NCBI GenBank assembly: GCA_903919315.1
Contig: CAIXHP010000016.1
Location: forward strand, 1-51,184
Origin: an uncultured Pseudomonadota bacterium
Lineage (GTDB): Bacteria > Pseudomonadota > Alphaproteobacteria > UBA9219
DNA: 51,184 nt
Direction: 5' to 3'
The notes beneath the pieces are model-generated. The model was not told the DNA's origin. It searched no databases and saw only the letters and a list, made by a program, of their open reading frames with translations. The translations under genes were made by a program, and so were the position numbers. How positions within the stretch are numbered: the first letter of the stretch is position 1; each line of letters begins with the position of its first letter. Shown one piece after another: positions 1-51,184 of the stretch.

Positions 1-131
1 AAGCGTTCGCCGACGCTACGCTCGACTTCTTAACCAAAACATTCCCCGAAAAGGCTCGCTTGTGGATCGACAGACTCTCCGATAACTTTACCCCTGTCCA
101 ATCCCCTCTTTTGCCAACTCTTCAGGTGTGA
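1..131 (+). CDS. IS630-like transposase, C-terminal end (partial, runs off left edge)
   Basis: Reading from base 3, an open frame of 42 codons ends with TGA at 129-131. The residues include a phenylalanine-rich stretch (LDFLTKTFPEK) and a D-x-L-SDNF motif close to the stop. This resembles the extreme C-terminus of IS630/Tc1-type DDE transposases, where a similar SDNF/TDNF motif sits just before the end. Only the tail is inside the window, so the catalytic DDE residues cannot be checked. I could not identify the element's right terminal inverted repeat or target duplication with confidence. The assignment is from remembered family patterns. Confidence 0.5.
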   Translation, partial: AFADATLDFLTKTFPEKARLWIDRLSDNFTPVQSPLLPTLQV

Positions 132-448
132 GGGGGATAGTTATTTTAAGTGCTGACATTTCGGCGCAGCAGCCGCTTGCGTGCGCTGAATCTTATTTCA
201 GCCAAATTGGTGATCGTATCAAGGATAACCTGCCAACGTTCAGGCTAGCGGCGCGTAAATCTCTGGAGCGGCTGGCTCGGCTGACCGAGGTCATGCGGGC
301 CGATATGCTAAAACCCGTTGCAAGGTCGGGGGACGATGAAAAACCGCGTGTCATGAAGATTGTTTTAACGTCCTCCGCACCTGATCGGCAAAAGGCCTTT
401 GATCATTTCACGCGGTGCGCGATACACTTCCGGACGATGCCAGCTTAG
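128..448 (+). CDS. doubtful small ORF downstream of IS remnant
   Basis: A GTG-started frame of 106 codons overlaps the transposase stop and ends 14 bases before the 3' end of purB, which lies on the other strand. There is no convincing ribosome-binding site and I recognise no domain. The composition is protein-like (helix-forming, charged), so it could be a real small gene, an IS passenger or a chance frame. Apart from this frame I see nothing in 132-462: no tRNA and no clear terminator. Confidence 0.2.
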   Translation: MRGIVILSADISAQQPLACAESYFSQIGDRIKDNLPTFRLAARKSLERLARLTEVMRADMLKPVARSGDDEKPRVMKIVLTSSAPDRQKAFDHFTRCAIHFRTMPA

Positions 449-462
449 ATGGAGCCGTCCGA

Positions 463-1779
<1,317 letters not shown>

Positions 1780-1785
1780 CGTGCT

Positions 1786-2178
1786 TTAAAACACCGTCGC
1801 CGTGCAGAGCGCACCGCCACCGGCCAACGGCATGCGGCCTGAGCATTTGGTGATTTCCCAACCGCGCGAACGCATGCATTCCGCCACGACGAGGCTGGGG
1901 CGCAGCATGCAATCGCCGTGATCGTCCGCCGTGATGTTCACGCCGGTTTCAACCATGCGCTGCTGGTCAGGCTGCCATGCCACCTGATCGGGTTGCAGGA
2001 CGTTGGAGGGGAAGATGCCGCAACGGCACTGGCTGAGGTCAAAGTCGAGCTTGATCTGGGCTTTTTCCAAAGGCATCTGCAAATTCGGCTCGCTGATGGG
2101 ACGCCAGAATTCGGCGATCTGCGAAGGCGCGCAGGCGGCGAGGGCAACGACAAAAAGACTGACCAACAGACGGCGCAT
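1786..2178 (-). CDS. small lipoprotein, function unknown
   Basis: 130 residues with a classic lipoprotein signal: a basic start (MRR), a hydrophobic stretch and a lipobox LAAC at residues 13-16, so Cys16 should be lipidated and the protein anchored in a membrane on the periplasmic side. The mature part has six further cysteines, spread over the sequence and including a C-R-C motif, compatible with disulfides. I do not recognise a family. The ATG at 2178 has a good ribosome-binding site (GGGAG about seven bases upstream). It is the first gene of a probable two-gene unit with purB, although no functional link is evident. Confidence 0.75.
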   Translation of the reverse strand: MRRLLVSLFVVALAACAPSQIAEFWRPISEPNLQMPLEKAQIKLDFDLSQCRCGIFPSNVLQPDQVAWQPDQQRMVETGVNITADDHGDCMLRPSLVVAECMRSRGWEITKCSGRMPLAGGGALCTATVF

Positions 2179-2300
2179 CGGAATCTCCCGTTAAGACTGA
2201 CCGCATAATTGGCGATTCCGCGCCCAAGCGCAACCCCGACTTTCAAGGAAAGTGGGGCTATGGGGGCGCTGGCGGGGTGGAGAGCGGTATTTTGCCCTTA

Positions 2301-2379
2301 CGTCATGCCCGCGAAGACGGGAATCCCATTGCTTTCAGGGGCATAACAGGGATAGGGCCGCGCCTTTGCGGGCGTGACG
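2301..2379. repeat. REP-like interspersed palindromic element
   Basis: Two related arms face each other. The left arm (about 2301-2321) begins CGTCATGCCCGCGAAG and the right arm (2359-2379) is its near reverse complement, ending GCGGGCGTGACG. The sequence resembles the widespread proteobacterial extragenic repeat containing CGTCATTCCCGCGAAAGCGGGAATC. It lies beyond the 3' end of the small gene ending at 2393, in the 2179-2392 gap. It could act as a transcription-terminating or RNA-stabilising hairpin. Only one copy is in this window. Confidence 0.55.
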
Positions 2380-2392
2380 CGTCCGTTAGCTG

Positions 2393-2680
2393 TTATTGTC
2401 TTAGCGCTGGTGGTGTGCCGGAGCTTCTGACGGTGGGCCTGTGGCTTTGCACGAGTTCGAGGCCTCTGCTCACGGGGGCCGTTGCTGATTCGATGACGGC
2501 GGCCGATGTTTGGGCGGGGCCGGTAAACGCGGGTTGGGCCGCGATTCTTTGGAGCATGGCCGTGAATGTCGGGGCGACTTCGATCAAATCTTTCCCCGTT
2601 CTGGTGAGTTCGGCCCACGTTCTGGCCGGAGTTCTCTTGATGCTGTTGAGAACTTCACCTTCGTTGCTCAATCTATTCAT
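2393..2680 (-). CDS. hypothetical protein, translationally coupled
   Basis: 95 residues, no recognised domain, no signal peptide and no membrane segment. It begins with ATG at 2680, overlapping the end of the upstream gene by eight bases (ATGAATAG arrangement), which suggests translational coupling. The C-terminal third is rich in Ser, Thr, Pro and Arg and looks disordered. The gene ends immediately beside the REP-like element. It is supported mainly by the coupling and orientation; it could also be a fortuitous frame. Confidence 0.45.
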   Translation of the reverse strand: MNRLSNEGEVLNSIKRTPARTWAELTRTGKDLIEVAPTFTAMLQRIAAQPAFTGPAQTSAAVIESATAPVSRGLELVQSHRPTVRSSGTPPALRQ

Positions 2681-3098
2681 CTTCCGCCTCCAGCGTTTCG
2701 ATAATGGCTTCGGCCCGTTTCACATGCATGGGGGGCTCGATGTCGACGAGAATAAGTTCGTTGTCGTCGTCCGCTTCGGTGAAATAGGCATCATAGACTT
2801 CGCGCAGTTCGGCCAGCTGCGGCCCGACTTCGGCCTGAACGTCCGGCGAGCAGGTGGGGAGAATGCCCTCCATGGTTTCGAGCTGGGCGTAGAGATGCCT
2901 TTTCATCTCAGACTGAACGGCGCGTTCGGTCTGCAGCTCTTCCCAATCTTTCATCAGGTCGCGGATCGTGGCTTTGATCACGGGCCAGTGGTCGCCATCA
3001 GCGCCCATCTCCTCGCCCGCCACCAGAAGGGCGTTGCGGGTGAGATGCACCATTTCCGCTTCGGTGAATTCTTTGATCGAGGGCGTCGTCATTTTCAA
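2673..3098 (-). CDS. hypothetical acidic helical protein
   Basis: 141 residues, rich in Glu, Asp, Met and Leu, predicted by eye to be mostly alpha-helical with no signal peptide or membrane segment, so probably cytoplasmic. The central part (about 45-110) has a spacing suggestive of amphipathic helices. I do not recognise a family. ATG at 3098 is preceded by GGGGATTTGAAA, a plausible but not strong ribosome-binding site; a second ATG two codons later is possible. It is the first gene of a two-gene unit with the overlapping 95-residue gene, and a symmetrical operator-like sequence lies about 65-90 bases upstream. Confidence 0.65.
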   Translation of the reverse strand: MKMTTPSIKEFTEAEMVHLTRNALLVAGEEMGADGDHWPVIKATIRDLMKDWEELQTERAVQSEMKRHLYAQLETMEGILPTCSPDVQAEVGPQLAELREVYDAYFTEADDDNELILVDIEPPMHVKRAEAIIETLEAEDE

Positions 3099-3162
3099 AT
3101 CCCCTGATGATCACGTTGCCGTCAAAGTCTGTAAAAAATCAAATCACGTTGGCTACCCTTTT

Positions 3163-3187
3163 TGTTTAACACCGGTGTGCTTAAACA
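3163..3187. promoter_or_regulatory. 25-base dyad, candidate operator
   Basis: Perfect arms TGTTTAA (3163-3169) and TTAAACA (3181-3187) flank a CACCGGTG core, which is itself a palindrome. It lies upstream of the minus-strand gene starting at 3098, in an AT-rich intergenic stretch (3099-3324). Dyads of this size often bind dimeric repressors. No regulator is assigned. Confidence 0.35.
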
Positions 3188-3324
3188 ACGCTTAATTTGG
3201 GGCGTAAAAAGCCAAAAAAACCGTTTTTTCAGAAGAGGTTAGCCTAAAATGCCGCGCAACTATTTCCGCAGGGCCGCGCAAATAATAAAATTTGAAATAA
3301 AAGTCGTCTTGTCGGTCGAAAAAT

Positions 3325-3657
3325 TCAATGCAGTGTGCGGTCGGAGGGCTGGGCCAAATGCAATTCGCGCTCGCTGTGTTCCATGCGGTTGTTGAGGGTG
3401 AGGACTTCTTGACGCAGACGGACGTTGGCTTGCGTCAGTCCTTGCAGTTGCTGCTCATAGTTCTGTTGCTGCTTTTGCATTTGGCCGACGGTTTCGTTGA
3501 GTCGTTGCGCGGCGCGGACTTGCTGGCTGGCGGACTCGGCCAAGGCGAGCGACATGGTTTCGCGCAGCTTTTTAAGCCAGAAGACGGCCACGCCGACAAA
3601 GCCCGTCGCGGCCACGGCGGTCAGAGCGGCAAAACCAAGTACTAAATCGCTGAGCAT
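3325..3657 (-). CDS. single-pass membrane protein with coiled coil
   Basis: 110 residues from the preferred ATG at 3657, which has GGAG six to nine bases upstream; an ATG four codons earlier (3669) is less well placed. Residues about 4-28 form one transmembrane helix at the N-terminus. The rest (about 30-100) is rich in Gln, Leu, Glu and Arg with heptad-like spacing and a Q-K-Q-Q-Q cluster, a likely coiled coil. The architecture recalls small RmuC-like or DUF-type membrane scaffolds, but I do not recognise the family. It lies alone between intergenic stretches. Confidence 0.65.
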   Translation of the reverse strand: MLSDLVLGFAALTAVAATGFVGVAVFWLKKLRETMSLALAESASQQVRAAQRLNETVGQMQKQQQNYEQQLQGLTQANVRLRQEVLTLNNRMEHSERELHLAQPSDRTLH

Positions 3658-3751
3658 CGGTCTCTCCATCGTTTCGGGAAAACCGTCGCGAGACTAGCAC
3701 AGCCGGTCGTTCGGTTCCAGCGGCGGAACAAATACCCAAACGGAATGGGGG

Positions 3752-5692
3752 CTATCGTTTGAGATCCTGCAACAAAGTCAGCGGAGCGCTGCCGCCGTTG
3801 AGCCGCGCCCTGTAAATCTGGAAGTTTTCCATGATGCGCTGGACGTAATTGCGCGTTTCATAGATCGGCATCATTTCGATCCAGTCGATGGGATCGACGC
3901 GCGGGCTGCGGGGGTCGCCGAATTGATCCATCCATTCCCGCACCCGGCGCGGCCCGGCGTTGTAGCCTGCCAGCGCGAGGATGTAAGAGCCGTCGAAGCG
4001 ATCCAGCTGTTCCTGCGCAAAGGTGGTGCCGAGCCGCACGTTGTAGTCCGGATCCGTCAGCCGCGCGGGCGAATAGGGAAGCCCTAGCTTTTTGGCGACA
4101 TCTTTGGCGGTGGCGGGCATGAGCTGCATCAGACCGCGCGCGCCGACGGGACTTCCGGCATCGGCGTTAAAGAGGCTTTCTTGACGGATCAGCGCGTGCG
4201 TAAAGGCGGGATCGGGCGGCGCGGGCAGGCGCATCGCCAAGGTGGGAAAGGCTCCGGCGGCGACGACCATGTTCTTTTGGTTGGCGGCTTTGGCGGCATT
4301 GATGGCCCAATCGGGGCGTTGCAGTTCGTAGGCCAGTTCCATCAGGAGGACGAATTCCACGCGCTGGTTCGCGGCCTCGGTCGCGGCTTTGAAGAAGCTG
4401 CGGGCGCGGTCGATTTGGCCGATGCGGCTCAGCTTTTCGGTGGCTTGGATGGAATCACGCGCAAAGAACGCGGAGCGCACGTTGGCCGGAATGGCGGGTT
4501 CCGGCGAGGCCTTGATGATCGGTTTGGCGTACAGCCGCGCGACCGCCAACTGGCCGTAGAAGGTCGTGTTGAGCGTTGCGGCGGTCTCGTAGGCTTGCTC
4601 GGCTTCGGCCTTTTGCTTGAGGGCTTCCAGAGTGCGTCCTAGCCAATAGGCGCCGCGTGCGCGGGATATGGGCGTACCGGCGTTGTCCAGCAATGACCGG
4701 AAGTGATCAACGGCAAGGTCGGGGCGGTTTAGAAAGCGCAGCGCCAGCCAACCCGCAATGAATTCCGCCTGAATATAGTCGAAGCCGGATTCTTGACCAT
4801 GGTCGGCGGCCAGCTGATACGCCAGCGTGTAATTTTTGCGCTCCATCACGCGGCGGATGATGATTGCGCGTTCATCCCACCAAGCATCGGCGTGCGCGAG
4901 TTGTTCGGGCGCGTGGGTCAGGATTTCAATCGCGCCTTCGTTCTGGTCGGCTTTGCGCCGCCAGCGCAGCCGTTCGTACAACAAGCCGGGATCGTTTTGC
5001 AGATGCGACGGGACTTGCGCCAGCAGCGCCTCCGCGTTGCTCAATTGGTTGGCCAGCGCCATCCGCGCCTCCGCCACGGTCTTCATGTCGGGGCTGACGT
5101 AGACATACATGGTCCGCGCCGCCGTGATGTTGTTGGCCATCAAAAGGCGGTCGAGGCGGGCGTTGTGGTCTTCGGCGGTCAGCAGGGGCGCAAAGCGGGC
5201 TTGGTATGCCGCCAACTCATCGCCGGAAAAATCGCGGTTAACCCAGCGGTCGCGGACGAGCGTGGCCGCCTTTGGGCCTTGCCCCATCGCATCAAGGGCT
5301 TCGGTATAGCGGTAAAAGGCAGGCAACGTTAGGGGCGGGTGCGCGGTGAACCAGTTGATGATCTGCGCGGCGGTGGCGTTGGACGGAATTTTCTGCTCGG
5401 CTATCATTAGGATGCCGCTCAGGCTGGGCCAGTCGGGGTGCTCGGTGACAAAGCCCGCCATCTCGTCAAAACTGAAGTCGTTGCCGGGCTGCGCCATCAG
5501 CGTGGCGCGCAGGACTTTGTTGAGAACGACGTCCGAGCCACGGTTGGCGACGCTGCGCACCACCTGAAATTGCTTGGCATCCAGCGCTTCAAAGGCTTTC
5601 CGATAGTCGGGCGTGTCGGTGCGTCCGGCGAACGTCGGCGCGGCAGGAAAAAGGAGGGCCAAAACGAGGAAAAGAGCGCACAAGCGGAGCAT
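3752..5692 (-). CDS. slt: soluble-type lytic murein transglycosylase (Slt70-like)
   Basis: 646 residues from the ATG at 5692; a TTG two codons earlier is also in frame. An N-terminal Sec signal peptide (residues about 1-22, ending near TFAG) exports it to the periplasm. The long middle part (about 30-480) is helical superhelix sequence with TPR-like repeats, as in Slt70. The C-terminal SLT domain (about 495-640) carries the catalytic glutamate in ALIRQES (about Glu505), GLMQLMP, and the AGYNAG motif. It cleaves the MurNAc-GlcNAc bond to form 1,6-anhydro ends during wall turnover. It is divergent from smpB with 119 bases between the two starts. Confidence 0.92.
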   Translation of the reverse strand: MLRLCALFLVLALLFPAAPTFAGRTDTPDYRKAFEALDAKQFQVVRSVANRGSDVVLNKVLRATLMAQPGNDFSFDEMAGFVTEHPDWPSLSGILMIAEQKIPSNATAAQIINWFTAHPPLTLPAFYRYTEALDAMGQGPKAATLVRDRWVNRDFSGDELAAYQARFAPLLTAEDHNARLDRLLMANNITAARTMYVYVSPDMKTVAEARMALANQLSNAEALLAQVPSHLQNDPGLLYERLRWRRKADQNEGAIEILTHAPEQLAHADAWWDERAIIIRRVMERKNYTLAYQLAADHGQESGFDYIQAEFIAGWLALRFLNRPDLAVDHFRSLLDNAGTPISRARGAYWLGRTLEALKQKAEAEQAYETAATLNTTFYGQLAVARLYAKPIIKASPEPAIPANVRSAFFARDSIQATEKLSRIGQIDRARSFFKAATEAANQRVEFVLLMELAYELQRPDWAINAAKAANQKNMVVAAGAFPTLAMRLPAPPDPAFTHALIRQESLFNADAGSPVGARGLMQLMPATAKDVAKKLGLPYSPARLTDPDYNVRLGTTFAQEQLDRFDGSYILALAGYNAGPRRVREWMDQFGDPRSPRVDPIDWIEMMPIYETRNYVQRIMENFQIYRARLNGGSAPLTLLQDLKR

Positions 5693-5776
5693 GAACAATA
5701 AACCGGAAAAACGGAGGGAGTCGCGGGGGCTTCTTCGGGCTTAAAGCTTTCGGCGCGGCAATGCAAGGGCAGGTGG

Positions 5777-5805
5777 TTGTTGAAAAAAGAAATTTACGGT
5801 AAGTC
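5777..5805 (+). promoter_or_regulatory. candidate smpB promoter
   Basis: TTGTTG (5777-5782) and TAAGTC (5800-5805) are separated by 17 bases, a weak sigma-70-like arrangement. If used, transcription would begin close to the smpB ATG at 5812, giving a very short or no leader. That fits the lack of a clear ribosome-binding site there. Confidence 0.25.
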
Positions 5806-5811
5806 TTTGTC

Positions 5812-6300
5812 ATGACCGATAAAACATCCTCAGAACGCGCCAAGGCGCAACGTTACGTCGCGCTTAACCGCAAGGCGCGGCACGATTATTTCATCACCGA
5901 CACCATCGAGGCCGGAATCATCCTGCATGGGACAGAGGTTAAGGTGCTGCGCCTAGGGCATGCCAGCATTCAGGAAGCCTTCGCGAGCGGCAAGGACGGC
6001 GGGTTGTTTTTGCTCAACGCCTATATTCCCGAATACACGCAGGCGGGCGCGCATCTGCAGCACGAAACCCATCGCCCGCGCCAGTTGCTGTTGCGCAAGC
6101 GCGAGATCAGCAAGCTTTTGATGGAGATCAAGCGCGAGGGCATGACCATCGTGCCGCTCGGCATCTATTTCAACAGTCGCGGCATTGCCAAGGTCGAACT
6201 CGGCCTCGCCAAGGGCAAGCACAAGGCGGACAAGCGCGAGGCCATCAAACAACGCGACTGGCAGCGCGACAAGGCGCGGATCATGCGGGACAAGAACTGA
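5812..6300 (+). CDS. smpB: SsrA-binding protein
   Basis: 162 residues, typical for SmpB. It binds tmRNA and delivers it with EF-Tu to stalled ribosomes (trans-translation). Visible family features are the N-terminal [11 protein letters not shown] stretch, the conserved GTEVK motif in the RNA-binding OB-fold, NAYIPEY, and the basic C-terminal tail ending in KRDxxxRDWQRD-like and RIMRDKN residues that fold as a helix in the mRNA channel. It is divergent from slt and convergent with the AAA+ ATPase gene, with only six bases between the stops. The tmRNA gene is not in this window. Confidence 0.95.
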
Positions 6301-6306
6301 CGGCGC

Positions 6307-8364
6307 TTAGCTTTTTCGACCGCGCAGAATTTGCTCGAACAGCGCCGCGTTGACCATGGGGGGAATGACACCGCCGGATTCGTCGCTCAGGGAACGGCTC
6401 AACGCCATCAGACCGGCGCGGTTGCAGAGGTTGGCGATTTCGGCGGGGGCCATGTTTTTGGTCGCGTTGGCCAGAACGTCGAAATCCACGTCCGCCGCCA
6501 AGGGCAGTTTGTGGGCGTGGATTTGTAGGATTTTCTTGCGCGCTTCGCCATCGGGAAGCGGCAACGTCACGGCGAAGTCAAAGCGGCCCGGACGCAGAAT
6601 GTCGGAAGTCAGGCGGTCGGGACGGTTGGTCGCGGCGATCACGACGACCCCCTGAGTCATCGCGAGGCTGTCCATGTCGGTGAGCAGCTGCGCCACGGCG
6701 GGCGGCAGACGGTTGGACGAATCGGCGACAGGCGGGTCGGTTTCAAACAGAACGTCAATGTCGTCGAGGAAGATCACGCAGGGTGTCTTGCGCCGCGCCA
6801 TGGCGAAGCCGTCGCGGATATGCCGCGCGGTGTCCGCCGGATCGCCCGCCGCCAGCACGGGGCAGGACAATTCGATCAGGTGCATGGGCGTTATGCCCGC
6901 CAGCGCGCGTACCAGCGAGGTTTTGCCCGTTCCGGTTCCTCCCGACAGCAGAACCGAGCGCGGCGGACGGACTCCGGCATCACGGAACTTGTCGTAATGC
7001 TTGGTCGACCAGTTCAGGGTTTCGCGCATCATCCGCTTGATGTCTTCGAGGCCCGCGACGTCGTCCCATAGCGATGCCGAAGGAATGTCGCAGACGAGGG
7101 TCGTTCGCTCCGTCGCGGAGGGCTGCATCGGGCGGTAGGCGGTGACGAAGTCGTTTTCGGTGATCTTGACGTTCGTAGCCAGCAAAGAGGTCGTCGTCAC
7201 GAGGTGGCGCAGGTCGCGGGCGGTCGCGCCCGGAGTCATGGCGGCCAGACGGGCCAGATCGACCGATTCCGCCAGCGGCAAGTTGCGGGTTTCCAGCAAA
7301 AGAATCTCATGGCGGCCGGGGCGGCCGGGCGCGTCCACGGGAAGGGTCAGGCTGATGCTGGGATGGTCGCGAAGCCGCGCCTCCAGCGGGGCGGAGGCGA
7401 TGCCGAACACGATGATATTGGCGTGGCCGGGCAGCTCATCCAAAAGGCCGCTGAGTTGCGCCGTAACCGTGTGTTGCGCGGCGGCCAAGATGGGCGATTG
7501 TTTTACCGCAAAGGTCAGGGCATCCAGATGATCGAGAAGGAGGATGGTCGGCCCGCGCCTTGCCAGCGCCGTCAGCGATATATCGAGAGCGCCGCCCTGC
7601 GCTTGCTGGCGGTCCAGCAATTGGTGGGCATCGAGCGTGACCAGCGACACGTCAAGGTCTTGCGCCAGCCGCGTCACGAGCCGCGCTTTGCCGCAACCGG
7701 CGGGGCCCGTCAGCAAGACGGCATGCGTCGCCGTCGGGATGTTGGTTTTAAGCCGCGTGGTCGCCAGCGCATGGCAGGTGCGGTAAGTCTCGCGCAACGC
7801 GCCGATTCCCGGCAGCGTTTCGTCGTTGGCACTGGTCACGAAACCGAATTCGGTGCTGCTGCCGATCTGTATCAGACCGCCGGGCGACGTGGCCGTGACT
7901 TTGACCAACAACGGTTGGCGGTCGAGCGTCGGCACACGCAGCAGATCGCCTTCGACGACGCAGCGGCCATGCCACGCCGAGGGCAGTTGCCGTTGACGCG
8001 CCAGAACATGCAGGTTGTCGATGTCGTCATCCACCTGAAGCGTGATTCGTTCGGCCAAAGCGGGTTTGTGGAGTTGCGGCAGGATTTGGATTTTCTGCGC
8101 CGCTTGCACGCCGAGGTTGCGTCGGAGGAGGGGGCTGACTTTGGCGAGACGCTGGTTCCTGTCCTCCATAAAGGCAGGGCGGGCGCAGGCGTAGGTCGTC
8201 CTGCTCCCCGACAGAGCCAGAATATCGCCCGACAGGATGCCCAAAAGGCGCATGTCGGATTGATCCAGACGAACGGTGCCGTCGTCTGTGTCCGACGATT
8301 CATGCAGGGTCAGCGTGAGTTCAGAGATCATGGGCAGGGGCGCGAGAAGGCATAAGGTGGGCAT
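6307..8364 (-). CDS. CDC48-like double AAA+ ATPase, first module degenerate
   Basis: 685 residues with an N-terminal CDC48-type substrate/adaptor domain (about 12-190), followed by two AAA modules. The second module is intact in outline: Walker A GGTGTGKT (475-482), Walker B IFLDDID (Asp in place of the usual Glu), sensor ATNRPD around 578-583, and arginine finger in LRPGRFD. The first module is degenerate: Walker A ends GCGKA (no Thr after Lys226), Walker B is LLLDHLD (His for Glu), and its arginine-finger region is unrecognisable. Family members hydrolyse ATP to remodel or extract proteins. The start is uncertain: ATG at 8364 or, better fitting the N-domain, ATG at 8331. Neither has a good ribosome-binding site. 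Its partner and substrate are unknown. Confidence 0.85.
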   Translation of the reverse strand: MPTLCLLAPLPMISELTLTLHESSDTDDGTVRLDQSDMRLLGILSGDILALSGSRTTYACARPAFMEDRNQRLAKVSPLLRRNLGVQAAQKIQILPQLHKPALAERITLQVDDDIDNLHVLARQRQLPSAWHGRCVVEGDLLRVPTLDRQPLLVKVTATSPGGLIQIGSSTEFGFVTSANDETLPGIGALRETYRTCHALATTRLKTNIPTATHAVLLTGPAGCGKARLVTRLAQDLDVSLVTLDAHQLLDRQQAQGGALDISLTALARRGPTILLLDHLDALTFAVKQSPILAAAQHTVTAQLSGLLDELPGHANIIVFGIASAPLEARLRDHPSISLTLPVDAPGRPGRHEILLLETRNLPLAESVDLARLAAMTPGATARDLRHLVTTTSLLATNVKITENDFVTAYRPMQPSATERTTLVCDIPSASLWDDVAGLEDIKRMMRETLNWSTKHYDKFRDAGVRPPRSVLLSGGTGTGKTSLVRALAGITPMHLIELSCPVLAAGDPADTARHIRDGFAMARRKTPCVIFLDDIDVLFETDPPVADSSNRLPPAVAQLLTDMDSLAMTQGVVVIAATNRPDRLTSDILRPGRFDFAVTLPLPDGEARKKILQIHAHKLPLAADVDFDVLANATKNMAPAEIANLCNRAGLMALSRSLSDESGGVIPPMVNAALFEQILRGRKS

Positions 8365-8433
8365 TCAGGCCAAGGAAAATCCGCCAGCCTGATGCCGTCG
8401 TGAATAGCACAAAAAAACGGCTAAGGCGATGAT

Positions 8434-11004
8434 TCAGGTTTTGTGGCGGCGATATTCTTCGCTCAGCGCCTGACAGGCGGCGGCGTAGGCCGGAGCGGTC
8501 TGTTTCAGCAAAGACTGGACGAGGCGCACATCATCCTTTTGCGCGGCGGATTCAAGCTCGGCCATCAAGGCCGCGAAAGCCTGAAGCCCGCAGTTGGCGC
8601 TGCTGCTCTTGAGCGTGTGCGCGGTGAACGCGATGTCTTTGAGCTTGGGCGAAGACGTGTTCGTGAGGCTGGTTACGCGACGGGCTGATTCGCCGAGAAA
8701 TACGTCCGCGATCTTGACGGCGGTGGCTTTGCCCAGTTCGTCGACCAAGCGTTGGAAAAAGGGCGCGTCGAATACGGCCAGAGCGTTGGGGGTGTCCGGC
8801 AGAGTCCATTTGGCCAGCGTGCGCAGCAAGACATCGTAGTCCAGCGGCTTGTTGAGAAAGTCGTTCATGCCCGCGTCAAGGCACCGTTCCTTGTCGCCCG
8901 GCAAGACATGCGCCGTGAGCGCGATGATAGGAACGGATTGCGCCCATCCCCCCAGCGCGCGCAGGCGGCCCGTGGCTTCCAGCCCGTCCATCTCCGGCAT
9001 GGAAATATCCATCAGGATAAGGTCGTAGGCTTTGGCTTGGGCCATGCGGATGGCTTCGATGCCGCTGGCGGCCAGATCGGGGTTGCATCCGGCCTTTTGC
9101 AGATAGCGGCTCGCCACCAACTGGTTGGTTGCGTTGTCTTCGACCAACAGGATATTCAATCCTGCGCGTAACGGTGCGACAGGATTCTGTTTCTTGTGCG
9201 GATCTGAATGTTCTTCCGCCACATGGACCGCAGGCAGGACGGCAAGCGGCAGGATGAACCAGAATTTGCTGCCCTGCGAGGGCTTGCTCTCGACGCCCAT
9301 TTCGCCGTCCAAAAGCTTGACCAGCCGTTGCGTGATCGCCAGACCAAGGCCGGTGCCGCCAAAGCGGCGGTTGTAGGAGCGTTCGATCTGGCTGAATTCC
9401 TTGAAGAGCTTGTTCTGGTCGGCGGCGCTGATGCCGATGCCGGTATCAACGATTTCAAAACGCAGCAGAACGGCGGGTTGTCCGTTACGCTCTTGATTCA
9501 GCAGATGGACGACCCGCAGCGTGATGCCGCCACGGTCGGTGAATTTGATGGCGTTGGTGACGAGGTTGAGGAGGATTTGGCGGATGCGGCCTTCGTCGCT
9601 CAACAGATGATCCGGCACGGAGCCGTCGACATCAAGCCCCAGCGTCAGCCCCTTGTCGGAAGACAGGGGTTTGGTGAGGTCGAGAACGGCGCGTAGCAGA
9701 CCACGCAATGAAAAGGGTGCGCAGGCGATGTCGAGCTTGCCAGCTTCGATCTTGGAGAAGTCCAGCACGTCGTTGATAATCGCGTGCAACGCATGTCCCG
9801 ATGTCGTCGCGACGTTTAAAAGGCGACGCTGTTCGGCATCAAGACTCGTGTCGCCCATCAGGTTGAGGACACCCAAAAGGCCGTTGATGGGGGTGCGAAT
9901 TTCGTGGCTCATCGTCGCGAGGAAGTTGGCTTTGACGGCCCCGGCGCGTTCAGCTTGATCCTTGGCGGACAGCAACTCCTCCCGCGTCTTGCGCAGTCCG
10001 GTCATGTCGGTGAGGAGGCTGACATAGTGCGTCACTTCGCCGGATCGGTCGAAGACGGGGCTGATGTGCCATTCGCTCCAGAATGGCGCACCATTTTTGC
10101 GGTAGACGAGCAGTTCGAACCGGCTTGGCTGGTTGAGGCGTGTGGCTTGACGGAACTGGTCGACCGTCGCGGGATCGGTGCCCCAGCCGAACAGGAAATC
10201 CGCGCCGATCGCCGCTATGTCGTTCGTGGTGTAGCCGGTCATGGTTGTGATGGCTTGGTTCACAAACACGACCGGATGTTCAGGCTTGTCCAGCGCACGG
10301 ATCAAAACGCCGACGTGGGTGGACTGAAGGGCGGCCGCGAACAGGACGTTGCGATCCTCGACCGTCTGGGCCAAAGCCGCGTTACGGCGGCAATTGTAGG
10401 TGTTGCGGAGCAGGAGCGCGATCAGGACGATGGCGTTGATCCAGATGAGGATCGACAAAAGGTTGCGCCGGGATTCTTTTTGCTTCGTCAAATCCAGAAG
10501 CCTCTGGAGTTCGTCGTGATGTGTGTCGATTATCGCTTGGTTAAAGCCGTGAGCGGCGTTTGCAATGGCATCAATGCGATGGCGAATGTCCTGATAGACA
10601 TCCTGACGGAGAGGAAAATCCTCAGGCATTTGCGCGCGCAAACGTTCCAGTTCCTGACGCAGGTCGGACAGCCCCTTTCGGTCACCCTCATCAAGATCGG
10701 TGTTGCCGTCGTGGGCCGCGTCCTGCGTTTCGAGTTGGCTGCTCATGGCATAGAGGCGTTCCGTGAGCGCCGCAAAGGCTTCGGGTGTTGCCGTGGCCGG
10801 ATCATAGGATTCAAGCTCTTGCCAAAAGGCCCAGATGGTATCTTGCAATTTCAGCGCTTGCGACGATGTCGGCGCGGCGAGCGCCTGACGTATGGTTTCG
10901 TCGCTTTGCGCCATCTGGTACTGCGTGAAGGCGAACATGCCGACAAAGCCGCAGAGCAGCAGTGTCGGCCAGATGAACAACGATTGCGTGACAGAACGAA
11001 GCAC
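8434..11004 (-). CDS. hybrid sensor histidine kinase with PAS, receiver and Hpt domains
   Basis: 856 residues from a GTG at 11004 that puts a short basic N-terminus before the first membrane helix; a TTG at 11055 would add 17 residues. Numbering here is for the longer form. Order: TM1 (about 24-44), periplasmic helical sensor region (45-198), TM2 (199-217), PAS (235-353), HisKA with His384 in TMSHEIRTP, HATPase with NLVTNAIKF, DTGIGI and GTGLGL motifs, receiver with phospho-acceptor Asp683 in MDISMPEMDG, and Hpt with His813 in AHTLKSS. This is the full four-step phosphorelay layout of BarA/ArcB-type kinases. No response regulator gene is adjacent, so the output is unknown. It lies downstream of priA on the same strand. 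Confidence 0.93.
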   Translation of the reverse strand: MLRSVTQSLFIWPTLLLCGFVGMFAFTQYQMAQSDETIRQALAAPTSSQALKLQDTIWAFWQELESYDPATATPEAFAALTERLYAMSSQLETQDAAHDGNTDLDEGDRKGLSDLRQELERLRAQMPEDFPLRQDVYQDIRHRIDAIANAAHGFNQAIIDTHHDELQRLLDLTKQKESRRNLLSILIWINAIVLIALLLRNTYNCRRNAALAQTVEDRNVLFAAALQSTHVGVLIRALDKPEHPVVFVNQAITTMTGYTTNDIAAIGADFLFGWGTDPATVDQFRQATRLNQPSRFELLVYRKNGAPFWSEWHISPVFDRSGEVTHYVSLLTDMTGLRKTREELLSAKDQAERAGAVKANFLATMSHEIRTPINGLLGVLNLMGDTSLDAEQRRLLNVATTSGHALHAIINDVLDFSKIEAGKLDIACAPFSLRGLLRAVLDLTKPLSSDKGLTLGLDVDGSVPDHLLSDEGRIRQILLNLVTNAIKFTDRGGITLRVVHLLNQERNGQPAVLLRFEIVDTGIGISAADQNKLFKEFSQIERSYNRRFGGTGLGLAITQRLVKLLDGEMGVESKPSQGSKFWFILPLAVLPAVHVAEEHSDPHKKQNPVAPLRAGLNILLVEDNATNQLVASRYLQKAGCNPDLAASGIEAIRMAQAKAYDLILMDISMPEMDGLEATGRLRALGGWAQSVPIIALTAHVLPGDKERCLDAGMNDFLNKPLDYDVLLRTLAKWTLPDTPNALAVFDAPFFQRLVDELGKATAVKIADVFLGESARRVTSLTNTSSPKLKDIAFTAHTLKSSSANCGLQAFAALMAELESAAQKDDVRLVQSLLKQTAPAYAAACQALSEEYRRHKT

Positions 11005-11088
11005 GGCGTATCCCGAAGAGTTGAAACATTCTTCAACTAACAGGAATAGTATCAAGAAAGCCTTAGGCGGCTGAATACGCGCGTAGGT

Positions 11089-13098
11089 TTACAGAAAGCT
11101 GTAGGGGTCAATATCCACCTGAACTTTGACGGAGCGCGGCCATTTCAACGCGCCCAACCAGTCGCGCAGGATAACCGGCAGCGCCACATTCCGCGCCGCT
11201 TGCAGCATCAGCCGGTAACGGTGGCGACCACGCAGGATGGCAAAGGGCGCGGGCGCGGGGCCGAGCAGGCGCAGGGCATCAAGGCGCGGCGCGGCGGCGG
11301 CGATTTGGTTGGCGACATCGAGGGCTTGGCGCGAATCCGGGCCTGAAACGATGATGCTGGCCAGACGGCTGAAGGGCGGCAGGCGGTAGGATTCGCGTTC
11401 ACGCAACTCGGCCTTCATAAAGGCATCGCGGTCGCCTTTCAACAACGCTTGCATCACCGGATGCTGGGGCGCGTAGGTTTGCAGGAAGACGTGGCCCGCG
11501 TCTTCACTGCGGCCGCTGCGGCCCGCCACCTGTTGCAGCAGTTGAAAGGTGCGTTCGGCGGCGCGGGGGTCGCCGCCGCTCAGGCCGAGATCGGCATCGA
11601 TGACCCCCACCATCGTCAGGCGCGGGAAGTGATAGCCTTTCGCCATGATCTGCGTGCCGATCAGCAGATCAAGCTCGCGGTTGTCCATCTGATCGACCAA
11701 GACCTGCGCGGCTTTTGGCCCGTCCAGCGTGTCGCTGGCCATGATGGCGAAGCGTATGTCGGGCAGGCGGTGTTTGACCTCTTCGGCGATGCGCTCGATG
11801 CCGGGGCCGCAGGCCGCGAATTTGTCTTCGACGCGGCACGAGGGGCAGGCTTTGGGCAAGGGCATGTTGTAGTCGCAGTGATGGCAATGCAGTTTCTTGG
11901 TGCGCTTGTGCTCGATCAGCCAACTGCTGCAATGGGGGCACTGCAAGCGATGGCCACAGGCCCGGCACAGCGTCAGCGGCGCATAGCCGCGCCGGTTGAG
12001 AAACAGCATGGCTTGCTGTTGCGTCGCGACGGCTTGCTGGAGCGCTTCGATCAACGGCGCGCTGATAAAGTTTTGCGCGGGCATTTTTTCTTCCCGCAAA
12101 TCGACCAGTTTGATCGCGGGCATCGAGGCTTTGCCATAACGGCGGCGCAGGATCACATGCCGGTATTTCCCTTGCTGGACGTTGTGCATCGTCTCCAGCG
12201 ACGGCGTGGCCGAGGCGAGAATCACGGGTATCGCGCCGAGACTGGCCCGCACCACCGCCATGTCGCGGCCATGATAGATGACGCCTTCTTCTTGCTTGTA
12301 CGAGGCTTCGTGTTCTTCGTCGACGACGATCAGGCCGAGGTCGGCGTAGGGCAGGAACAAGGCCGAGCGCGCGCCCAGCACAAAACGCGCGTCCCCACGT
12401 GCGATGGCGTGCCAGTTGAGGCGGCGCTGCTTTTCCGTGAGTTCCGAGTGCCATTCGATGGGACGCATGCCAAAACGCGCTGTGAGCCGGTCGATCAGCG
12501 CCGCCGTCATGGCGATTTCGGGCAACAGCACCAGCACTTGACGACCTTGGCGCAGCGCGGCGGCGATGGCTTCGCTATACACTTCCGTTTTGCCGGAGCC
12601 GGTGACACCGTCCAGCAAGGTCGCCGAAAAGGCCCGCGCATCGACCGAAGCGATCAGTTGATTGGCAGCATCGCGCTGTTCGGGGGAGAGCGCGGGGGGC
12701 GTTTCGCCCAGAGCTGTTTCCCCAAAAGCTGTTCCCCCAAGCGCGGCATCTTTCGCCTTTAGCTCCCGCAGTTTGCCGCCCAGAACCATCTTGAGGATCG
12801 CGCCGGGGGGCGTGACGGTGTAGTGGGCGACCCAATCGACAAAGCGGCGGGTGGCTTCCGGCAAGGGGGGATGGTCGATCAGGCGGCCGATTGCTTTCAG
12901 CTTTTCAGCCGCAACGTCCCCCCCGCCGTCGCCCCAGACCACGCCGATACCGATTTTTTTCCCCAAGGGAACTTCGACCAGCGTTCCCGCCTCTGGGGCT
13001 GGCTGGGACGACAAATAGTCGTAGCCATCGCCCAAAGGCAGCGGCAACAACACGCGCACTGTCGGCGGATTTTTGGGGCTGGTGGGGGCGGGGTTCAT
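11089..13098 (-). CDS. priA: primosomal replication restart helicase
   Basis: 669 residues. PriA binds stalled forks and D-loops and reloads the replisome. Visible: N-terminal DNA-binding part, helicase Walker A GVTGSGKTEVY (about 164-174), DEEH box in VVDEEHEASYKQ, and a cysteine-rich insertion between about 395 and 440 with CRACG, CPHC, CHHC and CPSC pairs that bind two zinc ions, followed by the C-terminal helicase lobe (QVAGRSGR). Length is slightly below E. coli PriA. A short low-complexity linker with repeated Gly-Glu-Thr sits near residues 121-133. The start is ATG at 13098, with 48 bases separating it from the divergent transaldolase gene. Confidence 0.95.
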   Translation of the reverse strand: MNPAPTSPKNPPTVRVLLPLPLGDGYDYLSSQPAPEAGTLVEVPLGKKIGIGVVWGDGGGDVAAEKLKAIGRLIDHPPLPEATRRFVDWVAHYTVTPPGAILKMVLGGKLRELKAKDAALGGTAFGETALGETPPALSPEQRDAANQLIASVDARAFSATLLDGVTGSGKTEVYSEAIAAALRQGRQVLVLLPEIAMTAALIDRLTARFGMRPIEWHSELTEKQRRLNWHAIARGDARFVLGARSALFLPYADLGLIVVDEEHEASYKQEEGVIYHGRDMAVVRASLGAIPVILASATPSLETMHNVQQGKYRHVILRRRYGKASMPAIKLVDLREEKMPAQNFISAPLIEALQQAVATQQQAMLFLNRRGYAPLTLCRACGHRLQCPHCSSWLIEHKRTKKLHCHHCDYNMPLPKACPSCRVEDKFAACGPGIERIAEEVKHRLPDIRFAIMASDTLDGPKAAQVLVDQMDNRELDLLIGTQIMAKGYHFPRLTMVGVIDADLGLSGGDPRAAERTFQLLQQVAGRSGRSEDAGHVFLQTYAPQHPVMQALLKGDRDAFMKAELRERESYRLPPFSRLASIIVSGPDSRQALDVANQIAAAAPRLDALRLLGPAPAPFAILRGRHRYRLMLQAARNVALPVILRDWLGALKWPRSVKVQVDIDPYSFL

Positions 13099-13146
13099 TG
13101 GCTAGACTATGACCTTAGCGATTCAATTCGATAGGGAGTTTTGCAC

Positions 13147-13845
13147 GTGAAGTTCTTTGTGGATACAGCCGATCTCAACGAGATTAAAGACCTTGCCGCG
13201 ACCGGCCTTTTGGACGGCGTGACGACGAACCCTTCGCTGGTCGCCAAATCGGGGCACAGCGACTTTGTCAGCCTGATTCGTGAAATCGCCTCTGTCGTGC
13301 CCGGCCCCGTCAGCGCCGAAGTCGCCGCGACGGATTATGACACCATGCTGGCCGAAGGGCTTTATCTGGCCAAAATCGCCAAGAATATCGCGGTCAAGGT
13401 TCCCCTGACTCCGGCGGGCCTTAAGGTTTGCAAGCATCTGTCGCAGCAAGGCACGATGGTCAATGTGACTTTGTGCTTTTCGGCGGCGCAGGCCATTCTG
13501 GCCGCCAAGGCCGGGGCGACGTTCGTTTCGCCCTTCGTGGGCCGGTTGGACGACATCGGCGAAAGCGGGATGCAGCTGATCTCGGACATCTGCACGATCT
13601 ACAGCGCTTATCCAGAGTTCAACACGCAGATTTTGGTGGCCTCGGTGCGCAGCCCCATGCATGTGGTCGAAGCGGCCAAGATGGGCGCCGATGTGGCGAC
13701 CATCCCGCCCGCCGTCATCCGCCAGTTGTTTTCGCATCCGTTGACGGACAAGGGCTTGGCGCAGTTCGTGGCCGATTGGGCCAAGACCGGTCAGACGATT
13801 CCCACGGCGGGCAATGTTCAACCGTTGAAGTCCAGTCGCACCTAG
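13147..13845 (+). CDS. transaldolase / fructose-6-phosphate aldolase family (TalC type)
   Basis: 232 residues, the short single-domain TIM-barrel form. It transfers dihydroxyacetone units in the non-oxidative pentose phosphate pathway (transaldolase) or cleaves fructose 6-phosphate; the two activities cannot be separated by eye. Visible: [12 protein letters not shown] at the N-terminus, GVTTNPSL, the Schiff-base lysine in [16 protein letters not shown], and [10 protein letters not shown] chose the GTG at 13147 because AGGGAG lies eight bases upstream; the in-frame TTG at 13141 is too close to it. A DUF484 gene follows 15 bases later. Confidence 0.92.
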
Positions 13846-13860
13846 CGGGGGGAGGTTCCC

Positions 13861-14562
13861 TTGAAGCGTGAAGAATACAGCAACAACGCTCACGCTTTAA
13901 GCTCTGTCATGCCGGGGGATGTGCGCGATTACCTTCTCGCGCACCCTGACTTTCTTGCCGACAATGGCGATCTGCTGGCGGCGCTCGTGCCGCCTGCCGC
14001 GCATCGCGCCGAAGGGGTGCAGGATTTCCAACGCTATATGCTGGCGCGGTTGCAGGAACACTTTGCCGCTATCAAGGGCGAACACGACGATTTGCTGTCG
14101 TTGATGCAGGAGCATTTGCAGCGCCAGAATCGTTTCAACGCCGCGACCCTGTCGTTGCTCGACGCGTCCAGTTTCGAGGCGACGCTGCGCTTCATCGACC
14201 GCGATCTCACGTTTTTGCTCGATCAGGAATCGGTTGGGTTGTTTCTGGAAGCGGGGGGCAAGCTGCATGTCGGTTCCTATCACGGATTGACGGTGGTGCC
14301 CGAAGGCTTTGTCAGCCAATGGATCGGACAAGAGGACGTGGATTTGTCGGAACAATCCAGCGCCGCGCCGGAGCTGTTCGGCGACAAAGCGCGGGGCATC
14401 CGTTCCCAAGCGCTCGTGCGTTTGGATGTCAGCGAGGATCTGCCGCCCGGCCTTTTGGCCCTCGGCCACCGCGACTCCATGTACTACGCCACCGGCCTCG
14501 CCACCGAACAGGTGGAATGCCTCGGCGCGGTGCTGGAACGGCGATTGAGGGCTTGGATTTAA
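13861..14562 (+). CDS. DUF484 family (GAF-like) protein
   Basis: 233 residues. The TTG start at 13861 is supported by a strong GGGGAGG ribosome-binding site six bases upstream. The N-terminal motif (VRDYLLAHPDFLADNGDLL) is typical of DUF484, followed by a helical linker (about 55-85) and a GAF-like domain. Its role is not established; in many proteobacteria it is encoded next to xerC, as an apparent partner. Here it shares the strand with xerC but two other genes lie between them. Confidence 0.85.
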   Translation: MKREEYSNNAHALSSVMPGDVRDYLLAHPDFLADNGDLLAALVPPAAHRAEGVQDFQRYMLARLQEHFAAIKGEHDDLLSLMQEHLQRQNRFNAATLSLLDASSFEATLRFIDRDLTFLLDQESVGLFLEAGGKLHVGSYHGLTVVPEGFVSQWIGQEDVDLSEQSSAAPELFGDKARGIRSQALVRLDVSEDLPPGLLALGHRDSMYYATGLATEQVECLGAVLERRLRAWI

Positions 14563-14588
14563 ATGCAACTTTGATGGGGAGACGTACA

Positions 14589-15437
14589 ATGTGTTGGGTA
14601 AAATTCATCTTCGCCTCTGCGTTTATCATCTTGTTTTCGGTCGGTTCGGTGCGGGCGGAGGTGCAGGGTAAAGAATCTACCTACGCAAGAGTAATGCGTA
14701 CGGGAACGCTGCGATGCGCTTATTTTGTCGTGCCCCCTGAATTTATTAAAGATCCAAACACCGGAAAACTGTCCGGGATAGGGTATGAGGTCACCGAGGC
14801 GGCTGGCCGTCTATTAGGACTCCACATTGATTGGACAGAAGAGGTTGGTGTAGGTGAAATGACAACGGGGCTATCGACAGGGCGCTATGATGCTGTCTGT
14901 TCTTCGGTTTTTAACCGTGCGCCGTTGGCTCGTCAGGCCGATTTTACCGTTCCGTTTATGTATACCCCCGTAGGAATCTTTGTTCGCGCCGATGATCATC
15001 GGTTTGACAAAAGTGCTGCCGCTATCAATGACGCGGCAGTTTCCATTGCCATAATTGACGGTGACACATCGCAAGAAGTCAGCAGTCTGGATTTCCCGAA
15101 GGCCCAGAAACATTCCATGCCGTTGAACGTCGATGTGTCGATGTTGCTGGAAAATGTGGCCGTGAGGAAGAGCGACGTTGCGTTCACCTATATGGCAAAT
15201 TTTTTCCGATATGATCAGGCCAATCCCGGCAAGCTGAAGGCCATATTCAGAGACAAGCCCATTCGTGCCTTTGGAAATACCATTATGTTGCCGCACCGCG
15301 AGGAAGAATTGAAAAGCATGCTGAACGTTGCGTTGAGCGAGCTTGTGAACGGCGGCATTGTTGAGTCGATCATCGCGAAGTACGAACCTTATCCGGGGGC
15401 GTACTACAGGGTCAGCACGTCTTATCGTGCTCCGTAG
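14589..15437 (+). CDS. periplasmic solute-binding protein, family 3-like
   Basis: 282 residues from ATG at 14589, with GGGGAG nine bases upstream; the frame is open further 5' but that part overlaps DUF484 and is not supported. A Sec signal peptide (residues about 1-21, cleavage after VRA) is followed by a type-2 periplasmic-binding fold typical of amino-acid-binding proteins: TGTLRCAYF, GIGYEVTEAAGRLLG, then a GRYDAVCSSVFN stretch. Family members feed an ABC permease or act as sensors. No permease or ATPase gene is adjacent, so it is an orphan. Its base composition looks more AT-rich than its neighbours, and it splits DUF484 from xerC, both hints of later insertion. Confidence 0.8.
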   Translation: MCWVKFIFASAFIILFSVGSVRAEVQGKESTYARVMRTGTLRCAYFVVPPEFIKDPNTGKLSGIGYEVTEAAGRLLGLHIDWTEEVGVGEMTTGLSTGRYDAVCSSVFNRAPLARQADFTVPFMYTPVGIFVRADDHRFDKSAAAINDAAVSIAIIDGDTSQEVSSLDFPKAQKHSMPLNVDVSMLLENVAVRKSDVAFTYMANFFRYDQANPGKLKAIFRDKPIRAFGNTIMLPHREEELKSMLNVALSELVNGGIVESIIAKYEPYPGAYYRVSTSYRAP

Positions 15438-15468
15438 CTTTCTTTGCTGCCAGCGGCTGGCCGATGGA

Positions 15469-17643
15469 TCAGGGTTCGCCCAGAACGGCCTTTCTCGTGT
15501 TGTAGAAAGCCCCATAGCTCGCCCACACATCCGGATGCCAGCTGAATTGGAGGATTTTGAATTCCTGTCTGGCCGTTTCCGCATCGCCCGCGAGATAGGC
15601 GGCGCGCACGTACCAGTTGTGGATTTCCTTTGATTTCGGGAAACGGTTGAGCAACTCGACGAAGACGGGCTTTAGCTCCGTCCAAACGCCGGGGCGCTTA
15701 AAGTAATCCGGCTCGGTTTCATAGATGCCGTTAAAGATTTCAAAGTGGGCGAGCGGTAGCACCAGCGGCGCGAGCGAGTCCTTTGGCGCTTCCGCCACGG
15801 TTTGCCGCGCGAAGGCGAGCATGATTTCGTTGGAGCCGCCCCACTTCGGCATGAGGAATGTCAGCATAGACAGGTACGCGCGAAATTCCGAAGGATCGGC
15901 ATTCAGGGCTTTTTGGAAATAGGCACGTTCGTCTTGTATGAACTGTTTGATGCCGCCATCGTTCGGCCCCAGCCCGCGCACGACCTTCATGCTGGCCGCC
16001 GGGACAAAGGGGTCGGATGGATCCAGATCATAGGCTCTGTCCAGATAGGCTTTTGCTTTCAAAAGCCGATCATGAAACAAACGGGCTCCTTCTTCGGTCA
16101 CCGAGCCGCTGTAGCCTTTCCCCCGCGCCGACCATGCGTAGGTGATGTAAAAAACTCCGGCGGCGGCGTTGGCGAAATGAGATGAAGGGCTGTTGCGAAC
16201 CCACCCTTCGAACGAGGCGAGGCTTTTCTCCATGTCATACTGCGCGTCGGGGTTGTTGGCCAATTCGTCATAGGCGTTTGCCAACAGGCTGTGGCCATCT
16301 TCGTCTTTTTTCTTTTCCCGCAATAGCGTCGCCATGCGATTTTCCAAAACGTCATATTGTCCGCCCTGCAATGCGCCCAGAACCGAGGTGTTCTGCGGGA
16401 TTGTCGCGTTAACTGATGCCAGATAGCTTTTCACCAGCGCCGCATGTTCGCCATTGGGTACCAACTGGAGGTATTGGTGGAAATATTTAACAGCGTTGGC
16501 AGTATCCCCGCTTTCCTGATAAGCGCGAGCCAATGCGTGACACCTTAGATAATTGTCCGGCTTAGCTATTAGCGATTGCGAGTACCAATGGATGGCATCG
16601 TTATAGCGTCTTTGGGCAAAGGCCATGCGCCCCATGTTGTACGTCGCCGAGGCGTTGTTAGGCTGTATTTGAAGCGCTTTTTCCAAAGCGCGCGATGCCC
16701 GTGTATAGTCGCCTTGCGCCTCGTATAAATTGGCTGCATTGTTAAAGACGTTTGTGTAGTCAGGAACATAATTCAGGCTGCTTTCGAATTCGTTGAACGC
16801 CGCATTGGGATTGCCTTGCTTGATGTATAGGTCAGCTTTTTGCAGATGCATCTCTGCAGGTTGACTGAAAAAGCGGTTGTAGACATCCGACACAGCATTC
16901 AGAGCCGTCTTCGTAGCACCTGATGCTTTGGCTTTGGCGATCTCGAGGGCACTTCCCGCGTCGCTGTAGGCTGAAATTAATAAACACAGAACCGATTCTA
17001 TGTCGGAAGATAGTCTTGCTTCGTCGGGTGAAATTGACGATCCCTTTTGTTTGATTTCATCCAGCTTCGCTACCAGCCGATCAATCAGGTTCGTATCCCC
17101 CGTTACCATAAATTCCATGGGCAGATATTCAAGACTGTGCGTCGTGATGTCTGTGACGGGCTGGTAGCGTTCGGTTTCCGCAATAATGGCGAGTGCGTTC
17201 TCCTTCATCAATCCCGTGTAGTTGGCGCTGGAATTTATAAATTTTTTCAACTCTTCAGGATTGCGTGAGAAAAGGGCGGCAAAAAAATGGGGGTAGAATT
17301 TCAGCAGAAGATCAGGTCTCTCATGTCTCTGCGCAGTGTTGGGTGGTGGCGTGTCGGCGGAATTCTGTAAAACCTCGAATGCTTTGATAGCTTTCTGAGG
17401 ATTGGGATGGCGGTAATAATACGGTGCCCATTCGTACCTGATCGAGTCCAACGTCATTTCGCTGATACGACTGTGGGCCTCAAGTCGGGGGTAGCGCGAC
17501 GGTTTGTTATCGATCGGTTGTTGTTCTTGTTGTCCCACATCTTGTGACGTAATGATGGCCTGAGGCCCACTAAAATAAATCCAAACGGCAATGATGGGCA
17601 CGAGCGCAAGCGCTAACCAAAGGAAGTAATTGTTGCGATACAT
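15469..17643 (-). CDS. membrane-anchored TPR protein
   Basis: 724 residues from ATG at 17643 (AAGAGAG about eight bases upstream). One N-terminal transmembrane helix (about 7-24) probably leaves the bulk in the periplasm. Tandem TPR motifs are clear between about 265 and 410 (for example ANLYEAQGDYTRASRALEKAL and the next repeat, ATYNMGRMAFAQRRYNDAI); a second helical repeat block fills about 480-715. TPR proteins scaffold protein complexes; the partner is unknown. It is convergent with the solute-binding protein gene (31 bases between stops) and divergent from xerC. Base composition is more AT-rich than in neighbouring core genes. Confidence 0.8.
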   Translation of the reverse strand: MYRNNYFLWLALALVPIIAVWIYFSGPQAIITSQDVGQQEQQPIDNKPSRYPRLEAHSRISEMTLDSIRYEWAPYYYRHPNPQKAIKAFEVLQNSADTPPPNTAQRHERPDLLLKFYPHFFAALFSRNPEELKKFINSSANYTGLMKENALAIIAETERYQPVTDITTHSLEYLPMEFMVTGDTNLIDRLVAKLDEIKQKGSSISPDEARLSSDIESVLCLLISAYSDAGSALEIAKAKASGATKTALNAVSDVYNRFFSQPAEMHLQKADLYIKQGNPNAAFNEFESSLNYVPDYTNVFNNAANLYEAQGDYTRASRALEKALQIQPNNASATYNMGRMAFAQRRYNDAIHWYSQSLIAKPDNYLRCHALARAYQESGDTANAVKYFHQYLQLVPNGEHAALVKSYLASVNATIPQNTSVLGALQGGQYDVLENRMATLLREKKKDEDGHSLLANAYDELANNPDAQYDMEKSLASFEGWVRNSPSSHFANAAAGVFYITYAWSARGKGYSGSVTEEGARLFHDRLLKAKAYLDRAYDLDPSDPFVPAASMKVVRGLGPNDGGIKQFIQDERAYFQKALNADPSEFRAYLSMLTFLMPKWGGSNEIMLAFARQTVAEAPKDSLAPLVLPLAHFEIFNGIYETEPDYFKRPGVWTELKPVFVELLNRFPKSKEIHNWYVRAAYLAGDAETARQEFKILQFSWHPDVWASYGAFYNTRKAVLGEP

Positions 17644-17794
17644 TGGGACTCTCTTTGTATCTAGCCAAAGCACATCTATAATCAACCATAGATTGTGGTG
17701 CGATGCAAACGTCATTGCGCATGTTGTGCATCACTTGCGCCCTGCGCCTCAGGCTGTGAGTATGCTGTCTTCCCGTGTTTCAAGGGCTACCGCC

Positions 17795-18718
17795 ATGACG
17801 TTTTCCGTTGCCGATGATCTTCAATCCGCTATGACGCAATGGGCGGCGTGGTTGCGGGATGAGCGGCGGGTTTCGCGGCATACGTTGGCTTCGTATCAAT
17901 ATGATCTCGCTGATCTTTTGCAGTTTCTCAACGCGTATCGCGGGAAGAGCGTTGCCTTGGCGGCGCTTGCCAACCTGACATTGACCGACTTCCGCGCGTG
18001 GCTGGCGCAGGGGGCGCATGACGACAAGCAGGCGGCTTCGCGGGCGCGGGCGGTGGCGGGAGTGCGGAATTTTTTCCGCTGGCTCGACCGCACCGGACAG
18101 CTGCACAACGCCGCCATCGACTTGCTGAAGACTCCGAAGACGGCGCGACGCTTGCCGCGTCCGGTTTCTGAGGACGGGGCGCAGGATATATTGGCGTTGG
18201 CCAAAAATGCGACGGAAGAGAATTGGGTCGGATTGCGCGACGAAGCGTTATTCACTTTGCTGTACGGCGCGGGGCTGCGTATCAGCGAAGCGCTGGCTTT
18301 GCGTCATGCCGATTTGACCACGCAGGATCGCCTCACCGTGACGGGCAAGGGCAACAAGCAGCGCAGCGTTCCACTCCTTCCTATCGTGCGCGAAAGTTTG
18401 GATCGTTACCTGAAAGCGTGTCCATATCCGGCGGAGGGATTCCTCTTTGTCGGAGCGCGTGGCGAGGTGTTAAATCCTGGCGTGGCGCAACGCCACTTGC
18501 GTTGCTTGCGGCGTTTGTTGAATTTGCCGGACACCGTCACGCCCCATGCCTTGCGCCACAGTTTCGCGACGCATCTGTTGGCATCCGGCGCAGACCTGCG
18601 AAGCTTGCAGGAACTGCTTGGCCACAGCTCACTTTCCACCACGCAGCTTTACACCAAGGTCGAGTCCGAGCAGCTGGCGCAAACCTACCGCGCGGCGCAC
18701 CCTCGCGCGAAGGTCTGA
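17795..18718 (+). CDS. xerC: tyrosine recombinase XerC
   Basis: 307 residues, the normal size, from ATG at 17795 (AAGGG nearby); an ATG at 17762 is an alternative. With XerD it resolves chromosome dimers at dif during division. The N-terminal SAM-like core-binding domain covers about 8-95, the catalytic domain about 120-300. All catalytic residues are visible: Arg162 in GAGLRISE, Lys185 in TGKGNKQR, His251 and Arg254 in HALRHSFATHLL, His277 in LLGHSS and the nucleophile Tyr286 in TQLYTKV. I call XerC rather than XerD from context (DUF484 and priA nearby). Convergent with lpdA, five bases apart. Confidence 0.9.
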   Translation: MTFSVADDLQSAMTQWAAWLRDERRVSRHTLASYQYDLADLLQFLNAYRGKSVALAALANLTLTDFRAWLAQGAHDDKQAASRARAVAGVRNFFRWLDRTGQLHNAAIDLLKTPKTARRLPRPVSEDGAQDILALAKNATEENWVGLRDEALFTLLYGAGLRISEALALRHADLTTQDRLTVTGKGNKQRSVPLLPIVRESLDRYLKACPYPAEGFLFVGARGEVLNPGVAQRHLRCLRRLLNLPDTVTPHALRHSFATHLLASGADLRSLQELLGHSSLSTTQLYTKVESEQLAQTYRAAHPRAKV

Positions 18719-18723
18719 TCGTA

Positions 18724-20127
18724 TCAGATATGCACCGCGCGGCCGTCGGCCGCGAGGGCGGCTTCTTTGATGGTTTCGTTGAGTGTGGGGTGGGCGTGGC
18801 TGGTGCGGTAGATGTCTTCGCAACTGGCGTTGAATTCCATCGCGAGGGCGAGACCGCCGATCATGGTTCCGGCATCTGGGCCGACGATGTGAGCGCCGAG
18901 GATGCGGTCGGTGGTCGAGTCCGCCAACAGTTTCACAAAGCCGTCGGTGTCGCTCATCGCGCGAGCGCGTCCGTTGGCGGAGAAGGGGAATTTGCCGACC
19001 TTGTACTTCACGCCTTCGCTGACCAGTTGTTCTTCGGTTTTGCCGATGAAGGCGACTTCGGGCCACGTGTAGACCACGCCGGGAATGGCGTTGTAGTTGA
19101 TGTGGCCGGTCTGGCCCGCCATCATCTCCACGCACACGACCCCTTCTTCTTCGGCTTTATGCGCCAGCATCGCGCCCGCGATCACGTCGCCGACGGCATA
19201 GATGCCTTTGACGTTGGTTTCAAAGCGATGATCGACGGCGATGCGCTGGCGTTCGTCGCGTTTGACACCAAGATTTTCCAGACCAAGCCCAGCCGTAAAG
19301 GGACGGCGGCCAATAGAAACAAGAACGGTTTCGGCTTGCAACGTTTCGGGCGAGCCACCCGTTGCCGCTTCAAGCGACAGGGTGACGCTTGCGCCTTCGT
19401 TCTTTGCTGCCGTGACTTTGCTGGCGAGCTTGAATTTCATGCCTTGCTTGGCGAGGATTTTTTGCGTCTGGTTGGCGACTTCGCCGTCGATGCCGGGGAG
19501 GATGCGGTCGAGGAATTCGATCACCGTCACTTCGGTGCCGAGGCGTTGCCAGACAGAGCCAAGTTCCAGCCCGATCACACCGCCGCCGATTACCACCATG
19601 CTCTTGGGCACGGCGGGAAGCGTGAGCGCTCCGGTCGAGGTCAGGATGCGCTTTTCATCGATGGTGACACCGTTGAGCGGCATGCTTTCCGAGCCGGTGG
19701 CGATCAGAACGCGGTCGGTGGTGTAGGTCAGGGTGCCTTGACCGCTGTCCACCGTGACTTGATTGGGGGCGGTGATGGTGCCCTTGCCGCGCAGCCAGTC
19801 GACTTTGTTCTTGCGGAACAGGTATGCGATGCCGTCGGTGTTGTCTTTGACCACCTTGTCCTTGTGCGCCATCATCGCCGCGAGGTCGAGGCTAACCGCG
19901 CCGACCTTCACCCCGTGATTGGCCAGACCGTGCAGCGCCTCGCTGTATTTCTCCGAGCTGGTGAGCAGCGCCTTGGAGGGGATGCAGCCGACATTGAGGC
20001 ATGTGCCGCCCAACGCGCCGCGCATTTCGACGCAGGCGACTTTCATGCCGAGCTGCGCGGCGCGGATGGCCGCGACATAGCCTCCGGGGCCGCCGCCAAT
20101 GACGATGAGATTGTAAGTGTTGCTCAT
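18724..20127 (-). CDS. lpdA: dihydrolipoyl dehydrogenase (E3)
   Basis: 467 residues. E3 re-oxidises dihydrolipoyl groups of the 2-oxoglutarate (and possibly pyruvate) dehydrogenase complex, passing electrons via FAD to NAD+. FAD-binding GGGPGGY lies at about 11-17, the redox disulfide is Cys43-Cys48 in GGTCLNVGCIPS, the NAD-binding GGGVIGLELGS is central, and the C-terminal HAHPTLNET carries the catalytic His-Glu pair. ATG at 20127 has AGGAAAC directly before it. Last gene of the sucAB-lpd group; 27 bases separate it from sucB. Confidence 0.95.
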   Translation of the reverse strand: MSNTYNLIVIGGGPGGYVAAIRAAQLGMKVACVEMRGALGGTCLNVGCIPSKALLTSSEKYSEALHGLANHGVKVGAVSLDLAAMMAHKDKVVKDNTDGIAYLFRKNKVDWLRGKGTITAPNQVTVDSGQGTLTYTTDRVLIATGSESMPLNGVTIDEKRILTSTGALTLPAVPKSMVVIGGGVIGLELGSVWQRLGTEVTVIEFLDRILPGIDGEVANQTQKILAKQGMKFKLASKVTAAKNEGASVTLSLEAATGGSPETLQAETVLVSIGRRPFTAGLGLENLGVKRDERQRIAVDHRFETNVKGIYAVGDVIAGAMLAHKAEEEGVVCVEMMAGQTGHINYNAIPGVVYTWPEVAFIGKTEEQLVSEGVKYKVGKFPFSANGRARAMSDTDGFVKLLADSTTDRILGAHIVGPDAGTMIGGLALAMEFNASCEDIYRTSHAHPTLNETIKEAALAADGRAVHI

Positions 20128-20154
20128 GTTTCCTGTCGGGGGATGGTGTGGGAC

Positions 20155-21396
20155 TCAGACGCCCAAAAGCAGGCGTTCGGGGTTCTCGACGAACTCCTTG
20201 ACCCGCGCGAGGAACGTCACCGCCTCGCGCCCGTCGATGACGCGATGGTCATAGCTGAGGGCGACGTACATCATGGGGCGCGCTTCGATCTTGCCGTTAA
20301 CGACGACCGCGCGTTCCTTGATCGCGTGCATGCCGAGAATGCCGGACTGCGGCGGATTCAGGATCGGCGTGGACATCAGCGAGCCATAGATGCCGCCGTT
20401 GGTGATGGTAAAGGTGCCGCCCGTCAATTCCGCCATCGACAGCTTGCCGTCGCGGGCGTGTTGGCCGAGTTCGCCGATGGCTTTCTCGATGTCGGCGAAA
20501 CCGCGCTTGTCCGCATCGCGCAAGACTGGAACGACGAGTCCTTGGGGCGTTCCGACGGCAACGCCAATGTCATAGTAGTTTTTGTAAACCAGATCGTCGC
20601 CGTCAATTTCGGCGTTCACGGCCGGAATTTCCTTAAGCGCCTGCACGCAGGCTTTCACGAAAAAGGACATGAAGCCAAGTTTCACGCCGTTTTTCTTCTC
20701 AAACGCATCCTTGTGCTGGGCTCGGAGCGCCATCACGTTGCTCATGTCCACTTCGTTGAACGTGGTCAGCATGGCGGCGGTGTTTTGCGCCTCTTTGAGG
20801 CGTTCGGCGATGCGTTGGCGTAGGCGAGTCATGCGGATGCGTTCTTCTTCGGCAACGCGCGGGCGCGGCCCCAGCGTTGATGGACGCGAGGTCGTCGGCG
20901 CGGCAGAGGATGTCATGCCTAAAACATCTTCCTTCGTCACGCGTCCATCGCGTCCGGTACCCTTGATTTCATAGGGGTTCAACCCGCGATCTTCGGCTTG
21001 TTTCCGAGCGGAGGGCATCAGCATGGCGGCGATACCTGTTGTTGGTGCGGCCATGGGGGGCGCGGCGGGAGTTGTGGGTAGGGCGAGCGGCGGCGGGCTG
21101 GCGGGCTGCAGCGCGGGGGCGCTCGACGTGGCGGGCTTTGCCACAGCGGCTCCGGCGGCACCTTCGGCGATAAGGCCGAGGACAGCGCCGACATTGACCT
21201 TGCAGCCGGGCGGAGCCTTGATCTCGCTGAGCGTGCCAGCGGCACGCGCGTTGACTTCGAGCGTGACCTTGTCGGTTTCCAGCTCAACAAGAGGTTCGTC
21301 CATGCGCACGATGTCGCCGACAGCCTTGAGCCATTTGGCGACGGTGGCTTCGGAAACGGATTCGCCCATCGGGGGGACGACGATTTGCGTGGTCAT
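20155..21396 (-). CDS. sucB: 2-oxoglutarate dehydrogenase E2, dihydrolipoyl succinyltransferase
   Basis: 413 residues, one lipoyl domain. Order: lipoyl domain (1-75) with lipoylated Lys43 in ETDKVTLE, Ala/Pro-rich linker (about 78-120), E1/E3-binding domain (about 122-160, [12 protein letters not shown]), then the catalytic acyltransferase core with His384 and Asp388 in [12 protein letters not shown]. It transfers succinyl groups to CoA in the TCA cycle. The lipoyl sequence and the position right after sucA support the succinyl rather than the acetyl form. ATG at 21396 has GAGGCG upstream. Confidence 0.95.
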
Positions 21397-21453
21397 GGTG
21401 CGCCTCGGTTCATCGGGGGATTCGTTCCAGAGTATCGTTCTTCATAGACGAAA

Positions 21454-24303
21454 TCAGCCGACAGTTAAAGCCTTCTCCACCAGTTCGTCCTGTTGCGCGT
21501 TGTGCTTTTTCAGCGAGCCGGAGGCGGTCGAGGCCGAGGCGTTACGGCCGACATAGACGGGCCGCTTGCACTTGTGGTCGATGGCCGTCAGGACGGCTTC
21601 GAGACGACGGTCGAGGAAGCTCCAAGCCCCCATGTTTTCCGGCTCTTCCTGACACCAAACAACGTCCGCCTTGGAATAGCGTGCCAGTTCCTTGGCGAGT
21701 GGCTTGTCGGGGAAGGGGTAGAATTGTTCCAACCGGACAATGGCGACATCCGTGATTTTTTTCACCTCCCTTGCTGCCAGCAGGTCGTAATAGACCTTGC
21801 CGCCGCACAACACGACGCGGCGGATTTTGCGGTCGTCAGCCAGATTCGCGACGGCTTCGGGAATCACGCGCAGGAATGTCGTACCGGTTTGCAGTTCGCT
21901 CAGCTGCGACACGCAGAGCTTATGGCGCAGCAACGATTTCGGAGTCATCAGGATCAGCGGCTTGCGGAAGTTGCGCTTGATCTGGCGGCGCAGGATGTGG
22001 AAATAGTTCGCGGGTGTCGAGCAGTTGGCGACTTGCCAGTTATCGTCGCCGCACAATTGCAGGTAACGCTCCAGCCGCGCCGAGGAATGCTCCGGCCCTT
22101 GGCCTTCGTAGCCGTGGGGAAGCAGGAGCGTGAGGCCGGACATGCGCAGCCATTTGCATTCGGCGGAGGCGATGAATTGGTCGATCATGACCTGCGCTCC
22201 GTTGGCGAAGTCGCCGAACTGGCCTTCCCAGCATACGAGGGCGTTCGGTTCCGCCAGCGAATAGCCATAGTCGAAACCCATCACCGCCAATTCGGACAGG
22301 GGGCTGTCATGCACCTCAAAGTTGGCCTGTTGGGCGCGTAGGCCGTTCAGCGGCACGCAGCGTTGCTCGGTCGCTTGATCATAGAGGACGCAATGCCGCT
22401 GCGAGAAGGTGCCGCGCCCGCAATCTTGACCGGACAGGCGCACATGGGTGCCTTCTGTGACCAACGTTCCAAAGGCGAGAGCTTCCGCCGTCGCCCAGTC
22501 GAGGCCTTGGCCGGAGTCGATCATCGCGCGTTTGGCTTCGAGCTGTTTGGCGATTTTGGGGTTGATGTTAAAGCCTTCGGGAACGCGGGCGATGTTGAGG
22601 CCGATTTCACGCAGGATGGCGGGGTCAACGCCGGTGTCGCCGCTGCGCTCTTCGCCCGACGCGATGTCGAACCCGCTCCAGCGGTCTTCCAGCCAATCGG
22701 CTTTGCGCGGCGTGTAGGTCGTGGAGGCCAAAAAGTCTTGTTCCATTTTTGCGAGGAAGTCGCTTTGAATCTTTTCGGCTTCGGCGGCGGTGAGAGTGCC
22801 TTCGGCAATCAGTTTTTGGGCGTAGAGTTCGCGCGTGGTCGGCTGATCTTTGATCTTTTGATACATGACGGGCAGCGTGAACGCGGGCTCGTCGCTCTCG
22901 TTGTGGCCGTGGCGGCGGTAGCACACCATGTCGATCACAACGTCTTTATGGAACATCTGCCGGAACGCGGCGGCCATTTGCGCTATACGCAGGACGGCTT
23001 CGACATCGTCGCCGTTCACATGGAAAATCGGCGCTTGGATCATTTTGGCAACATCGGTGCAATAGACGCCGGAGCGCGAATATTGCGGGCTGGTGGTGAA
23101 GCCCACCTGATTGTTGACAACGACGTGCATTGTGCCGCCGGTCGAGTAGCCGCGCAATTCCGACAGCATGAGGGTTTCCGCCACGATTCCTTGGCCCGCC
23201 ATCGCGGCATCGCCGTGGATCAACAGGCCCATGACCTGATCGCGCGCTTCGCTGCTGATGGGGCCGCCGCTTGTGCGTTGCCGTTGCTTGGCGCGGACGC
23301 GGCCCATGACGACCGGGTTGACGAATTCGAGATGCGACGGGTTGGCGTTCATGGTGAGGTGAACGGACTCGCCGTTGAACAAGCGGTTGGTCGATGCGCC
23401 GAGGTGATACTTCACGTCGCCGGAGCCTTGAAAACTGTTCGGGTTGGGCGACGCGCCCTGAAATTCGGCGAAGATGGCGGCAAAGGGCTTGTTGAGGAAG
23501 TTGGTCAGGACGTTGAGCCGTCCGCGATGCGCCATCCCAATGACGACTTCGCGCAGACCCAGCGGCACGCCGTGCGCGATGAGAGCCTCAAGCGCCGGGA
23601 TCATGGTTTCCCCGCCTTCGAGCCCGAAGCGTTTGGTGCCGGGGAACTTCACCTGAAGGAATCGCTCAAAGGACTCCGCAGCCGTCAGACGTTCCAGCGC
23701 GTTGATTTTCGTCGCTTTGTCGAAGGCCGGTTGGTTTTGATCCGCCTCGACATGATCGCGAATCCAGCGGCGCTGGTCGGGATCTTGGACATGCATAAAC
23801 TCGACCCCGATGGAGCGGCAGTAGGTCTTGTCGAGAATAGCCATGATCTGGCGGATCGTGGCGGTTTGCAGGCCGAGCGCACCGTCAATGAAGATGGGGC
23901 GGTCGTAATCGTCAGGCGCGAAGCCATAGTTCTTGGGGTCAAATTCGGCGTAATAGGGCGCTGGCGCGATGCCCAGCGGGTCGAGCTTTGCCAGCAGATG
24001 GCCGCGCAGGCGATAGGTGCGGATCAGCGACAAGGCGCGGAGGCTGTCGCGCGGCGCGTTTACGGGTGAGGTGGCTTCGGTCGTGGAGACGACTCCGTTG
24101 CGGATGACCTTTTTTGCGCTTCCGGGCGACCAACTCGCGCCGCGCTGTTCCTGCAACATGCCGCGCGCGTCGTCGTGCAGTTCGGCAAAAAACGTGCGCC
24201 ACGTCGGATCCACCGAGGCGGGGTCTTCGGCATAACGCGCGTACAGCTCGGCGATAAAATCCGCGTTGGCGCTGTTCAGGAAGGATAGGGCTTCAAGCGT
24301 CAT
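21454..24303 (-). CDS. sucA: 2-oxoglutarate dehydrogenase E1
   Basis: 949 residues from ATG at 24303 (an in-frame TTG lies four codons earlier), close to the usual 930-990. It decarboxylates 2-oxoglutarate with thiamine diphosphate and loads succinyl groups onto the E2 lipoyl arm. Visible: the N-terminal helix with FIAELYARY that contacts E2, GMAHRGRLNVL, the ThDP/Mg site around HGDAAMAGQGIVAET and VVNNQVGFTTSP, RHGHNESDEP, and the C-terminal GQFGDFANGAQ and GYEGQGPEHSSARLER motifs. sucB follows after 57 bases. A 149-base gap separates it from the upstream ATPase gene; I see no clear promoter in it. Confidence 0.96.
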   Translation of the reverse strand: MTLEALSFLNSANADFIAELYARYAEDPASVDPTWRTFFAELHDDARGMLQEQRGASWSPGSAKKVIRNGVVSTTEATSPVNAPRDSLRALSLIRTYRLRGHLLAKLDPLGIAPAPYYAEFDPKNYGFAPDDYDRPIFIDGALGLQTATIRQIMAILDKTYCRSIGVEFMHVQDPDQRRWIRDHVEADQNQPAFDKATKINALERLTAAESFERFLQVKFPGTKRFGLEGGETMIPALEALIAHGVPLGLREVVIGMAHRGRLNVLTNFLNKPFAAIFAEFQGASPNPNSFQGSGDVKYHLGASTNRLFNGESVHLTMNANPSHLEFVNPVVMGRVRAKQRQRTSGGPISSEARDQVMGLLIHGDAAMAGQGIVAETLMLSELRGYSTGGTMHVVVNNQVGFTTSPQYSRSGVYCTDVAKMIQAPIFHVNGDDVEAVLRIAQMAAAFRQMFHKDVVIDMVCYRRHGHNESDEPAFTLPVMYQKIKDQPTTRELYAQKLIAEGTLTAAEAEKIQSDFLAKMEQDFLASTTYTPRKADWLEDRWSGFDIASGEERSGDTGVDPAILREIGLNIARVPEGFNINPKIAKQLEAKRAMIDSGQGLDWATAEALAFGTLVTEGTHVRLSGQDCGRGTFSQRHCVLYDQATEQRCVPLNGLRAQQANFEVHDSPLSELAVMGFDYGYSLAEPNALVCWEGQFGDFANGAQVMIDQFIASAECKWLRMSGLTLLLPHGYEGQGPEHSSARLERYLQLCGDDNWQVANCSTPANYFHILRRQIKRNFRKPLILMTPKSLLRHKLCVSQLSELQTGTTFLRVIPEAVANLADDRKIRRVVLCGGKVYYDLLAAREVKKITDVAIVRLEQFYPFPDKPLAKELARYSKADVVWCQEEPENMGAWSFLDRRLEAVLTAIDHKCKRPVYVGRNASASTASGSLKKHNAQQDELVEKALTVG

Positions 24304-24452
24304 GATGAATGGCAACCGCAGGTGGTCGCCCCTCTGGAAAGGACTGTGATGTCAAGCGGCTCGCGGCATGGCCAACCTATGTGGCTCACGCAATCATAGA
24401 GCATCCGAGGCGCTTGTTAAGTTCTTTTTGGAAGAACGTGACGGTACGTCGG

Positions 24453-25430
24453 TCAGTTCGCGTTCCCGTTGTCGCGGAAAATCTTTCCGGTTTGCATCAG
24501 CAACGCGGATTGTTGATCGACAAAGGTTCGGGTTTGTCCGATTTTTTTGTCGCGGATGCAGGCGCGGAACGGCGAGGCGTGGTTGGATGGATCCGTGATG
24601 TAGAAATGCGCCTTGAGGCCTATCGGCGTGATGGTTTGATGGATGATCGCCGCCAGACCTGTCGCCAGAAGGAGCGTGGCCCTGTCGCCCAAGGCTTGCT
24701 CAGCAAGTTGCAGCACGCCTTCAAGCGCCTCTTCGACACTGCCCGCGTGGACGGTGGTGATGACAAGATGGCCGGAGGTCGCCGCGCGGAGCAACTGGTT
24801 CGCGGCATCGGGCGTGCGGATCTCGCCGACGAAGATATAGCGCGGATGCCAGCGCAAGCTGCGTTTGAGCATGTCCGACCACTCGTGGTCTTCGCGGACT
24901 TCGATTTGATAACAGGTGCCGCTGTGGCCGCGACGGCCCTCCAGATTGTATTCGACGGGGTCTTCGATGCTGAAGGCTACGCCGCCGTACATGTTGAGGT
25001 ATTCGCTGAGCAGCGACGATGCCGTGGTCGTCTTGCCCTGTCCGGTCGCGCCGCAGAGAAGGATCAGGCCGCCGCGTTGGCCCAAGGCGCGTAAATGCGG
25101 GAGGAGGGCAGGCAGGAAACCCAGTTTGTCGAGCGGCGGCGGGACATCGCTGATTTTGCGCAGCGAGGCCCACAACAGGCCGCCTGCCGTTCGCACCTTG
25201 GCAGCGCGTAGTCGCAGGCCGTTGTACGTCATGCCCATTTCATCATCTTTGAAATGGTCGCGAAGAAATTTTACCAGCGCATCGACATCTTCCTGAAACT
25301 CCTCCGGAATATTGATGTCCTGTTCTTGAATTTTTCCGGTCGAAGATTTGTTGTAGTGCGCCTGACCATCGCCCTCCAGACAGACGTAGAGGTCGACGAA
25401 TTCCATCTCGCTAAGCTTGCGCGGTTCCAT
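24453..25430 (-). CDS. secretion/pilus-type ATPase (PilT/DotB-like) in the suc cluster
   Basis: 325 residues from ATG at 25430, chosen for the near-perfect GGAGGA site four bases upstream. It belongs to the type II/IV secretion ATPase family, hexameric motors for pilus retraction or conjugation-like transfer. Motifs: Walker A GATGQGKTT (127-135), Asp box FSIEDPVEY (about 153-161), Walker B YIFVGEIRT (about 198-206), and His box SGHLVITTVHAGS (about 219-231). The N-terminal domain (1-115) is shorter and more divergent than PilT, closer in feel to DotB/TraJ. No pilus or secretion genes are nearby; it sits between sucD and sucA on the same strand, 89 bases after sucD. Its partner machine must be elsewhere. 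Confidence 0.85.
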   Translation of the reverse strand: MEPRKLSEMEFVDLYVCLEGDGQAHYNKSSTGKIQEQDINIPEEFQEDVDALVKFLRDHFKDDEMGMTYNGLRLRAAKVRTAGGLLWASLRKISDVPPPLDKLGFLPALLPHLRALGQRGGLILLCGATGQGKTTTASSLLSEYLNMYGGVAFSIEDPVEYNLEGRRGHSGTCYQIEVREDHEWSDMLKRSLRWHPRYIFVGEIRTPDAANQLLRAATSGHLVITTVHAGSVEEALEGVLQLAEQALGDRATLLLATGLAAIIHQTITPIGLKAHFYITDPSNHASPFRACIRDKKIGQTRTFVDQQSALLMQTGKIFRDNGNAN

Positions 25431-25441
25431 GCTTCCTCCAC

Positions 25442-25457
25442 TATCCGGCAACGGATA
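25442..25457 (-). promoter_or_regulatory. small hairpin just upstream of the ATPase ribosome-binding site
   Basis: TATCCG and CGGATA form a perfect six-base-pair stem with a four-base loop. On the minus strand it ends just before the GGAGGA ribosome-binding site of the secretion-type ATPase gene. It could mark an RNA processing end or tune translation; with no T-run it is not a standard terminator. Confidence 0.35.
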
Positions 25458-25519
25458 AAGACAATATGATATTGCTATCAGTTCCCGCCATTTCGGTCAA
25501 AACCTTGCGGATACGGGGG

Positions 25520-26395
25520 TCAGGCCGCCATAGCCTTGAGCATGGTGGTTCCCAGCGCGGCAGGGCTTTCCGCGACATGGATGCCTGCCGAACGCAGGGC
25601 TTCCATCTTGTCCTTGGCGGTGCCTTTGCCGCCGGAGATGATGGCCCCGGCGTGGCCCATGCGCCGACCCGGAGGAGCCGTGACTCCCGCGATAAAGCCG
25701 ACCATGGGCTTTTTATGCTTGCTGCTCTTGTAAAAGGCGGCGGCTTCTTCTTCGGCGGAACCGCCGATTTCGCCGATCATGATGATGCCCTGCGTCTCGT
25801 CGTCCGCAAGGAACATATCGAGGCAGTCGACGAAGTTGGTGCCGTTGACGGGATCGCCGCCGATGCCGATGCAGGTCGTCTGGCCGAGGCCCACCGCCGT
25901 GGTCTGCGCCACGGCTTCATAGGTGAGGGTGCCGGAACGCGACACGATCGCGATTTTGCCGCGTTTGTGGATGTGGCCGGGCATGATGCCGATCTTGCAT
26001 TCGCCGGGCGTGATGATGCCGGGGCAGTTCGGGCCGATCAGGCGTGTCTTGGAGCCTTGCAGCGCGCGCTTGACCATCACCATGTCGAGGACGGGCAGCC
26101 CTTCGGTGATGCAAACCACCAACGGGATTTCCGCCGCGATGGCTTCCAGAATGGCATCGGCGGCATAGGGCGGCGGCACATAGATGACTGAGGCGTTGGC
26201 CCCCGTCTTGGCGACAGCCTCCGCCACGGTGTCGAACACAGGGCGGTCGAGATGCTTGGTGCCGCCCTTGCCCGGAGTCACGCCGCCCACCATCTGGGTG
26301 CCATAGGCGATGGCCTGCTCAGAATGGAACGTGCCCTGCGAGCCGGTGAAGCCCTGACAGATGACTTTGGTGTCTTTGTTGACGAGTACGGCCAT
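25520..26395 (-). CDS. sucD: succinyl-CoA synthetase alpha subunit
   Basis: 291 residues, normal length. It carries the CoA-binding Rossmann domain (N-terminal, [16 protein letters not shown]) and the phosphorylated histidine His248 in [21 protein letters not shown] and [10 protein letters not shown] are conserved ligand-binding stretches. With SucC it converts succinyl-CoA to succinate, making ATP or GTP. It starts one base after the sucC stop (TAACATG), indicating coupled translation. Confidence 0.97.
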
Positions 26396-26396
26396 G

Positions 26397-27581
<1,185 letters not shown>

Positions 27582-27642
27582 TATGAGGATCCGGCATGAG
27601 GGGTTGGGACGGGCAGGTCTTGGTTAACGCAGCATACGCAAA

Positions 27643-27671
27643 GGATTAGCCTTTTTCGCCCTGTGCTTCAA
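27643..27671 (-). promoter_or_regulatory. candidate promoter for the suc cluster
   Basis: On the minus strand TTGAAG (27666-27671) and TAATCC (27643-27648) are 17 bases apart, about 60 bases before sucC. The match to the sigma-70 consensus is partial. Confidence 0.25.
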
Positions 27672-27701
27672 GGCAGCTTTTTGGCGCAAGTTGTTGGCGG
27701 A

Positions 27702-27730
27702 TTGACCTATACACCCTGATTTGTTAACAA
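27702..27730 (+). promoter_or_regulatory. candidate promoter for the exported protein gene
   Basis: TTGACC (27702-27707) and TAACAA (27725-27730) are 17 bases apart, about 38 bases before the ATG at 27769. The -35 match is good and the -10 match weak. Confidence 0.3.
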
Positions 27731-27768
27731 AATGTGCAATTCAACACTTTGAACGGGAGGTTTTTGTG

Positions 27769-28596
27769 ATGGGAGTCATTCAGAAAACATTTAAGGGTGC
27801 CGCACTTGCCTTGTTAACAGCGGCTTCTGCGCACGGCGCTCCGTTGCCTGATGCCGGACTGATCACGACCTATGATCCGCCAACCCGCGAGTCGGCATCC
27901 TCCGCGAAGATTGTCCTTAATTGGTCGACCTGTGGACAAACGGATAAGTACAGCGGTTGTTTCGCTGGAGGGAAGCTTGGGCCTTTCGTCAATCCATGCT
28001 CAATGATTGAAAGCGGAAATACGCTCGTTGGAACGAATGTTGTCGCAAGCAAACTTTATGTCGTGGATGCCGGTGATGGCACGACTCTTGTTAAAGTGCA
28101 TCAGTTCAACAAAAGGACGACTGTTGTCGATAGCTTTGCCAGCGTGACGTATACGCCGGGCATCGTGACATCCTTGCCTGCCGAAATTAAGGGCGGTGCT
28201 GTTAAGTGCTTTGTTGGTTCCAGCAGTCCAACGCTTTTTGTATCCACGAGTAAAAGTTATGTGGCCGCTGCGGTCGATAAGAAGACGGGGGTGGTTGTAG
28301 ATCAGGTGGGCGGTTTTTCGCCCGCCATTCGCGTGACCGGGATGACGACGGACCAGCGAGGATACGTGAATATCAATTTTGGTGTAGGGTTGAATACCGG
28401 ATTTTATACCTATGGCCCGAATGGTAGCCTCGTGCAAGACGGCGGGGGATTGCAATTGCTTCCGAATAGCCGAACCGGCGTAGCCCTGCCTGCTGTACCC
28501 GCTATTGGCCAGACAGCCGTGTCCGCCGATGCCCAGCGCGCCCAGCGTCCGAGAACGGTTTATGGAGATCCTTATAAGACGTTTGTAATGGACTAA
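27769..28596 (+). CDS. exported protein, function unknown
   Basis: 275 residues from ATG at 27769, with GGGAGG eight bases upstream; an upstream TTG in frame is not supported. A Sec signal peptide (about 1-23, ending near AHGAP) sends it to the periplasm or outside. The mature protein is rich in Gly, Thr, Val and Ser with alternating hydrophobic residues, suggesting beta structure, and has four cysteines that could form disulfides. I recognise no family. It lies alone between the divergent suc cluster and rpoB, where ribosomal protein genes often precede rpoB. Base use is more AT-rich than in rpoB. Confidence 0.7.
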   Translation: MGVIQKTFKGAALALLTAASAHGAPLPDAGLITTYDPPTRESASSAKIVLNWSTCGQTDKYSGCFAGGKLGPFVNPCSMIESGNTLVGTNVVASKLYVVDAGDGTTLVKVHQFNKRTTVVDSFASVTYTPGIVTSLPAEIKGGAVKCFVGSSSPTLFVSTSKSYVAAAVDKKTGVVVDQVGGFSPAIRVTGMTTDQRGYVNINFGVGLNTGFYTYGPNGSLVQDGGGLQLLPNSRTGVALPAVPAIGQTAVSADAQRAQRPRTVYGDPYKTFVMD

Positions 28597-28621
28597 CCCA
28601 CCGCGCAATATCGGCCTTTCT

Positions 28622-28657
28622 CACCCCGGTTCATGCCTGACGGCATGGGCTGGGGTG
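28622..28657 (+). terminator. hairpin after the exported protein gene
   Basis: CACCCCGG-TTCATGCC pairs with GGCATGG-GCTGGGGTG around a TGAC loop, giving a long stem with small internal mismatches, 26 bases after the stop. No T-run follows, so it may be a terminator of the non-classical kind or an RNA-protecting stem. Confidence 0.4.
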
Positions 28658-28678
28658 TAAGCTGATTGATGGCGCGAT

Positions 28679-28718
28679 TTGATTGCTTTTTCCTAAATTA
28701 GGTAATGTTTCCTATATT
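28679..28718 (+). promoter_or_regulatory. candidate rpoBC promoter
   Basis: TTGATT (28679-28684) and TAATGT (28703-28708) are 18 bases apart; a second -10-like TATATT lies at 28713-28718. This AT-rich stretch is the best promoter candidate before rpoB, about 240 bases from its start. Confidence 0.3.
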
Positions 28719-28953
28719 TTTGTGGCCTAATCGCGTTTGGTCGGAAAATATCTTCCTTGCTTCCCCCCGTTATCCCCGCCATATTCCGCTCAAATTGCAG
28801 ACATGCAACGAATTCCGCAGGCGGCGAGGGCTGAGGCCTTTGTGTTGTCGTGCGGTGTTTTTTGTTTTTTACGGCGCTTTTGGGCGTTTTTTGAGTTCAC
28901 ATCAAACAGGCCGCGCATCCCCGCGCGGCGGCTGACAGTACGAGAGGCAAGAC
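28719..28953 (+). other. long rpoB leader region
   Basis: This gene-free stretch contains T-runs at 28858-28863, 28865-28870 and 28887-28892 and a perfect seven-base-pair GC hairpin (GCCGCGC/GCGCGGC, 28910-28929) directly before the rpoB ribosome-binding region. An attenuator-like role is possible, but no single classical terminator stem fits well before the T-runs. Confidence 0.3.
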
Positions 28954-31900
28954 ATGGCGCAGAGTGCATCCACCGTCGCGTTGGGCAAGAGCTTCACCGG
29001 TCGTAAAAAGATCCGCAAGAGCTTCGGGCGAATTCCCGAAGTGGCGGAGATGCCCAATCTGATCGAGGTGCAGCGCCGTTCCTACGACAATTTCCTCCAG
29101 ATGGACGTGCCGGTGCCGCAGCGCCAACGCATGGGCTTGCAGGAAGTGCTGCAATCCGCGTTCCCGATCAAGGATTTCTCGGAACGCGCCGTTCTCGATT
29201 TCGTGTCTTACGAACTCGAACAGCCGAAATACGATGTCGAAGAATGCCAACAACGCGGCATGACCTTTGCCGCGCCGCTCAAGGTGACGCTGCGCCTCAC
29301 CGTGTTCGACGTTGATGAAACCACCGGCGTGAAGTCGATCCGCGACATCAAGGAACAGGACGTTTACATGGGCGACATGCCGCTCATGACCGCCAACGGC
29401 ACCTTTGTCGTTAACGGCACCGAGCGCGTGATCGTCAGCCAGATGCATCGCAGCCCCGGCGTGTTCTTTGATCACGACAAGGGCAAGACCCATTCGTCGG
29501 GCAAGTATCTGTTCGCCGCGCGCGTCATTCCTTATCGCGGTTCGTGGCTCGACTTTGAATTCGATGCCAAGGATTTGGTCTATGTCCGCATTGACCGTCG
29601 CCGCAAGCTGCCGGTTACGACGCTGCTTTACGCGCTCGACAGCATGGACACTGAAAAGCTCCGCGCCAAGCACAAGAAGGACGGCAAGCCGCTGGCCGCG
29701 CAAGACGTGCAAGGCATGCCGAAGGAAGAAGTCCTCTCGGCTTTCTACGAAACCATCGCCTACAAACGCGCCAAGAACGGCTGGACGACTTCGTTCAATG
29801 CCGAGCGCTTGAAGGGGCAAAAGCTGTTGGCCGATCTGGTCGATGCGAAGAACGGCAAGACGTTGGCCGAAGCGGGCGTGAAGATGGCGCCGCGTCTGAT
29901 CGCCAAGCTGGTCGAACAGGGCGTGAAGGACATTCTGGTTCAACCCGAAGAAATCATGGGCCGTTACCTCGCGGCGGACATGATCGACGAGAAGACCGGC
30001 GTCGTGATGTTCGAAGCGGGCGATGAACTCACCGCCGATATTCTCGAACAAATCGAAGAAGCGGGCATGAAGGAAATCCCGCTGTTGGGCATCGACCATG
30101 TCAACGTCGGTCCCTATATCCGCAACACGATGATGGCGGACAAGAACGCCACGCGCGAAGAAGCTCTGATCGACATCTATCGCGTCATGCGCCCCGGCGA
30201 GCCGCCGACCCTTGAGTCCGCCGATGCCTTGTTCCATGGTCTGTTCTTTGATCTGGAGCGTTACGATCTTTCGCCCGTGGGCCGCGTCAAGATGAACGCC
30301 CGTCTTGAGTTCAAGACGGACGATCAGGTGCGCGTCCTCCGCAAGGAAGACATCATCAAGATTCTGCGTATTCTCTGCGATCTCAAGGATGGTCGCGGCG
30401 AAATCGACGACATCGACCATCTCGGCAACCGCCGCGTGCGCTCGGTCGGCGAATTGATGGAGAACCAATACCGAGTCGGCTTGCTGCGCATGGAACGCGC
30501 GATCCGCGAGCGTATGAGCTCCATCGAGATCGACACGGTCATGCCGCACGATCTCATCAACGCCAAGCCCGCCGCCGCCGCCGTGCGCGAGTTCTTTGGC
30601 TCGTCGCAGCTCAGCCAGTTTATGGATCAGACCAACCCGCTGTCGGAGATCACCCACAAGCGTCGCGTCTCGGCCCTTGGGCCGGGCGGTTTGACCCGCG
30701 AACGCGCAGGCTTTGAAGTCCGCGACGTTCACCCCACCCACTATGGCCGTATCTGCCCGATTGAAACGCCGGAAGGCCCGAATATCGGTCTGATCAACTC
30801 GCTGGCCACCTACGCCCGCGTTAATCAATACGGCTTTATCGAAAGCCCCTATCGCCGCGTCAAGAACGCCAAGGTGACGGCGGAAGTCGTCTATCTGTCG
30901 GCGATGGAAGAGGGCCAGTACACGATCGCGCAGGCGAACGCCGAACTCGACAAGAGCGGCAAGTTCGTCAACGAAACGATCATCGCCCGCAAGAACGGCG
31001 AAAACATCGCCGCTCCGGCGGAAAGCATCGACTTCATCGACGTGTCGCCGAAACAGATTGTTTCGGTCGCCGCTGCGCTGATCCCGTTCCTTGAAAACGA
31101 CGACGCGAACCGCGCCCTCATGGGCTCGAACATGCAACGTCAGGCCGTTCCCTTGCTGCGCAACGACGCGCCGCTGGTGGGCACCGGCATGGAAGGCGTT
31201 GTGGCTCGCGATTCCGGCGTGGCGATTGCCTCCAAGCGCTCCGGCGTGGTCGATCAGGTGGACGCGACGCGTATCGTCATTCGCGCCACGGACGACAGCG
31301 ACTCCGCTGCGCCCGGCGTTGACATCTACAACATGCTGAAGTTCCAACGCTCGAACCAGAGCACCTGCATCACGCAGCGTCCGCTGGTCAAGGTGGGCGA
31401 CGTGGTCAAGCAGGGCGACATCATCGCCGACGGCCCCTCGACGCAGCTCGGCGAGCTGGCTCTGGGCCGCAACGTGCTGGTCGCGTTTATGCCTTGGAAC
31501 GGTTACAACTTCGAAGACTCCATCCTGATCTCCGAACGGATCGTCAGCGAGGATGTCTTCACCTCGATCCACATCGAGGAATTCGAAGTCATGGCCCGCG
31601 ACACCAAGCTGGGTCAGGAAGAAATCACGCGCGATATTCCGAACGTCGGCGAGGAAGCGCTGAAGAACCTCGACGAAGCGGGCATCGTTTACATCGGCGC
31701 GGAAGTGAATCCGGGCGACATTCTGATCGGCAAGGTCACGCCGAAGGGCGAAAGCCCGATGACGCCGGAAGAAAAACTTCTGCGCGCCATCTTTGGCGAA
31801 AAGGCCGCCGACGTGCGCGACACGTCGCTGCGTCTGCCGCCGGGCGTGTCCGGAACGATTGTCGAAGTGCGGGTCTTCTCGCGCCGTGGCGTCGAAAAGG

Positions 31901-33219
31901 ATCAACGCGCCATCGCCATCGAACGTTCGGAAATCGAACGTCTGGCGAAGGATCGCGACGACGAACGCGCCATTCTGGAGCGTAGCTTCTTCGACCGTCT
32001 GCGCGAACTGCTGTTGAACCAAAAGGCCGCTGCGGGGCCGAAGAACTTCCCCGTGGGCAAGGTTATCACGGCGGACGTGCTTGAAGACTACACCAAGGGC
32101 CAGTGGCGTCAGATCAGCGTCAAAGACGACAAGGTGATGGAGCAGGTCGAAGGCATCAGCAAAGTCTTCGACGACCAGATCAACGCGCTCAAAAAACGTT
32201 TTGAGGACAAGGTCTCAAAGCTGCAGCGCGGCGACGAACTGCCTCCGGGCGTGATGAAGATGGTCAAGGTGTTCGTCGCGGTAAAGCGCAAGCTGCAACC
32301 TGGCGACAAGATGGCTGGTCGCCACGGCAACAAGGGTGTCGTTTCGCGCATCCTGCCCGTGGAAGACATGCCCTATCTGCCGGACGGCACCTCGGTCGAC
32401 ATCGTGTTGAACCCGCTCGGCGTGCCTTCGCGTATGAACGTGGGGCAGATTTTGGAAACTCACTTGGGTTGGGCCTCGGCCAACCTCGGCAAGCAAGTCG
32501 GGCAGGCGCTTGATCAATATCAGGCTTTGATCCGTCAGGATAAGAAGGCCAGCCTCGTCGACATGCGCGCGCAGCTGAAGACGATCTATGGCGACGAAGG
32601 CTTTAAGCGCGACATCGCCGATCTGTCGGACGACGAAACGCTGGAGCTGGCGCACAATTTGCGCGTCGGCGTGCCGGTCGCTACGCCTGTGTTTGACGGC
32701 GCGCGCGAAGCCGACATCGAACGGATGCTGGAACTCGCGGGCCTCGACAAGTCGGGTCAGGAAACCCTGATCGACGGTCGCACCGGCGAACCCTTCGACC
32801 GCAAGGTCACGGTGGGCTACATCTATATCCTCAAGCTCCACCATTTGGTCGACGACAAGATCCATGCGCGTTCCATCGGGCCTTACTCGCTCGTGACGCA
32901 ACAGCCTTTGGGCGGCAAGGCGCAGTTCGGCGGCCAACGCTTCGGGGAAATGGAAGTCTGGGCGCTGGAGGCCTACGGCGCGGCCTATACGCTGCAGGAA
33001 ATGCTCACGGTCAAGTCCGATGACGTGTCGGGCCGCACCAAGGTCTATGAGGCCATCGTGCGCGGCGAAGACAACTTCGAGTCCGGCATTCCTGAATCCT
33101 TCAACGTGTTGATCAAGGAACTCCGTTCACTTGGCCTCAACGTCGAATTGGATCAGAAAAAGCTGGTGGCGGAGCAGGACAACGAAGCTCAGGCCGCGTT
33201 GCCGGAATCGGCGGAGTGA
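28954..33219 (+). CDS. rpoB: RNA polymerase beta subunit
   Basis: 1421 residues, somewhat longer than the 1340-1390 usual in proteobacteria. Forms the catalytic centre of RNA polymerase with RpoC. The rifampicin-binding cluster is clear ([18 protein letters not shown] then [12 protein letters not shown]), with Asp516, His526 and Ser531 equivalents of the E. coli enzyme all in the sensitive state. Also visible: [18 protein letters not shown], the [10 protein letters not shown] active-site stretch, and the C-terminal [22 protein letters not shown] at 28954 follows GAGAGGC. It is not preceded by rplL; an unknown 148-residue gene starts three bases after its stop. Confidence 0.98.
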
Positions 33220-33222
33220 TCC

Positions 33223-33669
33223 ATGACGGGCAAAGCCGATATCTATTTGGAGCATGTCCTCAATCATCACCAGAATGAGAGGATTCAGGTTTGCGTCTAT
33301 TATAGTGGCGATTGGAAGCAGGCTGCTGACACGGTGGTGGCTGAAGGGGGGGAAGTGTTGACATATCAAGGTGGCTATCCGCATGACCCAAATGAAATCA
33401 AGCGTTGCCATTATATGGAGTGTAACGTTCCCTGTCGCTCTATCCCTGATCTCTTGAGCCGGAGTCAGATTGTTGCTACGCGGGTGAATCTGGTTCAGCG
33501 GCATGAAGGAGGCGGATTTGATTGGGCCAGAACGACACGCATGATGAATGAGGCTGACGCTGGTTCTCTGGATTTGCGGCTAGAATTCGTTGAGCGGCGC
33601 GGCGGCAGAGCCATACGAGGACGGATTGTTGGAATACGCAATATGACCCAATCTTTGCAGTCACAATAA
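33223..33669 (+). CDS. unknown protein encoded between rpoB and rpoC
   Basis: 148 residues. Starts three bases after the rpoB stop, with its GGAG ribosome-binding site formed by the last rpoB codons, so translation is likely coupled. No signal peptide or membrane segment; probably cytoplasmic. Four cysteines (24, 62, 67, 71), with K-R-C-x4-C-x3-C in the middle, could bind metal. The C-terminal third is basic (ERRGGRAIRGRIVG). I recognise no family. It is more AT-rich than rpoB and rpoC. Being inside the operon, it would be made in step with RNA polymerase; a role in transcription is possible but only an inference from position. Confidence 0.75.
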   Translation: MTGKADIYLEHVLNHHQNERIQVCVYYSGDWKQAADTVVAEGGEVLTYQGGYPHDPNEIKRCHYMECNVPCRSIPDLLSRSQIVATRVNLVQRHEGGGFDWARTTRMMNEADAGSLDLRLEFVERRGGRAIRGRIVGIRNMTQSLQSQ

Positions 33670-33738
33670 CGGGCCAAGCTTAGGCCCCACGTCGAAAACC
33701 AAGATTAATCGCGTAAGTTCACGCAATCGGGAGAGTAA

Positions 33739-37923
<4,185 letters not shown>

Positions 37924-37955
37924 GCGCCGCTCAACTCAGGCATGTTCTATTGGGA

Positions 37956-37999
37956 ACAGTCGACTCTCTGCGAAAGCAGGAAGTCGGCTGTTTCTATTT
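37956..37999 (+). terminator. rho-independent terminator of rpoBC
   Basis: ACAGTCGACT pairs with AGTCGGCTGT (one G-U), and inside it CTGC-GAAA-GCAG forms a stem with a GNRA tetraloop. A T-rich tail (TTTCTATTT) follows. It starts 32 bases after the rpoC stop. Confidence 0.75.
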
Positions 38000-38054
38000 G
38001 TAGAGCTTGATGAGATAGCTTGTTGGAATGTGATCAGGGATCGTGCATTTGTCG

Positions 38055-38660
38055 CTATGTCTGCGAATAGTCTATGTGCAGGTGAGGTAAATTATCCGCA
38101 TTAAACCGAACGTGAATTTCCAAATCCCATAAGTCCCCTTGAGCGCCGACTTTGTTTTTTTCAAATACGGTCAAAAACTGGAACCCGAGCTTACGCGGCA
38201 CCATGCATGAAGCTTGGTTTCCCGGAGCCGTTCGCAGTTCGAGGCGTTTGATGATTAAATGCTGGAAGCCGTAGCGCGTAAATATATTTGCCATTTCTGT
38301 GGCATAACCTTTCCCGCTTGCGCTCTTGCGGACGATATACCCGATACGTCCTTTTGGAACAGTCCAGTCGAGATGATGGAATGAGCAGGCTCCAATCAGC
38401 TGTCCTGTGTCTTTTGAGAAAGCTGCAAATTCGAGGAAGTCACGGTTGTACCAACTTGATAGTGCATTATTGATATAAACCTGAATATCGTCTTTTGTCG
38501 TCTGCTCTTTGCTCAGGATGCCACCGTACCACTTGTTAAGCTGTTCCCAGCTTTCTTGCTGCAATTTATGCAGCTCTGACACATCGCTTATGGCCCACGG
38601 GCGCAAAAGAAGGCGGTCGGTTGCAATGCTTGTTGGTAAGGTGAGGAGTTGCGGATTCAT
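38055..38660 (-). CDS. GNAT-family N-acetyltransferase (RimJ/RimL type)
   Basis: 201 residues. Fold markers are TDRLLLRPWAISDVSELHKL at the N-terminus, IGACSFHHLD and GRIGYIVRKSASGKGYATEM (acetyl-CoA-binding motif A), then LELRTAPGNQAS and KLGFQF at the C-terminus. Members acetylate amino groups of proteins (such as ribosomal protein N-termini) or small molecules; the substrate cannot be told here. It is convergent with rpoC, the terminator lying between them, and is visibly more AT-rich than its neighbours, suggesting separate acquisition. Confidence 0.85.
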   Translation of the reverse strand: MNPQLLTLPTSIATDRLLLRPWAISDVSELHKLQQESWEQLNKWYGGILSKEQTTKDDIQVYINNALSSWYNRDFLEFAAFSKDTGQLIGACSFHHLDWTVPKGRIGYIVRKSASGKGYATEMANIFTRYGFQHLIIKRLELRTAPGNQASCMVPRKLGFQFLTVFEKNKVGAQGDLWDLEIHVRFNADNLPHLHIDYSQT

Positions 38661-38719
38661 CTGTGTCTCCGTGGGCTATTTAGTGTCAGGTGTGTTGGGA
38701 AATGAACGCAATTCGGTGA

Positions 38720-40549
38720 TTACCTGTTGCGCTTCTGCAAAGCGGAATTTTTCTGGAATTTGGCTTCGTCGATCCACCACGCGTCGACGGCGTTGAGGCC
38801 GTATTTGGGGGCGGTGGCGGGTTGGCCAAAGATGTCCCAGTTGGCGACGCGATAAGCGCCGAGATACCAGTGCGGAATGACGTAGTGGTTCCACAACAGC
38901 ACACGATCCAGCGCACGGCACAGCGTCATAAGGCTGGCGCGGTCGGGCGCGTGGATCAGTTTTTCCACGAGCGCGTCAACCACGGGATCTTTGACACCGA
39001 TCAGGTTACGGCTACCTTTCTGGTCGGCGCGTGACGACGACCAGACATCGCGCATCTCATTGCCCGGCGACAGGGATTGCCCAAAGGCGTGGACGATCAT
39101 GTCATAGTCAAAGTTGTCGATCAGGTTTTGGTATTGCGACGTGTCGACGATGCGGAAACTCGCCTGCACCCCGAGACGTTCAAGATTGCGGACGAAGGGT
39201 TGGATCCACCGTTCGAAGGCGGGGGAGTCGCTCAGGATCGAGAATTTCAACGGCTCGCCACTCGCGTTGACCAGCTTGCCGTCCTTGAGGTTCCATCCGG
39301 CTTGACGCAACAATTCGGCGGCTTTGCGTAAGTTATCACGGTTGTCGCCGCTGCCGTCCGTTTTGGGCGGCGTGTATGCCGTTGTAAAAACTTCGTCCGG
39401 AATCTTGCCGCGATACGGCTCAAGGACGGCCAGTTCTTCCGGCGAGGGGAGGCCTTGCGCGGCCAGCTCGGAATTTTCGAAGTAGCTCTTGGTGCGCTTG
39501 TACGCGCCAAAAGCGACGTTTTTGTTCGACCATTCGAAGTCAAAAGCGTAGTCGAGCGCTTCGCGCACGCGCACGTCGCTGAACAGCGCGCGGCGCATGT
39601 TGTAGACGAAACCTTGCATCCCCGTCGGCAATTCGTTTCTGATTTCGCGCTTGAGGATCAGGCCTTGCTTGACGGGAGGCGCGGTGTAGGCCGTGGCCCA
39701 CTCCTTGGCGATGTTTTCTTGGCGAAAGTCATAGCGCCCCGCGAAGAACGCTTCGAGCGCCACGGTCACGTCGCGATAATAGTCATAGCGCAACGTATCG
39801 AAGTTGTAGCGCCCCTTGTTGACGGGAAGATCGCGTCCCCACCAGTCCGCCACGCGTTTGTAGGAGATGGTGCGCCCGGGGACGAGGCTTTCGATCTTGT
39901 AGGGGCCGCTGCCTAAGATCGGCTCCAGCGTCGTCGCGGCGAAATCCTTGCCTTGCCAGAAGTGTTTCGCCAACACCGGCAATTGGCCCATGATGAGCGG
40001 CAACTCGGTGTTGCCTGCTTCGCGGAAGGTGAATTTGACATCGCGCTCACCGGTTTTCTCCGCCTTTGCGACATCCTTGTAGTAGCTGCGGTAGAAGGGG
40101 TGGCCTTTGTCGCGCAGCGTTTCGAACGAGAAGATGACATCGTCGGGCGTAATCGGCTTGCCGTCGTGGAACCGCGCTTCGGAACGCAGTTTGTAGGCGA
40201 CCCAGCTGCGATCCGGCGCGACCGTGACGCTTTCCGCCACCCAGCCGTATTGGCTAAACGGCTCGTCCAGCGATGCCGCCATCAGGGTCTCAAACACGAT
40301 GCTGGAGTCGGCGGCGGCCATGCCTTTGAGGATGAACGGATTGACGTTGTCAAAGGTGCCGATGTCGGCCAGCCGCATTTCTCCGCCTTTGGGAGCGTCG
40401 GGGTTGATGTAGTTGAAGTGCGTAAAGCCGGGGGCGTATTTGGGTTCGCCATGCAGAGCGATGCCGTGTTTGGCGGGCTGTGCCACGGCGGCGAAGGGGA
40501 GCGCGAGAACAAAGGCCAGTACGGCGACGAATCCGAACAGTCGTTTCAT
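38720..40549 (-). CDS. peptide-type ABC transporter binding protein (YejA-like)
   Basis: 609 residues from ATG at 40549; a GTG three codons earlier is possible. A Sec signal peptide (about 1-23, ending AVAQPA) is followed by the large family-5 solute-binding fold: the HGIALHGEPKY entry motif, FNYINPDAPKGGEM, then FDNVNPFILKG and W-x-A-Y-K-L-R. The sequence closely resembles YejA, the binding protein for microcin-C-like and oligopeptide uptake. The permease and ATPase genes (yejB, yejE, yejF) are not adjacent, so it either works with distant partners or stands alone. Confidence 0.88.
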   Translation of the reverse strand: MKRLFGFVAVLAFVLALPFAAVAQPAKHGIALHGEPKYAPGFTHFNYINPDAPKGGEMRLADIGTFDNVNPFILKGMAAADSSIVFETLMAASLDEPFSQYGWVAESVTVAPDRSWVAYKLRSEARFHDGKPITPDDVIFSFETLRDKGHPFYRSYYKDVAKAEKTGERDVKFTFREAGNTELPLIMGQLPVLAKHFWQGKDFAATTLEPILGSGPYKIESLVPGRTISYKRVADWWGRDLPVNKGRYNFDTLRYDYYRDVTVALEAFFAGRYDFRQENIAKEWATAYTAPPVKQGLILKREIRNELPTGMQGFVYNMRRALFSDVRVREALDYAFDFEWSNKNVAFGAYKRTKSYFENSELAAQGLPSPEELAVLEPYRGKIPDEVFTTAYTPPKTDGSGDNRDNLRKAAELLRQAGWNLKDGKLVNASGEPLKFSILSDSPAFERWIQPFVRNLERLGVQASFRIVDTSQYQNLIDNFDYDMIVHAFGQSLSPGNEMRDVWSSSRADQKGSRNLIGVKDPVVDALVEKLIHAPDRASLMTLCRALDRVLLWNHYVIPHWYLGAYRVANWDIFGQPATAPKYGLNAVDAWWIDEAKFQKNSALQKRNR

Positions 40550-40607
40550 GCGTGGCACCTTCCAAGGAACGAGGGCTTCCCCTCCCCAATGAGAGGGGCG
40601 CGTCCGA

Positions 40608-41339
40608 TTATTCTTGCGACATGGCGATCAGATTTTGCCAGCGATGCGAGGACAAGAGGTGGGCGTAGATCAAGCCAATCCAGCCCTTGCGTCGCCAATC
40701 GAGGTAAACATTGTCGGGCAGGGCATCGAACTTTTGCGGGTCGATGACGAGAAAACCGCCAAGCTGCAACCGCGAGCCGTCCGGCAGGTCGATCTGCGCG
40801 TCGTTGGCGACCAGCAGATTATGCTCCTTCAGCGCGGTAGAGAATTCGTCGGTCACATCGCCCTGCTGGCGCAGCGCTCCGCAGAATTCCATGGTGCTTT
40901 GGGTGAAACCGCTGGGATTCTCGCCTTCAAACAAAGGAAACTCGCCTTGTTCGCTCAACACCTCGCTGGCTTCGTCGATGCACAGAACGAATTGCTTTTG
41001 TTCGGGGTCGTCCATCAGGATGAAGGGGTAACGGCGGACATAGGCGGGCAGGTAGCCCCCGTTGCGCCATTGGCCATCGGCCCCAATAAACAAATTGTGA
41101 TCGTTCTTCAGGCCTACAACCGCCGCAGGAATGGGCATCGGCCCGGCCGCAAACACGATGGGGTAGTGCGCCGCCGCCATGGGAAACTCGTCGACCAACA
41201 GCGGGATAGCGTTGGTGTTGGAGGCGAAACGGAAATTCTTGGGGCGCGAAACATGCAGGCCTACGTCGCGCACACGGTCGAGGGGGCGCGGAGCGTTGTA
41301 GAACATAGGCAAGGCGTTATCGGGCGTCGGGGCGTTCAT
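40608..41339 (-). CDS. SapC family protein
   Basis: 243 residues from ATG at 41339 (GGAG nine bases upstream); the frame extends 5' but overlaps the ugd leader without support. SapC-family features are the N-terminal MFYNAPRPLDRVRD-like segment, FRFASNTNAIPLLVDEF, HYPIVFA, and the GGYLPAYVRRYPFI motif. The family was named after a Campylobacter surface-layer gene cluster; its biochemical role is not established. No signal peptide is visible, so it is likely cytoplasmic. It precedes the YejA-like gene on the same strand and is divergent from ugd. Confidence 0.8.
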   Translation of the reverse strand: MNAPTPDNALPMFYNAPRPLDRVRDVGLHVSRPKNFRFASNTNAIPLLVDEFPMAAAHYPIVFAAGPMPIPAAVVGLKNDHNLFIGADGQWRNGGYLPAYVRRYPFILMDDPEQKQFVLCIDEASEVLSEQGEFPLFEGENPSGFTQSTMEFCGALRQQGDVTDEFSTALKEHNLLVANDAQIDLPDGSRLQLGGFLVIDPQKFDALPDNVYLDWRRKGWIGLIYAHLLSSHRWQNLIAMSQE

Positions 41340-41568
41340 TAAGGAACTCCATAAAAACTGAGGAATCAGTCGCCCCACCTTAGTCCGTTGCCTCGAAAAG
41401 CGAAAGTCCCTGAGAGGAACCGTTGCCGGAAAAGGGGATGTGATTTTCGAAACGAACACTTGTGGCCCAGACGCTCTATCGGTAACCTTGGGCGCGACAC
41501 GGAGGCATCTTTCATGGGCCTGCCGGACTGTTTGTGTGAAAATATTTGAACGAAAGGGACGCGAGTCC

Positions 41569-42891
41569 ATGAAGATCGTGATGCTTGGGGCCGGTTATGT
41601 CGGCCTTGTTTCAGGCGCTTGCTTTGCCGAATTTGGCGTTCAGGTCACCTGCGTGGATCCTGACGAGGGGAAGATCAAGCGGCTTCATGACGGAGTCATT
41701 CCGATTTTTGAGCCGGGCCTTGATGAACTTGTCGCCAAGAATGTGGCCGCTGAGCGTCTGAGTTTTGCTACCAGCCTTTCCAAATGCGCGCCCAAGGTGG
41801 ACGCGGTCTTTATCGCGGTCGGTACGCCGACGCGGCGCGGCGACGGGCATGCGGACCTGACTTATGTTTATCAGGCGGCGCGCGACATCGCGGCCTATCT
41901 GACCTCTGACCATTTTACCGTTGTGGTCACCAAGTCGACCGTGCCGATCGGAACGGGGCGCGAGGTGGAGAGGATTATTCGCGAAGCCAACCCCGCCGCG
42001 CGTTTTGCCGTAGCATCGAATCCCGAATTCCTGCGCGAGGGTTCGGCCATCGGCGATTTCATGCGTCCCGACCGCGTGGTGTTCGGCACGAACAGCGAAG
42101 AGGCCGCCGAGGTCATGAAATCGCTGTACCGCCCGCTCTATCTGCTGGAAACGCCGATTGTGCAGACGACCTTGGAGTCGTCCGAATTGACAAAATACGC
42201 GGGCAACGCTTTTCTGGCGACGAAGATCACCTTCATCAACGAAATGGCCGATCTTTGCGAAAAGGTCGGCGCGAACGTGCAGGATGTGGCGCGCGGCATC
42301 GGGCTGGACGGACGCATCGGCAAAAAGTTTCTGCATGCCGGGCCGGGCTATGGCGGTTCGTGCTTTCCCAAGGATACGCTGGCGCTCGTGAAGACGGCGC
42401 AGGCCGTTGGCGCGCCCGTGAGCCTTGTGGAGACGGTCGTCGCCGTCAATGACAAGCGCAAGAAAGCCATGGCCCAGCGCGTGATCGCCGCCGCTGGTGG
42501 CGATGTGAAGGGCAAGAAAGTCGCCGTTCTGGGCGTGTCTTTTAAACCCAACACGGACGATATGCGCGACAGCGTGGCGCTGGATGTCATCCCCGCGCTG
42601 CAGAAAGCGGGCGCGGTTGTTCAGGCCTTCGATCCCGTGGCGATGAAGGAAGCCTCCAAGCTTTTACCCGAAGTCCATTGGATGAAAGACACTTATGATG
42701 CGCTGCAAGGCGCGAGCGTTGCCGTGATCCTGACGGAGTGGAACGAATTCCGCTCCATCGACTTTGACCGCGCGAAGCAACTCATGGCGGTTCCGGTTCT
42801 GGTCGACCTTCGCAACATCTATAAGCCGGACGAAGTGGAGAAGCAGGGCTTCGCTTATAGCTCAATCGGGCGCGGCAAAATTTCCGGATGA
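41569..42891 (+). CDS. ugd: UDP-glucose 6-dehydrogenase
   Basis: 440 residues from ATG at 41569. Oxidises UDP-glucose to UDP-glucuronate with two NAD+, supplying acidic sugars for capsule, exopolysaccharide or lipid A changes. Rossmann motif GAGYVG at 7-12, NAD-contact IAVGTPTRRGDGHADL, Lys209 in the SSELTKYAGNAF helix, nucleophile Cys265 in GYGGSCFPKDT with Asp269. It is convergent with the pga operon (52 bases between stops). PNAG synthesis itself needs UDP-GlcNAc, not UDP-glucuronate, so the neighbourhood suggests a wider surface-polysaccharide region rather than a shared pathway. Confidence 0.95.
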   Translation: MKIVMLGAGYVGLVSGACFAEFGVQVTCVDPDEGKIKRLHDGVIPIFEPGLDELVAKNVAAERLSFATSLSKCAPKVDAVFIAVGTPTRRGDGHADLTYVYQAARDIAAYLTSDHFTVVVTKSTVPIGTGREVERIIREANPAARFAVASNPEFLREGSAIGDFMRPDRVVFGTNSEEAAEVMKSLYRPLYLLETPIVQTTLESSELTKYAGNAFLATKITFINEMADLCEKVGANVQDVARGIGLDGRIGKKFLHAGPGYGGSCFPKDTLALVKTAQAVGAPVSLVETVVAVNDKRKKAMAQRVIAAAGGDVKGKKVAVLGVSFKPNTDDMRDSVALDVIPALQKAGAVVQAFDPVAMKEASKLLPEVHWMKDTYDALQGASVAVILTEWNEFRSIDFDRAKQLMAVPVLVDLRNIYKPDEVEKQGFAYSSIGRGKISG

Positions 42892-42943
42892 CGCGTTCCG
42901 CGTCCCCGGCGACCCGTTTTCCGAGGTTTGTCTAACTGCTGTC

Positions 42944-43405
42944 TCAGCTGCGCAGGCTTACAATCTTAACAATTTTGCCTGCGCTGTTGTGGTGCAGTGT
43001 AATGTGGCGAGCTGATTGCATCGTGGCCACTTGCTTTGAGGGAATCTGGAACGAGTCGGCGACTTCATTGAGTTCCAGAGCGGGAACCATGTGACGGCGC
43101 TCCCTGTCACGGCTGCCAAAACGGAACTGGTTGTATATGGCCCAGCCGATTAACGATGCCCCGATGGGAATGGCAAACCATGCGTAAGTGGCGATGAGCC
43201 GGAGCGTGGCGAGGATAGAGGGCATGTCGACGGATTGAACGTCAAAGACGACCCAGTCCCACAGTTTCACAGCGTTGCTGTAGACATCCTTTGTAAGATA
43301 GACAAAGTACACCCACATCAAAACGGTCAGGATAACATCGCGGATATGCACCCACAACGGCGGCGGGTTGTGTTGGGATTCGACTATGTAATCGCGCTGT
43401 GTCAT
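42944..43405 (-). CDS. pgaD: PNAG synthase accessory subunit
   Basis: 153 residues from ATG at 43405, which overlaps the last codon of the pgaC frame (AGATGA). Two transmembrane segments (about 17-42 and 68-95) flank a short loop, followed by a cytoplasmic tail, as in E. coli PgaD (about 137 residues). PgaD stabilises PgaC and together they form the cyclic-di-GMP-responsive synthase. The upstream extension of this frame (to 43534) lies inside pgaC and is not used. Assignment rests on topology and position as the fourth gene of pgaABCD. Confidence 0.8.
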   Translation of the reverse strand: MTQRDYIVESQHNPPPLWVHIRDVILTVLMWVYFVYLTKDVYSNAVKLWDWVVFDVQSVDMPSILATLRLIATYAWFAIPIGASLIGWAIYNQFRFGSRDRERRHMVPALELNEVADSFQIPSKQVATMQSARHITLHHNSAGKIVKIVSLRS

Positions 43406-43761
43406 CTGAACCCTCGATCCGCAGTGTGCCATAGACCGCGTTGTTTTGAGTCTCTTAAAAAGGCTTTTGTGAATCCCACCAAGCTCGTCGCAAGCGACAG
43501 CATCCAAAAGGCCAGTGGGTACCAAACGGCCCAAATAATGTTACGAAACAATTTTTCCTCGTAGCGCGACTCGATCTTGAGCGCAACAGCGAACTGTAGC
43601 AAGCACAGGACGGCGAGCAACGTACCGACAAAAGACGGCGGAATGACGGTCGGGACATACAATCCCACCGGCAGCTCGACGAATTTTCCGATGCCCCACA
43701 ACAACAGCGACAAGGCGAAGGTATAGGCCCATGTTACGCTGAAGATATATTCAAGCATCAC
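43402..43761 (-). CDS. pgaC: PgaC C-terminal part, separated by an in-frame stop
   Basis: This frame continues pgaC directly after a TAG codon at 43765-43767: one Gly codon, then GTG-ATG. From the GTG it encodes 119 residues matching the end of PgaC: MLEYIFSVTWAY, two or three transmembrane helices, CLLQFAVALKIESRYE, IIWAVWYPLAFWMLSLAT and a DRGF end. An AGGG lies six bases before the ATG, so restart of translation is possible. If made separately, it would be a membrane fragment that could join the catalytic part in the synthase. If not made, the synthase lacks its C-terminal membrane anchor. Confidence 0.75.
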   Translation of the reverse strand: MMLEYIFSVTWAYTFALSLLLWGIGKFVELPVGLYVPTVIPPSFVGTLLAVLCLLQFAVALKIESRYEEKLFRNIIWAVWYPLAFWMLSLATSLVGFTKAFLRDSKQRGLWHTADRGFR

Positions 43762-43764
43762 GCC

Positions 43765-44697
43765 CTACATGCGGCGGTTGCGCCAAGACAGCATTTTGGG
43801 AACATTTTTGAAGAACACTTCAGCGCCGCCTTGCGCCCACCGTAGGCGCTGTTTCCACAGGCCTTTGAACGTTTCCGGCATCAAAATCCAACACAGCGCC
43901 ATGGGTTCATACTGTATCTGCCAATGGTTGAGCTGGAGCAACCAGCTAATGTCGATGTCGTCGGTCATCATGTTGAGGCTCCAATAGCCGCAACGCTGCA
44001 AAGCCGAACGCCGGAACGCGACGATGACACCGGACACAGTGAAAATGTTTCCATAGATGCGCTGCGAGCGCTTAATCAGCCCGATGATGGACGAAAATTC
44101 ACCGATCTGAATGCGTCCCAGCAAGGTCGAGCGCGTACGAATACGGGGATTCCCTGTCACAGCTCCAACGCGCGCGTTTCGGATCATCGGCGCGATCAAC
44201 CATGAGGTTGTGTCCGGAGTCATCAAGGCATCGCCGTCGATGCACACCAGATAATCGCCCTTGGCCGCCAAGGCACCCATTTGCAAGGCCAAACCTTTGC
44301 CTTGGTTGGTGGCCAAATGGACGACTCTCAGCATGGGGTAGGTTCGCGTCAGTCCGTCCAGAACAGCGCCTGTCTCGTCCGTCGATCCGTCATTGACGGC
44401 CACGATCTCAAAGCGCGGGTAGTTTTGCGCAGCGGCCGCCGCGATCGTGTCATGGACGTTGAGGGATTCGTTGTAGCAGGGGATGACAATCGAGACCAAA
44501 GGCGGATTTCTAAATTGTGGAGCGGCATCGCGTCCGGGCTTTGTTTCCCAGTGATAGTAAAAATAGATTCCGCCAATGATCCATAGAATGGACATGAACA
44601 TCGGATACAGAAAGACAAAGTCCAGACCATGGCCGCTTGCCATGGTAATCAGGACGACGCCGAGAACGACGATGAGGCCAAATATCTTTTTCTTCAT
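43765..44697 (-). CDS. pgaC: PNAG glycosyltransferase PgaC, cut short by an in-frame TAG
   Basis: 310 residues, against about 441 for E. coli PgaC. This GT2 enzyme polymerises GlcNAc from UDP-GlcNAc and extrudes the chain. Two N-terminal membrane helices (about 5-20 and 28-47) precede the catalytic domain, with all key motifs intact: Asp103 in [11 protein letters not shown] (154-156), TDDID (245-249) and QRLRW (283-287). It stops right after WRNRRM, where family members continue with Trp; TAG differs from TGG by one base. Joined to the following frame it would be 431 residues. pgaB ends six bases upstream. Confidence 0.85.
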
Positions 44698-44703
44698 TGG
44701 ATG

Positions 44704-45882
44704 CTAGTCCGTTGGTGGTGAGAACTCTTGGTTCAGAGCTATTGTTGATGGTCGATCCCTGATGAAGTCATCAGGGTAATAAGCCAGATTGATGGCTCCA
44801 TGATCCAGCAGCAGGCGCATTTGCGCGGCGATGCGGGCCGGCGGGATGGAGCGGTTAGCATCGCGCTCGCCTTTGCGCCAGTCGACAGTTTGCAACTCGA
44901 ATATCGTGCGGTTCAGACCTTCAGGCTGATGAGACGCTGCGGAGACCAACTTGCGCAACCAAGCGTTCGCTTCGGCATCGGGAATGTTTTCCAAAGCGGG
45001 CATCGCCATGACGGCCGTGTAGTCGTAGGCTTCGCAGAAGCGGCCGTAGTTTTGCGCAAACCACGTTTCGCGGGCGGGGATGAGCGCTATCGGCGCATAG
45101 ATATTACGCGCCGTTTTGAGCGGATCGCGGTATTGCCGCGCTCGCGATGCGAGTTCATGCGTAAAGCTTATCAGGCTGCTCGTTTTATAGTCTGTCCAGC
45201 GTTGCATCAGGTCGGGATTGTCGCGGATGGTTCGGATTGACGGCGGAAGACCTGCGGCTTCATAGGCTTTCAGCGCGGGTTCGGACGCATCCTCGAAATC
45301 CGACAGTAGAGCGTCGTCATGGAACAACAGTCCCTTGATCGGCGCGTTTTCGGCCAGATCTTCGTAAATTTCCGCGATTCGCTTGCGCCCCTTTTCGTCA
45401 AATGGCGAGACGCGGCGGTAGGCTTTGGCATCTCGTTTCGCTTCGTCGCTGCCGGGGTTCCATGCGAGGACGGGCGCGACATCGCCTTTGAAGTCAAAGG
45501 ACAAGACGGGCAACCAGCCATAGACTTCGACATCCGCCCGCGACGCGAGTTCCTGCGCGACATGCTTGAACAAATCCTTCCGCATCGGCAAATGGCGGTT
45601 GGGAAAATACAGTGCGCTGGCCAAGCCTGTTCCCTTGGGATCGGCGAAGGCTTGGAGAAAAATCGTGTTGACGCGCAGGGCGCGCATACGGACGACGAGC
45701 GCGTCAAGGTTGCTGGCTTCCTGCGCCGGATTTTCGTCATACACATAATCGAGGTCAACCTGCACCGCGCGCACGGGTTTCACAGGCGTGGCCTCAGACG
45801 TGCGCTTGGTGTCTTGCTCGACTGCGGTGGAGCATCCTCCCAACAGGAGCAAAAGGCCGCAAAGGGCAAGAGCGCGGGTCAT
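44704..45882 (-). CDS. pgaB: PgaB-like lipoprotein with only the glycoside hydrolase domain
   Basis: 392 residues, against about 672 in E. coli. A lipoprotein signal (lipobox LGGC, Cys17) is followed directly by the C-terminal GH153-type domain of PgaB: VQVDLDYVYDENP-like strand at about 40-52, TIFLQAFADPKGTGLA, LYFPNRHLPMR, and the active-site motif FHDDALLSDFED (187-198). The N-terminal NodB-type polysaccharide deacetylase domain, with its metal-binding His and Asp residues, is absent. This protein could therefore cut or guide PNAG in the periplasm but should not deacetylate it. It overlaps the pgaA stop (ATGA). Confidence 0.88.
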   Translation of the reverse strand: MTRALALCGLLLLLGGCSTAVEQDTKRTSEATPVKPVRAVQVDLDYVYDENPAQEASNLDALVVRMRALRVNTIFLQAFADPKGTGLASALYFPNRHLPMRKDLFKHVAQELASRADVEVYGWLPVLSFDFKGDVAPVLAWNPGSDEAKRDAKAYRRVSPFDEKGRKRIAEIYEDLAENAPIKGLLFHDDALLSDFEDASEPALKAYEAAGLPPSIRTIRDNPDLMQRWTDYKTSSLISFTHELASRARQYRDPLKTARNIYAPIALIPARETWFAQNYGRFCEAYDYTAVMAMPALENIPDAEANAWLRKLVSAASHQPEGLNRTIFELQTVDWRKGERDANRSIPPARIAAQMRLLLDHGAINLAYYPDDFIRDRPSTIALNQEFSPPTD

Positions 45883-48329
45883 GGCTGAAAACGCAGGGCG
45901 AGATCGAAGCCGACCGCGATGTCGTCTTCGGCTGCGCCGTCGTAGGATCTGTGGAGGAAACGCGCGTTCGCGCCGATGTTGGCGGTGTCGTTAAGGAAGA
46001 GTCTGTGTTCATAGCGCGCCTGCAGAACGGGCGCGCTGCCGTAATGGTCTTCCCAGTTCACACCGGCCATGACGTGCAGATTGTGCTGCCACAGCGTCGC
46101 ATAGCGTTGGTAAAGCGTGTGAACCGCTCTTCCTCCGGCCAGCGCGATAAAGTCGCTGGAGGGGTTGTAGTAGAAGCGGTTGGAGTCGGCGCTGTTTTGC
46201 TCAAGGCCCAATGAGGCCAGACCCTCTAGCCTGAACTTGGGGATAACATGCAGCTGTTGCATGAAATCGACATCCGCTCCGGTGCGGAGGTTGTCGTCCG
46301 AAAACGGCATGATGTGCGCACCGACGCGGACGCTGCGGGTCTCGTCTTTTTTCCACGTCGCGCTGGCGTTGATCGAGTCGGCGGTCACGCCTTGGTTCAT
46401 GGCGCGAAGGGGGGTGGCGTTGCTTTCCTTCTCTCCGGCTAGCGCCACAGTCCAGTAATCGTTCAGCGTGCGCGTAACATCAGCTTCGAAGCCCAGACGG
46501 CTTTCATCATGGAAAGCGCTGAAAGTCGGAGCGCCGCGCACGACCCAGTCGCCGTTTCGATATTCCACGCCCAAAGCGCTGCGCGACAGGCTGATCGAGC
46601 CTTCGTTCCCCGGCTCTTTCTGGTTGGCATACTGCGTACCGACGAAAACACGCCATTTGTTGTGGATCAAAGGCGAGAAAAACTTGCCGCCGATAAACAG
46701 GGCGCGTGTCGGATTCACGCTGCCGGTGCCGATCGGTTGCCCGTATTCGCCATAGGCTTGAAGTTCGGCCATTTTTCGGACTTTCGAGTCGCGGGCCAAC
46801 CTTTGCACGTTGCTGTTGTCGGGGAAGCGCTTTGTCAAGCTGTCGACGAGCGCGTCGGATTCGGCGAGATTCTGAAGGGCGAGGGCGCTGTTGGCGAGCC
46901 CCACTTCATTGTCGCGGTTCTGTCCGTTCGCCATTTGAAGGCCTGAGAGGTATTCTTCCTTGGCCTTGCGCGGATGTCCGTGCGCCATGTCGAGATTGCC
47001 GCGCAGCTCGCGCTTGTAAGGCGTGTTGGGCGGGGAGTCGATGATGGGAGCCAGTCGTTTTTCGGCTTCGCGCGGCATACCTGCGTACAGCCGCGCCAGT
47101 CCGGCAATGGTCGCCGCCGTTTCGCGCTGCGCGGCGGCTTCCCTGTTCCCGGCGGGAGCGGTCTCTTCGGCCAAAGCGTCGATGGTTTTGAAGGCGTTGT
47201 CATAGTCGGACATTTCGTTATAGGCGTAGAAGAGCTGTTTTCTCGCCCCGTAATTTTTCGGATCGGATTTCAGAACCGCCAAATAGGCATCCCGGCTCTT
47301 TTGGGGTTCGCGCAACGCCAAATAGGCGTCGCCCACCGCTCGCATGACGTAGGGGGGAATGTCCACGCCTTCTTGCTGCAACTTTTCGTATTCGGCAATG
47401 ACTTCCTTCATGCGCGTGCGGTCGCGCAGCGCGACCATGCGGTCGAAGCGCAGACGGTTGACTTCCTTGGTCGTCGCGACGCGCTTGCCGCTCCAATGCG
47501 ATAGGAGGCGATCTTCTTCGGCGATAGCGCGGTCAACAGTGGCATAACGCCGTTCCTTGGTGTCGGGTTCGTTCGTCCCTATGCGCACCAATTTCGCAGC
47601 GCGGTCGGCAAGGAGGCGGCGGTATTCTTCAGCTGTAACGACCCTGCGGTATTGCCCAACCAATTGCAGAGCCTCTTCCGGCGCGTCATCCGCCTGCAAG
47701 GCCAAAATCATATCGCGCTGCGCATCATGGTTGCTCGGGTCGGCTTGCAGCGCTCGCTTGCAATAGCGCACGGCATCCGCTGTCTTTTTCTGCGCCGTGG
47801 CGGCATAGGCGGCGGCGAGCAACACTTCGACGCGGTCGCCATGGGCGCGCAAATCATCTTCGGCCATCTGCGCCGCTGTTTCTTGGTTTCCGGAGTCAAC
47901 CGCGCTGCGCACTTCGCCCGCGACAAAGTTGGCGTTGTAGGGCGACTGCGCACGTCCTTGGCGGTATATTTTTATCGCTTCGTTCGTCCACGACATATCG
48001 CGATAAGCGCGTCCGACCGCCTCCAAAACAAAGTCAGGTTGTGGAACGTTCGGCATGGACTCATACAAATGTATGACATCGGCGTTTAGCCCGGCCCAAC
48101 CTGATACCAAAAGCGTTTCGCGCGTGACGTTTAGGTCGTCGGGGGCTTGCTGATGGAGCGTGCGAAGAATTCGCAGCGCCGCGTCGGTCTTTCCTTCCCG
48201 CGCCAGCTTTACCGCTTCGCTGTGGTAAGTCTTTACGTCCAAATAATCCGCATGCGCCGGACGGCTGGTCGCCGCCACGCTCATGAGTAAGGCCAGAGCG
48301 ATGAGCCGGGAACTTTTTACAAAACGCAT
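45879..48329 (-). CDS. pgaA: PNAG export porin
   Basis: 816 residues, matching E. coli PgaA (about 807). Signal peptide about 1-27 (ending PAHA). The periplasmic half (about 30-500) is built of TPR-like helices, for example AVKLAREGKTDAALRILRTL. The C-terminal 300 residues alternate polar and hydrophobic positions as an outer-membrane beta-barrel and end in a hydrophobic strand (FDLALRFQP). It exports PNAG across the outer membrane and recruits PgaB. First gene of pgaABCD; no clear ribosome-binding site before the ATG at 48329. Confidence 0.9.
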   Translation of the reverse strand: MRFVKSSRLIALALLMSVAATSRPAHADYLDVKTYHSEAVKLAREGKTDAALRILRTLHQQAPDDLNVTRETLLVSGWAGLNADVIHLYESMPNVPQPDFVLEAVGRAYRDMSWTNEAIKIYRQGRAQSPYNANFVAGEVRSAVDSGNQETAAQMAEDDLRAHGDRVEVLLAAAYAATAQKKTADAVRYCKRALQADPSNHDAQRDMILALQADDAPEEALQLVGQYRRVVTAEEYRRLLADRAAKLVRIGTNEPDTKERRYATVDRAIAEEDRLLSHWSGKRVATTKEVNRLRFDRMVALRDRTRMKEVIAEYEKLQQEGVDIPPYVMRAVGDAYLALREPQKSRDAYLAVLKSDPKNYGARKQLFYAYNEMSDYDNAFKTIDALAEETAPAGNREAAAQRETAATIAGLARLYAGMPREAEKRLAPIIDSPPNTPYKRELRGNLDMAHGHPRKAKEEYLSGLQMANGQNRDNEVGLANSALALQNLAESDALVDSLTKRFPDNSNVQRLARDSKVRKMAELQAYGEYGQPIGTGSVNPTRALFIGGKFFSPLIHNKWRVFVGTQYANQKEPGNEGSISLSRSALGVEYRNGDWVVRGAPTFSAFHDESRLGFEADVTRTLNDYWTVALAGEKESNATPLRAMNQGVTADSINASATWKKDETRSVRVGAHIMPFSDDNLRTGADVDFMQQLHVIPKFRLEGLASLGLEQNSADSNRFYYNPSSDFIALAGGRAVHTLYQRYATLWQHNLHVMAGVNWEDHYGSAPVLQARYEHRLFLNDTANIGANARFLHRSYDGAAEDDIAVGFDLALRFQP

Positions 48330-48538
48330 GGCAACACCAATTCAGAAAATTTTTGAGGGATACCAAATCGGAACACAAGATGGCCGGAGGGGGCACCGGA
48401 GTTACATGCTTCCGCCAGCGATGGTTGCGGATGGGTTGTCGCGACTCTTGCCAAACTCTAAACTCTTATGAAACCGTAACGTCTACACAACCAGATTGCC
48501 GACAAAATGAAAAGCAAAAAGTAACCCGACAGCAGTAA

Positions 48539-48597
48539 TCACCCCCTAGAACGCTGCCGAACGCAGCGCGAATCCGCCACTAGGGTTGTAGGGGTGA
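48539..48597. other. nested stem-loop in the pgaA upstream region
   Basis: Outer arms TCACCCCCTA (48539-48548) and TAGGGGTGA (48589-48597) pair with one bulge. Inside, CGCTGC-CGAAC-GCAGCG (48552-48568) forms a perfect six-base-pair stem. It lies in the 459-base gap between pgaA and the divergent gene at 48789. It could be a structured RNA leader, a terminator-like element or a mobile-element remnant. The rest of 48330-48788 holds an AT-rich dyad (listed separately) and no gene I can support. Confidence 0.4.
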
Positions 48598-48627
48598 CTT
48601 TCGTGCGTGGATTGGCGAATATACGTT

Positions 48628-48655
48628 ATGGTTAAAAAATAGATTTATTTACCAT
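48628..48655. promoter_or_regulatory. AT-rich dyad, candidate regulator site
   Basis: ATGGT (48628-48632) and ACCAT (48651-48655) flank an A/T-only core, with GAATAT and ATATTC-like extensions outside. It is placed between divergent pgaA and the 48789 gene, where it could affect either. The bound protein is unknown. Confidence 0.35.
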
Positions 48656-48788
48656 ATTCGTTCTACTGGCTTTCGTGCCGGTCTGTATTGGCCTTCTGAA
48701 GGACGCTATGCGTAAAAATTATTGCATCCACTTTGCGGTTGTGTAAGTAAGTATCACTTGCCCCCGTTCAACTTAGCGACTTTTTAAC

Positions 48789-50006
48789 ATGTCTTGTATT
48801 GCCGGACACTCTATGCAGCCCAGATCGTACGCCCCGTCCGTTAAGCGGCGGCGCGGTCGTTTCGGTCGTCGCCAGGTCAGTGCTCGGTATCGGCGCGCAT
48901 CGCCTCTGTCCGCGTTTCGGTCGTTGTGCAACCAACTTTGCGCGCGCGCCATCACGGCCGTGAACGCCCTGAAAACAGGGAACCTTTTTCTGGTGCCGAG
49001 AAACGCGGCGACGATGTTCGTTGCGGCGGCGGTGTTGGTGACGGCTCAAGCCTTTGGTTTCGGCGATGACCCGCGGGCCGATCTGTATCGTTTGGCCCAT
49101 CCGCCTAAGCCGTCCCATCAAGTCGTGCAAGTCGTAAAGACCGCTGTGAAGGTCGTGCCGCCTCGCTCCTCGGTGTCGGCTCCCCGCAGGCCACACGCTG
49201 CGACAATATCCCGTGGCATGGGCGGAGAAGGCACCTCGTTTCAGGGGGTAGTGAACCCCAGCCATTTGAAGGGATACACGCGTCGCGTCGCCGAACGCGT
49301 CCTAAAAGGAACGGCCACGCCCAGGATGAAACTCTGGTTGGCCAACGAGATGATGTATGCCGCAAAGGGCAATCACGTCCACGCCCAAGCCATCGCGCAA
49401 GCCGTCCGCGCCTCAATGCCGGATTACCTCGCGAAGCACGGGAATCGCGCTGACGTGAAGCGGTTCTTGTCTTCGGATCGATATACGGCGGCCAGAGCCG
49501 AAGCGGTTGCAACCCCGCGATTGGTACGCCCCACAGTGTCGAAGGGTCATCAAGGGGGCGGACGCGGAAAAACGCGCACGGCGGCAAAGCTCGACTCTGA
49601 GCCGGTGCGCTATGCGCTTAAGATGGTGAGCGCGAAATTATCCGCCGGGCCTGAGAGCGTGAAAGACTTGTATGCGGCTGCTGTTCAGGATGTGCGCGTG
49701 AAATACGATGGCGGTGTCGCCGTTGAACGGGTTGTGATTGAGGATAAAGACTGTTTGGCAAGAGCGGCTTGTCGGCAAAACATTGAGTTGTTCAGAGGGA
49801 TCAAGGCCGTGTTGACGACAGATCCTGATCGATCGGCGACTTGTCGTGGCGGGTGCGCGGGCAGTCTGCAGGACTTCTGGAATGCGGGGAGGGCCGATGT
49901 CGCCGTTAAATTGTCCGCTATTGAAACTTTAGACCGTCCTCCTGCACGATCTTCGCGCGGCTTGGTGGCCGTCGCGTCAGGATCGGCCGGATCGGTCAAA
50001 CTGTAA
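48789..50006 (+). CDS. unknown protein with basic N-terminus and one hydrophobic segment
   Basis: 405 residues from ATG at 48789; starts at 48813 or 49014 are also possible, and none has a good ribosome-binding site. The first 60 residues are very rich in Arg and Ser. A hydrophobic segment (about 73-91, MFVAAAVLVTAQAFGF) could be a membrane anchor or, with the 49014 start, an imperfect signal peptide. The C-terminal 140 residues contain five cysteines (DCLARAAC, then TCRGGCAG), suggesting disulfides outside the cytoplasm. I recognise no domain. It is divergent from pgaA and followed 47 bases later by a lipoprotein gene, probably in one operon. Confidence 0.6.
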   Translation: MSCIAGHSMQPRSYAPSVKRRRGRFGRRQVSARYRRASPLSAFRSLCNQLCARAITAVNALKTGNLFLVPRNAATMFVAAAVLVTAQAFGFGDDPRADLYRLAHPPKPSHQVVQVVKTAVKVVPPRSSVSAPRRPHAATISRGMGGEGTSFQGVVNPSHLKGYTRRVAERVLKGTATPRMKLWLANEMMYAAKGNHVHAQAIAQAVRASMPDYLAKHGNRADVKRFLSSDRYTAARAEAVATPRLVRPTVSKGHQGGGRGKTRTAAKLDSEPVRYALKMVSAKLSAGPESVKDLYAAAVQDVRVKYDGGVAVERVVIEDKDCLARAACRQNIELFRGIKAVLTTDPDRSATCRGGCAGSLQDFWNAGRADVAVKLSAIETLDRPPARSSRGLVAVASGSAGSVKL

Positions 50007-50053
50007 CGACCATAACGCAACATAAGCTGTAACCTAGGTAAAGGAGTAATAAA

Positions 50054-50788
50054 ATGAAGAACATGCGTATTCAATTTTTGGAAAATGGCCGGCTTCTCTG
50101 TTCTGCCGGATTGGCGCTTGGCTTGATGGGGTTGGGTGGGTGCGCCTCGGCCCCCCCCGGAGCGAACAATATGCCGGAGCAGGCAGGCGGCGTTGTGATC
50201 ACACTGGGCAAAGACAGACCTCTTTGCGCCAAGGGCAGCAAAGCCGTCGTCGGCAGCATGGAAGACGTGAGAACCGGCAAATGCGATCCTATCGTCGCCG
50301 GACATCAATCCGAAGCAACATGGACGAAGCCGCCCGTTCATTCTGAGTATTCAGCCCCCGTGCGCGCCAGCGAAATTGAGAGAGCGCACGTTTCCTACTC
50401 TATCACCGGTCTGACCAAAACCGATGTCGCGGCTGCCGCCGCGCGTGCAGCCAGAGATGGAATCGGAGCCTTTGCCCATCCGTTTGCGGAGATTACATTT
50501 GCCAACGCTGCGGACAAGGATGCCAGAGCTAATCGGGAGCGGTCGCGGGCTATTTCCGCCGGGGCTTTGAAGCCTGAGGGGGACAAGTATTATAGTTCTA
50601 CAGACAGTCATAATGATAATAGTAAAAAAGATGACCATTCTGATAAACGCCATGATTACGATCACGACAAAAACCATGATAACGATGTTAAGAAAGCAGA
50701 GATTGATTGTTCAAGCGTAAGACCTAAGGGCGCTGGTGGTAACACCAGTGCCGGGAACTGTGGCTACGGCGTATTAGACGTGTTGTGA
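50054..50788 (+). CDS. lipoprotein with a His/Asp/Lys-rich tail, function unknown
   Basis: 244 residues. ATG at 50054 has an excellent AAGGAG site. Lipobox LGGC at 27-30, with Cys30 lipidated. The mature part has a conserved-looking Ala-rich helix (about 123-140) and then a low-complexity stretch (about 177-214) dense in His, Asp, Asn and Lys, which could bind metal ions or polyanionic/polysaccharide material. It ends in a short Cys- and Gly-containing tail. No family recognised. The DNA for the low-complexity part is distinctly AT-rich. Same strand as the 405-residue gene and likely its operon partner. Confidence 0.7.
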   Translation: MKNMRIQFLENGRLLCSAGLALGLMGLGGCASAPPGANNMPEQAGGVVITLGKDRPLCAKGSKAVVGSMEDVRTGKCDPIVAGHQSEATWTKPPVHSEYSAPVRASEIERAHVSYSITGLTKTDVAAAAARAARDGIGAFAHPFAEITFANAADKDARANRERSRAISAGALKPEGDKYYSSTDSHNDNSKKDDHSDKRHDYDHDKNHDNDVKKAEIDCSSVRPKGAGGNTSAGNCGYGVLDVL

Positions 50789-50833
50789 AAGTCTGCGTCT
50801 AGAAATTATGTGACATCAACTCTTTGAAATGCA

Positions 50834-50859
50834 TCAATTTTGCCCATGGGTTGAATTGA
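50834..50859. repeat. 26-base dyad after the lipoprotein gene
   Basis: TCAATT and AATTGA arms surround a CCCATGGG palindrome. It begins 46 bases after the stop codon. It might be a weak terminator or belong to the neighbouring insertion sequence; there is no T-run. Confidence 0.3.
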
Positions 50860-50889
50860 GGCTTTTCAGGGGGTTAGAAATACCGTCCG

Positions 50890-50945
50890 ACTTTCGCAAC
50901 AGGTCTATTCAAGAATGCTGGAGCCAATAGACTCGTTGCGAAAGT
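50890..50945. repeat. facing inverted repeats with IS5-like ends
   Basis: Two 20-base arms (50890-50909 and 50926-50945), 18 of 20 positions matching, flank a 16-base spacer. Read outward, both begin AATAGAC and continue to GTTGCGAAAGT. The right arm is well placed to be the left terminal repeat of the IS with the transposase at 51009. The left arm would then be a solo end or part of a longer subterminal palindrome. Confidence 0.5.
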
Positions 50946-50984
50946 GGCATTGAATCTTTGTTAACCGGCTTGTGATTCAAGGGT

Positions 50985-51007
50985 GGAGAGGCGTTGGAGG
51001 CCTCTCC
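50985..51007 (+). promoter_or_regulatory. hairpin over the transposase ribosome-binding site
   Basis: GGAGAGGC (50985-50992) and GCCTCTCC (51000-51007) pair perfectly just before the ATG at 51009, and the GGAGG ribosome-binding site (50996-51000) lies in the loop and stem. Such hairpins in insertion sequences limit transposase translation from outside transcripts; that role is inferred. Confidence 0.4.
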
Positions 51008-51008
51008 G

Positions 51009-51184
51009 ATGGCAAAGTTTAATAGCGCGGCGCTTTTACGCAAGCGGCAATTTCAGCGACTGACGGGCGTTGAGGCATCCCTTTTTCTGGACATGGTCGA
51101 GCGGGTTCGCGCCCGATGGCAACAGCGCGTTGTCGAGCCGAAGGAACGCGCGGGCCGCCCGTGGGGGATCGGCGAGCTGGAAGA
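51009..51184 (+). CDS. IS5-family-like transposase, N-terminal part (partial, runs off right edge)
   Basis: 58 codons are visible before the window ends. The segment FQRLTGVEASLFLDMVERV followed by a Lys/Arg-rich stretch and a GRPWGIGELEE motif matches the N-terminal helix-turn-helix part of IS5-group (ISL2-like) DDE transposases, where GRPxxLxLEE-like sequence precedes the catalytic domain. The first DDE aspartate lies beyond the window. Terminal-repeat-like sequence 64 bases upstream supports an IS starting near 50926. Confidence 0.7.
   Translation, partial: MAKFNSAALLRKRQFQRLTGVEASLFLDMVERVRARWQQRVVEPKERAGRPWGIGELE

Follow-up and report, generated by a model that had tools for sequence, protein, structure and literature searches.

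A premature amber codon in the pgaC gene of an alphaproteobacterial pgaABCD operon, most likely a recent loss-of-function mutation

The pga operon and its interrupted pgaC frame

The window (the whole stretch of 51,184 nucleotides that was analysed) corresponds to contig 16 in an assembly of 2.40 Mb and 70 contigs, and it carries a pgaC gene linked to pgaA, pgaB and pgaD in a complete pgaABCD operon (Table 1). Translation of the minus strand from 44697 to 43402 gives a single PgaC-like protein with one internal TAG, base 43766 being the A of this codon. The same frame continues beyond the stop with GGC (Gly, 43764-43762), then GTG ATG and 117 residues after the Met, and it closes with a TGA at 43404-43402 that overlaps the pgaD ATG at 43405-43403 (ATGA). 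The original prediction of two same-phase frames (44697-43765 and 43761-43402) with only TAG and one Gly codon between them, the second ending in an overlap with pgaD, holds in every coordinate.

Table 1. Features of the pga operon in the window
Feature	Position	Strand	Basis
pgaD, intact; start overlaps the pgaC stop	42944..43405	-	TIGR03940 (82.1 bits), PF13994
pgaC 3' of the stop: C-terminal membrane helices (three predicted)	43402..43764	-	TIGR03937, fold-model helices
GTG ATG, proposed restart codons	43756..43761	-	In uninterrupted G010, the ATG encodes Met
In-frame TAG, pgaC codon 311	43767-43765	-	Trp column in relatives (alignments)
pgaC 5' of the stop: GT2 catalytic domain preceded by two N-terminal membrane helices; 310 codons and the TAG	43765..44697	-	TIGR03937, GT2 Pfam matches
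pgaB, intact, hydrolase domain only; ends in TAG	44704..45882	-	TIGR03938 positions 269-619, PF14883
pgaA, outer-membrane porin, intact	45879..48329	-	TIGR03939 (554.3 bits), PF21197

Both frames were aligned to the PgaC/IcaA profile TIGR03937 end to end, which bears out the earlier naming of the gene as pgaC. The upstream piece matches profile positions 3-289 (458.9 bits, E = 1.5e-137) and by itself exceeds the curated cut-off of 422.3 bits, the downstream piece matches positions 292-407 (105.3 bits, E = 3.5e-30), and the frame read across the stop scores 579.6 bits. The two halves are co-linear with the profile, which leaves no room for an insertion, deletion or frameshift, so that only a single codon departs from the layout of the family. 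The matches on both sides also rule out a chance pairing of open frames as the source of the split gene. The locus thus resembles known PgaC/IcaA systems in that the two pieces jointly span the profile, contain the motifs NDGS, DGD, TDDID and QRLRW, and are located between pgaB and pgaD; the difference is that the single continuous reading frame expected of the family is here broken by an in-frame stop. Residues D103, D154/D156, D247, Q283 and R286-W287 are invariant across 32 sequences including the present one. As had been proposed, the catalytic motifs are found 5' of the stop and the C-terminal membrane segments, amounting to three helices, 3' of it.

A fold model of the frame read across the stop, which was done for modelling only, reached a mean pLDDT of 86 and a pTM of 0.87. 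Codon 311 falls in helix 305-337, seven residues from its start; this is the first membrane helix past the catalytic domain, and further C-terminal helices are modelled at 355-376 and 383-414. The first fragment is therefore predicted to keep the catalytic domain and to lose three of the five membrane helices.

Several variants are also seen among the operon neighbours. PgaB with only the C-terminal hydrolase is shared by the present genome and its relatives G010, G004, G011 (the C249 copy), G005 and G021, while two-domain PgaB is found in G016, G018, G013 and G022. A second PgaB-like frame in G011 (C37, 4-1347), located at a contig edge, matches the deacetylase part of the profile with two overlapping matches. 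The sole PF01522 deacetylase of the present genome resembles the XrtA-system type. The part of a PgaB survey available to us (PMC7112194) describes clades without the hydrolase, and clades without the deacetylase are not found there. The deacetylase-less PgaB may merit more attention than the stop in pgaC, because the hydrolase reportedly cuts PNAG that has been deacetylated. PgaA, moreover, has 816 aa here versus about 1130-1220 codons in the open frames of several family members, the longer frames having extra matches to the N-terminal TPR region of PgaA.

PgaC copies in relatives and the age of the stop

The family sample comprises 24 genomes including the present one, and PgaC is possessed by 10 of them. 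All ten other copies in the family, from nine genomes, are uninterrupted and have Trp at the column of the stop. In a wider set of 31 uninterrupted homologues drawn from a second genome collection, 27 have Trp and the other four L, L, M and I. The suggestion that the stop replaced a conserved tryptophan is hence supported, with the restriction that Trp is not invariant at this position. PgaC was found in only 4 of 385 genomes sampled across the class at the threshold used, and the stop occurs in the present genome alone; no other PgaC examined has an in-frame stop. One PgaC match from another family of the class (L084; G159:C30:21662-22882) is located in an open frame of 854 codons, about twice the usual length, and is possibly a fusion.

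The nearest relative, G010 (also L086; MAG Kiruna_bin-02063), is 75% identical. No second strain of the species was found in our search: in the collection, the genus is represented by the present genome only, and no contig matches more closely than 75%. Neither was a second intact pgaC found in the genome, the other GT2 matches scoring at most 61 bits.

Downstream of the stop, the present genome has 3 private changes at 69 well-conserved sites and G010 has 5; at 233 upstream sites the counts are 13 and 9, respectively. The codons 3' of the stop thus evolve no faster than in G010. By comparison, a simulation of unconstrained drift at 0.05 substitutions per site yielded about 7 changes downstream and a 59% chance of a further stop. 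The dS between the two genomes is about 2.4 upstream, which is near saturation and limits dN/dS on both segments, and it is not computable downstream; any unconstrained period would accordingly make up a small part of the branch. The lack of excess change indicates that the downstream part stayed under constraint during almost the whole period after the divergence from G010, and hence that the stop, if real, is recent. The earlier argument from the preserved downstream frame is strengthened by these counts, with recency bounded loosely by a nearest relative of only 75% identity.

Assembly error, readthrough and restart

Next after a recent nonsense mutation ranks the reading that the organism has no fixed stop here: the TAG would be an error of base calling or of the consensus, or a minor strain-level allele, in a draft, probably metagenomic, assembly. 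We regard this as the less likely account, though one with a clear basis: the difference amounts to one base in preserved surroundings with no signs of decay, the draft consists of many contigs, and the nearest named relatives are metagenome bins. Against it, the stop site has no long homopolymer, the assembly has a rated completeness of 100% and contamination of 0.53%, and no other clearly split gene was seen among the identifiable TAG-separated frame pairs in about 250 kb (the window and ten 20 kb stretches).

The same sample argues against the ribosome reading through the amber codon, by a suppressor tRNA or by recoding, to give full-length PgaC. Apart from a few pairs without family matches, the TAG-separated same-frame neighbours in these 250 kb or so are separate genes (for instance, a glycanase-like gene beside an exosortase, and AsmA beside ATP12), and genome-wide recoding of TAG is thereby rejected. 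TAG is an ordinary terminator that ends about a quarter of the long frames sampled (48/189), and release factor 1 is present (488.9 bits). The search for an amber suppressor called for by the original prediction found no CTA anticodon among 43 confident tRNAs, and the sole tRNA-Trp is normal (CCA); ARAGORN listed 44 candidates with none reading UAG, in a set that is nearly complete and lacks, for example, Ile-GAT and Ala-TGC. One of the ARAGORN predictions, a 93-base tRNA-Arg (tcg) at 13451-13543 on the plus strand, is absent from the Rfam tRNA search and is possibly a false positive. Moreover, pgaB itself ends in a TAG (44704-44706, minus strand) that is in frame with pgaC and six bases ahead of its ATG (44697), so that efficient readthrough would fuse PgaB to PgaC. 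Readthrough, which had been proposed as one way of keeping the gene in use, therefore seems very improbable in spite of the preserved downstream frame.

The other proposal was a split-subunit enzyme, in which translation stops at the TAG and restarts at the nearby GTG or ATG, and the two polypeptides assemble. An AGGG is located four bases 5' of the ATG. According to the fold model, the third membrane helix would be almost whole if translation restarted at Met314; a two-piece enzyme may thus be structurally possible, but it is otherwise unsupported. The cut falls within a predicted helix, and the comparison with relatives proposed earlier revealed uninterrupted PgaC throughout, with a split form in none of them. 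Both the ATG and a purine-rich GGGGAG stretch before it occur in the uninterrupted gene of G010 and are hence older than the stop; the G010 sequence 5' of the corresponding Met (TGGGGAGTT) looks, from its letters, no weaker as a ribosome-binding site. As the restart ATG is a coding Met in an intact gene, it did not evolve to rescue pgaC and gives no evidence of an adapted restart. A two-piece synthase is in our view the most doubtful of the explanations, and it is scarcely probable that either stop and restart or partial amber readthrough is a real feature of the species.

Loss of PgaC function and its meaning

The most likely explanation, in our view, is that the sampled strain has recently lost PgaC function through a nonsense mutation (probability roughly 0.6). 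A point mutation would have interrupted the sole pgaC, with the pgaABCD operon otherwise intact; that no other decay is visible in the operon counts against this reading. Translation would stop at codon 311, and the product would consist of the two N-terminal membrane helices plus the GT2 domain, the three C-terminal helices being lost; this fragment would be inactive, and a strain with the stop allele would make no PNAG. We infer that the stop base is real and, by analogy with related synthases, that the first fragment is probably inactive. GT2 synthases such as BcsA carry out polymerisation and translocation through membrane helices. PgaC, in addition, works together with PgaD: its activity depends on PgaD, which is unstable without PgaC (reviewed in PMC8461298). 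These two properties are the grounds on which loss of function is suggested.

Among the papers listed in our literature search, none directly reports pgaC with premature stop codons. A similar event is known from Escherichia coli K-12, where cellulose production was lost through a single TTG-to-TAG change in bcsQ (PMC5944007). Both cases involve a single point change that makes a TAG in an otherwise intact operon for a biofilm exopolysaccharide. However, the bcsQ stop interrupts an accessory gene close to its start and has an experimentally demonstrated effect, whereas the pgaC stop affects the synthase itself and is known from sequence.

The evidence gives no hint of a novel mode of PNAG synthase production, and the understanding of PNAG synthesis is unchanged whether the stop is real or not. 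If it is an error, annotation of this pgaC as a split gene or a pseudogene would be wrong; if the base is real, it would represent another case of biofilm polysaccharide loss through one nonsense change, in a class with few pgaC genes.
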